The position numbers and the translations under genes were made by a program. Below are positions 1 to 64,000 of a stretch of DNA of 64,000 bases, piece after piece. A model generated the notes under the pieces. The model did no database searches and was not told the origin of the DNA. It saw nothing but the letters and a program-made list of their open reading frames with translations. The stretch comes from Microbacteriaceae bacterium (GTDB lineage Bacteria > Actinomycetota > Actinomycetes > Actinomycetales > Microbacteriaceae), in NCBI GenBank assembly GCA_027491295.1, contig JAIXWK010000002.1, positions 308,032 to 372,031 of the forward strand, written 5' to 3'. Numbering within the stretch: the first letter of the stretch is position 1; every line of letters begins with the position of its first letter.

Positions 1-1
1 G

Positions 2-457
2 GCCGGGGTGCTGATGGCAACCCCGCTTTTGGCTGTGCTGGCACTTGTGGAATTTACCGACATCATCTTTGCGGTTGATTCGATTCCGGCAATCTTCGCC
101 GTCACCAGCGAGCCGTTTATTGTCTTCGCCGCTAACGCCTTTGCGCTTCTGGGGCTTAGGGCCATGTACTTCTTGCTTTCCGATCTGATTCACCGTTTTG
201 TCTACCTAAAGGTCGGGTTGTCTTTCATCCTGGTTTGGGTGGGAATCAAGCTCGCATTACACGACGTAGTGAAGGTGCCGACACTTTTGTCTTTGGGCAT
301 TATTGTTGCGATTATCGCAATTGCCATCATTGCTTCGCTTGTCAAGACCAAGGGCCAGGCACCCCACCCGGCCGAGGTGGAACCCAAGTTCTACTTTGAA
401 AACGCCAGCGAAGAGGAGATTGCGCAACTAGATTCTGATGCCAGAAGGAAAAAATGA
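2..457 (+). CDS. TerC family integral membrane protein (C-terminal part; 5' end outside window)
   Basis: The reading frame is open from the first bases of the window, so the true start lies upstream and only about the last 150 residues are seen. The segment EFTDIIFAVDSIPAIFAVT carries the acidic residues in a membrane helix that are typical of the TerC/Alx family (tellurium resistance C, now linked to manganese or other metal-ion efflux). At least four hydrophobic helices are visible, followed by a charged cytoplasmic tail that ends in KRR-like basic residues. The stop overlaps the next gene's start (ATGA), so the two are probably co-transcribed. The family call is firm; the transported substrate is unknown. 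Confidence 0.88.
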   Translation, partial: AGVLMATPLLAVLALVEFTDIIFAVDSIPAIFAVTSEPFIVFAANAFALLGLRAMYFLLSDLIHRFVYLKVGLSFILVWVGIKLALHDVVKVPTLLSLGIIVAIIAIAIIASLVKTKGQAPHPAEVEPKFYFENASEEEIAQLDSDARRKK

Positions 458-741
458 TGAGTAGTAAGTGGACTTTCCTCTCGCACCACGCTCACGTTTT
501 AATCGCGCTCTCCAACAACCCTGAGCTCACCATGGATGAGCTGGCCAAGATCGGTGGCATTACCACTCGCTCGGTGGTGAATGTTCTGAATGACCTGGTT
601 GATGCCGGCTACCTCGCCAAGGAGCGTTCGGGCCGCAAGAACCACTACACAATCAACCTCGACTCCCCGCTTCGGCACCAGACCAGCGCTGATAGAAAAG
701 TCGGCGACCTGATTGGTGCTCTGGGGCAAGTGCAGCACTGA
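454..741 (+). CDS. Small winged helix-turn-helix DNA-binding protein
   Basis: This 95-residue protein has a MarR/ArsR-like winged-helix core: a recognition-helix region near residues 28-45 (MDELAKIGG followed by TRSVVNVLNDL) and a wing near residues 55-65 (KERSGRKNHYTINL). It overlaps the upstream TerC-family stop by 4 nt and its own stop overlaps the sbtA start by 1 nt (TGATG), so it is the second gene of a four-gene operon. No effector domain is visible. Its position suggests a local regulator of the bicarbonate-transport genes, but this is inference. Nothing in the sequence identifies its operator. Confidence 0.8.
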   Translation: MMSSKWTFLSHHAHVLIALSNNPELTMDELAKIGGITTRSVVNVLNDLVDAGYLAKERSGRKNHYTINLDSPLRHQTSADRKVGDLIGALGQVQH

Positions 742-1709
742 TGCTGGACTCGGCACTGCAAAACCTCACCAGCGTTCCGGTTTTAGCCTTCGCGCTGGGA
801 CTACTGGCGACCACCTTGAAGTCTGACCTCAGGCTCCCCGAACCGATCTACCAGGCAATCACCATCTACCTGCTGCTTGGTATTGGCATCAAAGGTGGGG
901 TTGCGCTTAGCAAAACCAATCTTGATCAGGTACTGAGTCCACTTGTCGGCACCCTGCTACTAAGCGCAGCGGTTCCGATCCTGGCATTTTATGTCTTGCC
1001 GATTTTCGGCAAATATTCCAAAGATGACCGGGGTGCGCTGGCGGCTCACTACGGATCCACCTCGCTGGTCACCTTCACGGCAGCCCTGGTGTTTTTGGAG
1101 GGGCAACGCATTGAATTTGAGGGCTACCTTGTGAGCCTGCTTGCAGTAATGGAGATCCCGGGGATTTTGATTGGTTTGTGGCTCGCTAAAAGAGCGAGCT
1201 CCTCTGTTGTCGCTCTGGGTGAAAGCATGCGCGAGGTGCTGACCGGCAAGTCGCTGCTTCTGTTAGCTGGAGGTTTGGTTATCGGATTTTTCACCGGCGA
1301 AACCGGCTACACCCGTATTGAACCGTTCTTTGGTGGGCTCTTCACCGGAGTTTTGGCGCTATTCCTGTTGGAGCTTGGCATCGTTGCCGGTCGCAGACTA
1401 AGTGATCTCAAGGTCGGGGGCTGGGGGCTGGGGCTATTTGCAGTTTGCTTCCCGCTATTCGCCGGTTCGCTCGGTGTGATTACCGGGCAGCTCAGCGGCC
1501 TCAGCGTCGGAGGAGCAATGGTGCTGGGAGTACTGGCCGCTTCGGCCTCATACATCGCAGCTCCGGCAGCGGTGCGCTTGGCACTGCCAGAGGCAAGCCC
1601 CGGGCGCTACCTGACGGCAAGCCTGGGCTTTACCTTCCCATTCAATCTGGTGGTTGGCATTCCGCTTATGCTTTGGTTGAGCAGTTGGCTTGAAGGAGTT
1701 GGATTCTGA
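741..1709 (+). CDS. sbtA: Sodium-dependent bicarbonate transporter, SbtA family
   Basis: This 322-residue protein is almost entirely hydrophobic, with about ten membrane helices in two pseudo-repeats. Recognisable SbtA (DUF897) segments are YQAITIYLLLGIGIKGGVAL near residue 40, HYGSTSLVTFTAAL near residue 102 and ASASYIAAPAAVRLALPEA near residue 270. The family imports bicarbonate with sodium, best known from cyanobacterial carbon concentration. The next gene, overlapping by 1 nt, is the PII-like SbtB that gates SbtA in characterised systems, which strongly supports the call. In a heterotroph it would feed anaplerotic carboxylases; that role is inference. Confidence 0.9.
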   Translation: MLDSALQNLTSVPVLAFALGLLATTLKSDLRLPEPIYQAITIYLLLGIGIKGGVALSKTNLDQVLSPLVGTLLLSAAVPILAFYVLPIFGKYSKDDRGALAAHYGSTSLVTFTAALVFLEGQRIEFEGYLVSLLAVMEIPGILIGLWLAKRASSSVVALGESMREVLTGKSLLLLAGGLVIGFFTGETGYTRIEPFFGGLFTGVLALFLLELGIVAGRRLSDLKVGGWGLGLFAVCFPLFAGSLGVITGQLSGLSVGGAMVLGVLAASASYIAAPAAVRLALPEASPGRYLTASLGFTFPFNLVVGIPLMLWLSSWLEGVGF

Positions 1710-2005
1710 TGCTGGTAACAAGGAAGTTACTGACAGTTGTGGTTGAAGCATCGCTCGAGCAGCGAATTGGCAAAGACTTGCTGGCCGGCGGAGCCAAGGG
1801 CTTTACCGTCACAGGTGCACACGGTCAGGGCCCAAAGAACCAAAGGGCAGGCGATCTAGAGGGCGGCAACGTCAAGATCGAGAGCGTGGTAAACGAAGCC
1901 AGCCTTGCGGGAATCTTAGAAACTCTAGAAAAGAAGTACTTCCAGCACTACGCCTGCACGGTGTGGGTAACTGATGTTGAGGTATTGCGCGGGGATCGCT
2001 ACTAG
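1709..2005 (+). CDS. sbtB: PII-like signalling protein, SbtB type
   Basis: This 98-residue protein has a ferredoxin-like PII fold: RKLLTVVVEASLEQRIGKDLLAGGAKGFTV, a T-loop region around residues 37-55 (GQGPKNQRAGDLEGGNVKIE), and YACTVWVTDVEVLRG near the C-terminus. Known SbtB proteins bind adenine nucleotides, including cAMP and AMP, and block SbtA. The cyanobacterial C-terminal redox loop with paired cysteines is absent; the protein ends at DRY. The TGATG overlap with sbtA implies coupled translation. The pair is followed by a strong hairpin terminator. Confidence 0.88.
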   Translation: MLVTRKLLTVVVEASLEQRIGKDLLAGGAKGFTVTGAHGQGPKNQRAGDLEGGNVKIESVVNEASLAGILETLEKKYFQHYACTVWVTDVEVLRGDRY

Positions 2006-2053
2006 TCTCAACGAGCTCCAACCAACAGGCTAGATTCTTACCCCTTAAACACT

Positions 2054-2094
2054 AAACCCGCCCTCACAAGGCAACTGGGCCTTGGGGCGGGTCT
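2054..2094. terminator. Bidirectional hairpin between convergent sbtB and rpsN
   Basis: ACCCGCCC at 2056 pairs with GGGCGGGT ending at 2092, and an inner AAGGC/GCCTT helix extends the stem. It lies between two convergent transcription units and probably terminates both. Confidence 0.75.
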
Positions 2095-2107
2095 AGTTAG
2101 AAACTAA

Positions 2108-2413
2108 TTACCAGCTGGACTTGGTGATACCAGGTAGTTCACCCTTGTGAGCCATGTCACGGAAACGAACACGGCTGATTCCGAACTTGGAAAGCACACC
2201 ACGTGGGCGACCGTCAACTAGGTCACGGCTGCGAACGCGCACTGGGCTTGCGTCCTTTGGCAGCTTCTGCAGACCCAAGCGGGCTGCTTCCTTCTGCTCA
2301 GCGGTGGAAGTTGGGTCAACCAAAGCCTTCTTTAGAGCTAGACGCTGTTCTGCGTAGCGCTCAACGATTACTTTGCGCTGCTCGTTCTTAGCGATCTTCG
2401 ACTTCTTAGCCAT
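2108..2413 (-). CDS. rpsN: 30S ribosomal protein S14, zinc-independent long form
   Basis: The product has 101 residues, starts [14 protein letters not shown] and ends [11 protein letters not shown], a full-length long-form S14. It contains no cysteine, so it is the zinc-free (C-minus) paralogue rather than the short CxxC zinc-binding form. It assembles into the head of the 30S subunit. It is the third gene of a leftward rpmB-rpmG-rpsN run directly downstream of zur and znuABC. In other actinobacteria such zinc-free paralogues are repressed by Zur and replace zinc-containing copies during zinc starvation. Whether this genome has a second, zinc-type copy cannot be seen here. Confidence 0.95.
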
Positions 2414-2415
2414 AT

Positions 2416-2583
2416 TTAGCGCTCCTCGCGGAATTCAACGTGCTTTCGCACTACTGGGTCGTACTTCTTCAGAACGATACGGTCTGGGTCGTTGCGACGG
2501 TTCTTCTTGGTCACGTAAGTGAAACCAGTGCCGGCGGTTGACTTCAGCTTGATGATTGGACGGATGTCCTTGTCCTTAGCCAT
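2416..2583 (-). CDS. rpmG: 50S ribosomal protein L33, zinc-independent form
   Basis: The frame starts [18 protein letters not shown] and runs 55 residues, ending FREER. This is a complete L33 and contains no cysteine, so it cannot bind zinc through the usual CxxC pairs. It lies 2 nt upstream of rpsN and 10 nt downstream of rpmB on the minus strand, in one operon. It is too short for a default ORF cut-off, but the sequence is unmistakable. Confidence 0.95.
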
Positions 2584-2593
2584 CTGTATCTTC

Positions 2594-2830
2594 CTAGATT
2601 TTCTCGCCGCGAGCTAGTAGCTCAGCGATTACGGACTCAATGCCACGAACATCAATTACCTTGATTCCGCGTGCAGAAACATTCAGGGTCACCTTGCGTC
2701 CCATGGATGCGACAAAGTAGGTCTTCTTCTGGATGTTCGGGTCAAAGCGACGCTTGGTCTTGTTCTGAGCGTGCGAAACCTTGTTACCGAACTGTGGACC
2801 AGTTTCAGTGACCTGGCAGTAGGCTGCCAT
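2594..2830 (-). CDS. rpmB: 50S ribosomal protein L28
   Basis: The real start is [16 protein letters not shown] (78 residues). The longer open frame upstream has no L28 homology, and an AGGAGGAG ribosome-binding site sits directly before this ATG. The protein keeps the L28 landmarks [18 protein letters not shown] and [14 protein letters not shown]. It has one cysteine and lacks the zinc-binding cysteine pairs. It is first gene of the rpmB-rpmG-rpsN run. Its own promoter (2905-2934) lies between it and zur. Confidence 0.95.
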
Positions 2831-2904
2831 TTCTCCTCCTAGGGGCGTGTTTACCCGAAGCTTATGTTGGGGTTTGTTAGGGCCTGAGCCCGTACAACCC
2901 CCCA

Positions 2905-2934
2905 AGTTTAGGAGAAATAGGGGCAGGAAAGCAA
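2905..2934 (-). promoter_or_regulatory. Promoter of rpmB-rpmG-rpsN, with an upstream palindrome at 2938-2955
   Basis: On the minus strand TTGCTT (2929-2934) and TAAACT (2905-2910) are 18 nt apart, a good sigma-70-type match. Just upstream, TTGATTTTTGTAAATCAA (2938-2955) has 6-bp inverted arms and overlaps the zur stop codon. It could be a Zur operator, but it sits upstream of the -35, so that is only a candidate. Confidence 0.5.
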
Positions 2935-2951
2935 GTCTTGATTTACAAAAA

Positions 2952-3344
2952 TCAATCCGCCGCGCCACATTGAGCGCAAATCCCAAACAGTTCGATGCTG
3001 TGACTTACGTCTTTGAAGCCGTGGGACAGGGCAAGTTGGCTAGCTGCCGCCTCAAATCCCTCCAACTCAAATTCCTCAGCTTTGCCACATTCCCGGCAAA
3101 TCAAGTGGTGGTGATGGTCGGTTCCGCAGTTGCGGTATTTATTTTCGCCATCTGCAGCGGCCAAAGAATCGGCTTCTCCGAGTAAAACCAGATCCGTAAG
3201 CGCTCGATAAATAGTGGTGAGTCCAATCTTTTGCCCCTGCTGAGCCAAAGCCTGGTAGAGCTCCTGGGCTGAAACAAAGCCAGATGCGGCAGCAAGTGCT
3301 TCTTTGACCGCGGTCTTTTGCCAAGTTGAGCGTTTCTGGGTCAC
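2952..3344 (-). CDS. zur: Zinc uptake regulator Zur (Fur family)
   Basis: This 130-residue protein has an N-terminal winged helix ([14 protein letters not shown], then [19 protein letters not shown]) and a C-terminal metal-binding dimerisation domain. The HHHH run next to CRECG near residue 77 and the CAQCG near the C-terminus give the structural CxxC zinc site and the histidine ligands of Fur-family sensors. Lying in the znuABC operon (it overlaps the end of znuB's start codon region by 4 nt) it is assigned as Zur rather than Fur. It represses zinc uptake when zinc is plentiful. Confidence 0.9.
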
Positions 3345-4195
3345 TTGGTCACCGCCAATTTCTTGCCAACAGCCTCAACCAATCGGGCGATTAGGTAAAT
3401 CAAAAAGGAAATCGTTGTCACGTATGGGCTGATTGGCAGCGAGGAGCCAAGCGCCAGCAAAATGCCACCGATCATGCTGACCGCCGCGAACCCCACACTC
3501 AAAATCGGCACCCAGAGCTGGCTACTGCTCAATCGAAGCGCTGCCGCTGCCGGCGTTACCAGCAAGGCAAGCACCAAAAGTGCTCCAACCACCTGAACCG
3601 CAGCCGCAACCGCAAGCCCAAGCAGCATCACAAACCCAATGCCAAGCGCTTTCACTGGGACGCCTCTAGCCATTGCTACCTCGGGATCAAGCGAGGCAAA
3701 GCTCAACGGCCTCCAAATCACGAGCATCGAGACCACAACCAACGCCGCAATGCCAACCATCGCAAACAGCTTCGGGTCGTCAACCGCGACAATCTGCCCG
3801 GTAAGCAGACCGAACTTGTTCGCCGCACGACCCGGATAGAGCGATAGCGCAAGGATGCCAAGACCGAGGCCGAAGGGCATCAGCACCGCGACTATGGAGT
3901 TGCGGTCTTTGGCTCGATCGCCCAAAAAGGCGATGATGCCGGCGGCAATCAATGAGCCAAAGATCGACCCAAAGACCACATCGAACCCGATAAGTAGCGC
4001 AATGGCCGCTCCAGCAAAGGAAAGCTCTGCGATGCCGTGAACGGCAAAGGAGAGCTCACGGTTCATTACAAAAACACCGACCAGGCCACCAATTAGCGCA
4101 AGTAATACTCCGGCAATCAAGGAGTTGGTGACCAGTGGCAAAAGCCTGTCGTAGTCCGAGAAGTTGATGATGTCGCTGAAATCCACTACAGCCAC
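3341..4195 (-). CDS. znuB: Zinc ABC transporter, permease
   Basis: This 284-residue multi-pass protein of the ABC-3 family has about eight hydrophobic helices, including the typical ALIGGLVGVFVMNRELSFAV and HGIAELSFAGAAIALL segments near residues 35-70. It forms the membrane channel of the importer with ZnuC as ATPase and ZnuA as capture protein. It overlaps znuC by 10 nt and zur by 4 nt, so the order znuA-znuC-znuB-zur is one operon. A manganese specificity is possible for the family, but the adjacent zur favours zinc. Confidence 0.9.
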   Translation of the reverse strand: MAVVDFSDIINFSDYDRLLPLVTNSLIAGVLLALIGGLVGVFVMNRELSFAVHGIAELSFAGAAIALLIGFDVVFGSIFGSLIAAGIIAFLGDRAKDRNSIVAVLMPFGLGLGILALSLYPGRAANKFGLLTGQIVAVDDPKLFAMVGIAALVVVSMLVIWRPLSFASLDPEVAMARGVPVKALGIGFVMLLGLAVAAAVQVVGALLVLALLVTPAAAALRLSSSQLWVPILSVGFAAVSMIGGILLALGSSLPISPYVTTISFLIYLIARLVEAVGKKLAVTK

Positions 4196-4977
4196 TCCTC
4201 AGTCTCGTGATGGGCGTGATCGTGAGCTCCAAGAACGACAACTCTGCCCTGGTTTCGCACCACGTCAATCTCGGTGCCGTAGAGCTCACTTAGGACATCG
4301 GACTGCAGCACTTCGTCCGCGGTGCCAATCGAATAGCGGCCCTGAGCTAGGTAGAGCACTCGGTCCACAAAGTCGATGATCGGGTTCACATCGTGTGTGA
4401 CAAACAAGACAGCAGCGCCAAATCGCTCGCTCTGCTGGTGAACCAGCTCGCTAACCACCTGCTGGTGGTGCAGATCCAGGGCACTGAGCGGCTCATCGGC
4501 CAAAATCAGTTTCGGGTGTGAAATAACCGCCTGGGCCACTCGGACGCGCTGCATCTCGCCACCGGAAAGTTCACCGATTGGCGTTTGGGCCAGGTGAGCG
4601 GCATCAACCTGAGCTAGGGCCTCAAGGGCTAGAGCTTTCTTCTTGGCGGATGGCAGAGGTAATCCAAAGCTGTGGCCATCAAGACCAAATCGCACGGCGT
4701 CCACCACCTTCAGCGGCAAACCCGTGTCAATAACACGCTGCTGTGGGACATAGCCAATCTGGGTATTGCCGTGCCGAGAGGGCTTCCCTAAGAACTCAAT
4801 CGAGCCGGAGCTAAGCGCCTGCTGGCCCAAGATGCTCTTGAGCAGCATCGACTTTCCCGAACCGTTTGCCCCAATTACCGCAACAAACTCACCGGGTTGG
4901 ATCTCAAGGTTCAGGTCATGCCAAATAACCCGCTGATCAAAGGACAGCGAGGCGTTTTTGACAGCCAGCAGTGACAC
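4186..4977 (-). CDS. znuC: Zinc ABC transporter, ATP-binding protein
   Basis: This 263-residue ABC ATPase has a Walker A (GANGSGKS, about residues 36-43), a signature motif (LSGGEMQR, about 138), a Walker B (LILADEPLSALD, about 157) and an H-loop (FVTHD). The C-terminal tail HDHAHHETEEWL is histidine-rich, which is common in zinc proteins. Translation starts at a GTG that overlaps the znuA stop by 1 nt. It energises ZnuB. Confidence 0.92.
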   Translation of the reverse strand: MSLLAVKNASLSFDQRVIWHDLNLEIQPGEFVAVIGANGSGKSMLLKSILGQQALSSGSIEFLGKPSRHGNTQIGYVPQQRVIDTGLPLKVVDAVRFGLDGHSFGLPLPSAKKKALALEALAQVDAAHLAQTPIGELSGGEMQRVRVAQAVISHPKLILADEPLSALDLHHQQVVSELVHQQSERFGAAVLFVTHDVNPIIDFVDRVLYLAQGRYSIGTADEVLQSDVLSELYGTEIDVVRNQGRVVVLGAHDHAHHETEEWL

Positions 4978-5939
4978 TAGTAAACGGCCTCCTGGACCTG
5001 GTCTAGGACCTGATTCATCCAGTCGAAGTAGTTCATGCCAGCTTCTGGAATCAGCTCGCTGAATTGCACAACAGGAACACCCTCGGCTTCGGCAAGCTTT
5101 CTCAGACGCTCTGAGACCTGGTCTTCGACCTGAGCGTTCGTGATCAAGATTGCAACCAGGTTGTTCTTGATTAGGGTCTCGGTTTTAGCGAGCGCCGCAG
5201 GTGGGACCTCGGTCTCCTCCTCGATGGCATCTGCAAGTGCTTCCGGAGTTAGGTTCTCAAACCCAGCGTGCTCAAGCATTAGGTTTCCGACACCCTCGGT
5301 GGCAACAACGCCAAGACCTAGCGAGTGACCGGCAAGGCCCTCTAGGCGAATCTTTAGGTTGTCCAGCTCAATCTTGAAGTTGTCAAAGTTCTTATTCACA
5401 TCGGTAAACGACTCTGGCCTGATATCAGTCAGCGCGGCAACAAAGTTCTGCGAGAACTCGCCTACCGCGTCAAAGTCATACCAAACGTGCTCATTGTCAT
5501 GAGTGTGGGCGTGGGTCTCAGCCTCTCCGGTCGACTCAGCCTCGGGAACGGCCATTTGAACGATCTTGGCCTCGTCTGCGGCCTGGATCAGGGTGGTCAT
5601 AAAATCGTCATAACCTCCGCCATTCATGACAATAACCTCAGCGTCATTCACCGCCAGCTGGTCGCGAGCGGAAGCTTCGTAAGAGTGTGGATCCTGCATT
5701 GGGTCATCGAGGATTACTGTGACCTCTACCCAGTCGCCGCCAAGCTGCTTGGCGATATCTCCCCAAACATTTGTGCTCGCGAGCACCTTCACGACACCGG
5801 TCGGACCGGTTCTAGTGATCTCTGGAGAGGATGAACTGCCATTGGTGGCACCCGGGTTGAAAATGCCCGGTGCGATTACGAAAACGGCTAAAAGCCCAGC
5901 CGCTGCAGCGGCGACGATGCCAAAGATCCATTTCTTCAT
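4977..5939 (-). CDS. znuA: Zinc ABC transporter, metal-binding protein
   Basis: This 320-residue cluster A-I solute-binding protein carries DPHSYE (first metal histidine, near residue 85), a short acidic/histidine loop HAHTHDNEH (about 142-150) typical of zinc-specific ZnuA, and VATEGVGNLMLEHAGF in the second lobe. The N-terminus has one hydrophobic helix but no lipobox cysteine, so the protein is probably held by an uncleaved anchor or released rather than lipidated. It is first gene of the operon and has a near-consensus promoter with a Zur-like palindrome (5946-5974). Confidence 0.9.
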   Translation of the reverse strand: MKKWIFGIVAAAAAGLLAVFVIAPGIFNPGATNGSSSSPEITRTGPTGVVKVLASTNVWGDIAKQLGGDWVEVTVILDDPMQDPHSYEASARDQLAVNDAEVIVMNGGGYDDFMTTLIQAADEAKIVQMAVPEAESTGEAETHAHTHDNEHVWYDFDAVGEFSQNFVAALTDIRPESFTDVNKNFDNFKIELDNLKIRLEGLAGHSLGLGVVATEGVGNLMLEHAGFENLTPEALADAIEEETEVPPAALAKTETLIKNNLVAILITNAQVEDQVSERLRKLAEAEGVPVVQFSELIPEAGMNYFDWMNQVLDQVQEAVY

Positions 5940-5945
5940 GCTTTT

Positions 5946-5974
5946 ACAATACGCTTATTGAAAATGAATGTCAA
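5946..5974 (-). promoter_or_regulatory. znuA promoter with overlapping Zur-like box; leaderless start
   Basis: On the minus strand TTGACA (5969-5974) and TATTGT (5946-5951) are separated by exactly 17 nt. The ATG follows 6 nt after the -10, so the mRNA would begin at the start codon. The imperfect 17-bp palindrome TTGAAAATGAATGTCAA (5958-5974, plus-strand reading) covers the -35 and half the spacer and resembles actinobacterial Zur boxes. A repressor there would block polymerase. Confidence 0.65.
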
Positions 5975-5980
5975 TTGCGA

Positions 5981-7297
5981 TTAGTCAAGTAGCAGAGCTG
6001 GTTCCTCGATAACGCTTGCTACGTCCTGAACAAACCTGGATGCCACGTCGCCATCGACCACGCGGTGGTCGAAAGTAGCTCCGATGGTGGTTACCTGGCG
6101 GATAACAATCTCATCTTCGACAACCCATGGCTTTTTGCGAATCGAACCGAGGGCAACAATGCCTACCTCGCCCGGGTTCAAGATCGGTGTGCCGGTGTCA
6201 ACACCGAAAACACCGATGTTTGTGATGGTGATGGTGCCATCTCGCATGTCCTCAGGGGTGGTCTTTCCATCGCGAGCAGTAACCGCTAGCTGCTCAATGG
6301 CTTGAGCAAGCTCAATCATGCTCATGTTGTCAGCGTCTTTGATGTTTGGAACCATCAAGCCCCTCGGGGTAGCCGCTGCAATACCTAGGTTGACGAAGTT
6401 GTGGACGATGATTTCCTCATCTGTCCAGGTCGAGTTCACCATGCGGTTGCGTCGAACCGCCCAGATCATGGCCTTCGCCATGATCAATAGCGGAGTCACC
6501 TTGATACCCGCAAAATCTACCGAGTTCTTGAGGCGCTTGACGTATTCCATGGTTCTGGTGGCATCAACATCCACGAAGATGCTCACGTGAGGAGCGGTAA
6601 ATGCGCTCTTGACCATGGCATTTGCAATTGCCTTGCGAACACCCTTGACCGGAATGCGCTCTTCGCGCTCCGAAGGTGCCTGCGGGGTGGTTAGGTTTTT
6701 GAATACTGACGCCTGGGATGCCGAGCCAACTACGTCTTCGCGAGTGATCTCGCCGTGCACGCCGGTGCCGGTGACGCTTGCTAGCTCAACGCCTAGTTCC
6801 TTGGCCAACTTGCGGATCGGTGGCTTTGCCATCACGTTATCGCTGGCTGCCATTGACCTGACCATTGAGACTGGAATCGCCGTGGTTACTGGCGAAACAG
6901 CAGCAATTGCCCTGCGGCGACGGGACTTTGAATCTCCCGCGTCGCCATAACCAACCAGGGTCGGAAGTTTGTACTCGGCACCGGTGTCGGATTCCTTCTC
7001 CGCAGCACCTGCTGGTGCATCGGGCTCGCTCAAGGTTGGAATTGGGCTTGAACCCAAGACCCTAACCGCGATGATCGGGTTACCAACCTCTACCACCTCG
7101 CCCACCTGGGCAAAAAGTTCGGTCACTTCACCCGCGAATGGGCAGGGAAGCTCAACGATTGATTTTGCGGTCTCAATCTCGCAGATGGTCTGGTTCACGG
7201 TGACGTGATCGCCAACCGCCACCTTCCAAGAGACGATCTCTGCCTCGGTTAAACCTTCACCAACATCTGGCAGTGGGAACTTCGCGATACTCATCAT
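5981..7297 (-). CDS. 2-oxoacid dehydrogenase E2 (dihydrolipoyl acyltransferase)
   Basis: This 438-residue protein has three parts. An N-terminal lipoyl domain has its lipoylated lysine in EIETAKS (near residue 45). A peripheral subunit-binding domain is near residues 155-190 ([19 protein letters not shown]). The C-terminal catalytic domain has the active-site HRVVDG near residue 410. It moves the acyl group from E1 to CoA. E1-beta and E1-alpha lie directly upstream in the same operon (6-nt gap). The set resembles branched-chain 2-oxoacid or pyruvate dehydrogenases of actinobacteria; the substrate cannot be fixed from sequence. No E3 gene is present here. Confidence 0.9.
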
Positions 7298-7302
7298 GCC
7301 TC

Positions 7303-8286
7303 CTAGTAAGCCATAGAGCGGTCGACGGCCTCCAGGATGCGGTCAGCATCTGGCAAATAGGCCTCTTCCAGCTTGGCTGGCGGATACGGGGTGTCAAAAC
7401 CTCCAACGCGCAAAACCGGAGCCTCTAGCGAATAGAAGCAGTTCTCGGTGATGCGGGCGGCGATTTCGCTCGAAAGGCTGACGTTGGTCGGAGCCTCGTG
7501 AACCATCACTACGCGACCGGTCTTGTTTGCTGAGGCAAAAAGCGTTGGGTAATCAATTGGCGAGAGCGATCTGAGGTCAATGACCTCGATGCTGATGCCC
7601 TCTTCGGCCCCAAGTTCTGCCGCCTGCAGCGCGGTGGTGACCATTGGGCCATAGGCCAACAGCGTCACATCGGTGCCTTCGCGCATCAACCTTGCCGAGT
7701 GCAGCGGCATCGGTGCAATATCTAGGTTTACCGGGCCCTTTTGCCAGTAGCGACGCTTTGGCTCAAAGATGATCACCGGGTCCGGGCTTTTGATTGCCTC
7801 TTGAATCATCCAGTAGGCATCGTTTGGGTTGGACGGGGTAACGATTCTCAAGCCCGGGGTGTGGGCAAAGTAAGCCTCTGGGGATTCGGAGTGGTGCTCG
7901 ACCGCTCCGATGCCACCACCGTAAGGAATGCGGATTACAACCGGCATCTGCAAAAAGCCCTCGGAGCGCGAGGTCAGCTTTGCCAGCTGAGTCGTGATCT
8001 GGTTGAAGGCTGGGAAAACAAAACCATCAAACTGAATCTCAGTCACCGGGCGGTAGCCGCGCATCGCCAAGCCAATTGCAGTTCCAACGATTCCAGACTC
8101 GGCAATTGGGGTGTTGAAGACTCTGGAGTCGCCAAACTCTTTGTGTAGGCCTTCGGTGACGCGGAATACCCCACCGAGCTGTGCAACGTCTTCTCCGAAC
8201 ATCAAGACCTTTGGGTCATCCTGCATGGCCTTTTGCAAACCGGCATTCAGGGCCTTTGCAATCGCCATTTCCCTATAGCTACTCAT
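7303..8286 (-). CDS. 2-oxoacid dehydrogenase E1 component, beta subunit
   Basis: This 327-residue thiamine-diphosphate-enzyme beta subunit contains [37 protein letters not shown], and the C-terminal transketolase domain with [11 protein letters not shown] and [16 protein letters not shown]. It pairs with the E1-alpha encoded just upstream (8-nt overlap) to form the decarboxylating heterotetramer. The EAP segment and overall pattern are closer to branched-chain-type E1-beta than to single-chain AceE enzymes. Confidence 0.92.
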
Positions 8287-9397
8287 GCGAACCCATCGAT
8301 TCCTCGTAGGCCTTTAGCCAAGCGCGCTGCTGAACGATGTCGGGGTGTGATTCTGAGTAAACAAAGTCAAAGATGTTCTCAAGCGGTGGGGTCGTCAGCG
8401 CAAAGGTCTGCTCGCGGATATCAGCCGCTAGCTCGTCTCCAGCCTGCTTTACGTCTTCAAAGAAAGAGTCTTCGATTCCCTGGCGACGCAGGAAGGTCTC
8501 AAAGCGCGGGATTGGATCGCGGGCCTTCCAGTATTCAACCTCGGACTCATCGCGGTATTTGGAAGGGTCGTCGCTGGTGGTGTGGGCACCGATTCGGTAG
8601 GTCAAAGCCTCGATCAGGTATGGGCCGGCTCCCTCGCGAGCCTCGTCCATGTGGAGCTTGGTGGCGGCATAGCAAGCCAAAACATCGTTTCCATCTACTC
8701 GCATGCCCGGGACTCCAAAGCCGGAACCGCGCATGTAGAGCGGGACCTTGGTCACCTGCTCAACCGGAGATGAGATCGCCCACTGGTTGTTTTGGACAAA
8801 GAACACAATTGGCGCCTCGTAAACAGCCGCAAACAGTAGCGATTCTGAGACATCACCCTCGGCGGTCGCACCATCTCCAAAATAAGAAATCACCGCTAGA
8901 TCGGAATCTTTGTCCCCGGTTCCAACTCGGCCATCAAACTTCACGCCCATGGCATAGCCAACCGCGTGCAGTACCTGTGCACCAAGCACGATCGAATACA
9001 GGTGGTACCTGGTTTCCTCAGGGTTCCAACCACCGTGGTTCACACCGCGCATCATCTTGAGGATTGACATCAGCTCAACACCGTGGGTGATTGCTACACC
9101 GTGTTCACGATAAGAAGGGAAAATGTGGTCGTTTGGTCCAACCGCGTAGCCGGAACCAATCTGAGCACCCTCCTGGCCAATGGCCGGTACCCAAAGACCT
9201 AGCTGGCCCTGGCGCTGCAGTGCAATTGCCTCGATATCAAAGCGGCGGATGCGAGCCATGTCGCGATAGAAGGTTTTTAGCTGGTCTTCACCCAGCGAAT
9301 CAATGATTTCCCCATACTTGGCGTACTGTGCCGGCACGCCGTAGGTGCCGTCCGGAGCAAGCAATTGCATCATCGGAGTGGAATTGTCTGGGGTCAC
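8279..9397 (-). CDS. 2-oxoacid dehydrogenase E1 component, alpha subunit
   Basis: The thiamine-diphosphate-binding alpha subunit has the GDG...N motif as YFGDGATAEGDVSESLLFA and FVQNNQWAIS (mid-protein), plus GQEGAQIGSGYAV and the phosphorylation-loop-like YRIGAHTTSDDPSKYR. The start is ambiguous. A GTG at 9397 gives 372 residues and follows a TAAATT -10 (9405-9410) by 7 nt, fitting a leaderless mRNA. An ATG at 9436 would add 13 residues but would share bases with the divergent start at 9435. I prefer the GTG. It is first gene of the E1-alpha, E1-beta, E2 operon. Confidence 0.88.
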   Translation of the reverse strand: MTPDNSTPMMQLLAPDGTYGVPAQYAKYGEIIDSLGEDQLKTFYRDMARIRRFDIEAIALQRQGQLGLWVPAIGQEGAQIGSGYAVGPNDHIFPSYREHGVAITHGVELMSILKMMRGVNHGGWNPEETRYHLYSIVLGAQVLHAVGYAMGVKFDGRVGTGDKDSDLAVISYFGDGATAEGDVSESLLFAAVYEAPIVFFVQNNQWAISSPVEQVTKVPLYMRGSGFGVPGMRVDGNDVLACYAATKLHMDEAREGAGPYLIEALTYRIGAHTTSDDPSKYRDESEVEYWKARDPIPRFETFLRRQGIEDSFFEDVKQAGDELAADIREQTFALTTPPLENIFDFVYSESHPDIVQQRAWLKAYEESMGSHE

Positions 9398-9434
9398 AGA
9401 ACCTAATTTAGCCCGATACTGAGAGAATTGATTC

Positions 9435-9860
9435 ATGTTGCGCTTTCTTATTAGCACCATTGTCAATGCAGTTGGTCTCTGGGTCGCCACCCTGGTGGTC
9501 CCACAAGTCAAACTCACCCCCTACGGCGGGGATGGGCTTTGGGAGACAATCGGCTCATTTGTGGTTATCGGAGCAATCTTTGGCTTGGTAAACGCCATCA
9601 TCGCTCCGGTTATCAAGGTGTTGGCCTTCCCGCTTTACATCCTGACCTTTGGGTTGATTGCTTTTGTGATCAACGGAGCCCTGCTTTTGATGGTGGCTTG
9701 GTTCTCAACCCTGCTCGGTGCCAATGTCTTCTCAATCGAAGGCTTCACCGCAGAAGGACTGTCGATTGCATCTCTAGGCTGGGCAATCCTGGCTGCGATT
9801 GTGATGTCGATTGCCAGCTTCCTAACTCGCTCGGTCCTCAAGCTTCTAAAGATCAAGTGA
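9435..9860 (+). CDS. Phage-holin-family-like four-helix membrane protein
   Basis: The product is 141 residues with four hydrophobic helices and short loops; it contains FGLVNAIIAPVIKVLAFPLYILTFGL, characteristic of the family named after a mycobacterial phage holin (PF04020). Despite the name, these proteins are chromosomal, widespread and of unknown function; nothing nearby suggests a prophage. The ATG at 9435 interlocks with the possible long start of the divergent E1-alpha gene. Confidence 0.75.
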   Translation: MLRFLISTIVNAVGLWVATLVVPQVKLTPYGGDGLWETIGSFVVIGAIFGLVNAIIAPVIKVLAFPLYILTFGLIAFVINGALLLMVAWFSTLLGANVFSIEGFTAEGLSIASLGWAILAAIVMSIASFLTRSVLKLLKIK

Positions 9861-9903
9861 TTTGAATACCCGCTTTGCCCTGTAAGTAGGGCAAAATGGG
9901 CTG

Positions 9904-11289
9904 GTGAGCAAACTTTCGGTTCAACCACTTTCTCCGCTTGATGGCCGCTACCGCACCCAGGTCGGTGACCTCGGCAATTACCTCAGCGAGGCCGGGCTCA
10001 ACAAAGCCAGAATCCAAGTCGAAATTGAATGGCTAATCTGGCTGGCCGAGAAGGACTTGCTGGGCACCAACACTTCACTTAGCGCAAGCGAAAAGACCGC
10101 ACTTAGAGCTCTCGCCCAAGACTTTAGCGATGCCGATGTTGAGGCAATTGCCAAGATTGAGGCCACCACCAAGCACGATGTCAAAGCCATCGAATACTTC
10201 ATTCGCGATGCGCTTGATCGCATGGGCCGCCTAGACCTTGCGGAACTCGTCCACTTCGCCTGCACCTCAGAAGACATCAACAATCTCTCGTATGCAATAA
10301 CCGTCAAGGAAGCCCTAAACAATGTCTGGCTTCCAAGGGCAATCAAGCTAGTTAGCAAGCTTGAAGGAATTGCCCAAGATCTCAACACCGTCCCAATGCT
10401 TTCAAGAACCCACGGCCAGCCAGCCACCCCAACCACCATGGGCAAAGAGATTGCGGTTTTTGTCTACCGACTCGCTCGTCAGCTGAATCGCATTACCGAC
10501 CAGCAATACCTAGGCAAATTCTCCGGAGCAACCGGCACCTTCGCTGCTCACGTGGCAGCAGCGCCAACTGTGAACTGGCCAGCCGAGTCAAAAGCCTTTG
10601 TTGAACACCTGGGACTTATTTGGAATCCACTAACCACCCAGATCGAATCACACGACTGGCAGGCAGAGCTTTACTCTGCAGTGAGCCACTTCAACCGCAT
10701 TTTGCACAACCTGGCAACCGACATCTGGACCTACATCTCGCTGAACTACTTCAAGCAGATCCCGGTCGCAGGTGCTACCGGGTCCTCGACCATGCCCCAC
10801 AAGGTGAACCCGATACGCTTCGAGAACGCCGAAGCCAACTTGGAACTGGCCAACGCGATCTTGGATTCGCTGGCTCAAACCCTCGTAACCTCAAGATTGC
10901 AGCGCGATCTCACCGACTCAAGCGCTCAGCGCAACATTGGTGTTGGATTTGGTCACTCACTTTTGGCAATCGACAACCTCACCCGCGGCCTAGATGAACT
11001 AGCAATCAACGAGTCGGTGCTGCTGGCGGATCTTCTAGACAACTGGGAGGTTTTGGGCGAGGCGATTCAGACCGCAATCAGGGCTGATGTTGCCAGAGGC
11101 CTCTCAAAGATTTCTGACCCTTACGCACTTCTGAAGGAACTAACCCGAGGCAAGCGCATTTCTGAAGCGGATCTTCTGAGCTTTATTGACGGTTTAGACA
11201 TTCCGTCTGAAACCAAGGATCGCCTCAAGGCACTAAAGCCAAATACCTACGTCGGTTTGGCTAGCGAACTAACCGAATACCTGAAGTAA
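9904..11289 (+). CDS. purB: Adenylosuccinate lyase
   Basis: This 461-residue member of the fumarase/aspartase superfamily has the signature SSTMPHKVNPIRFENAE (about residues 292-308) with its flexible catalytic loop, and the N-terminal PLSPLDGRYR typical of the E. coli-type PurB. Catalytic histidines lie in TSEDINN and SRTHGQPATPTT. It catalyses two fumarate-releasing steps of purine synthesis. Start is a GTG. It stands alone, convergent with the following membrane-protein genes (the stop and the next gene's stop abut). Confidence 0.95.
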   Translation: MSKLSVQPLSPLDGRYRTQVGDLGNYLSEAGLNKARIQVEIEWLIWLAEKDLLGTNTSLSASEKTALRALAQDFSDADVEAIAKIEATTKHDVKAIEYFIRDALDRMGRLDLAELVHFACTSEDINNLSYAITVKEALNNVWLPRAIKLVSKLEGIAQDLNTVPMLSRTHGQPATPTTMGKEIAVFVYRLARQLNRITDQQYLGKFSGATGTFAAHVAAAPTVNWPAESKAFVEHLGLIWNPLTTQIESHDWQAELYSAVSHFNRILHNLATDIWTYISLNYFKQIPVAGATGSSTMPHKVNPIRFENAEANLELANAILDSLAQTLVTSRLQRDLTDSSAQRNIGVGFGHSLLAIDNLTRGLDELAINESVLLADLLDNWEVLGEAIQTAIRADVARGLSKISDPYALLKELTRGKRISEADLLSFIDGLDIPSETKDRLKALKPNTYVGLASELTEYLK

Positions 11290-11502
11290 CTAGCGAAGTT
11301 TCGGGCGATTTGGGTCCTGGTCGTCTGGCTTAAAGCTCAGATCCAGGGTGGCAACGATAACAATTACCACGATGAAGGTCACTAGCCCCCAGACAATACC
11401 GGTCTCAACGAACCTAGTGCCGAAGTAGACCAGGATGCCGGTAAATAGACCAGCCGCGATGGACACGGTCATATAGGTTTTTAGGTTTGTAAAACGCTTC
11501 AC
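11290..11502 (-). CDS. Small two-helix membrane protein, unknown function
   Basis: The product is 70 residues with two hydrophobic helices (MTVSIAAGLFTGILVYFG and VWGLVTFIVVIVIVATLDL) and a charged C-terminus rich in D, P, K and R. I do not recognise a family. It is last gene of a leftward dnaB / membrane protein / this gene run, with a 9-nt gap to the gene before it. Confidence 0.6.
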   Translation of the reverse strand: MKRFTNLKTYMTVSIAAGLFTGILVYFGTRFVETGIVWGLVTFIVVIVIVATLDLSFKPDDQDPNRPKLR

Positions 11503-11511
11503 CTGTAAAGC

Positions 11512-12021
11512 CTACTTGCCCTTTGGTGAGGCAGCAGCAATTCCCCAGTGCACGCCATCAAGCGCAAGGTATGCGCCAAAGAAGCCAACTGCACTCACGG
11601 CATCAAGCGGTACGCCGAGGAAAAGGGCTCCCAGCACAAGCGCAAAGATTGAGCTCAAGAGGTGATCCCTGCCGATCAGAGCCCGAAAGCCGAACCTTCG
11701 AGCCTGGTAAAGCCCAAAGGCTCCGGAGATCAAACCCCAGGTGGCGGTGAGTGCCAAAAAGGCCTCTAAAAGTCCCTGCCCGGACTGGGCAGCAAGAAAA
11801 GCAAAGATTCCAATCAGGGTGGCAAGCGTTGCCATTGGAAGTTCCTGCAGCGCACCCTCGGTCCTGCGGCCAAAAGCCAATGCCGCAGAGCTAAGCCCAA
11901 CAATCAGGCCGTAGGCGGCAAGGGAGTAAAGCCCCACCTCAGGCGAGTGTGACTGGCTGAAGGTGATGAAGACTCCAGCGCCGAAGCTTACGGCTGCTTT
12001 TATAGCTGGTTGGATTTGCAC
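11512..12021 (-). CDS. Multi-pass membrane protein, unknown function
   Basis: This 169-residue protein has about six hydrophobic helices arranged like small HdeD/DUF308-type proteins, but no diagnostic motif. Actinobacterial relatives are often misnamed acyl-CoA synthetase in databases; nothing here supports that. The start is a GTG at 12021, 4 nt after the dnaB stop, so it is translated from the dnaB transcript. Confidence 0.6.
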   Translation of the reverse strand: MQIQPAIKAAVSFGAGVFITFSQSHSPEVGLYSLAAYGLIVGLSSAALAFGRRTEGALQELPMATLATLIGIFAFLAAQSGQGLLEAFLALTATWGLISGAFGLYQARRFGFRALIGRDHLLSSIFALVLGALFLGVPLDAVSAVGFFGAYLALDGVHWGIAAASPKGK

Positions 12022-12025
12022 AGGC

Positions 12026-13369
12026 CTAGCTTGGCATATTTACAAAGCGGGAGTACTGACCGTGGAATGCAACCACAACGGTTCCGGTAGGTCCGTTTCG
12101 CTGCTTAGCCAAGATGAGGTCGGCTTCTCCTGCTCGCGGGTGATCCTTTTCGTAGATGCCCTCGCGGTGCAAAAGCACTACGACGTCGGCATCCTGCTCC
12201 AAAGATCCAGACTCACGAAGGTGGGAAAGTTCAGGCTTTTTGTCTTTTGCCTGCTCTGCCTGACGGTTCAGCTGGCTTAGCGCAACTACCGGCAAACCGA
12301 GCTCCTTGGCCAAAAGCTTGAGCGCTCTTGAGAATTCCGAGACTTCCTGCTGACGAGACTCAACCTTTTTACCGCTTGACATCAGCTGGATGTAGTCGAT
12401 CACTACAAGTTTTAGGTCAACCTGTTGGGCCAGGCGGCGGCACTTGGCTCGAATTTCGACCAGCGACATGTTTGGGCTGTCATCGATAAACAGCGGGGCG
12501 TCGTTGATTCGGCCTCGGACCGCTGCCAAGCGGGTCCAATCGGCGTCGGTAACCGTTCCCTTACGCATCGACTGCAGATAGATGGAGGATTCGGCGCTCA
12601 TCAAACGCATTGCGATATCAGAACGTCCCATTTCCAGGGAGAAGAAAATTGTGGCTTGGTTGTGCTTTACGGCCGCGTTTCTGGCAAGGTCAAGCGCAAA
12701 GGTCGACTTTCCAACCGCAGGACGGGCAGCGACAATGATCAACTGTCCCGCGTGCAGACCATGGGTGTAGGCGTCTAGGTCGGTAAATCCAGTTGGAACA
12801 CCGGTTAGTTCACCGCCACGCTTTTGGGCCCCCTCGATTTCCTGAATAGCAGCCTCGAGAGAGTCACTCAGTGGAACGTAATCCTCTCTTGAAGACTGAC
12901 TTGAAACCCTGTAAATCTCGGCCTGCGCCTGGTTTACCAAGTCCTCAACTTCACCTTGGCTCTCGTAGCCCGCCTGAGCGATGCGAGTGCCGGCCTCAAT
13001 TAGGCGGCGAAGGATTGCTTTATCAGCGACGATTTTGGCGTAGTAGCCGGCATTAGCAGCGGTCGGAACGTAGCCGGTTAGCGAGTGCAAGTAGTCGGCA
13101 CCACCAGCCTTGACCAGGTTTCCCTGCTTATTCAGCTCGTCCGTCACAGCGATTACGTCGGTCGGCTCACCGCGACCAAACAGGTTCAAAACGGCGTTGA
13201 AGATTAGTTCGTGCTTCGGCGCATAGAAGTCGACGCCTGAAACTGCCTCAAAGACCTCGGCTACCGCTTCTTGGCTCAGCAACATGCCACCGAGAGTGGA
13301 TTGCTCAGCATCTAGGTTGTGCGGAACGACTCTTGGATCGGCCGACGGGACCGGTGCCAACATCGACAT
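12026..13369 (-). CDS. dnaB: Replicative DNA helicase DnaB
   Basis: This 447-residue helicase has the N-terminal helical domain (PHNLDAEQSTLGGMLLSQEA), a linker, and a RecA-like domain with Walker A ARPAVGKST (near residue 217), LVVIDYIQLM (Walker B) and the arginine-finger region near the end. It unwinds DNA at the fork and would be loaded at oriC with help from DnaA and the DciA protein encoded at 32.1 kb. No intein is present, unlike some actinobacterial dnaB genes. The region directly upstream (13437-13610) holds five perfect DnaA boxes, suggesting DnaA control. Confidence 0.95.
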   Translation of the reverse strand: MSMLAPVPSADPRVVPHNLDAEQSTLGGMLLSQEAVAEVFEAVSGVDFYAPKHELIFNAVLNLFGRGEPTDVIAVTDELNKQGNLVKAGGADYLHSLTGYVPTAANAGYYAKIVADKAILRRLIEAGTRIAQAGYESQGEVEDLVNQAQAEIYRVSSQSSREDYVPLSDSLEAAIQEIEGAQKRGGELTGVPTGFTDLDAYTHGLHAGQLIIVAARPAVGKSTFALDLARNAAVKHNQATIFFSLEMGRSDIAMRLMSAESSIYLQSMRKGTVTDADWTRLAAVRGRINDAPLFIDDSPNMSLVEIRAKCRRLAQQVDLKLVVIDYIQLMSSGKKVESRQQEVSEFSRALKLLAKELGLPVVALSQLNRQAEQAKDKKPELSHLRESGSLEQDADVVVLLHREGIYEKDHPRAGEADLILAKQRNGPTGTVVVAFHGQYSRFVNMPS

Positions 13370-13436
13370 AAAAACCTCCAGATTTAGCTAAGCCTTGTAT
13401 AGCTTGGGGTACTGACAATTTAGATTCAAACCACGC

Positions 13437-13610
13437 TGTGGATAACTGTGGATAACTGTGTGGAAACACGCCGAACAATACTGTGGAAAACTCAGTGTTG
13501 CCTGTGGATAACTGTGGATAACTTTTCTAGACCCCAGTGTTTATAAGGGTTCGACCTGTGCACAATTTAAAGTGGAAAACTCTAAACCTCAACCTAAAGG
13601 TTGTGGATAA
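13437..13610. promoter_or_regulatory. Array of DnaA boxes upstream of dnaB
   Basis: The 307-bp gap between dnaB and rplI holds five perfect DnaA boxes, read as TGTGGATAA, at 13437, 13447, 13503, 13513 and 13602. All have the same orientation, and the first four form two pairs with 10-bp spacing. TGTGGAAAA at 13482 is one mismatch away. The rest of the gap holds no gene apart from the rplI terminator. Confidence 0.8.
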
Positions 13611-13636
13611 CCTTGGGTTTTTTGTGTAAAAAATGG

Positions 13637-13663
13637 AAACGGCCCGGGGTCACCGGGCCGTTT
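13637..13663 (-). terminator. Rho-independent terminator of the rpsF-ssb-rpsR-rplI operon
   Basis: An 11-bp perfect stem, AAACGGCCCGG (13637-13647) with CCGGGCCGTTT (13653-13663), has a 5-nt loop. On the minus strand it is followed by a T run (CCATTTTTTACAC), the classic form. Confidence 0.9.
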
Positions 13664-13677
13664 CGTTAATCTTTTGG

Positions 13678-14130
13678 TTACTTTGCAGCAACTACCTGTA
13701 GCTTCACGTTTGCAACTAGGTCGCTGGTTACGCGAACAGTGGCCTCGTACTCGCCCACGGTGGAGATTTTCGAGGAGATCTCAACCTTGCGCTTGTCGAT
13801 TGCACCGATGCCCAGTGCGACAACTGCGTCCACAACATCTTGGGTCTTGACCGCACCGAAGATGCGGCCGTTAGCGCCAGCCTTGACGCTGATGCGGATA
13901 GCCTTCTCCTCGAGCTTGGTCTTGATGGCCTTTGCCTCTTCAACAGAAGCAAACTCGCGAGCCTGGCGAGCAGCGCGGATCTGAGTGATCTGCTTCTCTC
14001 CACCCTTGGTCCAAACAACCGCTAGGCCGTTTGGAATCAGGAAGTTACGTGCGTAACCTGCCTTTACGTCTACTACATCACCTGCGGAACCGAGTCCGGA
14101 GACCTCATTGGTCAAAATTAGCTTCGACAT
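13678..14130 (-). CDS. rplI: 50S ribosomal protein L9
   Basis: The product is 150 residues. The N-terminal domain has [26 protein letters not shown], the L9 signature, followed by the long connecting helix and the C-terminal domain with [17 protein letters not shown]. It binds 23S rRNA near the L1 stalk. It is last gene of the operon and lies 11 nt after rpsR. Confidence 0.96.
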
Positions 14131-14141
14131 GGGGATTCTCC

Positions 14142-14399
14142 TTAGCGCCCGGCACCGGAGTATGGCAATAGTGCCATCTCGCGTGCATTCTTAATCGCGG
14201 TTGCGATCTTGCGCTGGTCCTGCACCGTTGCACCGGTGATACGACGAGCGCGGATCTTGCCGCGGTCGGATACGAACTTACGAAGGGTAGCGACGTCTTT
14301 GTAGTCGATAACCTCGATTTTGATGGTCTTGGCCGGGGCAAGTTTCGCAAACTTAGAGTTCATGCGAGCCTTGCGGCGGTCAGCTCCTTTTCCTGCCAT
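14142..14399 (-). CDS. rpsR: 30S ribosomal protein S18, cysteine-free
   Basis: This 85-residue protein carries the S18 core ([29 protein letters not shown] and [19 protein letters not shown]). There is no cysteine, so like S14, L33 and L28 above it is of the zinc-independent type. It binds the 30S platform with S6, which is encoded two genes upstream. Confidence 0.96.
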
Positions 14400-14419
14400 T
14401 TTCTTCTCCTTGGAATTCT

Positions 14420-14902
14420 TTAGAACGGTGCTTCGTCAACTGCTGGGTCTGCTGGGTTGGCCCAAGCGTCGGCGCCAGATGCTGGAGCCTTGGTCTCGCC
14501 CCACGGGGACTCGACTGCTGGAGCGCCACCTTCGCGAGCGCGGCGAGTGATGGATGCGGTTGCATAGCGCAGAGATGGACCGATTTCATCGATCTCTAGC
14601 TCGAGCGATGCGCGAGCCTCTCCCTGAGCGCTCTGGTAAGCAGAAGGTGCCTTTAGGCGACCGGTAACAACTACACGAGTTCCCTTGGTGATGGACTGTG
14701 CGATGTTTTCTGCTGCCTCACGCCAAGCGGTGCAACGAACCCATACGGTGTCGCCGTCAACCCATTCGTTGGTTGAGCGGTTTAGGGTGCGGGGAGTTGA
14801 GCCAACGCGGACAGATACAACTGCCACGCCGCCCTGGGTGTAGCGAAGTTCCGGGTCATCGGCAAGATTGCCAACGATGGTAACGCTAACCTCGCCCGCC
14901 AT
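14420..14902 (-). CDS. ssb: Single-stranded DNA-binding protein
   Basis: This 160-residue protein has an N-terminal OB fold ([49 protein letters not shown]) and a C-terminal acidic tip ending DEAPF in place of the usual DDDIPF, which recruits replication and repair partners. The linker between them is short. It overlaps the rpsF stop by 1 nt. It protects ssDNA at forks. Confidence 0.93.
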
Positions 14903-15297
14903 TAGTTGCTCCTAGGACCCGATGGGCGCTTGCCGCCTGGGCGACCGCCACGTGGAGCACGAGCTGGCTTGTCCTCCGGCACGAACTCAATTGGGTTGAT
15001 GCTGAAAATCGCATCTTCTAGGCGAAGCACCTTGGTGCGAAGCACTGACTCAGAAATTCTTAGCAAGCGGTCAAATTCGCTGACTGCTGCTGGGCTCGAG
15101 GTTACGTTGACAACAACGTAAATGCCCTCTGAGTGCTTCTGAATTTGGTATGTCATTCGACGACGACCCCAAATATCAACCTTGTCCACGGTGCCACCAT
15201 TGCTGGTGATTGCCAATAGGAATTTGTCGATAGTTGCGGTTACTGTGCGGTCGTCAAGCTGAGGGTCCAAAATGACCATCACCTCGTAGTTATGCAT
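14902..15297 (-). CDS. rpsF: 30S ribosomal protein S6
   Basis: This 131-residue S6 (MHNYEVMVILDPQLDDRTV, then VDIWGRRRMTYQIQKHSEGIYVVVNV) has a basic, glycine/proline-rich tail (PARAPRGGRPGGKRPSGPR). It is first gene of rpsF-ssb-rpsR-rplI and has a strong AAGGAGGTG ribosome-binding site that sits in a foldable leader (15308-15351). Confidence 0.96.
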   Translation of the reverse strand: MHNYEVMVILDPQLDDRTVTATIDKFLLAITSNGGTVDKVDIWGRRRMTYQIQKHSEGIYVVVNVTSSPAAVSEFDRLLRISESVLRTKVLRLEDAIFSINPIEFVPEDKPARAPRGGRPGGKRPSGPRSN

Positions 15298-15307
15298 AGT
15301 TCACCCA

Positions 15308-15351
15308 CCTCCTTCGGTCTAGAGCGGCCATGGTCTTTCCATGGCAGGAGG
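15308..15351 (-). promoter_or_regulatory. Foldable rpsF leader that could pair the Shine-Dalgarno sequence
   Basis: In the minus-strand RNA, CCUCCU (15346-15351) can pair with the SD AGGAGG (15308-15313), enclosing a 7-bp GCCAUGG/CCAUGGC hairpin (15327-15345) and two CCG triplets. Leaders that bind the S6:S18 complex in other bacteria contain a conserved CCG near a hairpin ahead of rpsF. The match here is by eye only. Confidence 0.35.
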
Positions 15352-15389
15352 GTATTTGCATGTTCGTTGCTTAGAGCAACCTTTAGAGC

Positions 15390-16808
15390 CTACCTTTGTT
15401 GCCACCAGGTAAGCAAGCGTTTTTTGGCTTCTTCCTGGCCGATTTCGCCCTCGTCTAGGCGGATTTCCAAAAGGAATGAGTAGGCCTCGCCGACTTCGCG
15501 GCCAGGCTTGATGTTTAAAATCTCCATGATTTGTGCGCCGTCAAGCTCAGGGCGCATTGAGTCGAGCTCTTCCTTTTCGGCCAAAACCGCAATTCGCTGC
15601 TCAAGATCGTCGTAGGCGTGAGATAGGCGATCGGCCTTGCGCTGGTTTCTGGTTGTGACATCCGCACGGGTAAGTGCGTGCAGCCTAAGTAGCTGCTGTT
15701 CGGAATCCCTCACGTAGCGACGAACCGCGCTGTCACTCCACTGCTGGTCGGAATAACCAAAAAATCTCAGGTGCAATTCGACCAACTTAGAAACTGCCTT
15801 GATGGTGTCATTGTCAAAGCGCAGCGCGGTCAAACGCTTCTTCGCAAGCTTTCCACCCACCACATCGTGGTGGTGGAAGGAAACCGCACCACCGGTTTCG
15901 AGCTTTCTGGTCGCGGGCTTTCCGATATCGTGCAGTAGCGCTGCCAAACGAAGAACCAGGTCCTTGTTTAGGCCGTAGTCCTTCTCGTAGTCGATTGCCT
16001 GCTGCACCACGGTCAGGGTGTGCTGGTAGACGTCTTTGTGGTGGTGGTGCTCATCCAATTCCAAGCGCAAAGCCGGCAGTTCCGGCAAAACATAGCCAGC
16101 GATTCCGCTGTCAACTAGGGCCTCAAGCCCGGGTCTTGGGTTATCGGAAAGCAACAGCTTGGTTAGTTCGTCCCTGACTCGCTCGGCGGAGATGATCTCG
16201 ATGCGCTCACTCATTTGAACCATCGCCTCAAAGGTTTCGGGCTCAATCTCAAACCCGAGCTGGGAGGTAAAGCGAGCAGCACGCATCATTCGCAATGGGT
16301 CGTCTGAGAAGGAGACCTCGGGTTTTGAAGGGGTGCGCAAAGTGGCTCCAAGAAGATCCTTGAGGCCCTGATGGGGATCTACAAAAGTTCTGGAGGGAAG
16401 CCTTAGCGCCATCGCATTGACCGTGAAGTCTCGACGAATCAGGTCGTCTTCAAGATTGTCGCCAAATGCCACGGTTGGTTTACGGGATTCAGGGTCGTAG
16501 GAATCCGCTCGATAGGTCGTGATTTCAACCTGTTCGCCATCGATTTGGGCGGCAATGGTGCCAAACTCGCGGCCAATGTCCCAGGTCGCCGTCGCGATTG
16601 GCTTTACGAGCTTGAGAATCTGGTCAGGGTTGGCATTTGTGGTGAAGTCGAGATCCGGGGCAATCCTGTCCAAAATGGCGTCCCTAACCGGCCCACCAAC
16701 CAGCGCCAATTCAAAGCCGTCAGCCTCAAACAGTGCACCAAGTCGATCCAGCAGTGGATTTTGGGTGTTCTGCTGGAGGTTTTTTAGCGCCTCGGCAACG
16801 GGTTGCAT
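15390..16808 (-). CDS. cca: CCA tRNA nucleotidyltransferase / poly(A) polymerase family
   Basis: The start at 16808 (MQPVAEALKNLQQNTQ) gives 472 residues. The upstream 60 codons of open frame overlap the divergent Nudix gene and show no homology. The nucleotidyltransferase head has LVGGPVRDAILDRIAPDLDFTT (about residues 36-57) and the RRDFTVNAMALRL motif. A C-terminal HD domain follows (LAALLHDIGKPATR, HHHDVVGG), typical of actinobacterial CCA enzymes. It adds or repairs the CCA end, needed for tRNAs such as tRNA-Ala at 37.7 kb, which does not encode CCA. Confidence 0.93.
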   Translation of the reverse strand: MQPVAEALKNLQQNTQNPLLDRLGALFEADGFELALVGGPVRDAILDRIAPDLDFTTNANPDQILKLVKPIATATWDIGREFGTIAAQIDGEQVEITTYRADSYDPESRKPTVAFGDNLEDDLIRRDFTVNAMALRLPSRTFVDPHQGLKDLLGATLRTPSKPEVSFSDDPLRMMRAARFTSQLGFEIEPETFEAMVQMSERIEIISAERVRDELTKLLLSDNPRPGLEALVDSGIAGYVLPELPALRLELDEHHHHKDVYQHTLTVVQQAIDYEKDYGLNKDLVLRLAALLHDIGKPATRKLETGGAVSFHHHDVVGGKLAKKRLTALRFDNDTIKAVSKLVELHLRFFGYSDQQWSDSAVRRYVRDSEQQLLRLHALTRADVTTRNQRKADRLSHAYDDLEQRIAVLAEKEELDSMRPELDGAQIMEILNIKPGREVGEAYSFLLEIRLDEGEIGQEEAKKRLLTWWQQR

Positions 16809-16847
16809 CGCAACTAGCTTGCCATAGCCTGCAAGTAGAGTTGGGGC

Positions 16848-17294
16848 ATGAAAATCATCCGGCCTTTCACCGTTTCTGAGGTGTCCGCTGGCGGCTTGGT
16901 GATTTCGGAATCGAATCCAGGTTTGATTGCCTTGATTTCGCACCGCAATCGCGGTGGTGGCCTCGACTGGGTGATCCCAAAAGGCCACGTTGAACTGGGC
17001 GAAAACTACCTACAGACCGCGGTTCGCGAGATTCGCGAAGAGACTGGGATCGAATCTAAGGTTCTCGAGAAGATTGGCGAGATCAGCTACAGCTTTAAAA
17101 TCGGACCCAAGCACATCAAAAAGACCGTTCACCACTACCTGCTGCAGCAAACCGGTGGCGAGCTAAACGCCTTCAATGACCCAACCGGCGAGGTTATGGA
17201 TGTGCAATGGTTTGAAGTTGGCAGACTTGATGAAGTTTTAGCCCACGATAATGAGCGCAAGATAGCCCAGCGAGCCTTGGAGATCCTAAATTGA
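16848..17294 (+). CDS. Nudix hydrolase
   Basis: This 148-residue protein has a complete Nudix box, GHVELGENYLQTAVREIREETGI (23 residues starting near residue 46; catalytic glutamates in REIREE), which matches GX5EX7REUXEEXGU. It hydrolyses a nucleoside diphosphate linked to another group; the substrate is unknown. Its stop overlaps the next start by 4 nt, and the Nudix / secreted protein / murJ order is conserved near the trx genes of actinobacteria. Confidence 0.9.
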   Translation: MKIIRPFTVSEVSAGGLVISESNPGLIALISHRNRGGGLDWVIPKGHVELGENYLQTAVREIREETGIESKVLEKIGEISYSFKIGPKHIKKTVHHYLLQQTGGELNAFNDPTGEVMDVQWFEVGRLDEVLAHDNERKIAQRALEILN

Positions 17295-17764
17295 AGCGGA
17301 CACTGACACTGTTGCTTGTGGCCATCGCCATGGTCTTTGGGCCTCTGGCACAAGCCAGCGATGTCTTTATTGTTCCCGGCAGCCAGGTCAACCTTGTTGC
17401 GCGTGACGGCCGAATTCCAATCACGATTCAAAACGACGGTTCCGAGTCTGCAACCGTAATCGTTCACGGCAAGTCCTCCTCTTTCCGACTTGAGGTTTTG
17501 AAGGGAAGTGAAATCACGATTCCTGCCGGCAGTAGCCAGCAAGCCGAGGTTGACGTTCGTGCCGTTGCCAATGGTCCGGTGGAGCTTGAGATTTGGCTTG
17601 AGCAAAACGGGGTTGAGGTTGGTAAGCGCGAACTAGTTCAAGTAAACGTGAACTACGACATCGAGCTGTTTTTGCTGGTGAGCTTTGCTTTTGCGATGTT
17701 TGCCCTGATTCTGATCGGTAGCTATCGAACCGTGAGGAAACTGCGCCGGAGACGTAATGGCTGA
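17291..17764 (+). CDS. Short secreted/membrane-anchored protein, possibly a reduced DUF6049 homologue
   Basis: This 157-residue protein has an N-terminal signal peptide (LTLLLVAIAMVFGPLAQA), an immunoglobulin-like beta domain (IPITIQNDGSESATVIVHGKSS... VELEIWLEQNG) and a C-terminal membrane helix (FLLVSFAFAMFALILIGSY) followed by basic residues. In larger actinobacteria this slot, between a Nudix gene and murJ, is filled by a DUF6049 protein of roughly 700 residues whose C-terminus has this layout. A shortened homologue is the best guess. It overlaps murJ by 8 nt. Confidence 0.6.
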   Translation: MKRTLTLLLVAIAMVFGPLAQASDVFIVPGSQVNLVARDGRIPITIQNDGSESATVIVHGKSSSFRLEVLKGSEITIPAGSSQQAEVDVRAVANGPVELEIWLEQNGVEVGKRELVQVNVNYDIELFLLVSFAFAMFALILIGSYRTVRKLRRRRNG

Positions 17765-19394
17765 GCAATCGGTCGCTAGAAGTTCGGTAATCATGGCCTC
17801 CGGCACCATCGTGTCGAGAATCCTAGGTTTTGTCAGAGCGGTTTTGATTGCGGCTGCAATTGGTGTTACCACCGATGCTGCCGACGCCTTTGGGGTCGCC
17901 AACCAGCTACCCAACAACGTTTACGCCATCATCGTCGGCGGCGTCTTGAATGCGGTTTTGGTTCCGCAATTGGTAAGAGCTCGGAGTCAGGCTGATGGCG
18001 GTAAGGGCTATGTGGATCGCTTTGTGACCCTGGCAATCACGGTTTTCTTCATCGTCACGGTGCTCTTCACCATGGCCGCTCCACTATTGGTGCAGCTCTA
18101 CACCTCCGGTTGGGACAAGGATCAGCTCGCGCTCGCCACGGCTTTTGCCTACTGGTGCTTGCCGCAGCTGTTCTTCTACGGCCTTTACTCAATCCTCGGT
18201 GAGGTTCTGAATTCCAGGAGTGAGTTCGGGCCATTTATGTGGGCACCGGTGCTCAACAACGTGGTCTCAATCGCAGGTCTGGTCTGTTTCATCTTGATCT
18301 TTGGCTCTGACCCGAGTGGGGAGCGGGCGGTAAGCCTGTGGGGAGCCGATCAGATCTCGCTGCTGGCTGGAAGTGCTACATTGGGCGTGGCCGCTCAGGC
18401 ATTGATTCTGTTTGCAAGCTGGAAGAAGATCGGGCTCTCGCTAAACCTGAACTTCAAATTCCGTGGTTTTGGACTACGTCCCGCCCTAAAGGCCGCCTCC
18501 TGGTCACTTGCCATGGTCTTGGTTACCCAAATTGGTGGTTTGGTGCAGACCGCGGTGGCATCGACAGCAGTCGCCGGTCGAAATGAAGGCTTGGCGGTGG
18601 CTTCGGTTGCGGCTGCCGCGATTGCCTGGTTGATCTTTATGCTCCCGCACTCGGTGGTGACTGTTTCTATTGCCACCGCCTACTTCACCCGAATGTCTCA
18701 GCACGCAGCGAATGACAAATTGGACGAGTTCGTGAAGGATTTGACCACTGGTTTGCGTGTTATTGCGCTGGTTAGCGTGATTTCGACCGCAACGCTGATG
18801 ATGCTTGCCTACTCGATTGCCCGCGTCTTTGTTGGTGAATACCCGGCAACCCTGGCCCTTGGCAACGTAATCGTCGCCCTGATGGTTGGTCTGGTGCCAT
18901 TTAGCGTGGTTTACATGATTCAGCGCGCATTCTTCGCGCTGGAAGACACCAAGTCGCCCTTTATCTTCACCTCGATTCAGATCGCGATCCACATCACCGG
19001 ATCGCTGACCCTGGGTGTCTTGGTTGAAAAGCAGTGGTTGGTGGTCTCGATTTCCATCCTTACCGCCTGTTCGATCTTGGTCCAGGGCTTGGTTGGCTAC
19101 CTCATGCTTCGCAAGCGAATCGGCGGCATGGGAGAAGCTTCATTTATGAGGTCCCTAGCTGGTTTTGTTCTGGCAGCCATTCCCGCAGTTGCGGTGGGCT
19201 ACGGCTTGATGTCCTGGCTTGGCGGCATTGCAGTCGGAAGTTTCACGCTGAACAGTGTGTTCACAGCTGTGATAACCAGCGCTCTGGTGGGTGGTGCGAT
19301 GGTGGTTTGCTACCTAGCAACGCTATGGATTTTCCGGGTTCCGGAATTACGAGAGCTGCAAAAGCAGTTGAGGGTTAGGTTTGGTAGAAAATAG
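17757..19394 (+). CDS. murJ: Lipid II flippase MurJ
   Basis: The product is 545 residues with about 14 membrane helices and the N-terminal MurJ/MviN pattern SSVIMASGTIVSRILGFVRA and ANQLPNNVYAIIVGGVLNAVLVPQLVRA. It flips the lipid-linked peptidoglycan precursor to the outer face of the membrane. It ends soon after the last helix, so it lacks the long cytoplasmic pseudokinase and extracellular domains fused to MurJ in mycobacteria. Confidence 0.92.
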   Translation: MAEQSVARSSVIMASGTIVSRILGFVRAVLIAAAIGVTTDAADAFGVANQLPNNVYAIIVGGVLNAVLVPQLVRARSQADGGKGYVDRFVTLAITVFFIVTVLFTMAAPLLVQLYTSGWDKDQLALATAFAYWCLPQLFFYGLYSILGEVLNSRSEFGPFMWAPVLNNVVSIAGLVCFILIFGSDPSGERAVSLWGADQISLLAGSATLGVAAQALILFASWKKIGLSLNLNFKFRGFGLRPALKAASWSLAMVLVTQIGGLVQTAVASTAVAGRNEGLAVASVAAAAIAWLIFMLPHSVVTVSIATAYFTRMSQHAANDKLDEFVKDLTTGLRVIALVSVISTATLMMLAYSIARVFVGEYPATLALGNVIVALMVGLVPFSVVYMIQRAFFALEDTKSPFIFTSIQIAIHITGSLTLGVLVEKQWLVVSISILTACSILVQGLVGYLMLRKRIGGMGEASFMRSLAGFVLAAIPAVAVGYGLMSWLGGIAVGSFTLNSVFTAVITSALVGGAMVVCYLATLWIFRVPELRELQKQLRVRFGRK

Positions 19395-19442
19395 TTCGCT
19401 GGAATAGTGAATTTTTGGGCTCCAAGGGAAAAAGAGAAATCA

Positions 19443-20363
19443 ATGCGCGAAGTAATCATCATCGGATCCGGCCCTGCCGGCTACACGGCGGCCATCTATG
19501 CGGCCAGAGCGCAGCTAAACCCGCTGGTAATTGCATCCAGCGTTGAGCCTGGTGGCGAACTGATGAAAACCACCGAGGTCGAGAACTACCCGGGATTTCC
19601 TGAGGGGCTAATGGGTCCAGACCTAATGGCAAATTTCCAGGCCCAGGCTGAGCGCTTTGGTGCTGAGATTTTGTTTGACGATGTCATCGAGGTTGACCTA
19701 AAGGGCGATGTCAAGATCGTAAAGACCGGCATGGGCGAGACCTATGAGGCAAAGACTGTCATCATCTCCACTGGTGCCGCCTACCGCGAACTTGGCCTTC
19801 CAAACGAGAAGGCACTTTCTGGCCACGGAGTGTCATGGTGTGCGACTTGCGACGGCTTCTTCTTCCGCGAGAAGACCATCGCTGTTGTTGGTGGCGGTGA
19901 CTCAGCCATGGAGGAAGCAAACTTCCTGACTAAGTTCGCCTCAAAGGTTTACATAATCCACCGCAGAGACACCCTAAAGGCCTCCAAGATCATGCAGCAG
20001 CGCTCTTTTGACAACCCAAAGATCGAGTTCATCTGGAACTCAGGTGTTGTTGAGCTAAAGGGCGATGGCAAATTGGAAGCCGTTGTGCTTGAGGACACTC
20101 GCAATGGTGAGCGCACCGAAATGGCTCTGGATGGCCTGTTTATCGCAATTGGAAATGACCCGAGGGTTTCTTTGGTTGAGAACCAGGTAGAGCTAACTGA
20201 GGACCGTTTCATTCGAGTTGATGGCCGCAGCTCAAGGACCACCCTGCCGGGTGTCTTTGCAGCCGGAGATGTCATTGACCCGACCTATCGCCAGGCCATT
20301 ACGGCAGCTGGTTCGGGTTGTGTAGCGGCACTGGATGCCGAGCACTACCTAGCTAGTCACTAA
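19443..20363 (+). CDS. trxB: Thioredoxin reductase
   Basis: The start at MREVIIIGSGPAGYTAAIYAARA (19443) puts the FAD-binding GxGxxG at the N-terminus; the 12 codons before it are non-homologous. The product is 306 residues. The redox CATC is in SWCATCDGFFF (near residue 135), the NADPH-binding GGGDSAMEEA follows, and the C-terminal GVFAAGDVIDPTYRQ is the second FAD motif. It reduces TrxA, encoded 10 nt downstream. Confidence 0.94.
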   Translation: MREVIIIGSGPAGYTAAIYAARAQLNPLVIASSVEPGGELMKTTEVENYPGFPEGLMGPDLMANFQAQAERFGAEILFDDVIEVDLKGDVKIVKTGMGETYEAKTVIISTGAAYRELGLPNEKALSGHGVSWCATCDGFFFREKTIAVVGGGDSAMEEANFLTKFASKVYIIHRRDTLKASKIMQQRSFDNPKIEFIWNSGVVELKGDGKLEAVVLEDTRNGERTEMALDGLFIAIGNDPRVSLVENQVELTEDRFIRVDGRSSRTTLPGVFAAGDVIDPTYRQAITAAGSGCVAALDAEHYLASH

Positions 20364-20366
20364 GGA

Positions 20367-20380
20367 GTTTCACGTGAAAC
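20367..20380. promoter_or_regulatory. parS-like ParB site spanning the trxA start codon
   Basis: GTTTCACGTGAAAC is the 14-bp palindromic core of the parS consensus; only the outermost base pair differs from the perfect 16-mer. The GTG start of trxA lies inside it. See also the perfect sites at 24782 and 25600. Confidence 0.75.
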
Positions 20381-20697
20381 CAATCGATACCACTGTTGCA
20401 AGCTTTGAGCAGGACGTATTGCAGTCCGAGCTTCCGGTAATTGTTGACTTTTGGGCGGAGTGGTGCGGTCCATGCCGCATGATCGCTCCAATTCTTGAGG
20501 AAATGGCGACCGAGTATCACGACAAGATCAAGATCGTAAAGGTCAACGTCGATAACGAAGGCCAGCTGGCCATGGACTACAAGGTGACCGGTATTCCGCT
20601 ACTTGGCGTATTCCACAAGGGCGAGATGGTGAAGCAGCTGGTCGGTGCAAGACCAAAGGCAGCTCTAGTCTCTGAACTGAGCGAGTACCTGGGATAA
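20374..20697 (+). CDS. trxA: Thioredoxin
   Basis: This 107-residue thioredoxin has the active site FWAEWCGPCRMIAP (cysteines about 32 and 35) and the cis-proline TGIPLLGVF. The start is GTG, with AAGGAG 6-7 nt upstream. It is the substrate of TrxB and reduces protein disulfides in the cytoplasm. The start codon falls within a parS-like palindrome. Confidence 0.95.
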   Translation: MKPIDTTVASFEQDVLQSELPVIVDFWAEWCGPCRMIAPILEEMATEYHDKIKIVKVNVDNEGQLAMDYKVTGIPLLGVFHKGEMVKQLVGARPKAALVSELSEYLG

Positions 20698-20765
20698 CCC
20701 AGTAATTCTTTAGCCCTAAAGGGCATATCGAAGTAAGCTAGTCCCTAAATCTCAGGGAGCCCCAA

Positions 20766-22025
20766 ATGTCCGATACGCGCACAGGAAGTGTCACTAACTT
20801 TGACGCCTGGAAGCATGCGTACGCGGCGCGCGCGGCCAACCTCTCCGTTTCTGAGGTAAGAGCCCTGTTTGCCGTGGTCTCAAGGCCCGAGGTTGTTTCC
20901 CTTGCAGGCGGCATGCCGGATGTATCTGCCCTAGATGGTGAACTGATTGAACAGGCTTTCCGCTCCCTAATGTCCAACCGACGCAACTACGCACTTCAGT
21001 ATGGTGGCGGCCAAGGTGACCTGAGACTTCGCGAGCAAATTCAAGAGATCATGGCGCTCGATGGTGTTCATGGCTCGGTCGAAGACCTAATGATCACCAC
21101 CGGAAGCCAGCACGGTCTTGAGCTATTGGCAGATCTTTTCCTGGACCAGGGCGACGTCGTCTTGGTGGAAGCACCAAGCTACGTGGGAGCTGTTGGTATT
21201 TTCCGCCACAAAGAGGCTCACATTGAGCACGTTTTCACCGACGAGGACGGAATATCCCCAGAAGCCCTTGCCGAAGCGGCTGATCGTCTGATCGAGCAGG
21301 GTCGCAAGGTCAAGCTTTTGTATTTGGTTCCAAACTTTGCCAACCCATCGGGCGTAACCCTTACTGCTGAGCGCCGTGCTCAGGTATTGCAGGTCTGCCG
21401 CGAGCGTGGAATCTTGATCATTGAGGACAACCCTTACGGATTGCTGTACTTCGACCAGAAGCCGCCAGAAGCCTTGCGCGCTATGGATTCCGAAGGTGTG
21501 GTTTACCTGGGAAGCTTCTCAAAGATCCTCTCGCCGGGCCTCAGGGTGGGCTATGTCCTTGCTCCGCCGGCGATTCGCGAGAAGTTGGTCTTGGCCAATG
21601 AATCCGCAATTCTCTCCCCTGCAACCTTTGCCCAGATGATGGTTAGCGAGTATCTCTCCCTGTCCGACTGGCAGGGTCAGATCGATACCTACCGCAAGCT
21701 TTACGCCACCAAGCGTGATGCCGCGCTTGAGGCACTGGCTCAGTATTTGCCTAGGGTTCAGACCACTCGCCCTCAGGGTGGTTTCTTCCTGTGGCTAACC
21801 CTTCCTGAAGGCCTAAACAGCAAGGAAATGCTGCCATTGGCAGTAAACGAGCTGGTTGCCTACACCCCTGGAACCGCCTTCTATGGCGATGGCCGCGGGG
21901 CTAACAACATCCGAGTCTGCTTCAGCCACCCAACCGCAGAGAACGTGAAGGTCGGTATCAAGCGCCTTTCCAACGTTGTAAACCTGCAGCTAGACCTACT
22001 CGACACCTTCGGAGCTCGAGACTAA
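20766..22025 (+). CDS. PLP-dependent aminotransferase, class I/II (LysN/2-aminoadipate-like)
   Basis: This 419-residue fold-type I aminotransferase contains SLAGGMPDVSAL, the ALQYGGGQGDLRLREQI substrate-loop region, ITTGSQHGLELLADLFLDQGD, VPNFANPSGVTLT, EDNPYGLLYF and the PLP lysine in GSFSKILSPGLRVGY. There is no GntR-type DNA-binding domain, so it is not a MocR regulator. The group acts on 2-aminoadipate, aromatic or branched substrates; specificity cannot be told. The next gene follows after 2 nt. Confidence 0.85.
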   Translation: MSDTRTGSVTNFDAWKHAYAARAANLSVSEVRALFAVVSRPEVVSLAGGMPDVSALDGELIEQAFRSLMSNRRNYALQYGGGQGDLRLREQIQEIMALDGVHGSVEDLMITTGSQHGLELLADLFLDQGDVVLVEAPSYVGAVGIFRHKEAHIEHVFTDEDGISPEALAEAADRLIEQGRKVKLLYLVPNFANPSGVTLTAERRAQVLQVCRERGILIIEDNPYGLLYFDQKPPEALRAMDSEGVVYLGSFSKILSPGLRVGYVLAPPAIREKLVLANESAILSPATFAQMMVSEYLSLSDWQGQIDTYRKLYATKRDAALEALAQYLPRVQTTRPQGGFFLWLTLPEGLNSKEMLPLAVNELVAYTPGTAFYGDGRGANNIRVCFSHPTAENVKVGIKRLSNVVNLQLDLLDTFGARD

Positions 22026-22027
22026 GC

Positions 22028-22969
22028 ATGCAGCCCACCATTTTGGTTCTAGCCGGTGGGATATCGCATGAGCGCGATGTTTCCTTGAAGTCTGGGCGTC
22101 GAGTCGCAGACGCACTTACCGAGGCTGGCGCAGTTGTTGACATGCGCGAGCCAGATGCTGACCTATTTGGGCACCTGCTTGCCACCAGGCCTGATGTGGT
22201 GTGGTCAACCCTGCACGGCTCGGTTGGCGAAGATGGCTCACTTCAAGACCTTTTGAGGCTTGCAAGGATCCCCTTTGTTGGCTCAGATGCGGATGGTGCA
22301 CGTTTAGCGTGGAACAAGCCTGCCTCCAAGATCATTCTCAAGCGCCACGGGGTTCAGACTCCGGATTCAATTACGCTCCCCAAATCCACCTTCAAGGAGC
22401 TAAATGCTGAGGCGGTGCTCGCTCTAGTTGCCACCGAAATGAGCTTCCCGCTAATCGTCAAGCCAGCAAAGAGTGGCTCGGCTCAAGGGGTTAGCAAAGT
22501 GGAGAATGCGCAGGCCTTCTCCAAGGCGATGGTTGATGCATTTGTGTACTGCGATCAGGTGCTAATTGAGAAGTTCATCGAGGGCACAGAGCTCGCGATT
22601 TCAGTCGTGGATTTAGGGTTCGGTCCGAGGGCATTGCCAGCTGTTGAAGTCGAACCAGCCAGCGGAGCTTTTGGTTACCAGGAGAGATATGTGCCTGGCG
22701 AAACTACCTATTATGTTCCGGCCAGATTGCGTCCGGCCGATCTAGAAAGAGCTGCTGAAGTAGCGCTTCTGGCACACAACGCTTTGCGCCTGAGGCACAT
22801 TAGTAGGGTTGACATAATTGTTGATTCCGAAGGCACTCCTTGGTTCCTCGAGGCCAATGTAACCCCCGGAATGACTGAGACTTCGCTGTTTCCGCAGGCA
22901 ATTATTGCGGATGGGGAATCGCTTCCAGACGCCTATCTTTCGATAGCGTTAGCGGCTCTAAGGTCTTAG
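22028..22969 (+). CDS. ddl: D-alanine-D-alanine ligase family, ATP-grasp
   Basis: This 313-residue ATP-grasp protein has LVLAGGISHERDVSLKSGRRV (N-terminal Ddl motif), HGSVGEDGSLQDLLRLARIPFVGSD, the ATP-binding PLIVKPAKSGSAQGV and the metal-binding FLEANVTPGMTETSLFPQA. It would join two D-alanines for peptidoglycan. It is slightly short for Ddl and lies outside a mur cluster, so a second Ddl-like ligase elsewhere in the genome is possible. Convergent with parB, overlapping it by 4 nt. Confidence 0.85.
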   Translation: MQPTILVLAGGISHERDVSLKSGRRVADALTEAGAVVDMREPDADLFGHLLATRPDVVWSTLHGSVGEDGSLQDLLRLARIPFVGSDADGARLAWNKPASKIILKRHGVQTPDSITLPKSTFKELNAEAVLALVATEMSFPLIVKPAKSGSAQGVSKVENAQAFSKAMVDAFVYCDQVLIEKFIEGTELAISVVDLGFGPRALPAVEVEPASGAFGYQERYVPGETTYYVPARLRPADLERAAEVALLAHNALRLRHISRVDIIVDSEGTPWFLEANVTPGMTETSLFPQAIIADGESLPDAYLSIALAALRS

Positions 22970-23886
22970 TTTTTACCTTGAATTCGATCTGAGATTCTTC
23001 TCAGGTCGGCAACATTTCCGAACTCGATTATGAGCTGGCCCTTCTTGCGACCTAGCTGAATCTTTACGACGGTGTCCAAAGCGTTGCCCATTTCCTCGGC
23101 CATTTCTTTCAACATATCGGTCTTACCACCGGGGATGATCTTGCCTCGAGTTGGCTTTACTTTGACATTCGAAACTAGCTCTTCAAGGCTTCGAACCGAC
23201 AGGCCTTCACGAACTGTTTTCTCTGCAAATGCCGTCATGGTCAAATCATCTGGAGCTCCCAAAAGAGCTCTCGCGTGACCGGCTGAAAGTACTCCAGCGG
23301 CGACCTTTGACTGAACGGTCAGAGGCAGTTTTAGTAGGCGCAGGGTGTTGGTGATTTGAGGTCTTGAACGTCCAAGCTTGTCGGCCAACTGATCCTGGGT
23401 GGAACCAAAGTCTTCAAGCAGCTGCTTGTAGGCGGAGGCTTCTTCCAATGGGTTGAGGTTGGCTCGGTGCAGGTTCTCCAAAAGTGCGTCCCTGAGCATG
23501 TTCTCATCGGCGGTTTCGCGGACGATTGCAGGGATCTTGGTAAGTCCGGCTTCCTTCGAAGCCCTTAGACGACGCTCACCCATAATCAACTCATAGCCTG
23601 AGCCCTTTGAGCGCACGACGATTGGCTGTAGCACGCCGAATTCCTTGATCGAGTGCACAAGCTCTGCAAATGCCTCGGCCTCAAAGACCGACCTGGGCTG
23701 CTGTGGGTTTGGAACGATCTCATTTGGGTCGAGTTCCATAAACCGAGCACCTGGCACCTCGATTAGCGGAATGGCAGATGTGTTGGTGAAGAAGACATCA
23801 ACCGCATCTCGATCACCACCTGGAATCAGCGAGCCGATGCCTCTGCCTAGTCCACCTTTGCGTTCTGGGCGCTTTTCTTCACTCAT
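22966..23886 (-). CDS. parB: Chromosome-partitioning protein ParB
   Basis: This 306-residue protein starts [16 protein letters not shown]. The ParB N-terminal CTPase region includes NPQQPRSVF and [13 protein letters not shown] helix-turn-helix follows ([23 protein letters not shown]), then the C-terminal dimerisation domain. It loads at parS, slides as a clamp and recruits SMC. It overlaps parA by 4 nt. Confidence 0.94.
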
Positions 23887-24770
23887 TTGACTACTCCTCG
23901 CTGAGCTAGTTCGATTGCAGCTTCCTGATAGGCCAGGGAGCCCGAATTCTTAGGGTCATAACTGATTGCCGTCTGACCGAAGCTTGGAGCCTCAGAGAGC
24001 CTCACAGAGCGTGGAATAGTCGCACTCAGGGTCTGCTTCGGGAAATACTTGCGAACTTCCGCGGCAACATCGGTGGAAAGGTTGGTTCGGTTGTCAAACA
24101 TGGTCAACAAAATCCCGCCAACGATTAGGTCTGGATTCAGATTTGCCCGAATACGTTCAATGTTTGCCATCAACTGAGTTACGCCCTCAAGCGCGTAGTA
24201 CTCGCACTGAATAGGAACCAACACCTCTCCTGCGGCAACCAAGGCATTTACAGTCAAAAGGCCCAGCGACGGAGGGGAGTCAATAAAGACAAAGTGAATC
24301 GGGTGTTCAAAGTCCGCAAGAAACTGGTTCAGGCTATCCAAAAGGATGCGCTCACGATTCGGGACTGAAACCATGTCGATTTCAGCTCCGGCAAGGTTGA
24401 TGGTTGCGGGTAAACAGAAAAGGTTGTGGTGCTCTGGGCTTTGCTTTACGGCATCGATCATCGGAACACCCTGAACCAAAACCTCATAGCTACCGGTGAC
24501 TGAGTTGTGGTGCTCTACGCCGAGGGCTGTTGATGCGTTGCCCTGTGGGTCAAGATCCACCACCAAAACTCCCAGGCCTTTGCGAGCAAGCGAAGCTGCA
24601 AGGTTTACGGCCGATGTGGTTTTTCCAACACCGCCTTTTTGGTTAGAAATAGTGATGATTCTGGTCTTTGAAGGTGGGGTCAGAGTCACTTCCGCAACAC
24701 GACGAGCACGCTCGTTATTCTGCGTCATCTCCCGCAATAACGGGGTGTTTTGGATGTTTTCCATGCTCAA
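23883..24770 (-). CDS. parA: Chromosome-partitioning ATPase ParA
   Basis: This 295-residue protein has the deviant Walker [23 protein letters not shown] (near residues 41-62), [14 protein letters not shown] and [13 protein letters not shown]. The N-terminal 35 residues form an extension. It drives segregation of the ParB-parS complex. A perfect parS sits 11 nt upstream of its start (24782-24797). Confidence 0.94.
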
Positions 24771-24781
24771 TGATCTTCTGA

Positions 24782-24797
24782 TGTTTCACGTGAAACA
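24782..24797. promoter_or_regulatory. Perfect parS site upstream of parA
   Basis: TGTTTCACGTGAAACA, the exact 16-bp parS consensus, lies 11 nt before the parA start. ParB nucleates here, and the position allows ParB to affect parAB transcription. Confidence 0.93.
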
Positions 24798-24944
24798 TGT
24801 TCAATGTTTGCAGTGTCCAAACCTTGCCAACCGGTTGGTTCCGCAGAGGTTTCCTTGCGGTCGTTTGGGTAACCCAAACCCTCGCGAACAGTCGCTTGAG
24901 TTTCGGCAGTGGCCTCTGCAGGATGATTTAGCATTTGACTCCAA

Positions 24945-25586
24945 TCATTGCAGAATAATGCGAACCACAGTCGCGGTCTCAGGAGCTTTCCCCAAGCCGA
25001 GGGTCATAATCTCTGGCTCTCCAAAGCCAAGTCTTTGCAGTCTCGGTTTTGCTTCGGCAATCTCTGCCGGCGCTCTGGACCCCTTGAGGGCAAGGACTGT
25101 TTTTAGCTTCGACCCCCTGGTGAGCGGAGTAACAAGCTTCAGAAGCTTGTCCAAGGCTGCCACCGCACGGGCGGTAACGATATCGAAGTCGGTTCTAGAT
25201 ACTTCTTCAGCACGAGCGCGGATAACCTCAACGTTTTTGAGACCAAGGTCATTCACCACGGACAAAAGCCAGTTTGCCCGTCGCTCCATTGGCTCAATAA
25301 GGGTGAAGTGGGCCTTTGGTTGGGCAATCGCCATCGGAATTCCGGGGAGTCCAGCGCCGGAGCCGACATCCGCAACCAAGGAACTATCCGGAACCAACTC
25401 GGACAGCAAAGCACTGTTAATTACGTGACGTGACCAGATTTTTGGAAGTTCCCTCGGTCCCAAAAGCCCAAAGGTCTCGGAGTCTGCAGCCAAACGCTGG
25501 GTATAAGCCCTTGCCAGATCAATGCCAGAGCCGAAGATACCTGCAGCTGCAGCCGGTTCCTGCTCAATGTCGAGTTCGTCTGACAT
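24945..25586 (-). CDS. rsmG: 16S rRNA (guanine-527-N7) methyltransferase RsmG
   Basis: This 213-residue class I methyltransferase carries the RsmG/GidB pattern LADVGSGAGLPGIPMAIAQP (SAM-binding motif I) and LPKIWSRHVINSALLSELVP. It methylates G527 in the 16S rRNA 530 loop; loss gives low-level streptomycin resistance in other bacteria. Its place between parA and khpB/yidC is the conserved origin order. A perfect parS (25600-25615) is 14 nt upstream. The 174 bp between it and parA hold the parA leader and parS only. Confidence 0.93.
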   Translation of the reverse strand: MSDELDIEQEPAAAAGIFGSGIDLARAYTQRLAADSETFGLLGPRELPKIWSRHVINSALLSELVPDSSLVADVGSGAGLPGIPMAIAQPKAHFTLIEPMERRANWLLSVVNDLGLKNVEVIRARAEEVSRTDFDIVTARAVAALDKLLKLVTPLTRGSKLKTVLALKGSRAPAEIAEAKPRLQRLGFGEPEIMTLGLGKAPETATVVRIILQ

Positions 25587-25599
25587 CTAAATCCTCCGA

Positions 25600-25615
25600 T
25601 GTTTCACGTGAAACA
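25600..25615. promoter_or_regulatory. Perfect parS site between rsmG and khpB
   Basis: TGTTTCACGTGAAACA again, filling about half of the 29-bp gap between the khpB stop and the rsmG start. Confidence 0.93.
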
Positions 25616-26083
25616 TTAAGGCTTGGATACGACGATGTGGCGATCCTTGCCCTGGCCCTCAGACTCTGAAACGTAGCCAGCTTCGCTGACCATGTCGTGG
25701 ACCAGTTTGCGGTCGTAAGAGCTCATGGGCTTGAGGTGTTGTGGCTTGTCGGACTCTTCTAGCTTCGCAATGGTGCGCTCAACCAGAGTCTCTAGCTGCT
25801 TGGTCTTTACCGCACGGGATCCGCCAATGTCTAGGATCAAGCGGCTCATTGAGCCGGTCTTTGCCTGAACTACTAGGCGGGTGATCTCCTGAAGTGCCTC
25901 AACGGTGGTTGGTTCGGAGATCTTGCCTAGGTTTGACTCACCCTCGCTGGTGACCGAAATGTAGACGCGGTCCTGGCGGAATTCGATCTCCAGGTCACCG
26001 TCAAGATCTGCGGTGTCTAGAAATTCTTCGATGAAGTCAGCGGCGATTTCGCCTTCCTGCTCCAGCTCTTGTTCTCTGCTCAT
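25616..26083 (-). CDS. khpB: RNA-binding protein KhpB/Jag (KH and R3H domains)
   Basis: This 155-residue protein has a KH-like domain (DLDGDLEIEFRQDRVYISV, EALQEITRLVVQAKTGSMSRLILDIGG) and a C-terminal R3H domain (KPMSSYDRKLVHDMVSEAGYVSESEGQGKDRHIVV). The N-terminal Jag domain of longer relatives is missing, as is normal in actinobacteria. With KhpA it binds RNAs. Its start abuts the yidC stop, consistent with co-expression. Confidence 0.88.
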   Translation of the reverse strand: MSREQELEQEGEIAADFIEEFLDTADLDGDLEIEFRQDRVYISVTSEGESNLGKISEPTTVEALQEITRLVVQAKTGSMSRLILDIGGSRAVKTKQLETLVERTIAKLEESDKPQHLKPMSSYDRKLVHDMVSEAGYVSESEGQGKDRHIVVSKP

Positions 26084-27000
26084 TATTTCTTCTTCTTCTT
26101 TGCACGATTTTTGCCAACCGGCTGTTGACGCTGCGTTGGCTGCTCAACTTCCGCCTCAGGAGTGGATTCCTCAAGTTTGATTTTGCCCTTTTTTAGTAGG
26201 CGTGCCTCGCGCTCCTTGTGAGCAATAGAGCCAGGAGTGGGCATGTTGCGAATGACCAGGAACTGCTGCCCCATGGTCCAGAAGTTTGAAACCAACCAGT
26301 AGGTCATAACGCCGAGTGGGAAGCTCACACCCGAGATTAGGAACACGAATGGCAATACGTAGAGCAAGATTTTCTGAGTCTGCATGAACTGGCTGTTCTG
26401 CACGTCAGGGTTCTGGTTCTTGGTCATGATTTGCTTCTGAGTGATGAACTGAGAAGCGGTCATCGCAACAATCATGATTCCAGCGATGATCTTGACGTTG
26501 ATTAGGTCTGAACCGAAGAAGGTGTCAGAAAGCTTGGCGCCGAATATCTCGGCCTGGGAGAACGAAATTGCCATTTCCTGAGTTAGCAGGCCAACACCGG
26601 ACTTGTTGTTTCCGGCATCGTTCAGAACGAAGAACAATCCTGTGAAGATTGGCATCTGCAGCAATAGCGGCAGGCAGGAAGAAAGCGGGTTAGAACCGGT
26701 GCGCTTGTAAAGGTCCATCTGCTCACGAGCCATGCGCTCACGAGAATCGCGATCGGTCTTGCCCTTGTACTTGTCCTGGAGCTTCTTCAGCTCTGGCTGC
26801 ACCAACATCATGTTGCGCTGGCTCTTAATCTGCTTAACGAAAACCGGGATCAAAGCTGCTCTAACAACAACAACTAGGCCGACTACGGCCAACACCCACG
26901 AGGTGCCTGAGGTGGATTCAAGTCCCATTGCAGTAAATAGGGTGTGGAAGCTAACGAGCACTAGCTCGACTAGCCACTTAATCGGCCACAGTAGATCCAC
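26083..27000 (-). CDS. yidC: Membrane protein insertase YidC
   Basis: The product is 305 residues with about five helices, FLKQIKSQR-type loop IPVFVKQIKSQRNMMLVQPELKKLQDKYKG, SNPLSSCLPLLLQMPIFTGLFFVL and a C-terminal basic tail (NRAKKKKK) for ribosome contact. Start is GTG at 27000 with a GAGG ribosome-binding site. It inserts small membrane proteins alone or with SecYEG. Confidence 0.94.
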   Translation of the reverse strand: MDLLWPIKWLVELVLVSFHTLFTAMGLESTSGTSWVLAVVGLVVVVRAALIPVFVKQIKSQRNMMLVQPELKKLQDKYKGKTDRDSRERMAREQMDLYKRTGSNPLSSCLPLLLQMPIFTGLFFVLNDAGNNKSGVGLLTQEMAISFSQAEIFGAKLSDTFFGSDLINVKIIAGIMIVAMTASQFITQKQIMTKNQNPDVQNSQFMQTQKILLYVLPFVFLISGVSFPLGVMTYWLVSNFWTMGQQFLVIRNMPTPGSIAHKEREARLLKKGKIKLEESTPEAEVEQPTQRQQPVGKNRAKKKKK

Positions 27001-27002
27001 TA

Positions 27003-27311
27003 TTACCTCTTCATCTTGTGGGAATTAGAACTTACAAATCCTAGCTTGCCAATGGCTATCCAGCTCGGTCCAGTTTTGACATCATCAATACCGCCTGCAG
27101 ACCATGGATTGCAGCGTGCAATCCTCCAGAGCGTAAGCCCAGATCCACGCAGCACACCGTGCTGCTGCAAGGAGGCCAAACCATAGGTTGAGCAGCTTGG
27201 GTAGTAGCGACAAACATCACCGTATAAAGGGGAGATGATTTTGCGCCAAATCAAGATGAAGCCAATGATCAGATTCCGAGGCAAGAGGAAAGCAAACCAC
27301 AGCACTTTCAA
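27003..27311 (-). CDS. yidD: Membrane protein insertion efficiency factor YidD
   Basis: The 102-residue protein has the YidD core IWRKIISPLYGDVCRYYPSCSTYGLASLQQHGVLRG followed by RIARCNPWSAGGIDDV. The cysteine-rich segment and amphipathic N-terminus are diagnostic. It overlaps the rnpA stop by 4 nt and precedes yidC by 2 nt. Confidence 0.92.
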   Translation of the reverse strand: MKVLWFAFLLPRNLIIGFILIWRKIISPLYGDVCRYYPSCSTYGLASLQQHGVLRGSGLTLWRIARCNPWSAGGIDDVKTGPSWIAIGKLGFVSSNSHKMKR

Positions 27312-27634
27312 GACTTCACCTTTGCAAAAGCCGCCTGGACCGCCTGTGCCAACACGACATAATCACAATCAAGCGCAGCGGCTCGCATGCGGAAAACCGC
27401 ATCAATTGGCTGATCTAGACCGGCAAGCTCGGCCCTAATGGCTGAAGTAATGCGTCTTTTGATTTTGTTTCGCTTAACGGCTCCGCCGACTACGCGACCG
27501 GTGATTACAGCAAATCGCGAAGTTTCGGCAGGCAAAAAGTGAAGGGTGAAAAAGTTAGAAGAGTGACGCTGTCCTCGTTTGACGACATCGCGAATCTCAT
27601 CGCCTGACCTGAGGCGACTACTCCGCGCTAGCAG
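27308..27634 (-). CDS. rnpA: Ribonuclease P protein component, probably starting at CTG
   Basis: The conserved protein extends upstream of the first standard start (TTG at 27535). Reading back gives RSSRLRSGDEIRDVVKRG, then RHSSNFFTLHF, ahead of LPAETSRFAV, which is needed for the RnpA fold. The frame meets the rpmH stop codon at 27644-27646, and no ATG, GTG or TTG lies between. A CTG at 27634 gives 108 residues with an AAGGA ribosome-binding site 6 nt upstream, so CTG is the best start. RnpA helps the RNase P RNA mature tRNA 5' ends. GRVVGGAVKRNKIKRR is the RNA-binding RNR motif. Confidence 0.85.
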   Translation of the reverse strand: MLARSSRLRSGDEIRDVVKRGQRHSSNFFTLHFLPAETSRFAVITGRVVGGAVKRNKIKRRITSAIRAELAGLDQPIDAVFRMRAAALDCDYVVLAQAVQAAFAKVKS

Positions 27635-27643
27635 AGTAGATCC

Positions 27644-27781
27644 TTATGCGCTCAGCTCGACGCGGCCCTTGCGGCGACGGGCTGCAAGAATGGCGCGTCC
27701 AGCACGAGTACGCATACGTAGACGGAAACCGTGGGTCTTTGCACGACGACGGTTGTTCGGCTGAAAGGTACGCTTGCTCAC
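27644..27781 (-). CDS. rpmH: 50S ribosomal protein L34
   Basis: A GTG at 27781 opens a 45-residue frame, [20 protein letters not shown] through GRVELSA, which is a full L34. It is first gene of the leftward rpmH-rnpA-yidD-yidC-khpB-rsmG-parA-parB run and divergent from dnaA, the standard bacterial origin order. Confidence 0.95.
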
Positions 27782-28087
27782 TTGAAATCTCCCTGGAACT
27801 GTTGGGCCAATTGCCCAAGATAACCTGAGTACTTTACGGCATAGCCCCAGGCTTAGTCAAGAGTCAACGAAAGTGTTTGAGGATTTTGATCCTCGCTACC
27901 ATGATTGTTAGAAATATCAGCGAGCGACACGCCGATTGGATTTGATTTTGGGCGAGAAATACCGCTTGAATGTTGCACATTACAAATCTTGGAACATTCA
28001 ATGAGTTTTCCACAGAAATCAAAGACTTTTCCACAGGCGATTTGGTTTGTGCAAAAATCTGTGGATAACTTTCATTAGGAGCTTGAC
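27782..28087. promoter_or_regulatory. rpmH-dnaA intergenic region with DnaA boxes
   Basis: This 306-bp divergent gap must hold the promoters of rpmH and dnaA. A perfect DnaA box (TGTGGATAA) is at 28060-28068, 20 nt before the dnaA start, and near-consensus TTTTCCACA boxes are at 28006 and 28027. DnaA probably represses its own gene here. A short GAGGAT/ATCCTC hairpin is at about 27877. I see no gene. Confidence 0.7.
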
Positions 28088-29476
28088 ATGGCGGACGAGC
28101 AGCTAGCCACAATGTGGCAGTCGTTGGTCAATAAAGTCGCCAACGACGAGCGAGTTACCCCGCACCTCAAAGGCCATCTGGAACTTGCTGTTCCGAAGGG
28201 CGTTCTAGAGGACACCCTTTACATAGAGGTTCCCAACGAAATCACCCGAGCCATGCTTCAGCAGCGGTTGAAGGATCAGCTGCTCGAAGCGATGCAAGAA
28301 ATGGCGGAATTTGGCGGACCTTCATCCTTTGTGGTAATCACCAACCAAGATCTTCAGAGCTCAATTCGCCCGGAAATCATGGTCGAGCCAGAGCCAACAC
28401 CAATTCAGCGTGAGCAAATTTACGTTCCCCTGGTAAGCACTAATGAATCAAGGCTGAACCCTAAGTACAACTTCGAGAACTTTGTTACCGGTGGCTCGAA
28501 CCGGTTTGCCCACGCGGCCGCTTTCGCGGTTGCAGAGGCCCCGGCGGAGGCCTATAACCCGCTCTTTATCTACGGCTCGAGTGGACTGGGTAAGACTCAC
28601 CTGCTGCACGCGATTGGTCACTACGCCATTCACCTAAAGCCGAGAACCAAGGTTCGTTATGTGTCGAGCGAAGAATTCACCAATGACTTCATCAATGCAA
28701 TCCAAAACAACAAAAACTCAGAGTTTCAGGCTCAATACCGCGATGTAGACATTCTTCTGGTCGATGACATCCAGTTCCTTTCCGGGAAAGACCAGACCCA
28801 GGAAGCTTTCTTCCACACCTTTAACACCCTTCACGACCACAACAAGCAGGTGGTCATTACCTCGGATCTAAGACCTAAGCAGTTGGCCGGGTTCGAGGAG
28901 CGCATGCTTTCCCGCTTCGAGTGGGGTCTAACCACAGATATTCAGGCGCCGGAGTTCGAAACCCGTGTGGCAATTTTGCGCAAGAAGGCTGCCTTGGAGC
29001 GGATTTCGATCCCAGACAACGTCGTCGAATACATGGCCGCCCGAATTTCCTCCAACATTCGCGAACTAGAGGGGACTTTAATTCGCGTCACCGCCTTCGC
29101 CAACCTAAACCGCCAGGCAATTGACATGGATCTGGTCCAGCTGGTTCTAAAAGACAGCTACGCGGTGGCTGATGGCACCAACATCTCGGCGCTATCGATC
29201 ATTACCGCAACCGCCAACTATTACAAAATCTCCCCGGATGACATCACCGGTTCTGGCAGACAGCAGGCTGTAGCGCTTGCAAGACAGATTGCCATGCACA
29301 TTTGCCGCGAGCTAACTGATATGTCGCTGCCAAAAATTGGGGCTCACTTTGGAAACCGCGACCACACCACGGTTATGTATGCCACCAAGAAGATCTCCGC
29401 TCAGATGCGAGAGCGTCGCTACATCTACAACCAGGTCTCCGAAATCATTCAAAAGATTAAAGACGAGAATAAATAG
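28088..29476 (+). CDS. dnaA: Chromosomal replication initiator DnaA
   Basis: This 462-residue AAA+ initiator has the N-terminal DnaB-interacting domain I ([21 protein letters not shown]), a short linker, Walker [17 protein letters not shown] (near residue 160), Walker [13 protein letters not shown], and domain IV with the DnaA signature [18 protein letters not shown]. It binds 9-mer boxes in oriC, upstream of dnaA and possibly upstream of dnaB. The linker domain is much shorter than in Streptomyces. Confidence 0.96.
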
Positions 29477-29802
29477 TTTTCAAATTAGCTGTAGATAACT
29501 ACCCCAATTGAGTGTTGGTAACCACAGAAATACTGTGAATCAAAAGCCATAAACACTAAAAGTTGAATTTGTTACTAACAGACCAACTAGTTATCCACAG
29601 AGTTATCCACACCTGTGTAAACAAGTTACACCGTTGTAGTTTCCTTGTAATTACAGAGGAGTTGAGAGTTATCAACAGTTTCAACAGACGTTGTTATTAC
29701 GAATAAAGGATATTAAATATTTTGGTTTATTACTAAAGCATCACCAGGTTTGGTTATTCGCTCAGTTGTGACAAGATAAAACTCCATAAAGAGGATTAAT
29801 TC
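29477..29802. other. Chromosomal replication origin oriC
   Basis: The dnaA-dnaN gap (326 bp) carries perfect DnaA boxes TTATCCACA at 29591-29599 and 29603-29611, TTATCAACA at 29669-29677 and the one-mismatch TGTAGATAA at 29490-29498. An AT-rich stretch at about 29690-29740 (ATTACGAATAAAGGATATT and on) fits a duplex-unwinding element. The dnaN promoter must lie in its right end. This is the expected actinobacterial origin site. Confidence 0.88.
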
Positions 29803-30933
29803 ATGAAATTTCAAGCAGATCGCGAAGTTCTAGGCGAGGCGATTTCTTTCGTAGTGAGACTTATGTCCCCAAAGCCTCAGCTGCCTCAACTATCCGGTGT
29901 GATGATCACCGCGGGCAACAACGAAGTTGTTCTTAGCATTTTTGACTATGAGGTTTCTGCAAAAGTAACCATCGCTGCCGCTATTGACGCGCCTGGCAAG
30001 GTTTTGGTCCAGGGCCGCCTACTTGCAGAAATTGTTTCCAAGCTTCCAGGTGAAACAGTTTCCCTTGCCCTACAAGAGTCCAGGCTTCAGCTAACTAGTG
30101 CTTCTAGCAAGTTCACCCTTTCTTCAATGTCAGCTTCTGATTACCCAGAGATCCCTGCGATGCCTTCAGCAACCGGAACGGTGGCTGCAAGCGACTTCTC
30201 GCACGCGGTGTCCCAGGTTGCTGTTGCGGCATCAAGAGAAGAGGTCACTCCGGTTTTGACCGCAGTAATGATCACAGCTTCCGCGAAAGAACTGACCATG
30301 GTTGCTACCGATCGCTTCCGCGTAGCTGTGAAGAACCTGCCTTGGAACGGTAAGGCTGTTGAAAAAGAGTTATTGATTCCAGCCAGAGTCCTTCAGGAAA
30401 TTGCCAAGACCTTCTCCCACGATGGTGACTTGTCGATCGCCTTCGGCGAAGGTGAAAAAGAAGTTGTCGGCTTTTCTGCTGGCAACAAGTCAGTATCGAC
30501 CGCGACCATCAAAGGCAAGTACCCACCGGTACTGCAGCTTTTCCCAACCGAGATCACAAACTTCGCCGTGATGAACACCCACGATTTGCTAGACGCCACC
30601 AAGCGCGTTGCCTTGGTTGTGGACCGCGAAAAGCCACTTCGCTACAAATTCACTGCGACCGAAGCCACTTTGGAGTCGATCGGCAGTGATGTGGCAGAGG
30701 CAAGCGAACAGGTGGCCTGCTCGCTAACTGGCGAAGAAACCATCGTTTCGCTGCGCCCACAGTTCCTATCCGATGCCCTAAATGGAATCGAAAACGAAAA
30801 CGTGCGAGTTGGCTTTACGACAAACCCATCGAACCCGAACAAGCCGGGGCCGGTTTTGCTCTCTGCGGCTGATTCCAAGCAGGCTAACTCCGACTTTAAG
30901 TACCTGTTGCAGCCAAACCTCCTGGTTTCCTAA
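29803..30933 (+). CDS. dnaN: DNA polymerase III beta clamp
   Basis: The product is 376 residues with the three-fold repeated clamp fold; recognisable segments are SKLPGETVSL, VATDRFRVAVKNLPW (second domain) and the C-terminal KYLLQPNLLVS (which replaces the common MPMR ending). It tethers polymerases to DNA. It is preceded by oriC and followed after 18 nt by recF. Confidence 0.95.
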   Translation: MKFQADREVLGEAISFVVRLMSPKPQLPQLSGVMITAGNNEVVLSIFDYEVSAKVTIAAAIDAPGKVLVQGRLLAEIVSKLPGETVSLALQESRLQLTSASSKFTLSSMSASDYPEIPAMPSATGTVAASDFSHAVSQVAVAASREEVTPVLTAVMITASAKELTMVATDRFRVAVKNLPWNGKAVEKELLIPARVLQEIAKTFSHDGDLSIAFGEGEKEVVGFSAGNKSVSTATIKGKYPPVLQLFPTEITNFAVMNTHDLLDATKRVALVVDREKPLRYKFTATEATLESIGSDVAEASEQVACSLTGEETIVSLRPQFLSDALNGIENENVRVGFTTNPSNPNKPGPVLLSAADSKQANSDFKYLLQPNLLVS

Positions 30934-30951
30934 GCATTTAGGCGATCCAGC

Positions 30952-32091
30952 GTGTGGATTTCCTCGTTACAGCTTGAAAATTTTCGAAACTATCGCCAGC
31001 TCTCGGTGAGTTTCGAACCCGGGATCAATTTGCTCATAGGTGAAAATGGCGCTGGCAAGACCAACCTTGTTGAGGCCTGCGTTTACCTTTCAACCTTGGA
31101 ATCACATCGAGTGTCCGGTTACACCGCCCTTATTGGCTCGGAAGGCGCCAGCTCGCAGCTGTCTCTAAAGGCTAAGAACGAAGGCCGCGAGATTGCTGTG
31201 GCCGCTGAACTGAATAGGGATAAGCCAAATCGGTATTTTCTTAACTCCCACCAGGTGAAGCGAACCTCAGATTTAGTCGGCGTCTCAAAAGTCGTGGTTT
31301 TTGCCCCGGAAGACCTTGACCTGGTGCGCCGGGACCCCCAGGATCGCCGCAAGTTCCTAGATGAATCGATGATTCAACTCAAGCCCCGTCTGGCTGGAGT
31401 AAAGGCCGATTACGAGCGGGTCCTAAAGCAAAAAGCCGCACTTCTAAAATCTGCCAGGCAAGTATCCAGCCCCGACCTAACAACCCTGGATATCTGGGAC
31501 GATCAACTAGTGGCCCTGGGCACCGAGATTATTTTTCACCGTCAGGAGCTAATCTCAAAAATTTTTCCGCTCCTGCAGGACTTCTATCACCAGCTCAGCG
31601 GCCAGCCAGAGTCCTTGGAGCTGATTTTGAAGACGTCGGTAGCCGGTGGCGAGGAGGAAGATGAGCTCCAATCGCTATCGAGCTGGGATAAGCAAGAGAT
31701 CCAAGATGCTTTTTACCAGCGCCTTGCGGAACTAAGACCAAAAGAGTTAGAACGCGGGGTCAGCCTCGTGGGTCCTCACCGCGATGAGCTCACAATTTTG
31801 AAAGCTGGCCTACTGGCCAGAAACCACGCATCTCAAGGTGAAGCATGGTCGCTGGCACTCGGTCTAAAGCTCGCGATGGCGCAGCTTTTGCGCTCGGATT
31901 CACAATCAGGGGATCCGGTGCTGATTCTTGATGATGTATTTGCGGTATTGGATGCTGGCCGCAGGCAGCGCCTGGTCGAATTTGTGATCAACAACGAACA
32001 GGTGTTGATCACCTCGGCAGATCTTGAAGCGGTTCCAGATCTGCTTGTTGCCAAGCGATTAGAAGTGGTTGGGGGTGAGGTGGTTGGCTAA
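30952..32091 (+). CDS. recF: DNA replication and repair protein RecF
   Basis: This 379-residue SMC-like ATPase starts from GTG as MWISSLQLENFRNYRQLSV. It has Walker A GENGAGKTNLVEA (near residue 31), signature GEAWSLALGLKLAMAQLL and Walker B PVLILDDVFAVLDAGRRQRL. It helps load RecA at gaps. It overlaps dciA by 23 nt. Confidence 0.94.
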   Translation: MWISSLQLENFRNYRQLSVSFEPGINLLIGENGAGKTNLVEACVYLSTLESHRVSGYTALIGSEGASSQLSLKAKNEGREIAVAAELNRDKPNRYFLNSHQVKRTSDLVGVSKVVVFAPEDLDLVRRDPQDRRKFLDESMIQLKPRLAGVKADYERVLKQKAALLKSARQVSSPDLTTLDIWDDQLVALGTEIIFHRQELISKIFPLLQDFYHQLSGQPESLELILKTSVAGGEEEDELQSLSSWDKQEIQDAFYQRLAELRPKELERGVSLVGPHRDELTILKAGLLARNHASQGEAWSLALGLKLAMAQLLRSDSQSGDPVLILDDVFAVLDAGRRQRLVEFVINNEQVLITSADLEAVPDLLVAKRLEVVGGEVVG

Positions 32092-32572
32092 GTTGAATTT
32101 CGAGGTTATCGACACCTTTTTCCGCCAGTACCTGCTTGGTACCACCGGCATAAAGTCGCGCGATCAAAAGCGCAGGGAAGAGAATCAAAAACGCGGCTCT
32201 CAGCCATTTGACTCAGGTAGAGACCCAATCAAAGCCAGCGCGTCACTTGAGCAGCTCTTTGGCGAATTCAACTGGACCAGCCAACTGGCGCAGGCAACGC
32301 TTTTCACCGAGTGGAACAAGGTGGTAGGTGAGGACAGTGCGGAAGCCTCTTACCCAGAGGATCTCAAGAACGAAGTGCTTTCGGTTCGCTGTCGATCAAC
32401 GGCTTGGGCCACTCAGCTAAGGCTTTTAGCACCGCAAATTTTGGAGAAAATCAACCGGCAGCACCCTGATGTTTTGGTTAGTGAAATCAGGTTCATTGGC
32501 CCTACCGCCCCAAGTTGGAAAAAAGGCTCCAGATCGGTCCCTGGCAGGGGTCCTCGCGACACTTACGGGTAA
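32069..32572 (+). CDS. dciA: DciA-type helicase loader (DUF721)
   Basis: The product is 167 residues. The C-terminal DUF721/DciA domain contains LFGEFNWTSQLAQATLFTEWNKVVGEDSAEASYP and LSVRCRSTAWATQLRLLAPQILEKIN, with a basic N-terminal part. DciA assists DnaB loading in bacteria that lack DnaC/DnaI. Location between recF and gyrB is the conserved actinobacterial place. Confidence 0.88.
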   Translation: MGVRWLAKLNFEVIDTFFRQYLLGTTGIKSRDQKRREENQKRGSQPFDSGRDPIKASASLEQLFGEFNWTSQLAQATLFTEWNKVVGEDSAEASYPEDLKNEVLSVRCRSTAWATQLRLLAPQILEKINRQHPDVLVSEIRFIGPTAPSWKKGSRSVPGRGPRDTYG

Positions 32573-32688
32573 GTCGCATATCCCAGCTTTTGTCTGGGTG
32601 TAAGGGTAGAATCTAAGGGTTAGCTCACCCGAATTTAAGTCGGCCCAAAGGGTCCGCAGTTCATAGGTTCTAACCCAAGAGGAAGTAA

Positions 32689-34632
<1,944 letters not shown>

Positions 34633-34649
34633 GACTAGAGGTATAAAAA

Positions 34650-37163
34650 ATGACTGAAAACCAGATGGACAAGATCGAGCAGGTAGACCTGCAGGTCGAA
34701 ATGCAGCGTAGCTACCTTGACTACGCAATGAGCGTTATCGTCGGTCGCGCACTCCCGGATGTTCGCGATGGCCTAAAGCCAGTGCACCGCCGCGTGCTCT
34801 ACGCGATGTATGACGGCGGCTACCGCCCAGACAAGCAGTTCTCTAAGTGTTCCCGTGTAGTCGGTGACGTAATGGGCCAGTTCCACCCGCACGGTGACAC
34901 CGCTATTTATGACACCTTGGTGCGCTTGGTTCAGGACTGGAACCTGCGTTACCCATTGGTATCGGGTCAGGGTAACTTCGGATCCCCCGGAAATGACCCA
35001 GCTGCTGCCCCTCGTTACACCGAGTGCAAGATGGCACCGCTTGCGATGGAGATGGTTAGAGATATCGACGAGGACACCGTTGATTTCCAGGACAACTACG
35101 ACGGTAGAACTCAAGAACCGACTATTTTGCCTTCCAGGTTCCCAAACCTATTGGTGAACGGTTCGATTGGTATCGCGGTTGGTATGGCCACCAACATTCC
35201 GCCGCACAACCTTCGTGAAATCTCGCAGGCCGCTCAATTTGTTCTAAAGAACCCGAGCGTGGTTGGCGAAGAGCTAATTGAAGAACTAATCAAGCTGGTC
35301 AAGGGTCCTGACTTCCCAACCGGAGCGCAGATTCTTGGTCGTCGCGGAATCGAAGATGCTTACCGCACCGGTCGCGGTTCAATCACCATGCGAGCGGTAG
35401 TCAACGTTGAAGAACTGCACAACCGAACCTGCCTAGTGGTTACCGAACTGCCTTACCAGGTAAACCCGGACAACCTAGCCCTCAAGATCGCAGAGTTGGT
35501 CAAGGAAGGCAAGCTAACCGGCGTCGCTGATATCCGCGATGAGACCTCTGGTCGCACCGGCCAGCGCTTGGTGATTGTTCTCAAGAAGGATGCGGTCGCA
35601 AGAGTTGTTCTAAACAATCTCTACAAGTACACCCAGCTGCAGGAAAACTTTGGTGCCAACATGTTGGCACTGGTTGATGGCGTACCTCGCACCTTGTCAA
35701 TCGATGGTTTCATTACCAACTGGGTAGCACACCAGGTTGAGGTTATTGTTCGTCGCACCAAGTTCCGCCTGCGTAAGGCCGAAGAGCGTGCCCACATTCT
35801 GCGCGGATACCTAAAGGCGCTAGACGCCCTTGACGAGGTAATCGCACTGATTCGTAAGAGCTCTACCGTCGACGATGCACGAGATGGCCTGATCAAGCTT
35901 TTGGACATCGACGAACTGCAGGCCAGGGCCATCCTGAACATGCAGCTTCGACAGCTAGCAGCCCTTGAGCGCCAGAAGATCATTGATGAGGCTGCAGAGC
36001 TTGAGCGCCAGATCACCGAGTTCCAGCGCATCATCGCGGACGAGGATGTTCAGCGCCAGATCATCTCCGATGAGCTAGAAGAAGTTGTTTCACGATACGG
36101 CGACGAGCGTCGCTCCGAGATCCTGCTTGGCTTCGACGGCGACGTTTCAATGGAAGACCTAATTCCTCAAGAGGAAATGGTTGTGACCCTAACCGCAGGT
36201 GGCTACATCAAGCGCACCAGAAGCGATAACTACCGCGTGCAGCACCGCGGTGGCAAGGGCGTAAAGGGTGCCAGCCTGCGTGCCGACGATGTGGTGCAAA
36301 ACTTCATCGTTTCCACCACGCACCACTGGTTGATGTTCTTTACCAACACCGGTCGCGTATTCCGCTCCAAGGTCTACGAGATTCAGGAATCTGGTCGCGA
36401 TGCCAAGGGTCAGCACGTAGCTAACCTTTTGGCACTACAGCCAGAAGAGCGAATCGTTGAGGTTTTGGACCTGAAGGACTACCAGCAGGCACCTTATTTG
36501 GTGCTTGCAACCCGTGCGGGACTGGTCAAGAAGACCGCGCTCGAAACCTACGACACCGCTAGAACCGGTGGAATCATCGCGATCAAGCTACGCGAGGGCG
36601 ATGAGCTAGTGAACGCGATGCTGGTAAGCGATGACAATGACCTGCTTTTGGTATCTCGCAAGGGCATGTCGATCAGATTCTCAGCTTCCAGTGATCAGCT
36701 AAGGCCGATGGGCCGTGACACCTCAGGTGTGATGGGCATGAGCTTTAGAAAGGGCGATGAGCTACTAAGCGCAACCGTGATTGGTGAGGCGGGCTTTGTA
36801 TTCGTGGTTACCGAGGGTGGTTACGCAAAGCGCACCAGCGCGGATCAGTACCGCATTCAAAACCGCGGTGGCTTGGGAATCAAGGTAGCCAAGCTAGACG
36901 AAAAGCGTGGTGACCTGGTCGGCGCGCTAATTGTTGACGAAGTTGATGAGGTTTTGGTTGTGCTTGCCTCCGGCAAGGTAATTAGGACCAATGCTGCCGA
37001 GGTTCCCGCCAAGGGCCGCGACACCATGGGCGTTGTATTTGCTCGCTTCGAGGAGTCTGACTCGGTTTTGTCGCTAGCGCGCAACACGGAGCGTAATCTA
37101 GAGACCAACGATTTAGTCGATGTTGAAGGAGAGCCTGATGGCGAAGCTGTTCAAGCGGAGTAG
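34650..37163 (+). CDS. gyrA: DNA gyrase subunit A
   Basis: This 837-residue protein has the catalytic tyrosine in AAAPRYTE (Y123), the quinolone-region [15 protein letters not shown] (about 79-93; threonine at the position of E. coli Ser83), and a C-terminal beta-pinwheel including the GyrA-box-like [10 protein letters not shown]. It ends with an acidic tail. No intein. The downstream DUF3566 gene starts inside its end. Confidence 0.96.
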
Positions 37164-37539
37164 TGCTCCAAAGGAGCCGGTAAAGCAGGTTCGCCTCAAG
37201 CTTCGCTCCATCGAGGTGATGTCCGCCGTAAAGGTTGGCTTTTTGGTTTCGATTGCTCTTGCAATCTCAACCATCGTTGGCGCGATCCTGCTCTGGGCAG
37301 TACTTGCAAGCTCCGGAGTCTTTTCTTCGGTCGGAGGCCTACTTTCCAGCATCTTTGGTGAGGGCAGCAGCTTCAGCCTTGAGAGCGAGTTCTCATTTGC
37401 GAATGTGGTTGGAACCGCAGCCACGATTTCGCTTTTGAACATCGTGTTCGCGACAGCGCTATCGGCAATCTGGGCGGTGCTTTTCAACATTATTTCCAGG
37501 ATTGTGGGCGGAGTTTCGGTCACCTTCACCAACAACTAG
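37138..37539 (+). CDS. DUF3566 membrane protein
   Basis: Starting at MAKLFKRSS (37138) the protein has 133 residues: a basic N-terminus, [25 protein letters not shown] (the DUF3566 pattern, first helix), a serine/glycine loop and a second hydrophobic segment ending [10 protein letters not shown]. It overlaps gyrA by 26 nt. This gene follows gyrA across actinobacteria; its role is unknown. Confidence 0.85.
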
Positions 37540-37549
37540 AAAATCCGGT

Positions 37550-37578
37550 TTGGCATCTAGGCCATTTTTTAGTAATGT
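37550..37578 (+). promoter_or_regulatory. Promoter of the tRNA-Ile/tRNA-Ala pair
   Basis: TTGGCA (37550-37555) and TAATGT (37573-37578) are 17 nt apart, with tRNA-Ile starting 14 nt after the -10. Confidence 0.65.
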
Positions 37579-37591
37579 TGTGACGTTCTAC

Positions 37592-37668
37592 GGGCCTATA
37601 GCTCAGGTGGTTAGAGCGCTTCACTGATAATGAAGAGGTCGGAGGTTCAAGTCCTCCTAGGCCCACCA
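37592..37668 (+). tRNA. tRNA-Ile (GAT anticodon)
   Basis: A full cloverleaf can be drawn: acceptor GGGCCTA with TAGGCCC, D arm GCTCAGGTGGTTAGAGC, anticodon loop CTGATAA (GAT), T arm GGAGG-TTCAAGT-CCTCC, discriminator A and an encoded CCA. Confidence 0.97.
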
Positions 37669-37734
37669 GGAAGCTTCTCCCGCAAGAGATGGCTTCCAAC
37701 GTAGGATGCACCAAGATCCAATCCGGATCATTCC

Positions 37735-37807
37735 GGGGACTTAGCTCAGTTGGTAGAGCACCTGCTTTGCAAGCAGGGGGTCAGGGGTTCGACCCCCCTA
37801 GTCTCCA
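37735..37807 (+). tRNA. tRNA-Ala (TGC anticodon), integration target
   Basis: Acceptor GGGGACT pairs with AGTCTCC, the anticodon stem-loop CTGCTTTGCAAGCAG gives TGC, and the T arm is GGGGG... with TTCGACC. CCA is not encoded. The last 20 bp, including one base after the tRNA, are the left attachment core of an integrative element; they keep the tRNA intact. Confidence 0.97.
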
Positions 37808-37808
37808 C
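37789..37808 (+). repeat. attL core of the tRNA-Ala integrative element
   Basis: TCGACCCCCCTAGTCTCCAC, the tRNA-Ala 3' end, recurs exactly at 46790-46809 in direct orientation. Flanking bases differ at both ends, fixing the core at 20 bp. Confidence 0.9.
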
Positions 37809-37815
37809 CCACAGT

Positions 37816-37846
37816 GGAAAACCCTCTAGAAATAGGGGGTTTTTCC
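37816..37846 (+). terminator. Hairpin after tRNA-Ala
   Basis: GGAAAACCCT (37816-37825) pairs imperfectly with AGGGGGTTTTTCC (37834-37846), and the right arm has a T run. It lies just inside the element and probably ends the tRNA transcript. Confidence 0.6.
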
Positions 37847-37860
37847 ATTTAACAACACCC

Positions 37861-37884
37861 TTTCTGTTTGAATTTCTGTTTGAA
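37861..37884 (+). repeat. Tandem 12-bp arm-type repeat, left end of element
   Basis: TTTCTGTTTGAA is repeated twice in tandem, starting 53 bp after the attL core. The same double repeat, apart from its first base, is found inside the right end at 46723-46745. The layout fits arm-type binding sites of the integrase. Confidence 0.65.
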
Positions 37885-37943
37885 CTTTCTGATAGCTTTT
37901 CCCTAAGTCAGCGAGCGACGACCTTTCAAAAACGGGGGATATT

Positions 37944-39239
37944 GTGGGAACCAGGCAAAGACCTAGACCAAATGGCACAGGTGGTCTTTGGACGATCAAA
38001 CGCAAACGCTGGAATGAAGCCAAGCAAACCTTTGAAATGGTTGAGCTGTATGTCCGTGGGCAAGAAATCAAAGATGAAGACCTCCCTGACGGAAAACGTA
38101 GGTGGGTAACTGGGACAGGAAGAACACCAGAGGAAGCCGAGAAACGGCTTTTGGCGGCATTGCAAAAAAGGGGATATCGCAAGGGGTTGGAGGTCGCAGG
38201 AACCCTTCCAAAGCGATCCGAGGGGGGTATGAGGACTGAAGATTACCTCCTGCACTGGCATTCACAACTCTCCCCTAACTCTCTGAGTCCAACCCAGATC
38301 ATCAAGTACAGGCAATACCTGGCTAATCACGTAATTCCTCATGTTGGACACATACCAATCAAGGATTTGGGACATAGGGATATGGCAAATCTGTTTGAAG
38401 CAACCCTTCCTTCCAAGAAAAAGGTTGTTTCCGGAGTCCAGACTGAAGAAAGACTCCTGGGAAGCAACGGCTTGCTTAATGTCTACAAGACTCTCAATCG
38501 TGCTTTGAACGTTGCCGTCGCAGAAAGGGTGATCGATAGAAACCCCCTGGCTTTGGTCAAAGCACCTAGGTTTGAGAAACCAAAAGACAATATTCCTCAC
38601 TACATGCACATTGTTCTTGGGATCTTTAGCAAGATGCAGCAGGAGCAAGATCCATTGCTTGATCACTTTCTACTCTCCTTGTTGGGACTGAGAAAAGGTG
38701 AAAGATTGGGACTCAGCTGGAAGAACGTCTCTCTCAAGGGTGATAACCCCACCTTGATAATCAATCAGCAGCTTCAAAGAGTCAGCGGCATGGGTCTTGT
38801 AATCAAACCCAGTACCAAATCAGGTCATGAACGAAGGGTTGCGTTAGTTCCCCCATTTCTGGATCTGATGAAGAAGCTCAAAGAACAACGTAAGCAGCTT
38901 GAGAAATCCCCTGAGTTCCAACCTCGTCCTGAGTTTGCTGATCTGATATTCCTGACACCAACGGGCAAACCCTTTGATCCCAACACTGAGAATGAGATGT
39001 GGAATGAGGTTCTGAGGAAGTACAAGTCACCAATTCACATCAGAGCACATGCCACCAGACATATCGCAGCTACTTACCTGTCGGATCTTGATGTTCCTGA
39101 ATCAGTAGTGAAGTCAATCCTTGGACATGAGTCAGAGAGCATGTATTACTTCTATGCCAGGCAGACCAGCAAGAAGAACAGAGCCGAGCTTCAGAGGTAT
39201 GGAGAACACCTAGGCGGGGAGTACTTCTCTCCAAGGTGA
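37944..39239 (+). CDS. Tyrosine-type site-specific integrase
   Basis: This 431-residue recombinase starts with a basic arm-binding region (GTRQRPRPNGTGGLWTIKRKRWNE), followed by a SAM-like core-binding domain (residues about 95-200) and the catalytic domain. The catalytic residues are R in LLGLRKGERLGLSW, K in TKSGHERRVALV, HxxR in RAHATRHIAATYL, H in LGHESESMYYFYA and the nucleophilic tyrosine in the same segment. It lies 135 bp from the attL core in the tRNA-Ala 3' end, as expected for a self-integrating element. No excisionase is recognisable nearby. A shorter homologue starts at 46930. Confidence 0.93.
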   Translation: MGTRQRPRPNGTGGLWTIKRKRWNEAKQTFEMVELYVRGQEIKDEDLPDGKRRWVTGTGRTPEEAEKRLLAALQKRGYRKGLEVAGTLPKRSEGGMRTEDYLLHWHSQLSPNSLSPTQIIKYRQYLANHVIPHVGHIPIKDLGHRDMANLFEATLPSKKKVVSGVQTEERLLGSNGLLNVYKTLNRALNVAVAERVIDRNPLALVKAPRFEKPKDNIPHYMHIVLGIFSKMQQEQDPLLDHFLLSLLGLRKGERLGLSWKNVSLKGDNPTLIINQQLQRVSGMGLVIKPSTKSGHERRVALVPPFLDLMKKLKEQRKQLEKSPEFQPRPEFADLIFLTPTGKPFDPNTENEMWNEVLRKYKSPIHIRAHATRHIAATYLSDLDVPESVVKSILGHESESMYYFYARQTSKKNRAELQRYGEHLGGEYFSPR

Positions 39240-39578
39240 TACGAACGGAAAGCCAGAGACGCTTTCACACCCATCCCTTTTCAGTGAGCATCTCTGCATT
39301 GGACTAAACACATGTCCAGTAAGCAATTTCAGCTCAATCTGAAAAAATCAGACAAGCTATCGATTACAGAAGCAGACCCTAATCCTTGAATATCTAGTAC
39401 GCACACCTATGCTCGACACGAGCACTAGAAATCAAGGAAAAGAGTCTCTTCTGATTTATTTATTCGCTGACCGAAGGGAAGCGAACGTCTCCAAAGGAGA
39501 CGGGACTAATAGTTATTAGATGCTCTATTAGGTAACTATTAGATAGTTATTAGGTAAGCATCGAATAGAAGCAAATTT
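39240..39578. other. Intergenic region of the element with hairpins
   Basis: I see no gene in this 339-bp stretch. It contains a perfect 7-bp hairpin, CGTCTCC-AAA-GGAGACG (about 39485-39501), an adjacent TTCGCT/AGCGAA hairpin (about 39463-39483), and the phased TATTAG repeats described separately. It is AT-richer than the surrounding backbone. Confidence 0.5.
39514..39558. repeat. Four helically phased TATTAG repeats (iteron-like)
   Basis: TATTAGRT-type 11-mers begin at 39514, 39526, 39537 and 39548, spacing 12, 11 and 11 bp, so all face the same side of the helix. They lie 21 bp past the stop of the winged-helix gene 39579-39965. Such arrays bind replication initiators or regulators. Confidence 0.6.
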
Positions 39579-39965
39579 TCATTCGATGGGTTGGATGTCA
39601 TCTCTTATCCACTTGTCTCTTTTTACCCTGCGAGTAATCGATGGGTCATCCTCACCAATCACAGGAAAGATGAGGTCGCTTGTGCCGGGTCGTTCGAGTA
39701 CTTGAATCCAACCTAGTTCAAGAGCTTTCTTCTTTGCCTTTCGAACAAAGTCCCTGGATCGATTCATCTCAATCTCGATGGTGTCATGAGTTGCATAACA
39801 TCCCGTGTAGCTCTTGTCTTTGGTCTTTGAGTGGTTCCATGTTGCCTTAGAAGCTACGTATCGACACAGGTCTTTTACCTGACTTGGCAGCCAGGCTGCA
39901 TTCACGATATTCATGTATTGAGCTTGCTGAATTGACTTGTCTATGAACCATGGTTTTTGCTGCAT
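39579..39965 (-). CDS. Winged-helix protein of the element, possibly a replication or regulatory factor
   Basis: The start MQQKPWFIDKS at 39965 has an AAGGAG ribosome-binding site 7 nt upstream; the 13 codons before it are unlikely to be used. The 128-residue product has an N-terminal stretch (AAWLPSQVKDLCRYVASKAT) like the opening helix of replication-initiator or helix-turn-helix domains, a recognition region (THDTIEIEMNRSRDFVRKAKKKALELGWIQVLE) and a basic tail. This resembles winged-helix domains of phage and plasmid Rep proteins but is too short for a complete initiator. Family unresolved. Confidence 0.55.
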   Translation of the reverse strand: MQQKPWFIDKSIQQAQYMNIVNAAWLPSQVKDLCRYVASKATWNHSKTKDKSYTGCYATHDTIEIEMNRSRDFVRKAKKKALELGWIQVLERPGTSDLIFPVIGEDDPSITRRVKRDKWIRDDIQPIE

Positions 39966-40033
39966 GTTGATCTCCTTATTGATTTCGATAACGATCCTCC
40001 TCAAGGGTCGTTTTCCCAGTGTTTATCTGGGTT

Positions 40034-40086
40034 GTAGAACTTTTCTACCCCTCAATTTTGACAGGGGGGTCTGACATTTTTAGAAA
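40034..40086 (+). promoter_or_regulatory. Promoter of the element GNAT gene, with an upstream palindrome
   Basis: TTGACA (40058-40063), a 17-nt spacer and TAGAAA (40081-40086) make a strong sigma-70-type promoter. GTAGAACTTTTCTAC (40034-40048), with 6-bp inverted arms, lies just upstream and could be an operator for this or the divergent winged-helix gene. Confidence 0.6.
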
Positions 40087-40135
40087 CTGAAAAATCGTAA
40101 AAAACGGTGGGAAAATTGATGTGTAAGGATCCCAA

Positions 40136-40771
40136 ATGTTGATTGCGAAAGGACTGAGACCACCATCTGTCTCTGGCTACCCCAGCGGGGTAGCTGACCC
40201 TGATGTACCGCTTGAATATCATCCCCTTACAGCTGCTGACGCTTGGACTATGTTCTTTGCTCTTAGGGACAATGCTGAGAATCTTTCCAACCTGTTTGAG
40301 TGGGGATTGGAAGCGGCAAATTACTCACTTGAAACCGTCAAGAGGTATTGCCAGGTTCACGAAAACTATGAAGAGCAGCGTGACTTTGTCTTTTTCTCAA
40401 ACGGACAGTTTGTTGGTCAAGGTGCGATCTTGCCTCACCGTGAGCAAAAGAGCGAAAGACAGTTGGGGATCTGGGTGGATAAAAAACTCCAAGGCAGGGG
40501 GTTTGCAACAAAAATGGTGGAGATTCTTGAAAATGAAGTGTTTCAAAACCGCAAGGTTAAAGCTTTGTACTACCTGCACGACCTCAACAACCAGGCAAGT
40601 GCTGCCGTTGCAAGAAAGTCCCTGTTCGTCCCTCATTGCACATTCGAGCAGCCGATAAAAACACCCTCTGAGTCCGGAAACTGGCAGTGTTTGGTGAAAA
40701 CAAGGGAACTCTTCAACCTCCTCTCAACAAGAAGGCAAGATATTGAAGATTTATGGCTGCAAAACCTCTAG
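40136..40771 (+). CDS. GNAT family acetyltransferase
   Basis: This 211-residue protein is of the RimJ/RimL type: HPLTAADAWTMFFALRDNAENL at the start, then QLGIWVDKKLQGRGFATKMVEILENEVF, the acetyl-CoA pyrophosphate-binding loop (QGRGFA) and helix, then LHDLNNQASAAVARKSLF. The substrate is unknown; family members modify ribosomal proteins, tRNA-linked amino acids or antibiotics. Ribosome-binding site AAGGAT. Its end overlaps the convergent zinc-ribbon gene by 4 bp. Confidence 0.8.
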   Translation: MLIAKGLRPPSVSGYPSGVADPDVPLEYHPLTAADAWTMFFALRDNAENLSNLFEWGLEAANYSLETVKRYCQVHENYEEQRDFVFFSNGQFVGQGAILPHREQKSERQLGIWVDKKLQGRGFATKMVEILENEVFQNRKVKALYYLHDLNNQASAAVARKSLFVPHCTFEQPIKTPSESGNWQCLVKTRELFNLLSTRRQDIEDLWLQNL

Positions 40772-42816
40772 GAATCCAGTTGGTTCTGAGAAACCTGATT
40801 GATTACTTGGCGGATTTTTTCGATGATCTCTTGATCCGTTAAAGCTTCCATAGAGAAGGTCTCTCTCCACCCTCCTTTGAGTTCGTCTTTTGACAAATAT
40901 GGCGGTAGACCAAGGTCGGAACGAATCCACCGGAGCAATATCGTTTCCACATGTCTTGTGTGTATTCCGCTTCGAATGGGACTTTCGCTTATTCGCTTCC
41001 ATCCAAGTCGTTCGAAGTGCTTGATTCTCAGGGTTTTGATCCCTTGATTTGTAATTCCAATTTTGTTGGCTTTCATTTCAACGTTCTGAATGAAATACAA
41101 GATGCCAGGTTTACTCTGATCAAAACCACCAGGAGCACAGGTAGGACACCCTGACCCCGAAGATATATTCGAAATCATGGACTGCCATTCATGACCTCGA
41201 TCGCACTTCCACCAAACCCTTCTTGCGGAGAACGGGGTGACTTCTTCCGGTGAAATGTCCAGGTTTCGTTTGAAATTCCAAAGCTCAATTACTTCGGGAA
41301 GTCTCGTTCTCAAATCGTTGAAACCCACAAGTACTGTTTTTCCGGAACAAACACTGCATCCGCTCTTTTGCTGGCTTCTGTTTCGAATGGAAGATTTATA
41401 GATGTGACCAAGTGGACATCGCCAGGAGACTTTTCTCTCCGAGAATGCGGAAACACTCTTTGGGTCGAAGTTCAAATCAGCGATTTCTTCAAGGAGATGA
41501 GGAGCGACGGTTGCCAAGTCGTTAAATCCAAACTCGACTTGATAATTGGAGCAGACGGAGCATCTTTGGGTTTTGACTCGAAACACAACAGACTTGGAAG
41601 TCACGTGTCCCCTCTCGCAACGCCAATTGATGATCACATTCGAGCCTGCGGTAACATCTCGTCCCGAAATCCCACCATTCAGTTCAGGAATAATCTCCCT
41701 GGACACCTCCGGATGCGTTGTCGCAAGGTCATTGAATCCCACCAAGACTCTTTGGTTTGTGCAGACAGGACAACCAGTCTGTCGTCCGACCCGTCCCGAG
41801 ACAGTTGCGTCAAATGAATGACCTAAACCACAGATCCACCAAACCTTTTTTGCGTATCCGCTAGTCACGTCTGAAGGGGTGTTTGGATTTCTAGAAAAAT
41901 CCCATTCAGATGCAATCTTTGGATGAGTGCTCGCAAGATCGTTGTAACCGGGTAGGAACTTGACTTTCTTGCAGAACGGGCAACCAGTTCCAATTCCTCT
42001 AGTTCTATTGGTGAGGGATGCATACCAAGAATGGTCATTTTTGCACCTCCACCAGACTTTCTTGGCAGATCCAGAAAATACCTGGGATGGTGAGGATTCA
42101 TTCTTGGAGTAGTCCCACTCTTTGGCAATTTCGGGAAACTGTGACTCAAAATCGTTCTGTCCCACAACAAGTTCTCGGTTGTCGCAGACAGGGCAGGAGC
42201 TGATAGTGCCTGACTTTTTCCTAGTTCGCTCACTTGGCGAGAGATGGAATTTGTGACCGGATTCACATTTCCAAAAAACCTTCTTCGCATACCCTGCGGT
42301 GATCACTGTTGGCTTTAGATCAGCGTTGGCGTCGTAGTCCCACTCCTTCTCGAGTTGCGGGTGGGTTGTGGGTATGTCGTTAACACCAGCTACAACAGTT
42401 TTATTGAGGCAGACTAAACATCCCGATCCCTTGGCTCTGTGGGTAATAACCGCTTCCCACTCATGACCCTTGTTGCATATCCACCAAACCTTTTTCTTTG
42501 ACCCCGCAACAAAATCGAGTGGTGAAAGACCCCCATTTCGAATTGTGTTCCATTCGGTGACTAGGTCTTCGTGAGTTGTCTTGAGGTCGTTAAATCCGAC
42601 CAATACCCTCTTATTTGAACAAATCAAGCATCCGTATCCAAGGAGACGATTGCCAAGGGGAGATTGCCAGTGATGTCCTTTTTCGCAGATCCACCAGGCA
42701 GCCTTCTTTTTCGGCCAATGGGTAATCGGCATCTTGTTGCGACCAATGTCCCACTCTCTAGCCAGAGATGCAAGCGAGTTAGCCTCTGTTCGACTAGTTG
42801 GTTCATGATGAGACAT
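40768..42816 (-). CDS. Eight-repeat zinc-ribbon (DUF4379-like) protein with GIY-YIG-like C-terminal domain
   Basis: Starting at MSHHEPTSRTEAN (42816), the protein has about 682 residues. Residues 1 to about 570 are eight copies of a ~69-residue unit with the pattern GFNDLxTTHPEL, EWDxxRN, KKVWWxCxxGH.W, and CPxC, matching the Probable Zinc-ribbon domain (DUF4379, PF14311). Most units keep two cysteines of each knuckle plus the histidine; some have lost spacing. The final ~100 residues start GILYFIQ, contain KIGITN and a conserved arginine, and look like the GIY-YIG-type T5orf172/MUG113 domain, so a nuclease is possible. A TAATCT -10 sits 6 nt before the ATG (leaderless). Likely a mobile-element or defence protein; function unproven. 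Confidence 0.7.
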   Translation of the reverse strand: MSHHEPTSRTEANSLASLAREWDIGRNKMPITHWPKKKAAWWICEKGHHWQSPLGNRLLGYGCLICSNKRVLVGFNDLKTTHEDLVTEWNTIRNGGLSPLDFVAGSKKKVWWICNKGHEWEAVITHRAKGSGCLVCLNKTVVAGVNDIPTTHPQLEKEWDYDANADLKPTVITAGYAKKVFWKCESGHKFHLSPSERTRKKSGTISSCPVCDNRELVVGQNDFESQFPEIAKEWDYSKNESSPSQVFSGSAKKVWWRCKNDHSWYASLTNRTRGIGTGCPFCKKVKFLPGYNDLASTHPKIASEWDFSRNPNTPSDVTSGYAKKVWWICGLGHSFDATVSGRVGRQTGCPVCTNQRVLVGFNDLATTHPEVSREIIPELNGGISGRDVTAGSNVIINWRCERGHVTSKSVVFRVKTQRCSVCSNYQVEFGFNDLATVAPHLLEEIADLNFDPKSVSAFSERKVSWRCPLGHIYKSSIRNRSQQKSGCSVCSGKTVLVGFNDLRTRLPEVIELWNFKRNLDISPEEVTPFSARRVWWKCDRGHEWQSMISNISSGSGCPTCAPGGFDQSKPGILYFIQNVEMKANKIGITNQGIKTLRIKHFERLGWKRISESPIRSGIHTRHVETILLRWIRSDLGLPPYLSKDELKGGWRETFSMEALTDQEIIEKIRQVINQVSQNQLDS

Positions 42817-42975
42817 AATCAAAGATTACTTAGTCATCCCTTCTAACGATCGTTTGTTTTACACCTAACCAAATCCCAGGCAAGTTCGGAATTCGTGTAA
42901 ATCAACCCGTGAAGTAATCAATGTAAAAATGTCCTACCCCAGATTTACTCTCGATGTATCGAGCAGGGAGAAAGA

Positions 42976-43569
42976 TTGGGAAATCTAGTGTTCGGATACA
43001 GCAGGGTATCTACCGCAGACCAAAGCCACGCATCACAAGAACTTGCATTGCGAGCTGCTGGTGTTCAGCAAGTATTTTTAGACACGTATACCGGAGCATC
43101 GGCTTCCCGTCCTGAATTGGACAAACTCCGACTAACTATCCGACAGGGTGACACGGTTGTTGTTACTCGTCTCGATCGACTGGGACGATCAGCGAAGGAC
43201 TTACTGAACCTTTCGTCGGAGTTTGAAGAAAAGGGGGTGAACCTCGTAGTTCTGGAGCAAAACATCAACACAGCGACGCCGGAAGGCAAGCTATTTTTCA
43301 CAATCATTTCCGCTATGGCAGAGTTTGAAAGGTCTCTCATAAGTGCAAGAACGAAGGATGGGTTGGCTGCGGCAAGGGCAAGGGGAATGAAAGGTGGCAG
43401 GAAGCCAGTCATGAATCCGGCCAAAACCTTAGCCGCACAAAACATGTTCCGAGACGGTCGTCACGTATCTGAGATTGCCTCAGTTATTGGAGTGTCTCGT
43501 CCGACAATCTACAAGGTGCTCAATCAGAGGGCAGACGTCGAACTTACCCCTATTCAAAGTTCAACTTGA
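42976..43569 (+). CDS. Serine recombinase (resolvase/invertase family)
   Basis: This 197-residue small serine recombinase has the nucleophile in FGYSRVSTADQ (Ser9 counting from the TTG start), the DRLGRS arginine motif, and the DNA-binding helix-turn-helix at the end (GRHVSEIASVIGVSRPTIYKVLN). The TTG at 42976 has GGAG 6 nt upstream; GTG at 42988 is an alternative. It is complete. It could resolve multimers or invert a DNA segment; I see no obvious inverted cross-over pair nearby. The 159 bp before it holds no other gene. Confidence 0.88.
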   Translation: MGNLVFGYSRVSTADQSHASQELALRAAGVQQVFLDTYTGASASRPELDKLRLTIRQGDTVVVTRLDRLGRSAKDLLNLSSEFEEKGVNLVVLEQNINTATPEGKLFFTIISAMAEFERSLISARTKDGLAAARARGMKGGRKPVMNPAKTLAAQNMFRDGRHVSEIASVIGVSRPTIYKVLNQRADVELTPIQSST

Positions 43570-43639
43570 TGGTGACCTCTGAGATTCTTGAGCAAACGCA
43601 TAAACTTGCATCGATCAGTTACAAAATGGGGGATTTACC

Positions 43640-44236
43640 GTGAATTGCATTAACTGTTCTTTTGAACTGACATCGACTTCACTTTTTTGTCAAAACTGCG
43701 GGCAAAAAGTGCAAAAACGAGAAGATCCCAACCCAACTGCAAGTCCATTTGCTTCACCTAATCGTATTTGGGGTGTTTGGGGTGTGGTTGCGTTAATAGT
43801 CCTGATGACATTTTTCTTCAGCCAACTTTCCGGATCCCTATCAGGCTCGTTATTTAGCAGCTCGGAAAGCTCAAATTCTTCTGACGCTTCTCAAGCTTCT
43901 CCAACTCAAGATGAGCAATCCTCAGCCGAACCTTGGTTCCCTTACGGATTTAGTGAACTCACGGATGGAATCGCCTACAAATCCCTTGGGAAAGGGAACA
44001 TGGATTGTGGCTATTCGTCCCCTCATTCTTGTTACCAAATCTACGTAGTTACTAAGTACAGCTGCGAACTCTTCGTCCGAGTCAATTTTCTAGCTGATGG
44101 CATAGTTGTGGATGACGCTCTTGACTCCGCAAGTGTTTCTGCCGGAGAGCAAGCAGTATTGACGTTCGCCTCCTTAAAGGCAGCGAATTATGAGGGAAGC
44201 AAAAAGATAAAGTTCACAGAAGCCACATGTTATTGA
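43640..44236 (+). CDS. Zinc-ribbon, single-helix membrane protein of unknown function
   Basis: The start is GTG at 43640, 7 nt after a GGGGGA ribosome-binding site. The 198-residue protein has an N-terminal zinc ribbon (CINC...CQNCG, residues 3-21), a charged linker, one membrane helix (WGVWGVVALIVLMTFFF, about 46-62), a serine-rich stalk and an external domain with four cysteines (CGYSSPHSCY and others). The cytoplasmic ribbon / helix / external domain layout is seen in envelope-stress-type proteins. It heads a possible three-gene run with the nuclease-like gene that follows. Confidence 0.6.
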   Translation: MNCINCSFELTSTSLFCQNCGQKVQKREDPNPTASPFASPNRIWGVWGVVALIVLMTFFFSQLSGSLSGSLFSSSESSNSSDASQASPTQDEQSSAEPWFPYGFSELTDGIAYKSLGKGNMDCGYSSPHSCYQIYVVTKYSCELFVRVNFLADGIVVDDALDSASVSAGEQAVLTFASLKAANYEGSKKIKFTEATCY

Positions 44237-44280
44237 TCTTTATGCTGCGTCTCGGTTCCATCTAGGAACGGAGCAGTACG

Positions 44281-44805
44281 GTGACAAGCGAGGATGGAAC
44301 CATGGTTCGAAAAGTAGACACCTCTCTAACTGGAGCAGCGGGAGAACACCTAGTTCTGTCGAGACTCTTATCGAGAGGTTTCCTAGCTGCTCAAGCACCT
44401 CGTGGCACCCGCAAAGCTGACATACTTGTGAATTTTCTTGACGGTGGTGAACCTTGTCTAATCCAAGTTAAGTCAAGACAATACGGATCCGACGGCGGAT
44501 GGCACATGGGTGAAAAGCACGAGTCGCAGGTCGATAAAGATCTGTTCTTTTGCTTCGTTGACTTTCAACCTCATAACCCAACCGTTCACGTGATTCCTGC
44601 ACAGGTGGTAGCCGAAACCGTAAGAGTTGATCATGAAATTTGGTTATCCACTCCGGGTAAACGAGGTCAAGCTCATAACCCAACCAAGTTCCGAAGACTT
44701 CGCCCAAACCCCTACGGCAAGGCTGAGAACTGGATGGATGAGTACTTAGAGAATTGGGATCAAATTCGATTGCTGTCACTCCAACCAAGTACTAGCTCTG
44801 AGTAA
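44281..44805 (+). CDS. PD-(D/E)XK-like nuclease of the element
   Basis: This 174-residue protein has the order typical of the superfamily: E22 in TGAAGEHLVLSRLLSRGF, D47 in RKADILV, and a Q62-V-K64 motif in CLIQVKSRQ (Q in place of E, as in some Holliday-junction-resolvase-like and restriction-like branches). A W/G-rich loop (SDGGWHMGEKHE) follows. It may cleave or bind DNA. GTG at 44281 and ATG at 44302 are both possible starts. The next gene begins 2 nt after its stop, so the two are co-translated. Confidence 0.6.
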   Translation: MTSEDGTMVRKVDTSLTGAAGEHLVLSRLLSRGFLAAQAPRGTRKADILVNFLDGGEPCLIQVKSRQYGSDGGWHMGEKHESQVDKDLFFCFVDFQPHNPTVHVIPAQVVAETVRVDHEIWLSTPGKRGQAHNPTKFRRLRPNPYGKAENWMDEYLENWDQIRLLSLQPSTSSE

Positions 44806-44807
44806 CG

Positions 44808-45164
44808 GTGAATCTGAAATTGACTCAGAGATTTGAATTCGACGGTCGTCCACATGGGCAGCTGGGACTGTCGCCTGCGTCGTTCGAGGGATTCTGGACA
44901 CATCGATTTTGGATGGACGAGCCAGTCCGTCTAGTACTTGATTCGGAACATTTGCATCTAGTCGCACTGAACAACGAAACAACTAAAACTTGGGGTACCA
45001 ACCTTATTCAAAAAGTCAATATTGGTTTCCCAAACTCGAGCCAACCACATATCGAAATCTATTTCAGAGATGGTTCAATGATCAACGTTTATCAATTCGG
45101 ACTTCTTTTGTCTGAATTGAAAGCTCTGCAGCATCGATTGAGGTCGTTCATCACAAAGAATTAG
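44808..45164 (+). CDS. Hypothetical 118-residue element protein, partner of the nuclease-like gene
   Basis: From a GTG start, the product has 118 residues with a predicted beta-rich pattern (RFEFDGRPHGQLGLSP, VRLVLDSEHLHLVALN, HIEIYFRDGSMINVYQF) and a C-terminal helix. No family is recognised. Its 2-nt spacing after the PD-(D/E)XK-like gene implies a functional pair, such as nuclease and immunity or accessory protein; this is inference. Confidence 0.5.
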   Translation: MNLKLTQRFEFDGRPHGQLGLSPASFEGFWTHRFWMDEPVRLVLDSEHLHLVALNNETTKTWGTNLIQKVNIGFPNSSQPHIEIYFRDGSMINVYQFGLLLSELKALQHRLRSFITKN

Positions 45165-45176
45165 TTGGAAACGATG

Positions 45177-45205
45177 AATGCCAGTCCCCCTTGAGGGACT
45201 GGCAT
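45177..45205. terminator. Bidirectional hairpin between convergent element genes
   Basis: AATGCCAGTCCC (45177-45188) pairs with GGGACTGGCATT (45194-45205), a perfect 12-bp stem, between the 118-residue gene and the convergent AIPR-like gene. Confidence 0.85.
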
Positions 45206-45217
45206 TCTCTCGTTGAC

Positions 45218-46597
45218 CTATCTCGTTAGCATCCTAAGCATGATGTTTTCAGTTGTACTGAGGCATGAATTGAATGCCGCACTGCTCTTTCCGACTTTCT
45301 GAGGATCAAATTCGGCTTCCTTCATGACCTCGGAATATGGCTTAACCATGTCGTTGATGTAGTTGTTAACAAACTTGTAAGGGTCAACCCTCCAAGAAAT
45401 GTTTCCATCAACACCCTTAACCAACAATGCTTTCAGGCTGTAAACAAGTGGTGCCAGGAAACCTTCTGGCGATTTATAGGTCATTGTCTCGTTGGTGAAC
45501 TTAGTCAACTTCGACTTGGCTCCGCTGTTGAGCTTCTCGACTGCCGTAATTCCACCGAAGCGACCGTTGTTGGCGTTGTACGCTTCTGGGAATTTCTTTG
45601 CAATCAGGTCATAGAGCTTAGGCATATCTGCACCAGCAATCTTTAGTGCAGAAAGTACCTGCACATTCGTGAGCTCAGCTTTGCCTCTTGGAGAGGTAGT
45701 CACACCTGGCGACGACATGAAGTCGTTGTATCGGGTCACACAAACACTCTTCTGCGAGTATGTCTGAACCGGACTTGGAGCGTTAATTGGCTTCTTGTCC
45801 TCGTCAAACGGCGTCATCTCTAGAGCTGTGAGCGGGATCCATGCCAAGGCAACCAAATCCGCCACCTTGACATCACCAGGTTCATTCGATCTCCACTCAA
45901 TTCGCTGCCTAATCGAACTATCGACATAAGACTTTAGGTCATCGAACAACCCAGCTTTGTCTGCCTTGGTTTCAAGCTTGAGCTGAGCATTGTTGTTTCT
46001 TGCTTCCTGGATGTCAATCAAAATTCGTTCGAAGTTGTTCTTGTCCAACTCGGAATCACTGAGTGGGAGTAATAGTTCAACTGGAACCAAGATTTGCAGT
46101 GTTGAATCATCACCCGACAGAAACTCATGGACTAGATCGATGTGCTTTTTAAACAAGCTCTTGAAGTCAGTCCAGATTTTTGCCGCTCGAAGGTCACGCA
46201 GATCCTTAGGATCCTCTAGAACTTGCTGCATTAGGAAGTGACCGATTGCAAGAAGGTTGTGACCACCGTCAAGGACACCCTCAATGGATCTCTCCACGAA
46301 ATCTAGTTCGAAACGATCCCTGTCCTTCTCGCTGTACTTGGTTGCAGCCAGCAGAATTCCCTTGGATTTGAGCGGGTATAGCTCAGGAGTGGTTTCCAAA
46401 GTCTCAATAATGTCGTTAGTAATCGAACTAACTTTTGAGTCTCTTGGGTTTGATTCCAGATCCAAAACCTCAATAAGGGTTGCGATCTGCTTTAGTTTGA
46501 CCAAGCCATAAATTCGCTTGGTGGAGTGAAGGTTCTGCCTTCCACACTCATCGAAACGGAGTGTCACGTCGTGGTTCTTAAAGTATGGCAATGCCAT
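45218..46597 (-). CDS. Hypothetical protein, possible AIPR/DGQHR-like phage-resistance protein
   Basis: The preferred start MALPYFKNHDVTLRFDE (46597) gives 459 residues; a TTG 20 codons earlier is less likely. Two segments recall the abortive-infection AIPR family (PF10592) and DGQHR-type proteins: LYPLKSKGILLAATKY, in place of the NNGITI motif, and SIEGVLDGGHNLLAIGHFL, in place of the NGAQT/DGQHR motif. Both are diverged, so the assignment is tentative. It is soluble and lies alone at the right end of the element. A TGTCCG...CGGACA palindrome lies 46 bp upstream. Confidence 0.45.
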   Translation of the reverse strand: MALPYFKNHDVTLRFDECGRQNLHSTKRIYGLVKLKQIATLIEVLDLESNPRDSKVSSITNDIIETLETTPELYPLKSKGILLAATKYSEKDRDRFELDFVERSIEGVLDGGHNLLAIGHFLMQQVLEDPKDLRDLRAAKIWTDFKSLFKKHIDLVHEFLSGDDSTLQILVPVELLLPLSDSELDKNNFERILIDIQEARNNNAQLKLETKADKAGLFDDLKSYVDSSIRQRIEWRSNEPGDVKVADLVALAWIPLTALEMTPFDEDKKPINAPSPVQTYSQKSVCVTRYNDFMSSPGVTTSPRGKAELTNVQVLSALKIAGADMPKLYDLIAKKFPEAYNANNGRFGGITAVEKLNSGAKSKLTKFTNETMTYKSPEGFLAPLVYSLKALLVKGVDGNISWRVDPYKFVNNYINDMVKPYSEVMKEAEFDPQKVGKSSAAFNSCLSTTENIMLRMLTR

Positions 46598-46642
46598 GAT
46601 TTTCTCTTTTCTATTCAAATGCTTTTCAGCGTTTTCTTCCGC

Positions 46643-46656
46643 TGTCCGGTCGGACA
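46643..46656. promoter_or_regulatory. Palindrome upstream of the AIPR-like gene, candidate operator
   Basis: TGTCCGGTCGGACA has two 6-bp inverted arms and lies 46-59 bp upstream of the ATG at 46597. No matching regulator is identified. Confidence 0.45.
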
Positions 46657-46722
46657 ACGCTTAAGTCTTATCACTCTTCAGTTCCTCATGTCAAGTGGGA
46701 CACGCCAAGAAAAATATCAAGA

Positions 46723-46745
46723 TTCTGTTTGAATTTCTGTTTGAA
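46723..46745 (+). repeat. Arm-type tandem repeat, right end of element
   Basis: The sequence repeats 23 bp of 37862-37884 (two TTTCTGTTTGAA units less one base) in the same orientation, ending 44 bp before the attR core. Confidence 0.65.
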
Positions 46746-46789
46746 TTTGACGGAAAAGGGCAAGTAAAGGTTTGATAAATACAGACTAA

Positions 46790-46809
46790 TCGACCCCCCT
46801 AGTCTCCAC
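46790..46809 (+). repeat. attR core of the integrative element
   Basis: This is an exact copy of the 20-bp tRNA-Ala 3' end at 37789-37808. It marks the right boundary of the ~9 kb element and is at the same time the left boundary of a second, deleted element. Confidence 0.9.
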
Positions 46810-46819
46810 GAAGTAGATT

Positions 46820-46843
46820 TCCCCCTTGTTTTTACAGGGGGGA
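46820..46843 (+). terminator. Hairpin following the second att core
   Basis: TCCCCCTTGT (46820-46829) pairs with ACAGGGGGGA (46834-46843), one G-T pair, loop of four T. It sits at the same place relative to the core as the hairpin after tRNA-Ala. Confidence 0.6.
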
Positions 46844-46862
46844 TTTCTATTTCTCTGACAAC

Positions 46863-46884
46863 ATAGTCTGATTTATAGTCTGAT
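46863..46884 (+). repeat. Arm-type tandem repeat of the second element
   Basis: ATAGTCTGAT occurs at 46863 and 46875, a 12-bp period, starting 54 bp after the core. The period and distance equal those of the first element (12 bp, 53 bp) though the sequence differs. Confidence 0.6.
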
Positions 46885-46929
46885 ATTCCACCCTCAGAAA
46901 TGTCGGTGGGTACCCTTACCATCTTGTGT

Positions 46930-47217
46930 ATGGGGAAAGAAAATAAACGCAGACGCAAAGGCGAAGGTGGCCTTTACATCATTCACCGCAAGGTTTGGAA
47001 TGAGCTAAAGCAACAAGACGAGATCGTTGAGATGTATCAGGCAACCAAAGAGGTTGATCATCCAACAGATCCATTCAAACGCAAGACTCTCTCAGGAACT
47101 GGCTTTTCAGCACCTGAAGCACAATCACGTCTGAACAGGTCCATAAATCGCTTCTACAAAAAGAAGGGCTTCCAGGAAGCAGGGGTCAAGATAAAAAGCC
47201 GTGTACGTGGCTTATAG
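46930..47217 (+). pseudogene. Truncated tyrosine integrase (N-terminal domain only)
   Basis: Starting MGKENKRRRKGEGGLYIIHRK, this 95-residue frame aligns with the first ~95 residues of the integrase at 37944: shared GGL..I.RK.WNE.KQ, .VE.Y and GTG..PEA..RL. It stops before any core-binding or catalytic domain. It follows the second att core by 121 bp (135 bp in the intact element). It is best read as the remnant of an earlier related element. The 110 bp after it hold no recognisable gene. Confidence 0.75.
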
Positions 47218-47327
47218 GGCGACTCTTCTTCTCTACTTCAATTTCATTTCTCATCTACTAGAGAATTCCAACAATCGAGATTTTCTTCCATTTATTTATC
47301 TCGATTTGCTCACAACAAAACCATTTG

Positions 47328-48578
47328 CTAGCTGGTTGGTTCAGGAATAACCGGCATGCTTTCGGTCACAGGGTCTGGGCTCTTTCCGCTCCTGAGGGCG
47401 ATGTAGATCAAAGCGCTAGCTACCAACACAATTAGCCCACAGCCCATTACTGTCCAGCGAATACCAACATGCTCCGCAAACCAGCCGATAACCGGGGAAC
47501 CAATTGGAGTTCCACCCATAAAGATCAACAGGTAGATGCCCATGACTCGGCCGCGAAGTGTTGGTTCGCAGTTGGTTTGAACAAAAGAGTTAGCCGAGAT
47601 CAGTGTCATAAGCGCCATGCCACCAACCAACGGCAGGATCAGCGCGAAGGTTCCGTAGGTTGGCATCCAGGCTGTAACCATAAGTAGCGCGCCAAAGATC
47701 ATTCCGAAAAACATCACGAACTTGGGAACCCTGAGATTCTCGAACCTGGCAGAGATCAGCACTCCGGTAAAGGAACCAATTGCCAAGACGCTACCGAGGA
47801 TTCCAAATTCGGCCGGACCCTTACCAAACTCTTGGGTGGCCATAACCGCCATAAAAATCTGGAAGTTCAAACCGAAGGTTGTGGCGAAGAAAACCGCCAA
47901 CATCACCAGGAAGATGTCCCTGTGCCCGAGCACATACTGCACCGCTTGCTTGAGCTTGGCTGAGCTATTTGGTTTCACCGAGATAAACAGCAAGTCCTTG
48001 CGCATCATCGCTAGCGCGATGATCACCGCGACATAAGTAAGCGAGTTGACTAGGAACGAAACTCCGGTTCCAAAGAGCACGATCAAGAATCCAGATGCTG
48101 CAGGGCCGATCAATCTTCCGGCATTGAAGTTTGCCGAATTCAGGCTGATTGCGCTTGGAATGTCCTGGTGACCAACAAGCTCTGAGTTAAAGGCGGTGCG
48201 AACTGGAGCATCAAGAGCGGAGAAGACTCCAACCGTGAACGCGAGAACGGCCACATGCCAGATCTCGACCACTCCGCTAATGACCAGAAGACCCATGGTC
48301 AATGAGCCAAGCCCCGCACCAATGTTGGTGATTATCAAAAGCGTGCGCTTATCAAAGCGGTCTGCGAGAACTCCGCCGTAGAGGCTAAGAAGTAGTGACG
48401 GCAAAAACTGCAGGGCGGTAATCAAACCAAGGAGTTGCGCAGATCCAGTGAGCTCTAGAACTAGCCAGTCTTGGGCAATTCGCTGGGCCCAGGTGCCAAT
48501 GTTTGAAAGCACGCTGGCGGGAAACAAAACCCGATAGTTGCGGTGCTTGAAAGCTCTAAGTGCGCTTTCTCTGGCCAT
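47328..48578 (-). CDS. MFS transporter
   Basis: This 416-residue, 12-helix major-facilitator protein starts LRAFKHRNYRVLFPASVLSNIGTWAQRIAQDWLVLELTGSA, a pattern of the enterobactin/macrolide exporter (EntS/MefA-like, MFS_3) subgroup. The loop GGVLADRFDKRTLLI is the MFS A-motif. It probably exports small molecules; substrate unknown. It is divergent from the EamA gene, and marks return to backbone after the element. Confidence 0.85.
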   Translation of the reverse strand: MARESALRAFKHRNYRVLFPASVLSNIGTWAQRIAQDWLVLELTGSAQLLGLITALQFLPSLLLSLYGGVLADRFDKRTLLIITNIGAGLGSLTMGLLVISGVVEIWHVAVLAFTVGVFSALDAPVRTAFNSELVGHQDIPSAISLNSANFNAGRLIGPAASGFLIVLFGTGVSFLVNSLTYVAVIIALAMMRKDLLFISVKPNSSAKLKQAVQYVLGHRDIFLVMLAVFFATTFGLNFQIFMAVMATQEFGKGPAEFGILGSVLAIGSFTGVLISARFENLRVPKFVMFFGMIFGALLMVTAWMPTYGTFALILPLVGGMALMTLISANSFVQTNCEPTLRGRVMGIYLLIFMGGTPIGSPVIGWFAEHVGIRWTVMGCGLIVLVASALIYIALRSGKSPDPVTESMPVIPEPTS

Positions 48579-48645
48579 TGGGCAAGACTACCAACGGATC
48601 TTGTATTGGGCCTTCGAAACCGGGGTTATCCAATACGCTTGTCCA

Positions 48646-49512
48646 GTGTCTCGTCGAGGGTTAGTACTGTTCCTGCTTACAGGGGTTTTCTGGGGACTCC
48701 CATACTTCTTTATAGCTATCGCTCTAGATAGCTTTTCAACCCCAACCATTGTTTTCGCTAGAACTTTTATTGGCGCATTGGTCTTGGTGCCATACGCCAT
48801 CATGACCGGTGCCGCTAAGAAGGTCCTCAAGGCCTGGCCTTACGTTTTGCTCTTCGCTGCACTCGAGATGGTTGGCCCCTGGTACCTAATCACCGAAGCT
48901 GAAAAATATATTTCGTCCGGCCTTGCCGGATTATTGATTTCCACCGTGCCGTTTTTTGCTGTGGCAATCTTGGCCTTGGTTTTCAAGGATCGCACCGCGC
49001 TAAAGCCAATCCCGCTGGCTGGAATGGCCATCGGTTTCGCAGGAGTCATTGCACTGGTTGGAATTGACTCGTTCCTAGGTCACGCAGAGCCACTGTGGAT
49101 TGGCGCGGTTGTTTTGGCGGCAGTCGGATATGCCATTGCACCGATCATGGCAAATAACAAGATGACCGATGTCCCAACCAGCGGTGTCATTGGATTCAGC
49201 ATGGCAATCGTTGCCGCGATTTATGCAATTCCAGCTGCCTTTGAGATTCCGGCCGAGATTGCCGCTCAGCCACCAATTGAGGGCTGGATCGCACTATTGG
49301 TCTTGGGTCTAATCTGCTCGGCGCTCGCTTTCGTGCTTTTCTTCGAGCTAATTCGCGAGATTGGCCCTGTAAAAGCCAGCCTGATTACCTATGTCAACAC
49401 CGCGGTTGCGTTGCTGCTTGGAACCTTGTTTCTATCGGAGCCAGTGACACCCGGACTGTTGATTGGTATCCCAATGATCACCTTGGGTCTTTATTTGTCA
49501 GCGAAAAAGTAG
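48646..49512 (+). CDS. EamA/DMT family transporter
   Basis: The GTG at 48646 (VSRRGLVLFLLTGVFWGLPYFFIAIAL) is preferred; the open frame upstream overlaps the divergent MFS gene and is not membrane-like. It gives 288 residues with ten helices in two EamA repeats (FVVALIGxxx-type AMAIGFAGVIALVGI and ITYVNTAVALLLGTLFLSEP). A TACGCT -10 lies 6 nt before the GTG. The family exports metabolites or amino acids. Confidence 0.82.
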   Translation: MSRRGLVLFLLTGVFWGLPYFFIAIALDSFSTPTIVFARTFIGALVLVPYAIMTGAAKKVLKAWPYVLLFAALEMVGPWYLITEAEKYISSGLAGLLISTVPFFAVAILALVFKDRTALKPIPLAGMAIGFAGVIALVGIDSFLGHAEPLWIGAVVLAAVGYAIAPIMANNKMTDVPTSGVIGFSMAIVAAIYAIPAAFEIPAEIAAQPPIEGWIALLVLGLICSALAFVLFFELIREIGPVKASLITYVNTAVALLLGTLFLSEPVTPGLLIGIPMITLGLYLSAKK

Positions 49513-49536
49513 CGTTTGTTGACACAATAGGTAGTT

Positions 49537-49791
49537 ATGGAATCACTAGTTGCTTTAGTCGCCGGAATCTTTATCGCTCAGACAGCAATCTCGATCCTGA
49601 ACATTGTGCTGGCAATCTTCTATCGCAGAGGAAAGATAAAGCGCTGGATCGCTATTTTGACGAATGCTGTTACCGGCATCATTGCGCTGTGGGGCATTGC
49701 AACGGTTTGGGTTATGGCCGTAGCACCGCTGGTGTCAGTGCTGATCTCCTCGATTTTGATTACCCGGTCAAGAAAAAATCGGGCCGAGTGA
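49537..49791 (+). CDS. Small membrane protein, unknown function
   Basis: This 84-residue protein has three hydrophobic helices (LVALVAGIFIAQTAISILNIVLAIF, WIAILTNAVTGIIALWGI, VMAVAPLVSVLISSILI) and basic loops and tail. No family is recognised. It lies 24 nt after the EamA gene. Confidence 0.55.
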   Translation: MESLVALVAGIFIAQTAISILNIVLAIFYRRGKIKRWIAILTNAVTGIIALWGIATVWVMAVAPLVSVLISSILITRSRKNRAE

Positions 49792-49870
49792 CCCCGTCCT
49801 GATTCTGTCTAGTCTCTCTAGACAAATACCGTCAACCACACCTGAATTTTTCCTTGATAGGCTTTTCTTT

Positions 49871-50245
49871 ATGGAGATAACTGCCGAGTGCGAGCGTAAA
49901 GCTGGGGCTTGGCGCGTTCGAGTTCCTGCGCTGGACAACCTGCTGATCTCCACCAAGCGCCTAGATCTAGCCACCGAGCAGATCAAAGACCTGGTCCATG
50001 AATACCAGGGCGTTGATCGCTGCGACGTAATCGTCAAGGTGGAGGCCTCGATGCCAGGGATTATGTGCGACCTAGAGACCGCGCACACCAAGATGCGTGA
50101 ATCACAGCGACTGCAAGAAGAGGCCTCCAAAGAGATCCGCGATGTGGTCTCAAGGCTCCGCGATGAGGGCCTCAGCATGCGAGACATCGGTGTCCTACTT
50201 CAGATTTCGCCACAGCGTGTGGCACAGCTAACCGAAACCGCGTAA
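49871..50245 (+). CDS. HicB-like N-terminus fused to a helix-turn-helix
   Basis: The first ~55 residues (AECERKAGAWRVRVPALDNLLISTKRLDLATEQIKDLVHEY) resemble the partial RNase H fold of HicB antitoxins. Residues ~75-124 form a coiled/helical part ending in a helix-turn-helix (LSMRDIGVLLQISPQRVAQL). There is no HicA toxin gene beside it, so it is probably a stand-alone regulator rather than a toxin-antitoxin pair. Confidence 0.6.
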   Translation: MEITAECERKAGAWRVRVPALDNLLISTKRLDLATEQIKDLVHEYQGVDRCDVIVKVEASMPGIMCDLETAHTKMRESQRLQEEASKEIRDVVSRLRDEGLSMRDIGVLLQISPQRVAQLTETA

Positions 50246-50258
50246 TTTAAGGATCAAA

Positions 50259-50816
50259 TTGAGCAAAAAGCTATTCACCGCAACATTGATTGCGGCTTCC
50301 CTTCTACTTACTGGCTGTGCTACTGACTCAGCGATGCAAGACCACTCCGACCACATGGTCAGCGAGGGGTCCGAGTTTTCGGCAGCAGATGTGATGTTTG
50401 CCCAGATGATGATTCCTCACCACCAGCAGGCCGTTGACCTTGGAGTCATTGCCGAAAATGGTGACGCGAGCCCAGAGGTGCTTGCTCTGGCAAAGGACAT
50501 TTCTCACGATCAGACCCACGAGATCGAGCACATGCAGGCATGGCTTGATGCAGCCGGTGCCCACGAGCACATGGATCACGATATGGCAATGGACGGAATG
50601 CTCACCGAGGCGCAGCTCGAGACCCTAAAGGCTGCTAAAGGCGCAGAGTTTGATCGATTGTTTTTGGAGGGCATGATTGCTCACCACGAAGGTGCTGTTT
50701 CGATGGCTGAAGACGTGGTCGATTCCAAAAACCCTGAGGTGGCAGAGCTTGCCGCCTCAATTATTGAGTCTCAGACCGAGCAGATTCAATACATGAAAGA
50801 ACTGCTGGGAAACTAA
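50259..50816 (+). CDS. DUF305 lipoprotein
   Basis: The start is TTG at 50259 with AAGGA 6 nt upstream. This 185-residue protein has a lipoprotein signal with lipobox LLTG-C (Cys20) and two DUF305 repeats, each with a metal-binding-type helix: FAQMMIPHHQQAVDLG and FLEGMIAHHEGAVSMAE. It contains many histidines and methionines (HEHMDHDMAMDGM), suggesting copper or other metal binding outside the cell. DUF305 proteins often accompany copper homeostasis genes, but none is seen here. Confidence 0.88.
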   Translation: MSKKLFTATLIAASLLLTGCATDSAMQDHSDHMVSEGSEFSAADVMFAQMMIPHHQQAVDLGVIAENGDASPEVLALAKDISHDQTHEIEHMQAWLDAAGAHEHMDHDMAMDGMLTEAQLETLKAAKGAEFDRLFLEGMIAHHEGAVSMAEDVVDSKNPEVAELAASIIESQTEQIQYMKELLGN

Positions 50817-50868
50817 CTTTCCTGAGGGAAGGGCTAAACCAACCTGCCGCAGGCGATAACCTTTTGGC

Positions 50869-51459
50869 ATGTTGCTTTCAGATCGGGATATTCGCGCGCA
50901 AATCGAGGCTGGCCGAATTGGTCTTGAGCCTTTGAACATGGAGCTAATCCAGCCATCGAGCATGGATGTTCGCCTAGATCGCTTTTTTAGACTTTTTGAC
51001 AACCACAAGTACCCGTTCATCGACCCACGCGAGCAGCAGGATGACCTGACTCGCTTTGTCGAGGTGGATAAGGACGAGGCATTTATTCTTCACCCGGGTG
51101 AATTTGTCTTGGGTTCAACCTTTGAATTCGTATCGCTACCGAATGACATCGCCGCTCGCCTAGAGGGCAAGAGCTCGCTTGGTCGCCTTGGGCTTCTGAC
51201 TCACTCAACCGCAGGCTTTGTTGATCCTGGTTTCCAGGGTCACGTCACCTTGGAGCTTTCTAACACCGCAACCCTGCCAATAAAGCTTTGGCCAGGCATG
51301 AAGATCGGTCAGCTTTGCTTCTTCCAGCTTTCTTCAGAGAGCGAGAACCCATACGGTAGCTCAAAGTATGGCTCTCGATACCAGGGTCAGCGCGGACCAA
51401 CCGCTTCTCGCAGCCACCTAAACTTCCAAATCACAGACGTTGGCAATAAACCCCTTTAA
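50869..51459 (+). CDS. dcd: dCTP deaminase
   Basis: This 196-residue dUTPase-superfamily enzyme has [17 protein letters not shown], the catalytic [35 protein letters not shown] and a C-terminal lid ([21 protein letters not shown]). It makes dUTP from dCTP; in some actinobacteria and archaea the enzyme also cleaves dUTP to dUMP. The distinction is not made from the sequence alone. Confidence 0.93.
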
Positions 51460-51485
51460 AAACCCGGGTTGCTGCGTAGCAAGCC

Positions 51486-51842
51486 CTAGTCATTTAGCGA
51501 TTTCTTCAAAGACTCGATTTGAGCGTGAGAAAGCCCCTTAACTAAGTGGCCAAATACCAAGGCTGGGTTTTCAGTTTTCTCAAGAGCAGCGAGTATTACC
51601 GAAGCGGTGTGCTGCTCGCGAGAGCTGGTTGATTTGAATAGGAAGGTGCGGCCCGAAGCTTGTTCGCGGCCTACCAAGCCCTTATCGCTAAGTCTCGAGA
51701 GCACGGTCAATACCGTTGTGATCGCAAGATCGTCGTCGCCCAAAAGGGCAAGAATCTGCTGAGAGGTTAGGCCCTCTGGTCGATCCCACAGGCAGCCGAG
51801 AATCTCGGATTCCAGCTCACCCTGCTTGCGCTTATTGCTCAT
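51486..51842 (-). CDS. BlaI/MecI/CopY-type transcriptional repressor
   Basis: This 118-residue winged-helix protein (GELESEILGCLWDRPEGLTSQQILALL, ITTVLTVLSRLSDKGLVGREQASGRTFLF) has a helical dimerisation tail. It has the size and layout of BlaI. Neither a BlaR1-like sensor protease nor a beta-lactamase gene is adjacent, so it is an orphan regulator here. A palindromic operator-like site lies just upstream of its own start. Confidence 0.85.
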   Translation of the reverse strand: MSNKRKQGELESEILGCLWDRPEGLTSQQILALLGDDDLAITTVLTVLSRLSDKGLVGREQASGRTFLFKSTSSREQHTASVILAALEKTENPALVFGHLVKGLSHAQIESLKKSLND

Positions 51843-51848
51843 GCGGTG

Positions 51849-51865
51849 ATTCTACAGAGTGTAGA
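51849..51865 (-). promoter_or_regulatory. Operator and leaderless promoter of the BlaI-type gene
   Basis: CTACAGAGTGTAG (51852-51864) is a perfect inverted repeat containing the TACA...TGTA arms of BlaI/MecI operators. On the minus strand it overlaps the -10 TAGAAT (51849-51854), and the ATG follows 6 nt later. This fits autorepression of a leaderless mRNA. Confidence 0.65.
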
Positions 51866-51885
51866 GAACCGAATGCTGATTAACC

Positions 51886-53199
51886 CTAGGACTTAGGCGC
51901 AATAACTGGCTTGACGGTTAGTAGCAGGATTGCTCCAACTACCAAGATCGCCATCAATCCCAGGATTCCCCAGATCGGCGAGAAGGATGCGACAAAGAAC
52001 GTCCAGGCTGCTGGAGCTAAGAAGCTAACGGCCCGACCGGTGGTGGCGTAAAGACCAAAGGCCTCACCCTGCTTTTCGTCAGCGGACAAGCGAGACATCA
52101 TTGTGCGCGAGGCCGCCTGTGCAGGACCTACGAAGGTACAGAGGAAAAGACCGAAGCCAAAGAAGGCAATTGTTCCTGCGCTTGCGAATGCAAATACACC
52201 AAGGCCGCCAAGCATCACACCGACAAGCGAGATAAGGACAACCGTTCTAGATCCAATGCGGTCCTCAAGAAACGCTCCGATGAAAGCTCCAAAACCAGCA
52301 ACCACGTTGGCTGCGATGCCAAACAGGATGATCTCGGTAAGTCCAAGACCAAAAGCTAGGCCACCAAGAACCGCTCCGTATGCGAAGACTCCGTTTAGGC
52401 CATCGCGATAAACCGCCGAAGCGATTAGGAACTTGAGTAGGTTCGGGTTTTCCTTGCTCATCTTCGCGAGCGAGCTGAAAAGCTTTGAGTAGGCGGTGAA
52501 GATCGATTCCTTCTCAGTGCCAGCAATCGGTTTTGCCTCTGGAACATTCAGCATCAAAGGAATCGAGAAGATCAATACCCAAAGCATGCTGATAATCATC
52601 ACGACTCTGACCGACAGCGCATCGGTATCCGGAATACCCATTAGCTCGGCACCGCCGAACTGGATGATCCAGAGCGCCATGACCAGAAGGACAATGCCTC
52701 CCATGTAACCAAGGCCCCAGCCAAACTGGCTCACGCGACCGCGGTCCTTCGGCTTTGCAACCTCGTTGAGCATTGAGTTGTAGTTGACGGTTGCGAATTC
52801 GAAGAAGATTCCACCGACAGCCAAAAGTGTTAGCCCAAAGAAGAAAAAGTCATTGCTCGGCTGAACGAAGAACATCAAGCCGATGGTTCCTGCGAACAAC
52901 CAGGTGTTAATCATCAGCCACATCTTCTTGCGACCCGAAGTATCTGCTCTGCGGCCAACAATCGGGGCAATAAGCGCAATCAAGACACCGGCGATGATGC
53001 CTGAGATACCCAGCCAGGTGCCGGTGTACTGGTCAGCCTCTTCTGGAGAGAGCCCAGTTGGCGCGAATGCACTGTCGGTGATGTAGCGACCGAAGATAAA
53101 GGAGGTGACAACAGTTGGGAAGGACTGAGATGCCCAGTCCCACATTGCCCAGGAAAGAGTGCCCTTTGGTTTTGGTGATGCAACGCTGCGATCTGTCAT
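51886..53199 (-). CDS. MFS transporter, UMF1/Atg22-like
   Basis: The start MTDRSVASPKPKGTLSWAMWDWASQSFPTVVTSFIFG (53199) is preferred over a start 15 codons earlier. The product has 437 residues and about 12 helices; the WAMWDWASQSF segment and long loop pattern match the vacuole effluxer Atg22/UMF1 subgroup. Function in bacteria is unknown, probably export of amino acids or other small molecules. Confidence 0.8.
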   Translation of the reverse strand: MTDRSVASPKPKGTLSWAMWDWASQSFPTVVTSFIFGRYITDSAFAPTGLSPEEADQYTGTWLGISGIIAGVLIALIAPIVGRRADTSGRKKMWLMINTWLFAGTIGLMFFVQPSNDFFFFGLTLLAVGGIFFEFATVNYNSMLNEVAKPKDRGRVSQFGWGLGYMGGIVLLVMALWIIQFGGAELMGIPDTDALSVRVVMIISMLWVLIFSIPLMLNVPEAKPIAGTEKESIFTAYSKLFSSLAKMSKENPNLLKFLIASAVYRDGLNGVFAYGAVLGGLAFGLGLTEIILFGIAANVVAGFGAFIGAFLEDRIGSRTVVLISLVGVMLGGLGVFAFASAGTIAFFGFGLFLCTFVGPAQAASRTMMSRLSADEKQGEAFGLYATTGRAVSFLAPAAWTFFVASFSPIWGILGLMAILVVGAILLLTVKPVIAPKS

Positions 53200-53308
53200 G
53201 TTCGCCACAATACTCCGCATAACGAGCGATTTTTCAACCAACACGTGAATTGTTAGATGGCGAGTTTCAGAGCCCTGCCATCCAAGTCCGCGGCTAGCCG
53301 TTTACAAA

Positions 53309-53393
53309 GTTGAGTCATTCACACTCAACTCTCAGGAATAGTTGCTTGACATTTGTGTTGTCTATATGGAAACTTGAGTCTATGTGGCTCAAC
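53309..53393 (+). promoter_or_regulatory. dnaK promoter with two HAIR (HspR) operators
   Basis: The first HAIR (53309-53329) is perfect: GTTGAGT, 7 nt, ACTCAAC. The second (53373-53393) is CTTGAGT, 7 nt, GCTCAAC. TTGACA (53346-53351) between them is the -35; the -10 is unclear. The consensus HAIR is CTTGAGT-N7-ACTCAAG. HspR encoded at 56755 is the repressor; it acts with DnaK as co-repressor. Confidence 0.88.
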
Positions 53394-53429
53394 TTGAGCA
53401 ACACAGGCATTAAAAAGAAGGAGAACACA

Positions 53430-55271
53430 ATGGGTAGAGCAGTAGGAATCGACCTAGGAACCACCAACAGCGCGGTAACCGTGCTCGAGGCTGGAGAGCC
53501 AAAGGTAATTGCAAACGCAGAGGGCTTCAGAACCACCCCTTCGGTGGTGGCCTTCACAAAGGATGGCAACATCCTGGTTGGCGAGACCGCCAAGCGTCAG
53601 AACGTAACGAACGTTGACCGCACCGTATCCTCCGTAAAGCGTCACATGGGCACCACTTGGAAGTTCAAGGTTGACGACAAGGAGTACACCCCGCAGGAGA
53701 TCTCCGCGCGTATTTTGATGAAGCTAAAGCGCGATGCTGAGACTTACCTAGGTGAGAGCGTGACCGATGCGGTTATTACCGTCCCGGCTTACTTCAACGA
53801 TGCTGAGCGTCAGGCAACCAAGGAGGCCGGCGAGATCGCAGGCCTAAACGTACTTCGCATCATCAACGAGCCAACCGCAGCAGCACTTGCATACGGCCTA
53901 GACAAGGGTAAGGAAGACGAACTTATCCTCGTATTCGACCTCGGTGGTGGAACCTTCGACGTATCTTTACTTGAGGTTGGTAAGGACGATGACTTCTCAA
54001 CCATTCAGGTTCGCGCAACCTCAGGTGATAACCGCCTAGGTGGAGACGACTGGGACCAGAGACTTGTTGACCACCTGGTCAAGAAGTTCAAGGAGACCAC
54101 CGGCGTTGATGTCACAACCGACAAGATTGCACTGCAGCGCCTAAAGGAAGCTTCCGAGCAGGCCAAGAAGGAACTAAGCCAGTCGCTATCGACTCAGGTT
54201 CAGTTGCCATACCTATCTTTGACCGAGTCCGGACCTGCCAACTTAGACGAGACCATCACCCGTGCTCAGTTTGAGTCGCTAACTCAGGACCTACTCGAGC
54301 GCACCCGCAAGCCATTCCAGGATGTAATCAAGGAAGCCGGCGTCAAGGTTGGCGACATTGCCCACGTTGTAATGGTTGGTGGATCGACCCGTATGCCTGC
54401 AGTTTCCGAGCTAGTAAAGAGCTTGCTTGGTGGCCAGGAGCCTAATAAGGGTGTAAACCCTGACGAGGTGGTATCGGTTGGTGCGGCACTTCAGGCCGGA
54501 GTCATCAAGGGTGAGCGCAAGGACGTGCTTTTGATTGACGTTACCCCGCTGTCGCTAGGTATTGAGACCAAGGGCGGCATCATGACCAAGCTGATCGAGC
54601 GCAACACTGCCATTCCGACCAAGCGAAGCGAAACCTTCACTACCGCGGATGACAACCAGCCTTCGGTTTCGATTCAGGTCTTCCAAGGTGAGCGCGATTT
54701 CACCAGGGACAACAAATCGCTTGGAAACTTCGAGCTAACCGGCATTGCCCCAGCCCCACGCGGTATCCCACAGATCGAGGTCACCTTCGACATCGATGCC
54801 AACGGTATCGTGCACGTTTCCGCTAAGGACAAGGGAACTGGCAAGGAGCAGTCCATGACCATCACCGGTGGTTCTTCGCTTTCAACCGAAGACATCGAGC
54901 GCATGGTTAAGGATGCCGAGGAGCACGCAGCCGAGGACAAGAAGCGTCGCGAAGAGGCCGAGACCCGCAACCAGGCCGAGCAGCTTGCCTACTCGACCGA
55001 GAAGCTAATCAAGGACAACGACGACAAGTTGCCTGAGGAAGTAAAGACCGAGGTTCAGGCCGACGTCGATGCCCTCAAGTCAGCACTTGCAGCAGACGAC
55101 ATCGAAGCGGTAAAGAGCGCTCAGGAGAAGCTAATGACCTCACAGCAGAAGCTAGGCGAGGCAATCTATGCCGCGCAGCCTGCTGAGGGCGAAGCTGCTC
55201 CAGAGGCTTCAACCGAAGACGTCGTTGACGCCGAGGTTGTTGAGGACGAGGACGACAAGGACAAGAAGTAA
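53430..55271 (+). CDS. dnaK: Chaperone DnaK (Hsp70)
   Basis: The start [18 protein letters not shown] (53430) has an AAGGAG ribosome-binding site; the open frame upstream contains the operators, not protein. It has 613 residues with the ATPase motifs [17 protein letters not shown] and [17 protein letters not shown], linker [15 protein letters not shown], and an acidic C-terminal tail ([11 protein letters not shown]). First gene of dnaK-grpE-dnaJ-hspR. Confidence 0.97.
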
Positions 55272-55813
55272 TGTCCGAAGAGAACCTTCACTCTGAAGAC
55301 AAAGCTCCTAACGAGGGCGATCAGACCGAGGAAATGACTGAGGAGGGCTCACCAGTTGAGCCCGAATCAGCCTCCTCGGAGACCGACCTAATCGACCGCG
55401 AACTCGAGATATTCCAGGATATGCAGCGACTGCAGGCAGATTTTGTGAACTACCGAGCACGCGTTGAGCGTGACAGAGGCGCAGAGCGCCAGGCGGCAAT
55501 CGCCGAGGCAATCCGAGCTTTCCTGCCGGCCCTTGACGATCTAACCCGCGCACAACTGCACGGCGATCTGCAGGACGGCACCCCAATGGCTGCGGTTGCA
55601 ACCAAGCTCAAGAATGCCGGCGACAAGTTTGGCCTAGTCTCATTTGGCGCGAAGGGCGACAAGTTCGACCCTGAGCTGCACGATGCACTTGTCCAGACTC
55701 CAAACCCAAGCGTCTCTCAGGCAGAAGTTGCCGATGTAATTGAACTTGGCTACCGAATCGGCGAGCGCATGCTGCGCCCGGCGAAGGTAGCAGTATTCGT
55801 TCCTGCGGAGTAG
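55271..55813 (+). CDS. grpE: Nucleotide exchange factor GrpE
   Basis: This 180-residue protein has an acidic N-terminus, the coiled-coil IFQDMQRLQADFVNYRARVERDRGAE and the C-terminal beta domain with FDPELHDALVQTP...VADVIELGYRIGERMLRPAKVAVF. It releases ADP from DnaK. It overlaps the dnaK stop by 1 nt. Confidence 0.94.
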   Translation: MSEENLHSEDKAPNEGDQTEEMTEEGSPVEPESASSETDLIDRELEIFQDMQRLQADFVNYRARVERDRGAERQAAIAEAIRAFLPALDDLTRAQLHGDLQDGTPMAAVATKLKNAGDKFGLVSFGAKGDKFDPELHDALVQTPNPSVSQAEVADVIELGYRIGERMLRPAKVAVFVPAE

Positions 55814-55822
55814 GTGAACTAG

Positions 55823-56737
55823 ATGGCATCTCAAGACTGGGTAGAAAAGGATTTCTACAAGATCCTTGGCGTTGCCAAGGACGTTCCCGAGGCCGAGCTC
55901 AAGAAGGTCTATCGCAAGCTAGCCAAGGCCAATCACCCCGATCTACACCCCGGTGATGCCAAGGCCGAAGCGAGATTCAAGGACATCTCTGAGGCTTATG
56001 ACGTGCTGTCCGATAAGGAGCAGCGCAAAGAGTATGACGCGATTCGTGCAATGGGCGGCGGCGCTCGCTTCCAGCAGGGACCAGGTTCTTCTGGCGGCTT
56101 CGAGGATGTTTTTAGCAACCTCTTTGGCGGCGGTGGAGGATTCCCACAGGGCGGGTTTGGCGGCTTCGGTGGGTTTGGTGGACCGCAGCGCGGTCAAGAC
56201 CTAACCACCAGCTCAACAATCGATTTCATCGACTCGATCAAGGGCACCACGCTCAAGATCAACGTTGGTAGCGAGACTGTGACCCTCAAGGTTCCAGCCG
56301 GTATCCAGGATGGGCAGAAGCTCAAGCTTTCTGGCAAGGGCCAGTCCTCACCAAATGGTGGCCCAAAGGGCGACCTGGTTGTCAGCATCAAGGTGAAGAC
56401 CCACCCGGTCTTCTCGCGCGATGGCGACAACGTTAGAGTCTCGGTGCCGGTAACCATTGCCGAGGCAATCCTGGGTGCCACCATCCAGGTGCCGCTGCTA
56501 GGCGAAGCTCCGGTAAAGCTAAAGGTTGCACCAGGAACTCCAAATGGCCGCACCCTGAGAGTAAAAGGCAAGGGCGTTCAGCGTCTTGGCAAAGAAGGCG
56601 ATCTTTTGGCAACAGTCGAGATCGCAGTTCCCTCGCACGTGAATGAGAAAGCTAAGGCGCTAATCGAGCAGTTTGATAAAGAATTGCCTGAGGAAGATCC
56701 AAGAGCAGATCTAATACAACGAGCCGGAACGCTCTAG
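55823..56737 (+). CDS. dnaJ: DnaJ-family co-chaperone without zinc fingers
   Basis: The 304-residue protein has a J domain with the HPD motif (KANHPDLHPG), a glycine/phenylalanine-rich linker (FGGGGGFPQGGFGGFGG) and the two-part C-terminal substrate domain. The CXXCXGXG zinc-finger repeats of classical DnaJ are absent, as in CbpA-type proteins. It still sits in the main dnaK operon and so is the chief DnaK partner here. Confidence 0.9.
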   Translation: MASQDWVEKDFYKILGVAKDVPEAELKKVYRKLAKANHPDLHPGDAKAEARFKDISEAYDVLSDKEQRKEYDAIRAMGGGARFQQGPGSSGGFEDVFSNLFGGGGGFPQGGFGGFGGFGGPQRGQDLTTSSTIDFIDSIKGTTLKINVGSETVTLKVPAGIQDGQKLKLSGKGQSSPNGGPKGDLVVSIKVKTHPVFSRDGDNVRVSVPVTIAEAILGATIQVPLLGEAPVKLKVAPGTPNGRTLRVKGKGVQRLGKEGDLLATVEIAVPSHVNEKAKALIEQFDKELPEEDPRADLIQRAGTL

Positions 56738-56754
56738 GGACAAAGGAGGCGAGG

Positions 56755-57168
56755 ATGGAACTCAACGAGAACACCCCGCTGTTTGTCATTTCGGTCGCGG
56801 CCGAGCTTGCCAACATGCATCCGCAGACCCTTAGGCAATATGACCGCATGGGCTTGGTCTCTCCCACCAGAACCCTGGGTCAATCCCGCCGCTACACCAT
56901 GACAGATGTCGCAAAACTTCGAGAGATTTCAAGGCTTTCCCAAGAAGGCGTATCGCTTGAGGGAATCAGGCGAGTACTCGAACTTGTAACCGAAAATCAA
57001 AATTTGAAAAACCGGGTTAGAGACCTAGAAGTAGAGCTTGCGAATCAAGTGATGAACCAGCCCGGCAAGCGCGTGTTTGCAGCTGGAGATCAGGGTGTTG
57101 TCAGCCTCAGTCCCGGGCAGCGTCCTGAGCGCAGCGGCTCTGTTGTGCTGTGGCGTAGGACCCGCTAG
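56755..57168 (+). CDS. hspR: Heat-shock repressor HspR (MerR family)
   Basis: This 137-residue MerR-family protein has the DNA-binding FVISVAAELANMHPQTLRQYDRMGLVSPTRTLGQSRRYTMTDV (about residues 10-52) and a coiled-coil (LELVTENQNLKNRVRDLEVEL). It lies in the dnaK operon it controls and binds the HAIR sites upstream of dnaK. Confidence 0.93.
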   Translation: MELNENTPLFVISVAAELANMHPQTLRQYDRMGLVSPTRTLGQSRRYTMTDVAKLREISRLSQEGVSLEGIRRVLELVTENQNLKNRVRDLEVELANQVMNQPGKRVFAAGDQGVVSLSPGQRPERSGSVVLWRRTR

Positions 57169-57245
57169 AAACCCAGATATTCCCTTGCGGGAACGGACCG
57201 GAAAGTTACTTACTTGAGATTGGCTCTCTGACTAAACTTCCAACT

Positions 57246-59210
57246 ATGTCGACTAACGAGCCAAACCGTTCATACGGACAGGGTGCACAGGGTGAAATTG
57301 CTCCAGCAACAAAGAGCAAGATCGGTATCTGGGCCCGCCTGAGATACAACTTCGATAACTCAATTGCCAAGGCCGGCACCTTCGTGCTCTACGTCTTGCT
57401 GTTGATGATGGTGATTGCCCTGATCCTGGTTGGCGTGAAGTCAACGCTGCTGGCTGTTCCAGCTCTTACTCAGGCGGCAGACCCTGCGAACCTAAGCTTC
57501 TTTGATTTGTTCTGGGCTTCGTTTACCAAGATTCTTTCGCTAGGTGGCGAACCAACCTGGGCAGACCGCATTATCGCGGTGATGTACTGGGTCACCACCA
57601 CCGCACTGACCGCAAGCGTCATCGGTTACGTCGTTGGAGCGATCCAGCGCACCTTCGCTCGTCTGCGCAAGGGCCGCAGCCCAATCGTTGATGCAAACCA
57701 CACTTTGATTTTGGGTTGGTCAAGCCGAATCTTCCCAATCCTGCAGGAGATTGCGATTGCGAACGAAAACGTTCGCAAGCCGGTAGTTGTGATTTTTGCT
57801 CCACACGACCGTGAGTTCATGGAGGACGAGATTGAATCTCGTACCGAGAACCTGGGCAAGCTAAAGATTGTTACCCGCAGTGGTGAACCATCTAACCCAA
57901 TTGATCTAAAGCGCACCAACATCTCGAACGCTAAGTCGGTAATCATCTTGGATGCCGACGAAACCGGCGATGCCAATGTGGTTTCCACCGTGCTTGCGGT
58001 CAAGGCCGTGAACTCAAACCCAAACCTCAAGATTGTTGCTGAGCTAGATGACCGCGACACCGCAGAGGCAATCTCGGTTGCAACCCAGGGCCAGGTGCTT
58101 TCGGTTCGCTCCCACGAGGTCATTGCAAGAGTTACCGCGCAGGCATCCCGCCAGCCTGGACTTTCGACTGTGATCCTGGACCTCTTGGACTTCTCCGGCG
58201 ACGAGATCTACTTCAGTGAGATTCCTGCTCTTGAGGGCAAGACCTACGCTGATGCACTTTTGAGCTTCAACACCGCATCCGTAATTGGGCTGGTTGATGC
58301 AAAGGGTCAAACCCACCTAAACCCGAAGCACACCACAAAGATTGCTAAGGGCAGCAGGATCATTGCTATTGCTCAGGACGATGACAAGGTCACCTACACC
58401 GGCACCCGCGAGGAGCTAGTCAAAAAAGCCGCCAAGATTGCGGTGCCTGTTTCCAAGCCTGAACACCTATTGGTTATCGGTTGGTCCGAGATGGGTCGCT
58501 CGGTGATCAACGAGCTAGCTGCATTTTTGCCAAAGGGCTCGACCGTCCACATCTTGGCTCGAAAGAGCTTGGTGGCTGAGGACCAGCTGAAGAGCCTGGA
58601 TTTTGGAACCAACATCAAGGTCACCACCGCTTCTGTCACCGGCGATATCGACGACCTAACTGCAGCCGCAAGCGCAAGGCAATACGACGAGGTAATCGTG
58701 CTTGGCTACCGCAACGCAATCAGCGAGGCTGAAGCAGATGCTCAGACCATGCTGACCATGCTGCAGATGAACCGCTTGTTTGAGGCTCCAAACAATGGCG
58801 TTGAGCCAACCCGTCTGGTGGCTGAGATTCTCGATGGTCGCAAGGCGGAGATTGCTCGAGTAGCAGCGGTTGACGACTTGGTAGTTAGCGACAACCTAGC
58901 CGCACTGCTAATTGCACAGGTTTCCGAGAACCCAGCACTTGCTCCGGTATTTGAAGACCTATTCGACGCCGATGGCGCATCAATTAGCGTCCGCGACATC
59001 GCCCTCTATTCACCGGTGGGCAAGGAGGTTAGCTACGCGCAGTTGGTTGCTAACGCCCGAGCCAAGGGTGAATCAGCGATCGGCTTCCGCTCGGCAGTCA
59101 AGAGCGCTGGCGATGCAGCAGCAGGAGTTGCGCTAAACCCAAGCAAGGAAGCAATGTTCACCCCTAAAAAGGGTGACTCCTTGATCGTGGTAGCTGACGC
59201 CATTCGCTAA
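57246..59210 (+). CDS. CASTOR/POLLUX-like ion channel with RCK-type domains
   Basis: This 654-residue protein begins with two membrane helices (FVLYVLLLMMVIALILVG and WVTTTALTASVIGYVVGAIQ) around a pore-loop segment (FDLFWASFTKILSLG), without the GYG potassium filter. Two cytoplasmic Rossmann/RCK-type domains follow (HTLILGWSSRIFPILQEI, HLLVIGWSEMGRSVINEL). The CASTOR/POLLUX (PF06241) family includes plant nuclear channels; the bacterial forms are unstudied. It may gate potassium or calcium. Confidence 0.8.
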   Translation: MSTNEPNRSYGQGAQGEIAPATKSKIGIWARLRYNFDNSIAKAGTFVLYVLLLMMVIALILVGVKSTLLAVPALTQAADPANLSFFDLFWASFTKILSLGGEPTWADRIIAVMYWVTTTALTASVIGYVVGAIQRTFARLRKGRSPIVDANHTLILGWSSRIFPILQEIAIANENVRKPVVVIFAPHDREFMEDEIESRTENLGKLKIVTRSGEPSNPIDLKRTNISNAKSVIILDADETGDANVVSTVLAVKAVNSNPNLKIVAELDDRDTAEAISVATQGQVLSVRSHEVIARVTAQASRQPGLSTVILDLLDFSGDEIYFSEIPALEGKTYADALLSFNTASVIGLVDAKGQTHLNPKHTTKIAKGSRIIAIAQDDDKVTYTGTREELVKKAAKIAVPVSKPEHLLVIGWSEMGRSVINELAAFLPKGSTVHILARKSLVAEDQLKSLDFGTNIKVTTASVTGDIDDLTAAASARQYDEVIVLGYRNAISEAEADAQTMLTMLQMNRLFEAPNNGVEPTRLVAEILDGRKAEIARVAAVDDLVVSDNLAALLIAQVSENPALAPVFEDLFDADGASISVRDIALYSPVGKEVSYAQLVANARAKGESAIGFRSAVKSAGDAAAGVALNPSKEAMFTPKKGDSLIVVADAIR

Positions 59211-59947
59211 TGCTTGAGGAAATTCGCAAAGACATACGTTCCTTTGCACGCCCGGCTCACGCCATTGACCTGGCTTGGTTTTATAAAACCGGACCCGGTG
59301 AGTATGGCGAGGGCGACAAGTTTCTAGGCGTAAAAGTTCCCGAAACCAGGGCCGTTGCCCGCGAATACAAAAATGCCAGCTGGGAAACAATTCGAGAGCT
59401 TTCTAAGGGCGAGTATCACGAGGATCGACTGTGTGCGGTGGTGATTCTCACCAATCAGTATGAAAAGGCCAAAGACAAAGACTTACGTACTGACCTATTC
59501 AAGAAATACCTAAGTCTTTATGACTCTGGCTGCATCAACAGCTGGGACCTGGTCGACGTATCGGCCAATCGCTTTGGTAAAGAACTAATTGATGACCCAA
59601 GGGCGATTGAGTTTTTGCTCAAGCGCGCTAAGTCCAAAAACCTTTGGATTCAGCGAAGTGCTGTAATCCTGACTTTCCCGATGATTGCGCAGTTTGATAT
59701 GGCACCAACTCTGGCCATCTGCGAAGAGCTGCTTGATCACCCGCACGACCTCATCCACAAAGCAGTGGGCTGGTCACTTCGCGAAGTTGGCAAAAAAGAT
59801 TTGCGCGCGTTGCGCGATTTCCTAGAGCAGCATTCCGCGACCATGCCAAGAACCGCACTTCGATACGCGATTGAGAAGCTTTCTGAGAAAGAACGTCAGG
59901 ACTGGCTTAGTCGGAAAGCTCAAGCACAACAGGAACGTGGTCGCTAG
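59210..59947 (+). CDS. DNA alkylation repair protein, AlkD-like
   Basis: The 245-residue helical-repeat (HEAT-like) protein has the AlkD pattern FYKTGPGEYGEGDKFLGVKVPETRAVAREY, NSWDLVDVSA and WIQRSAVILTFPMI, with conserved W and D residues for recognising cationic bases. It is a glycosylase for alkylated purines. It overlaps the preceding stop by 1 nt and the convergent xth by 41 bp. Confidence 0.88.
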   Translation: MLEEIRKDIRSFARPAHAIDLAWFYKTGPGEYGEGDKFLGVKVPETRAVAREYKNASWETIRELSKGEYHEDRLCAVVILTNQYEKAKDKDLRTDLFKKYLSLYDSGCINSWDLVDVSANRFGKELIDDPRAIEFLLKRAKSKNLWIQRSAVILTFPMIAQFDMAPTLAICEELLDHPHDLIHKAVGWSLREVGKKDLRALRDFLEQHSATMPRTALRYAIEKLSEKERQDWLSRKAQAQQERGR

Positions 59948-60686
59948 GACCCTCGCCCTTGCGCTCATCGCGCTCGATGGATGCACCAACAACTTTTTCG
60001 GTGAGGGATTCAGAGGTTAGGCAGAAGTCGATTCGCATGCCGTTGTTCTTTGGGAAGCAAAGGTCCTTGTAATCCCAGTAGGTGTATTGGCCAGGCACTA
60101 GTTCGCGAACAGTATCGACAAGACCAATCTGCTCAAAGGCCTCAAAGGCTTGGCGTTCAGGCTCGGAGATGTGGGTCTCGAACATCGATAGGTCGTAGAC
60201 ATCACTATCCAGTGGCGCGATGTTGAAATCTCCCATTAGGCAAAGGTCCAAGTCAGGGTTTGCTTCGAGCTGCTCAGCGGTGTTGGCAGCCAGGCGATCA
60301 AGAAACTCCAACTTGTATTCCATGTGTGGGTCTTCAAGACCTCGACCGTGGGGGACGTACAGAGACCAAATTCTCACGCCATTGAATGTCGCACCTATTG
60401 CCCTGGCCTCAACGACGTCTTTGAACTGGGGCTGGTCGGTGAATGAGAACTCGATGTCCTCAGGTTCCAAATCTGCGCGGTAGGCGAAAGCAACGCCATT
60501 CCACTGGTTTAGGCCGTGAGCTACGACCTTGTAACCAATGGCCTCAAAGTCTGCATACGGGAACTGCTCTGGCTTGCATTTGATCTCTTGCATGCCCAGC
60601 ACATCAATTTTAGTGCGCTCCAAAAACTGAGTCACTCTCGGGCTTCTAGCGCGGACAGAGTTCACGTTCCAGGTTGCGATTTTCAC
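59907..60686 (-). CDS. xth: Exodeoxyribonuclease III
   Basis: This 259-residue EEP-family protein has ATWNVNSVRARSPRVTQFL, MQEIKCKPEQF, IWSLYVPHGRG, LMGDFNIAPLDSDVYD, MRIDFCLTSESL and the catalytic GPSDHVPVVLEL. It cleaves at abasic sites and from 3' ends. Its 3' end overlaps the AlkD-like gene by 41 bp in opposite direction, so the two base-excision repair enzymes share the same locus. Confidence 0.93.
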   Translation of the reverse strand: MKIATWNVNSVRARSPRVTQFLERTKIDVLGMQEIKCKPEQFPYADFEAIGYKVVAHGLNQWNGVAFAYRADLEPEDIEFSFTDQPQFKDVVEARAIGATFNGVRIWSLYVPHGRGLEDPHMEYKLEFLDRLAANTAEQLEANPDLDLCLMGDFNIAPLDSDVYDLSMFETHISEPERQAFEAFEQIGLVDTVRELVPGQYTYWDYKDLCFPKNNGMRIDFCLTSESLTEKVVGASIERDERKGEGPSDHVPVVLELSD

Positions 60687-60810
60687 CCCTCAACTCTATC
60701 CAGCCGTGGGATCTCCCAAAGCTTCCGCAAGGTGCATGTTTCAGGACTAACGCAGTGGTCAAAGACCTAGGTTTTACTGAAGGTTTTATGTCTAGGGGTT
60801 GGCTTTGAAG

Positions 60811-63800
60811 ATGGTTTTTGCGAGGCGGTTGGCCGCCAACGCTAGCCTTGCGCTACTTCTTAGCATGGCCTTTGCTGGCGTGGTTACCGAATCGTCCAAT
60901 ACCCCAGCAACCGCATCGGCGAGCGCTTGCCCTTCGGGCTGGACCTTTACCCAGCGAACAGCTTCTACCTCTGATGTGCCCTGGCCTGTCTACTGCCAGA
61001 AAAATTTTGCAGTCTCCACCTCGACTCAGGTCACAAGCCTCTCTCCATGGGCCGAGGAGGTTCATGTTGAGATTTACGGAGCTCCTGGCGGCTCGGGTGG
61101 TGGTGACGCTGGCGTTACCGGCGGCGCATCCGGTTCAGTAGGAAGGGTTGCCGGAACCGTGGCGATTACCGCCGGGGTCAACTTGCAAGTTTCCGTAGGT
61201 GGAGCTGGAACAAATGGCTACGCCAGCGGCCCGGATCCTGCCAGCGGCCCTGCCGGAGGATTTAGCTCAATGGGTTTCACCGGTGGTGCCGGTGGACCGC
61301 GAGGCTGTAGCTTCGGCGGTTGTGGGGGGGATCGTGGTGGTGCAGGTCTCGGTGCTGGCGGTGGCGCAGGATCTGCAGTTTCCTTCAGTGCCCGACTTAT
61401 CGTTGCGGGTGGTGCCGGTGGCGGTGGTGGCGCAAACTGCTTCGGCTGTTCAAACCCAAACGGAGACATTCAGGGTAATGGTGAAGCGGGACAGACTGCT
61501 CAGCTTTACCGCGCTGTGGGAACTTACGTCGGTGGAAACGGTGTTGGCGATAACAGCTGGGGCTTCCGATTCAACGCCAGTGCTGGTGGCGGTGGCGGTG
61601 GTATTCGCGGTGGAAACGGTGGAGCCGTTTCGCTAAAAGGTGGAAATGCAGGCCTTAACACCACCGCTTCAGATTTAGTTACTAGTTACGTTGCTGCAAA
61701 TACGATCCCAAGGCCCGCAGGGGATAGCTCTACCGGTGGATTGGTGATTCTGCGATTCGCAGCCATGCCAGCGGTCGCATCGGTGACCAATGACCAGGGC
61801 ACGGTCTCAAACCAAACTTCATACAGCTTTACTGTCACCTTCTCCGAGCCCATAACCGGGTTTGGTCTTGAGGATGTGCAGCTAACCGGGACTGCCGGCT
61901 CAGTGTCTGGCTGGAACCTTAGCTACACCGCGGCTGGAGATGGTAGAACCTTCTTCGTTCGGGCAGTCCATCCCAATGCTCCATCCGGAACAATCTCACT
62001 CAATGTTTTGGGAACTGGAGTGGTCGCCGGGGATAGGACGGGAGTCAGTAGCCTGAGCTCCACGAATCTCACAATCGACAGAACACCGCCTACGGTTGTG
62101 AGCTCAGTATTTAATCCAACCGCCACCGCTGGCCAGCTTGAAGTAGTCATGACTTTCAGCGAGACCGTCTCGAGCACTGTTGATTGGTCCGCATTTACCT
62201 TTTCCGGAACCTCAGTTGGTTGGAACTCCCAATCGGCAGTGATTTCGGGCAAGACCCTTAGGTTCTTGATTTCCAATTCCAGCCTGGTGGATGACACGGT
62301 TCTGAACTACTCCCTCTGGACAGGCTTCGTAAAAGACCTAAATGGCAACGCCCTGGTCGCATCTCACATGGATTCGTTGGCAATCGACGTTGACCCCGTT
62401 GCAGCGACAATAAGTAGTTCTGTCACAACATTCTCGAGTTCCGTGACAGTCGAAGTTAACTTTGCTGCTCCGGTCACTGGATTGGCAGCGGGCGATTTCT
62501 CCTTTGCCTCCAACACCACCGGCTGCTCGATAACCGGACTAACCGGCTCTGGCAGCAGTTACCAACTAACGGTTGGCACCTGCACCGCCGGCGGCGCAGG
62601 GCAGTTCCAGCTAGCTCTAACTGGCAGTGCTGCGGTATCGCTCCTTGGTGCTCCATCTCCTCTGACAAGGATATTGGGGCCAACAATTTCCTACGATGCC
62701 AAAGTTCCAGTAGCCGGCCTGGTCAGCAAGACGATTTCGGGCACTGTTGCCAGTTATGTAATCAGCTTCTCCGAGCCAATTACTGGTCTTGATGCTTCAA
62801 GAATTTCGATTAGCCACTCTGTTCCAGGCGGGGCGAGCGGATGGTCTATTTCAAGTTTTGTAGACCTTGGCAACAATTACTACAGCTTCACCGTGAACAA
62901 TTCCGCCGCCCCTAATGGAACGGTTTCCTTTAGCTTTGCCGCGGGGGTTACAGACCTCGTTGGAAATGCATTGACCTCACCGACCGTTGGGGCTGGATCT
63001 GTTCTAACTCTGGAGAATCTCCCAACCTTCAACCCCGGTGCCGGTGGACCAATCGCAAAGGTCGGCACCAAGATCGCGCCAGCTTTCGATTTGAATTCTA
63101 GAAACCTCGGAAACTATGGAATTCGAATCGAGATCACAAATGCTCAGGCCGGTGACACCCTTGCGTTCACTAATCAGTCAGGCATAACCAAGGGTGCAGA
63201 TTCCACAAACACCGTTCTTTTCCTTGAGGCCTCCAGCCAGCTTTCTGACGCAACATGGGAAACCGCAATTCAGAGCATTGTCTTCAGCACTTCCAGTACT
63301 ATGACGGTTTCCAGAAACATCCAGTACCACCTGAAACCAGTCAAGGGTTACGACTACACCACTGGCACATACTTCAAGTTTGTGCCTGACGCCGGTGCCT
63401 TGGGCCTCGCTTCCGCACAAACCAGGGCCGCTACCCAGTATTGGTTTGGAATGCAGGGTTATCTCGCTACCCCGACCAGCCTTTCTCAGCAGAAAGCGCT
63501 GCTAGCAGCAGCGCCAACTTCTGGTGCAGCGGCAACCGCAATGTACTGGATTGACATGTTCAACAACACGGGCACCCAAATTGGGATGAACAACAACGGC
63601 ATCGCAAGAGACCTTGCTCTCGATTCGTCCTTTGCTTCTTGGAGTCCAGGCGAACCGAATAACGGCGGAGACCAGTTTGTTCACGTCTACGGCAGCGCAG
63701 ACTCCTGCAACTGGAATGACGTCGATTCAATCGGATCCTCTGTTACCGGTTACGTAGTCGAATATGGCTTGCGCGCCGGAGACCCAACTCCTGATGCGAT

Positions 63801-64000
63801 GATTCTCACCCAAACTCACACTCCAGATTTCTCCAACCCATATGTGACTAGAGTTTCTGGAATCAACGGTGACTACCAGCGCGGTGATGCTGTTGAAATC
63901 TCCGTGCAGTTCAACAAGGCGGTTGTTGTTGCTGGCACAAATGCCACCGAGTCCAAAATAGAAGTGCTTCCTGGGGTATTCGCAGAGTACCTTTCAGGTT
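60811..64000 (+). CDS. Large secreted protein with glycine-rich, Ig-like and C-type-lectin-like domains (3' end outside window)
   Basis: A reading frame from ATG 60811 stays open to the window end (>1,060 residues). A TTG at 60805 with AGGGG 6 nt upstream is an alternative start. It has a signal peptide (ASLALLLSMAFAGVV), a glycine-rich region at about residues 90-280 in bacterial beta-roll style (GGAGGGGGANCFG and others), at least three Ig-like Big-type repeats with FTVTFSEPITGF or similar, and a C-type-lectin-like domain at about residues 875-985 with WSPGEPNNGG and CNWNDV. The EPN and WND motifs are those that bind calcium and sugar. Probably a cell-surface adhesin. Confidence 0.8.
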   Translation, partial: MVFARRLAANASLALLLSMAFAGVVTESSNTPATASASACPSGWTFTQRTASTSDVPWPVYCQKNFAVSTSTQVTSLSPWAEEVHVEIYGAPGGSGGGDAGVTGGASGSVGRVAGTVAITAGVNLQVSVGGAGTNGYASGPDPASGPAGGFSSMGFTGGAGGPRGCSFGGCGGDRGGAGLGAGGGAGSAVSFSARLIVAGGAGGGGGANCFGCSNPNGDIQGNGEAGQTAQLYRAVGTYVGGNGVGDNSWGFRFNASAGGGGGGIRGGNGGAVSLKGGNAGLNTTASDLVTSYVAANTIPRPAGDSSTGGLVILRFAAMPAVASVTNDQGTVSNQTSYSFTVTFSEPITGFGLEDVQLTGTAGSVSGWNLSYTAAGDGRTFFVRAVHPNAPSGTISLNVLGTGVVAGDRTGVSSLSSTNLTIDRTPPTVVSSVFNPTATAGQLEVVMTFSETVSSTVDWSAFTFSGTSVGWNSQSAVISGKTLRFLISNSSLVDDTVLNYSLWTGFVKDLNGNALVASHMDSLAIDVDPVAATISSSVTTFSSSVTVEVNFAAPVTGLAAGDFSFASNTTGCSITGLTGSGSSYQLTVGTCTAGGAGQFQLALTGSAAVSLLGAPSPLTRILGPTISYDAKVPVAGLVSKTISGTVASYVISFSEPITGLDASRISISHSVPGGASGWSISSFVDLGNNYYSFTVNNSAAPNGTVSFSFAAGVTDLVGNALTSPTVGAGSVLTLENLPTFNPGAGGPIAKVGTKIAPAFDLNSRNLGNYGIRIEITNAQAGDTLAFTNQSGITKGADSTNTVLFLEASSQLSDATWETAIQSIVFSTSSTMTVSRNIQYHLKPVKGYDYTTGTYFKFVPDAGALGLASAQTRAATQYWFGMQGYLATPTSLSQQKALLAAAPTSGAAATAMYWIDMFNNTGTQIGMNNNGIARDLALDSSFASWSPGEPNNGGDQFVHVYGSADSCNWNDVDSIGSSVTGYVVEYGLRAGDPTPDAMILTQTHTPDFSNPYVTRVSGINGDYQRGDAVEISVQFNKAVVVAGTNATESKIEVLPGVFAEYLSG

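Follow-up and report, generated by a model that had tools for sequence, protein, structure and literature searches.

A predicted GIY-YIG nuclease domain behind eight DUF4379 zinc units, carried by a tRNA-Ala island of a Microbacteriaceae bacterium

What does a small genomic island do with a protein that joins a long array of zinc units to a nuclease domain? The question is raised by a gene in a 64,000-nucleotide stretch of a Microbacteriaceae genome (assembly GCA_027491295.1, contig JAIXWK010000002.1, positions 308,032 to 372,031), referred to here as the window. This array nuclease is encoded on the minus strand and ends at a stop codon at 40768-40770, which gives 684 codons from the TTG at 42822 and 682 from the ATG at 42816. 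The ATG (42816-42814) is the preferred and probable start, with the TTG also possible; the residue numbers used here (Tyr576, Gly589, Arg599, Glu626) count from the TTG at 42822. With 684 codons it is the largest gene of its island, as the first-pass annotation had stated, followed by genes of 479 and 431 codons. The analysis confirmed a two-part protein in which eight DUF4379 zinc units are followed by a C-terminal GIY-YIG domain (Table 1). A full-length structure model built from the single sequence was useless (pLDDT 30).

Table 1. The island and the array-nuclease gene; coordinates are positions in the window.
Feature	Coordinates	Strand	Evidence
attL: 20-bp repeat, 3' end of tRNA-Ala(TGC) 37735-37809	37789..37808	+	repeat and tRNA finding
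Tyrosine integrase	37944..39239	+	PF00589 E 9e-16
Small HTH_36-like protein, possible replication/regulatory gene	39579..40004	-	HTH_36 E 0.012, 15.8 of 25 bits, below cut-off; phrog_186 E 0.051
GNAT acetyltransferase; end overlaps nuclease stop	40136..40771	+	Pfam
Array-nuclease gene	40768..42822	-	DUF4379 E 3.2e-111; phrog_681 'endonuclease' E 3.1e-49
Predicted GIY-YIG (T5orf172-like) nuclease domain, residues 573-684; Tyr576, Gly589, Arg599, Glu626	40771..41106	-	alignments, profile comparison, model
Zinc unit 8, adjoins nuclease domain and modelled together with it	41137..41346	-	Pfam and motif positions
Zinc unit 7	41347..41550	-	Pfam and motif positions
Zinc unit 6	41551..41760	-	Pfam and motif positions
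Zinc unit 5	41761..41970	-	Pfam and motif positions
Zinc unit 4 (CKNDH variant)	41971..42183	-	Pfam and motif positions
Zinc unit 3	42184..42408	-	Pfam and motif positions
Zinc unit 2	42409..42618	-	Pfam and motif positions
Zinc unit 1 (Cys46...Cys68; left edge approximate)	42619..42765	-	Pfam and motif positions
Serine resolvase/invertase, divergent from nuclease gene	42976..43569	+	PF00239 E 1.3e-43
Protein with N-terminal zinc-ribbon-like motif	43640..44236	+	weak matches
Hypothetical protein, distant YraN-like match	44281..44805	+	NF009154 E 0.048; phrog_29029 E 1.6e-7
Hypothetical protein	44808..45164	+	no family above cut-off
Protein with sub-threshold AIPR match	45218..46657	-	AIPR E 0.032, 14.3 of 25 bits
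attR: second, identical copy of 20-bp repeat	46790..46809	+	repeat search

The array matches the DUF4379 profile (PF14311) in eight stretches at 363.9 bits, against a Pfam cut-off of 24.5, and all eight units carry the Cys/His treble-clef zinc ligands of the family. The Cys-x-x-[GD]-His motifs lie at residues 46, 116, 186, 260, 331, 402, 469 and 540, a spacing of 67-74 residues that bears out the eight units first proposed. The motif is slightly looser than earlier described as CxxGH...CPxC: CxxGH is present in seven of the eight units, with CKNDH in the remaining one, whereas CPxC occurs in only four and is replaced by CLxC or CSxC in the other four. Within the gene no direct DNA repeat of at least 40 nt was found, and the sole repeat family detected (D1) is a 20-nt stretch present in five units at 75-95% identity. 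For this reason a recent tandem duplication of units was rejected, and the array looks, from its sequence, like an old protein repeat. Variation among the units was also followed column by column, with a script that for several proteins picked up only some of the units (one in the Planktophila protein). Entropy climbs gradually across many columns with no hot spot of a few positions, and therefore no reading code at two or three positions is claimed. The idea that the array diverges faster than the cutter was likewise abandoned, since over 20 of 21 pairs the array (0.37-0.65) and the cutter (0.36-0.63) span similar ranges; the pair omitted, L001/L030, is nearly identical.

The C-terminal domain begins at residue 573 with GILYFIQ and holds KIGITN at 587, as first read. 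The Tyr of GIY, the Gly of YIG, the Arg and the Glu are invariant in a hand-picked alignment of 14 rows that includes the window protein; another alignment keeps Tyr and Gly in 14/14 rows, Arg in 13/14 and Glu in all 13 rows that reach that position. When an alignment of the cutter domain was compared with T5orf172 domains by hhalign, the match reached a probability of 86.3 (E 4.8e-6) with GIY, KIG, Arg and Glu in register, and none of 100 column-shuffled controls scored as high (best shuffle 6.1%). The window domain alone scored 5.8% against the T5orf172 profile and had no Pfam match at E <= 10, leaving the cut-off of T5orf172 (PF10544) unreached. Two of the 14 rows of alignment A1 match PF10544 at E <= 1, and Satis gp177 exceeds its cut-off (25.4 versus 20 bits). 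The window cutter is too divergent for this Pfam model.

A model of the domain together with zinc unit 8 (pLDDT 81) has the order strand-strand-helix-strand-helix. The GIY and YIG motifs form neighbouring strands (77-84 and 89-96), with the Arg placed in helix 102-109 and the Glu in helix 123-140. A structure search against BFVD returned 102 matches at E <= 0.001, part of which may rest on the zinc unit contained in the searched model. The model resembles predicted phage proteins, several of them named CapR, T5orf172 or GIY-YIG, and one Hef-like homing endonuclease. Alignments, T5orf172 profile comparison and model matches agree, and the assignment of the C-terminal domain as a GIY-YIG nuclease is well supported by sequence and prediction; the unrelated fold or missing catalytic residues that would have spoken against it did not appear, and the catalytic Arg and Glu sought are present in 14/14 rows of the first alignment.

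Solved structures add a different relative. A Foldseek search of the PDB with the model placed no GIY-YIG entry among the best 50 of 256 rows, and a PDB profile search with the cutter alignment gave four rows (best E 0.79). The best fold match is 7pua_Fd, and the only significant relative is 6sga_Fd, a kinetoplastid mitoribosomal small-subunit assembly protein (E 2.3e-7). Such matches would suit an RNA-directed protein, with structured RNA held by the DUF4379 units and cut or processed by the GIY-YIG domain. This is very improbable, as the phage relatives are called DNA homing endonucleases and the tested T5orf172 nuclease Odn cuts DNA, according to the sections of PMC8263062 on that enzyme.

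The layout itself is not new. In the passages of PMC10448857 on phage T5orf172 (GIY-YIG) nucleases, genes joining them to CapR/DUF723-type zinc fingers, often several, are predicted homing endonuclease genes, which leaves unsupported the first-pass remark that no assigned function was known for this layout. The same passages count 200 of 229 such predicted enzymes with at least one of three zinc-finger kinds, many with several; the source names DUF4397 (PF14344) in its text and DUF723/4379 in the legend of its Figure 5B, so that either family may be meant (PMC10448857). Like the window protein, these enzymes combine treble-clef-type zinc units with a T5orf172 GIY-YIG domain as 'beads on a string' (PMC10448857, same passages), and phage proteins are the best fold matches of the window model. 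The window protein differs in its canonical DUF4379 units, eight in number, its divergent cutter, and its gene's position as chromosomal cargo of a tRNA island. A literature search of open-licence papers listed none on an array with a GIY-YIG cutter in bacterial islands, the setting in which the layout occurs here.

The gene may well be a homing endonuclease gene, a selfish element that cuts the allele lacking it and is copied in by repair. In that case the island would be no more than its place of residence, or gene and island would have arrived together from a phage. This reading, a close rival of the one preferred below, is a serious possibility that falls clearly short of being probable. 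It is favoured by the shared architecture, by the match to phrog_681 and by the structural matches to such phage proteins, the Hef-like one included.

CapR of the PLE satellite is a further relative, a satellite-borne repressor that has a related zinc module and is not known to contain a nuclease domain. By analogy, the window array could repress a promoter with its cleavage activity lost. CapR, whose module is akin to those of T5orf172 homing genes, represses a phage, according to passages of PMC10448857. For the window protein this reading is very unlikely, since the catalytic Tyr, Gly, Arg and Glu are intact in it and in 13 aligned relatives.

The island that carries the array nuclease occupies 9 kb in tRNA-Ala(TGC), with a copy of a 20-bp direct repeat at each end. 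The two flanking genes lie less than 1 kb apart in three relatives, where the island is absent, versus 9.5 kb here. A tyrosine integrase, direct repeats of the tRNA 3' end and an island-free site in relatives identify a tRNA-integrating genomic island, and the proposed cargo position in a mobile element holds. The gene had been said to face away from the integrase; this was wrong, because the integrase is on the plus strand (37944-39239) with the nuclease to its right on the minus strand, so that the nuclease gene is read towards it. Of the packaging genes expected in a phage satellite of the PICI/PLE kind, no family was found among eight window proteins compared with PHROGs, a set to which the acetyltransferase and resolvase did not belong, and no close relatives of the island integrase were found in IMG/VR. 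The array nuclease has no PADLOC match at E <= 0.1, and on this ground a known anti-phage defence system was rejected.

Two other islands encode a similar protein, one in tRNA-Leu of Planktophila versatilis, with 49-bp repeats separated by 7.9 kb, and one in tRNA-Arg in a genome of the same family, where 44-bp repeats are separated by 8.8 kb. Each contains an integrase, an HTH_36 protein and an array nuclease, and in BLASTP comparisons of open frames only the integrase and nuclease are common with the window island, one antisense artefact in each having been set aside. The tRNA-Arg island has one weak virion match (E 0.0015). This setting would be suited to a nuclease acting on the island's own DNA, for instance by nicking an att region or an origin so as to excise or replicate the island or control its copy number: in all three islands the gene adjoins integrase and HTH_36 (partly replication-like) genes, and in two of them it shares the strand of the HTH_36 gene. 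In the third, however, it lies on the opposite strand, the three islands have different att sites yet related cutters, and some relatives are borne by large plasmids or lie in loci in which a search for an integrase gave none. Such a role in element management is quite unlikely.

The gene is patchily distributed, being present in 2 of 22 genomes of the genus and 7 of 398 of the family (its own genome counted in both). Several bacterial relatives are short or broken (L034, L036 and L099), as a homing cycle predicts; this would be as natural for a selfish or dispensable gene as for a weapon. However, relatives without the gene are without the whole island, and no allele turned up from which the gene alone was cleanly missing; the region of the DN22 plasmid has near matches in three records, DN22 included, and the gene is present in all three. 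Nor would homing require the gene to travel in integrase-bearing islands, as it does at three tRNA genes.

Neighbouring genes were compared in a set of 97 chosen proteins, comprising 90 from 13 loci (ORFs or annotated genes) and seven window genes, from which spurious-looking ORFs and distant genes were left out. A tyrosine integrase is not seen in most of the 14 neighbourhoods scanned (three members of the 97, plus the window's own). PADLOC models of 148 families matched the set, the 25 commonest being mad2 (three members) and mad6, PD-T4-6, C3a189 (kinase), MkoA and PglW models (two each). No recurring defence partner appears among these 25, a view in which single defence genes could be missed. 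The set contains two Pkinase proteins, which presumably lie behind much of the PADLOC matching. A TniQ-like N-terminal part of L014 and L015, suggested by eye, was rejected as no such Pfam match appeared at E <= 10.

The same kind of array is found with other cutters. DUF4379/CapR-like arrays with EDxHD/Vsr or DUF559 cutters are known (PMC12350094; plasmid locus L002), their cutters being Vsr/PD-(D/E)XK-like where that of the window is GIY-YIG. Over residues 40-565 the window array shares 42% identity with that of L002, and a Rhodococcus plasmid encodes an array whose final part carries a DUF559 annotation, in line with the first-pass view that one kind of array is joined to different cutters. 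Among 14 IMG/VR arrays retrieved with the window protein none has a GIY-YIG ending: 11 end otherwise (10 Vsr/PD-(D/E)XK-like by eye), two identical ones stop after the array, and one is cut off by the end of the DNA. A close cutter occurs in only one of 50,697 phage records, where it is stand-alone. Relatives of the cutter occur in 12 IMG/VR loci, some of them stand-alone and others preceded, on visual inspection, by small numbers of CapR-like units. In a Krischvirus 'endonuclease', both CapR and DUF4379 match at six stretches.

The best explanation, offered tentatively, is that of a site-specific modular DNA endonuclease descended from phage homing endonucleases, which islands would retain as a means of attack on competing DNA. 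The eight zinc units would lie along double-stranded DNA and jointly recognize one long site, and the GIY-YIG domain beside unit 8 would break or nick the adjoining DNA by means of Arg599, Glu626 and a metal ion. If host and island are without the site, the enzyme would therefore destroy those competitors, phages or mobile elements, in which it occurs. A precedent is Odn, the origin-directed nuclease of phage ICP1, which, in the sections of PMC8263062 on it, consists of a T5orf172 domain and a borrowed DNA-binding domain and acts on a rival satellite. Odn resembles the window protein in its T5orf172 GIY-YIG cutter, conserved Arg and Glu and separate DNA-reading domain, and it is used for interference between mobile elements; it differs in having a RepA_N reader and being phage-borne, in contrast to an island-borne, eight-unit zinc array (PMC8263062, same sections). 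A broader proposal, unlikely as it stands, is that small actinobacterial tRNA islands share a protein-only interference nuclease directed at long sites of rival phages or elements. Its zinc array, altered as units are gained, lost or diverge, would occur with different cutters (GIY-YIG or Vsr/DUF559). If true, this shared weapon would parallel guide-directed immunity with a protein as the reader, and its array-to-site rule would be readable by experiment.

The findings suggest a role for genes annotated merely as zinc-ribbon or hypothetical proteins. Even if the window protein is a homing enzyme, an architecture described for phages is extended to plasmids and tRNA islands of bacteria. If islands use the nuclease against other DNA, the use of homing-endonuclease parts as weapons would reach beyond the phage satellites of Vibrio to bacterial islands, and a long, regular array of eight similar units in a single chain would offer a test of rule-based DNA reading by DUF4379/CapR modules.

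The array nuclease is encoded by one uninterrupted open gene, in which an ATG at 42816 gives 682 residues, the length counted in the first-pass annotation; a TTG at 42822 is also possible. Pfam-A places DUF4379 (PF14311), described as a probable treble-clef zinc finger, in eight separate stretches of the protein (E 3.2e-111), the number of zinc repeats claimed earlier, and in 6, 6, 5 and 2 stretches of four relatives. The zinc motifs are spaced 67-74 residues apart. Judged from the DNA, the units are probably old, because the gene contains no direct repeat of at least 40 bases and its sole repeat family is 20 bases long (five units, 75-95% identity). Array and cutter diverge at comparable rates, and a unit-variability analysis gave no few-position hot spot among the columns.

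Searched alone, the C-terminal domain has no Pfam match at E <= 10. The whole protein matches phrog_681, a phage 'endonuclease' family (E 3.1e-49), and the best stretch (residues 535-671) spans the last zinc unit and the C-terminal domain. The catalytic-motif residues are Tyr576, Gly589, Arg599 and Glu626. A first alignment of 14 rows comprised the window protein, 12 bacterial or Satis matches and one Krischvirus endonuclease from a full-length search; the Tyr of GIY, the Gly of YIG, one Arg and one Glu are invariant in it, as are the Gly and Glu of a near-terminal G-x-x-E motif. The catalytic Arg and Glu, which the first-pass annotation proposed to check across homologues, are likewise kept in a second alignment (13/14 and 13 of the 13 rows reaching that column; Tyr and Gly 14/14). 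Satis gp177 scores 25.4 bits against the T5orf172 profile (curated cut-off 20). The cutter family was also compared by hhalign with an independent T5orf172 alignment. Of nine domains that PF10544 detected in other genomes, this alignment uses eight and excludes one with a stop. The probability is 86.3 (E 4.8e-6), and the GIY, KIG, Arg and Glu columns of the two families coincide; the highest value from 100 column shuffles was 6.1%, and the reversed alignment gave 0.1%. The window sequence by itself reaches 5.8%, and the claim of T5orf172 kinship therefore rests on the family. Motif residues and profile score bear out the GIY-YIG identity first proposed from sequence, and the nuclease architecture is very probable.

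For unit 8 together with the domain, AlphaFold2 predicts the order strand, strand, helix, strand, helix (pLDDT 80.8, pTM 0.66). Foldseek gave 102 matches at E <= 0.001 among predicted viral structures. Most of the 50 listed are nameless; the names are CapR, zinc-ribbon/treble-clef, GIY-YIG, T5 Orf172 and Hef-like homing, with two uncharacterised. The top match (114 aligned columns, 2.2 A) has 227 residues, the length of Satis gp177, which lacks a zinc array. Because the searched model includes unit 8, zinc-unit similarity may explain part of the other viral matches. With that same model, the best 50 of 256 PDB matches include no GIY-YIG entry, and the best is 7pua_Fd, a Trypanosoma mitoribosome zinc protein (E 0.041). 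Among solved structures, the relatives of DUF4379 are assembly proteins of the kinetoplastid mitoribosome (6sga_Fd, 7pua_Fd), and PMC11291939 reports that Mucoromycota have a DUF4379 family with 219 members and a foreign origin; both are unexpected settings for a zinc unit of the phage type.

Relatives of the cutter domain occur in 32 of 72,556 plasmid records, in one of 50,697 phage records (Streptomyces phage Satis) and in 7 of 398 genomes of the host family. A profile search found the cutter in 7/396 genomes of the order, 12/396 of the phylum and 2/22 of the genus; the organism's own genome is included in each of the family, order, phylum and genus counts. Some weaker relatives have no zinc array. 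Searching with degenerate patterns yielded 6 loci from genome contigs and 12 from IMG/VR.

The layout had been said to have no assigned function. For phages this does not hold: T5orf172 cutters with zinc fingers are already in print as predicted homing genes, and at least one of three zinc-finger kinds is reported in 200 of 229 phage T5orf172 genes, many with several (PMC10448857). That paper names DUF4397 (PF14344) in the text and DUF723/4379 in one legend; a Krischvirus protein tested here has six stretches matching CapR and six matching DUF4379. Phage group II introns are a published source of CapR/DUF4379-like arrays joined to Vsr-type cutters (PMC12350094). What appears new, as far as the literature searched shows, is a divergent branch with canonical DUF4379 arrays in tRNA islands and large plasmids. 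In the sample analysed, which was centred on Actinomycetota, this branch is mostly actinobacterial, and the cutter's Pfam models miss it.

The published relatives of the same layout favour the alternative that the array nuclease is itself a homing endonuclease, and decayed copies are consistent with a homing cycle. The Cellulomonas copy (L034) retains just the array end and the cutter, that of Cryobacterium (L036) has a truncated cutter, and a further copy (L099) has a frame change within a short array. Different cutters on DUF4379-type arrays, as earlier suggested, were found: the array of a Rhodococcus qingshengii plasmid (L002) is 42% identical to the window's over residues 40-565, about as close to it as the arrays of GIY-YIG relatives are (0.37-0.42, measured differently), and ends in a part annotated DUF559. 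Among 14 arrays that a search with the window protein drew from IMG/VR, none has a GIY-YIG ending; 11 end otherwise (10 Vsr/PD-(D/E)XK-like by eye), two end after the array and one is incomplete at the sequence end. In the identical arrays L116 and L117 the frame stops directly past the last zinc pair, and the frames read downstream hold no cutter. Two further arrays, in genomes of the window's family, follow an N-terminal part with CxxC motifs that is TniQ-like by eye; Pfam gave no confirmation of TniQ. They are possibly zinc-array target selectors of a transposon.

The proposal that the gene is mobile-element cargo is upheld by the tRNA-end repeats, the integrase and an island-free site in three genomes of the genus, where the two flanking genes lie <1 kb apart vs 9.5 kb in the window. 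The left flank is 96-99% identical in these relatives, and similarity ends at 37808 in two and at 37859 in the third. G+C is ~0.54 outside the island and 0.44-0.48 inside. Besides the nuclease the island carries two recombinases, an acetyltransferase, an HTH_36 protein and four poorly assigned proteins. The gene does not face away from the integrase, as had been stated: the integrase reads rightwards and the nuclease leftwards, towards it. Beyond attR, an integrase remnant and non-matching DNA suggest that this tRNA had housed an earlier island.

Features of the island and of related loci
Feature	Position	Remarks
attL	37789-37808	20-base repeat, 3' end of tRNA-Ala(TGC)
Left-end stretch	37809-37859	51 bases past tRNA, inside island; common to island-free G013 (L094), absent from other two relatives; 21 further bases of L094 match DNA past attR
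Tyrosine integrase	37944-39239 (+)	
HTH_36 protein		match below threshold
GNAT acetyltransferase		
Array nuclease	42822-40768 (-)	
Serine resolvase		
Protein with zinc-ribbon-like start	43640-44236	phrog_2546, E 0.00029; 'superinfection exclusion Sie-like' family, E 0.022 (weak)
YraN-like protein	44281-44805	distant match, E 0.048; phrog_29029, E 1.6e-7; perhaps a PD-(D/E)XK nuclease
AIPR-like protein, 479 residues	45218-46657	sub-threshold, E 0.032
attR	46790-46809	same 20-base repeat
Integrase remnant	46900-47217	directly beyond attR; N-terminal part, 39% identical over 89 residues to start of island integrase; wider match contains one stop; three relatives have ~0.5-0.8 kb here unlike the window
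Plasmid array	L002:5668-7965	~nine units by eye; last part annotated separately as DUF559
Arrays after CxxC part	L014:1105-3228 (-); L015:1-2247 (+)	DUF4379, four stretches
Third att copy	L098:14078-14121	diverged (64%) copy of 44-base repeat inside the tRNA-Arg island, 6.5 kb from that island's attL
Small protein	L100:220-627	28-31% identity to array units (weak); adjoins array nuclease

Related array nucleases stand in other islands. The Candidatus Planktophila versatilis copy (L037) follows a tyrosine integrase (E 3.5e-25) and an HTH_36 protein (E 1.5e-11); the island spans 7.9 kb between exact 49-base repeats that form part of tRNA-Leu(TAA). The copy in another genome of the host family (L098) has an island of 8.8 kb, delimited by a 44-base repeat of tRNA-Arg(ACG), and likewise follows an integrase (E 3.3e-19) and an HTH_36 protein (E 5.4e-12) that matches a PHROG replication initiation family (E 1.5e-15); by sequence, this island is possibly a composite of two. 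When every open frame of at least 60 residues was compared (BLASTP, E <= 0.001), the window island had only the integrase (24-25% identity) and the nuclease (32-33%) in common with these two, each comparison also giving one antisense artefact; L037 and L098 additionally share a short HTH_36-protein stretch. Elsewhere, a tyrosine integrase adjoins tRNA-Ala(GGC) on the contig of the nuclease copy in a Microbacteriaceae MAG (L033), and serine resolvases lie <=6 kb from it in Arthrobacter (L032) and Microbacterium (L035). Among 97 hand-picked neighbour proteins from 14 loci (window included, minus its integrase), resolvases, phage integrases and rve transposase cores were commonest, with three members each, among 25 of 85 Pfam families listed. 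A site-specific recombinase is nearby at at least six of the 14 loci, and the selected genes of the other loci showed none. Of 148 PADLOC families matched by these neighbours, the 25 listed included no conspicuous defence family. At L001 and L030, Rhodococcus NJ-530 has ~2.8 kb upstream of the nuclease where DN22 has ~165 bp, although the nuclease is nearly identical.

Carriage by otherwise different integrase islands means that homing is not required for the nuclease to spread. A precedent for interference is Odn of phage ICP1, in which a T5orf172 nuclease has taken over a DNA-reading domain from elsewhere; Odn destroys a satellite and loses activity with one Glu change (PMC8263062). Homing is a close rival, somewhat less likely. 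Because of the different islands and the Odn precedent, interference with other DNA is favoured as the putative role, a preference that, for the statement as a whole, is tentative. The nuclease would then serve otherwise unlike integrase islands by acting against other DNA.
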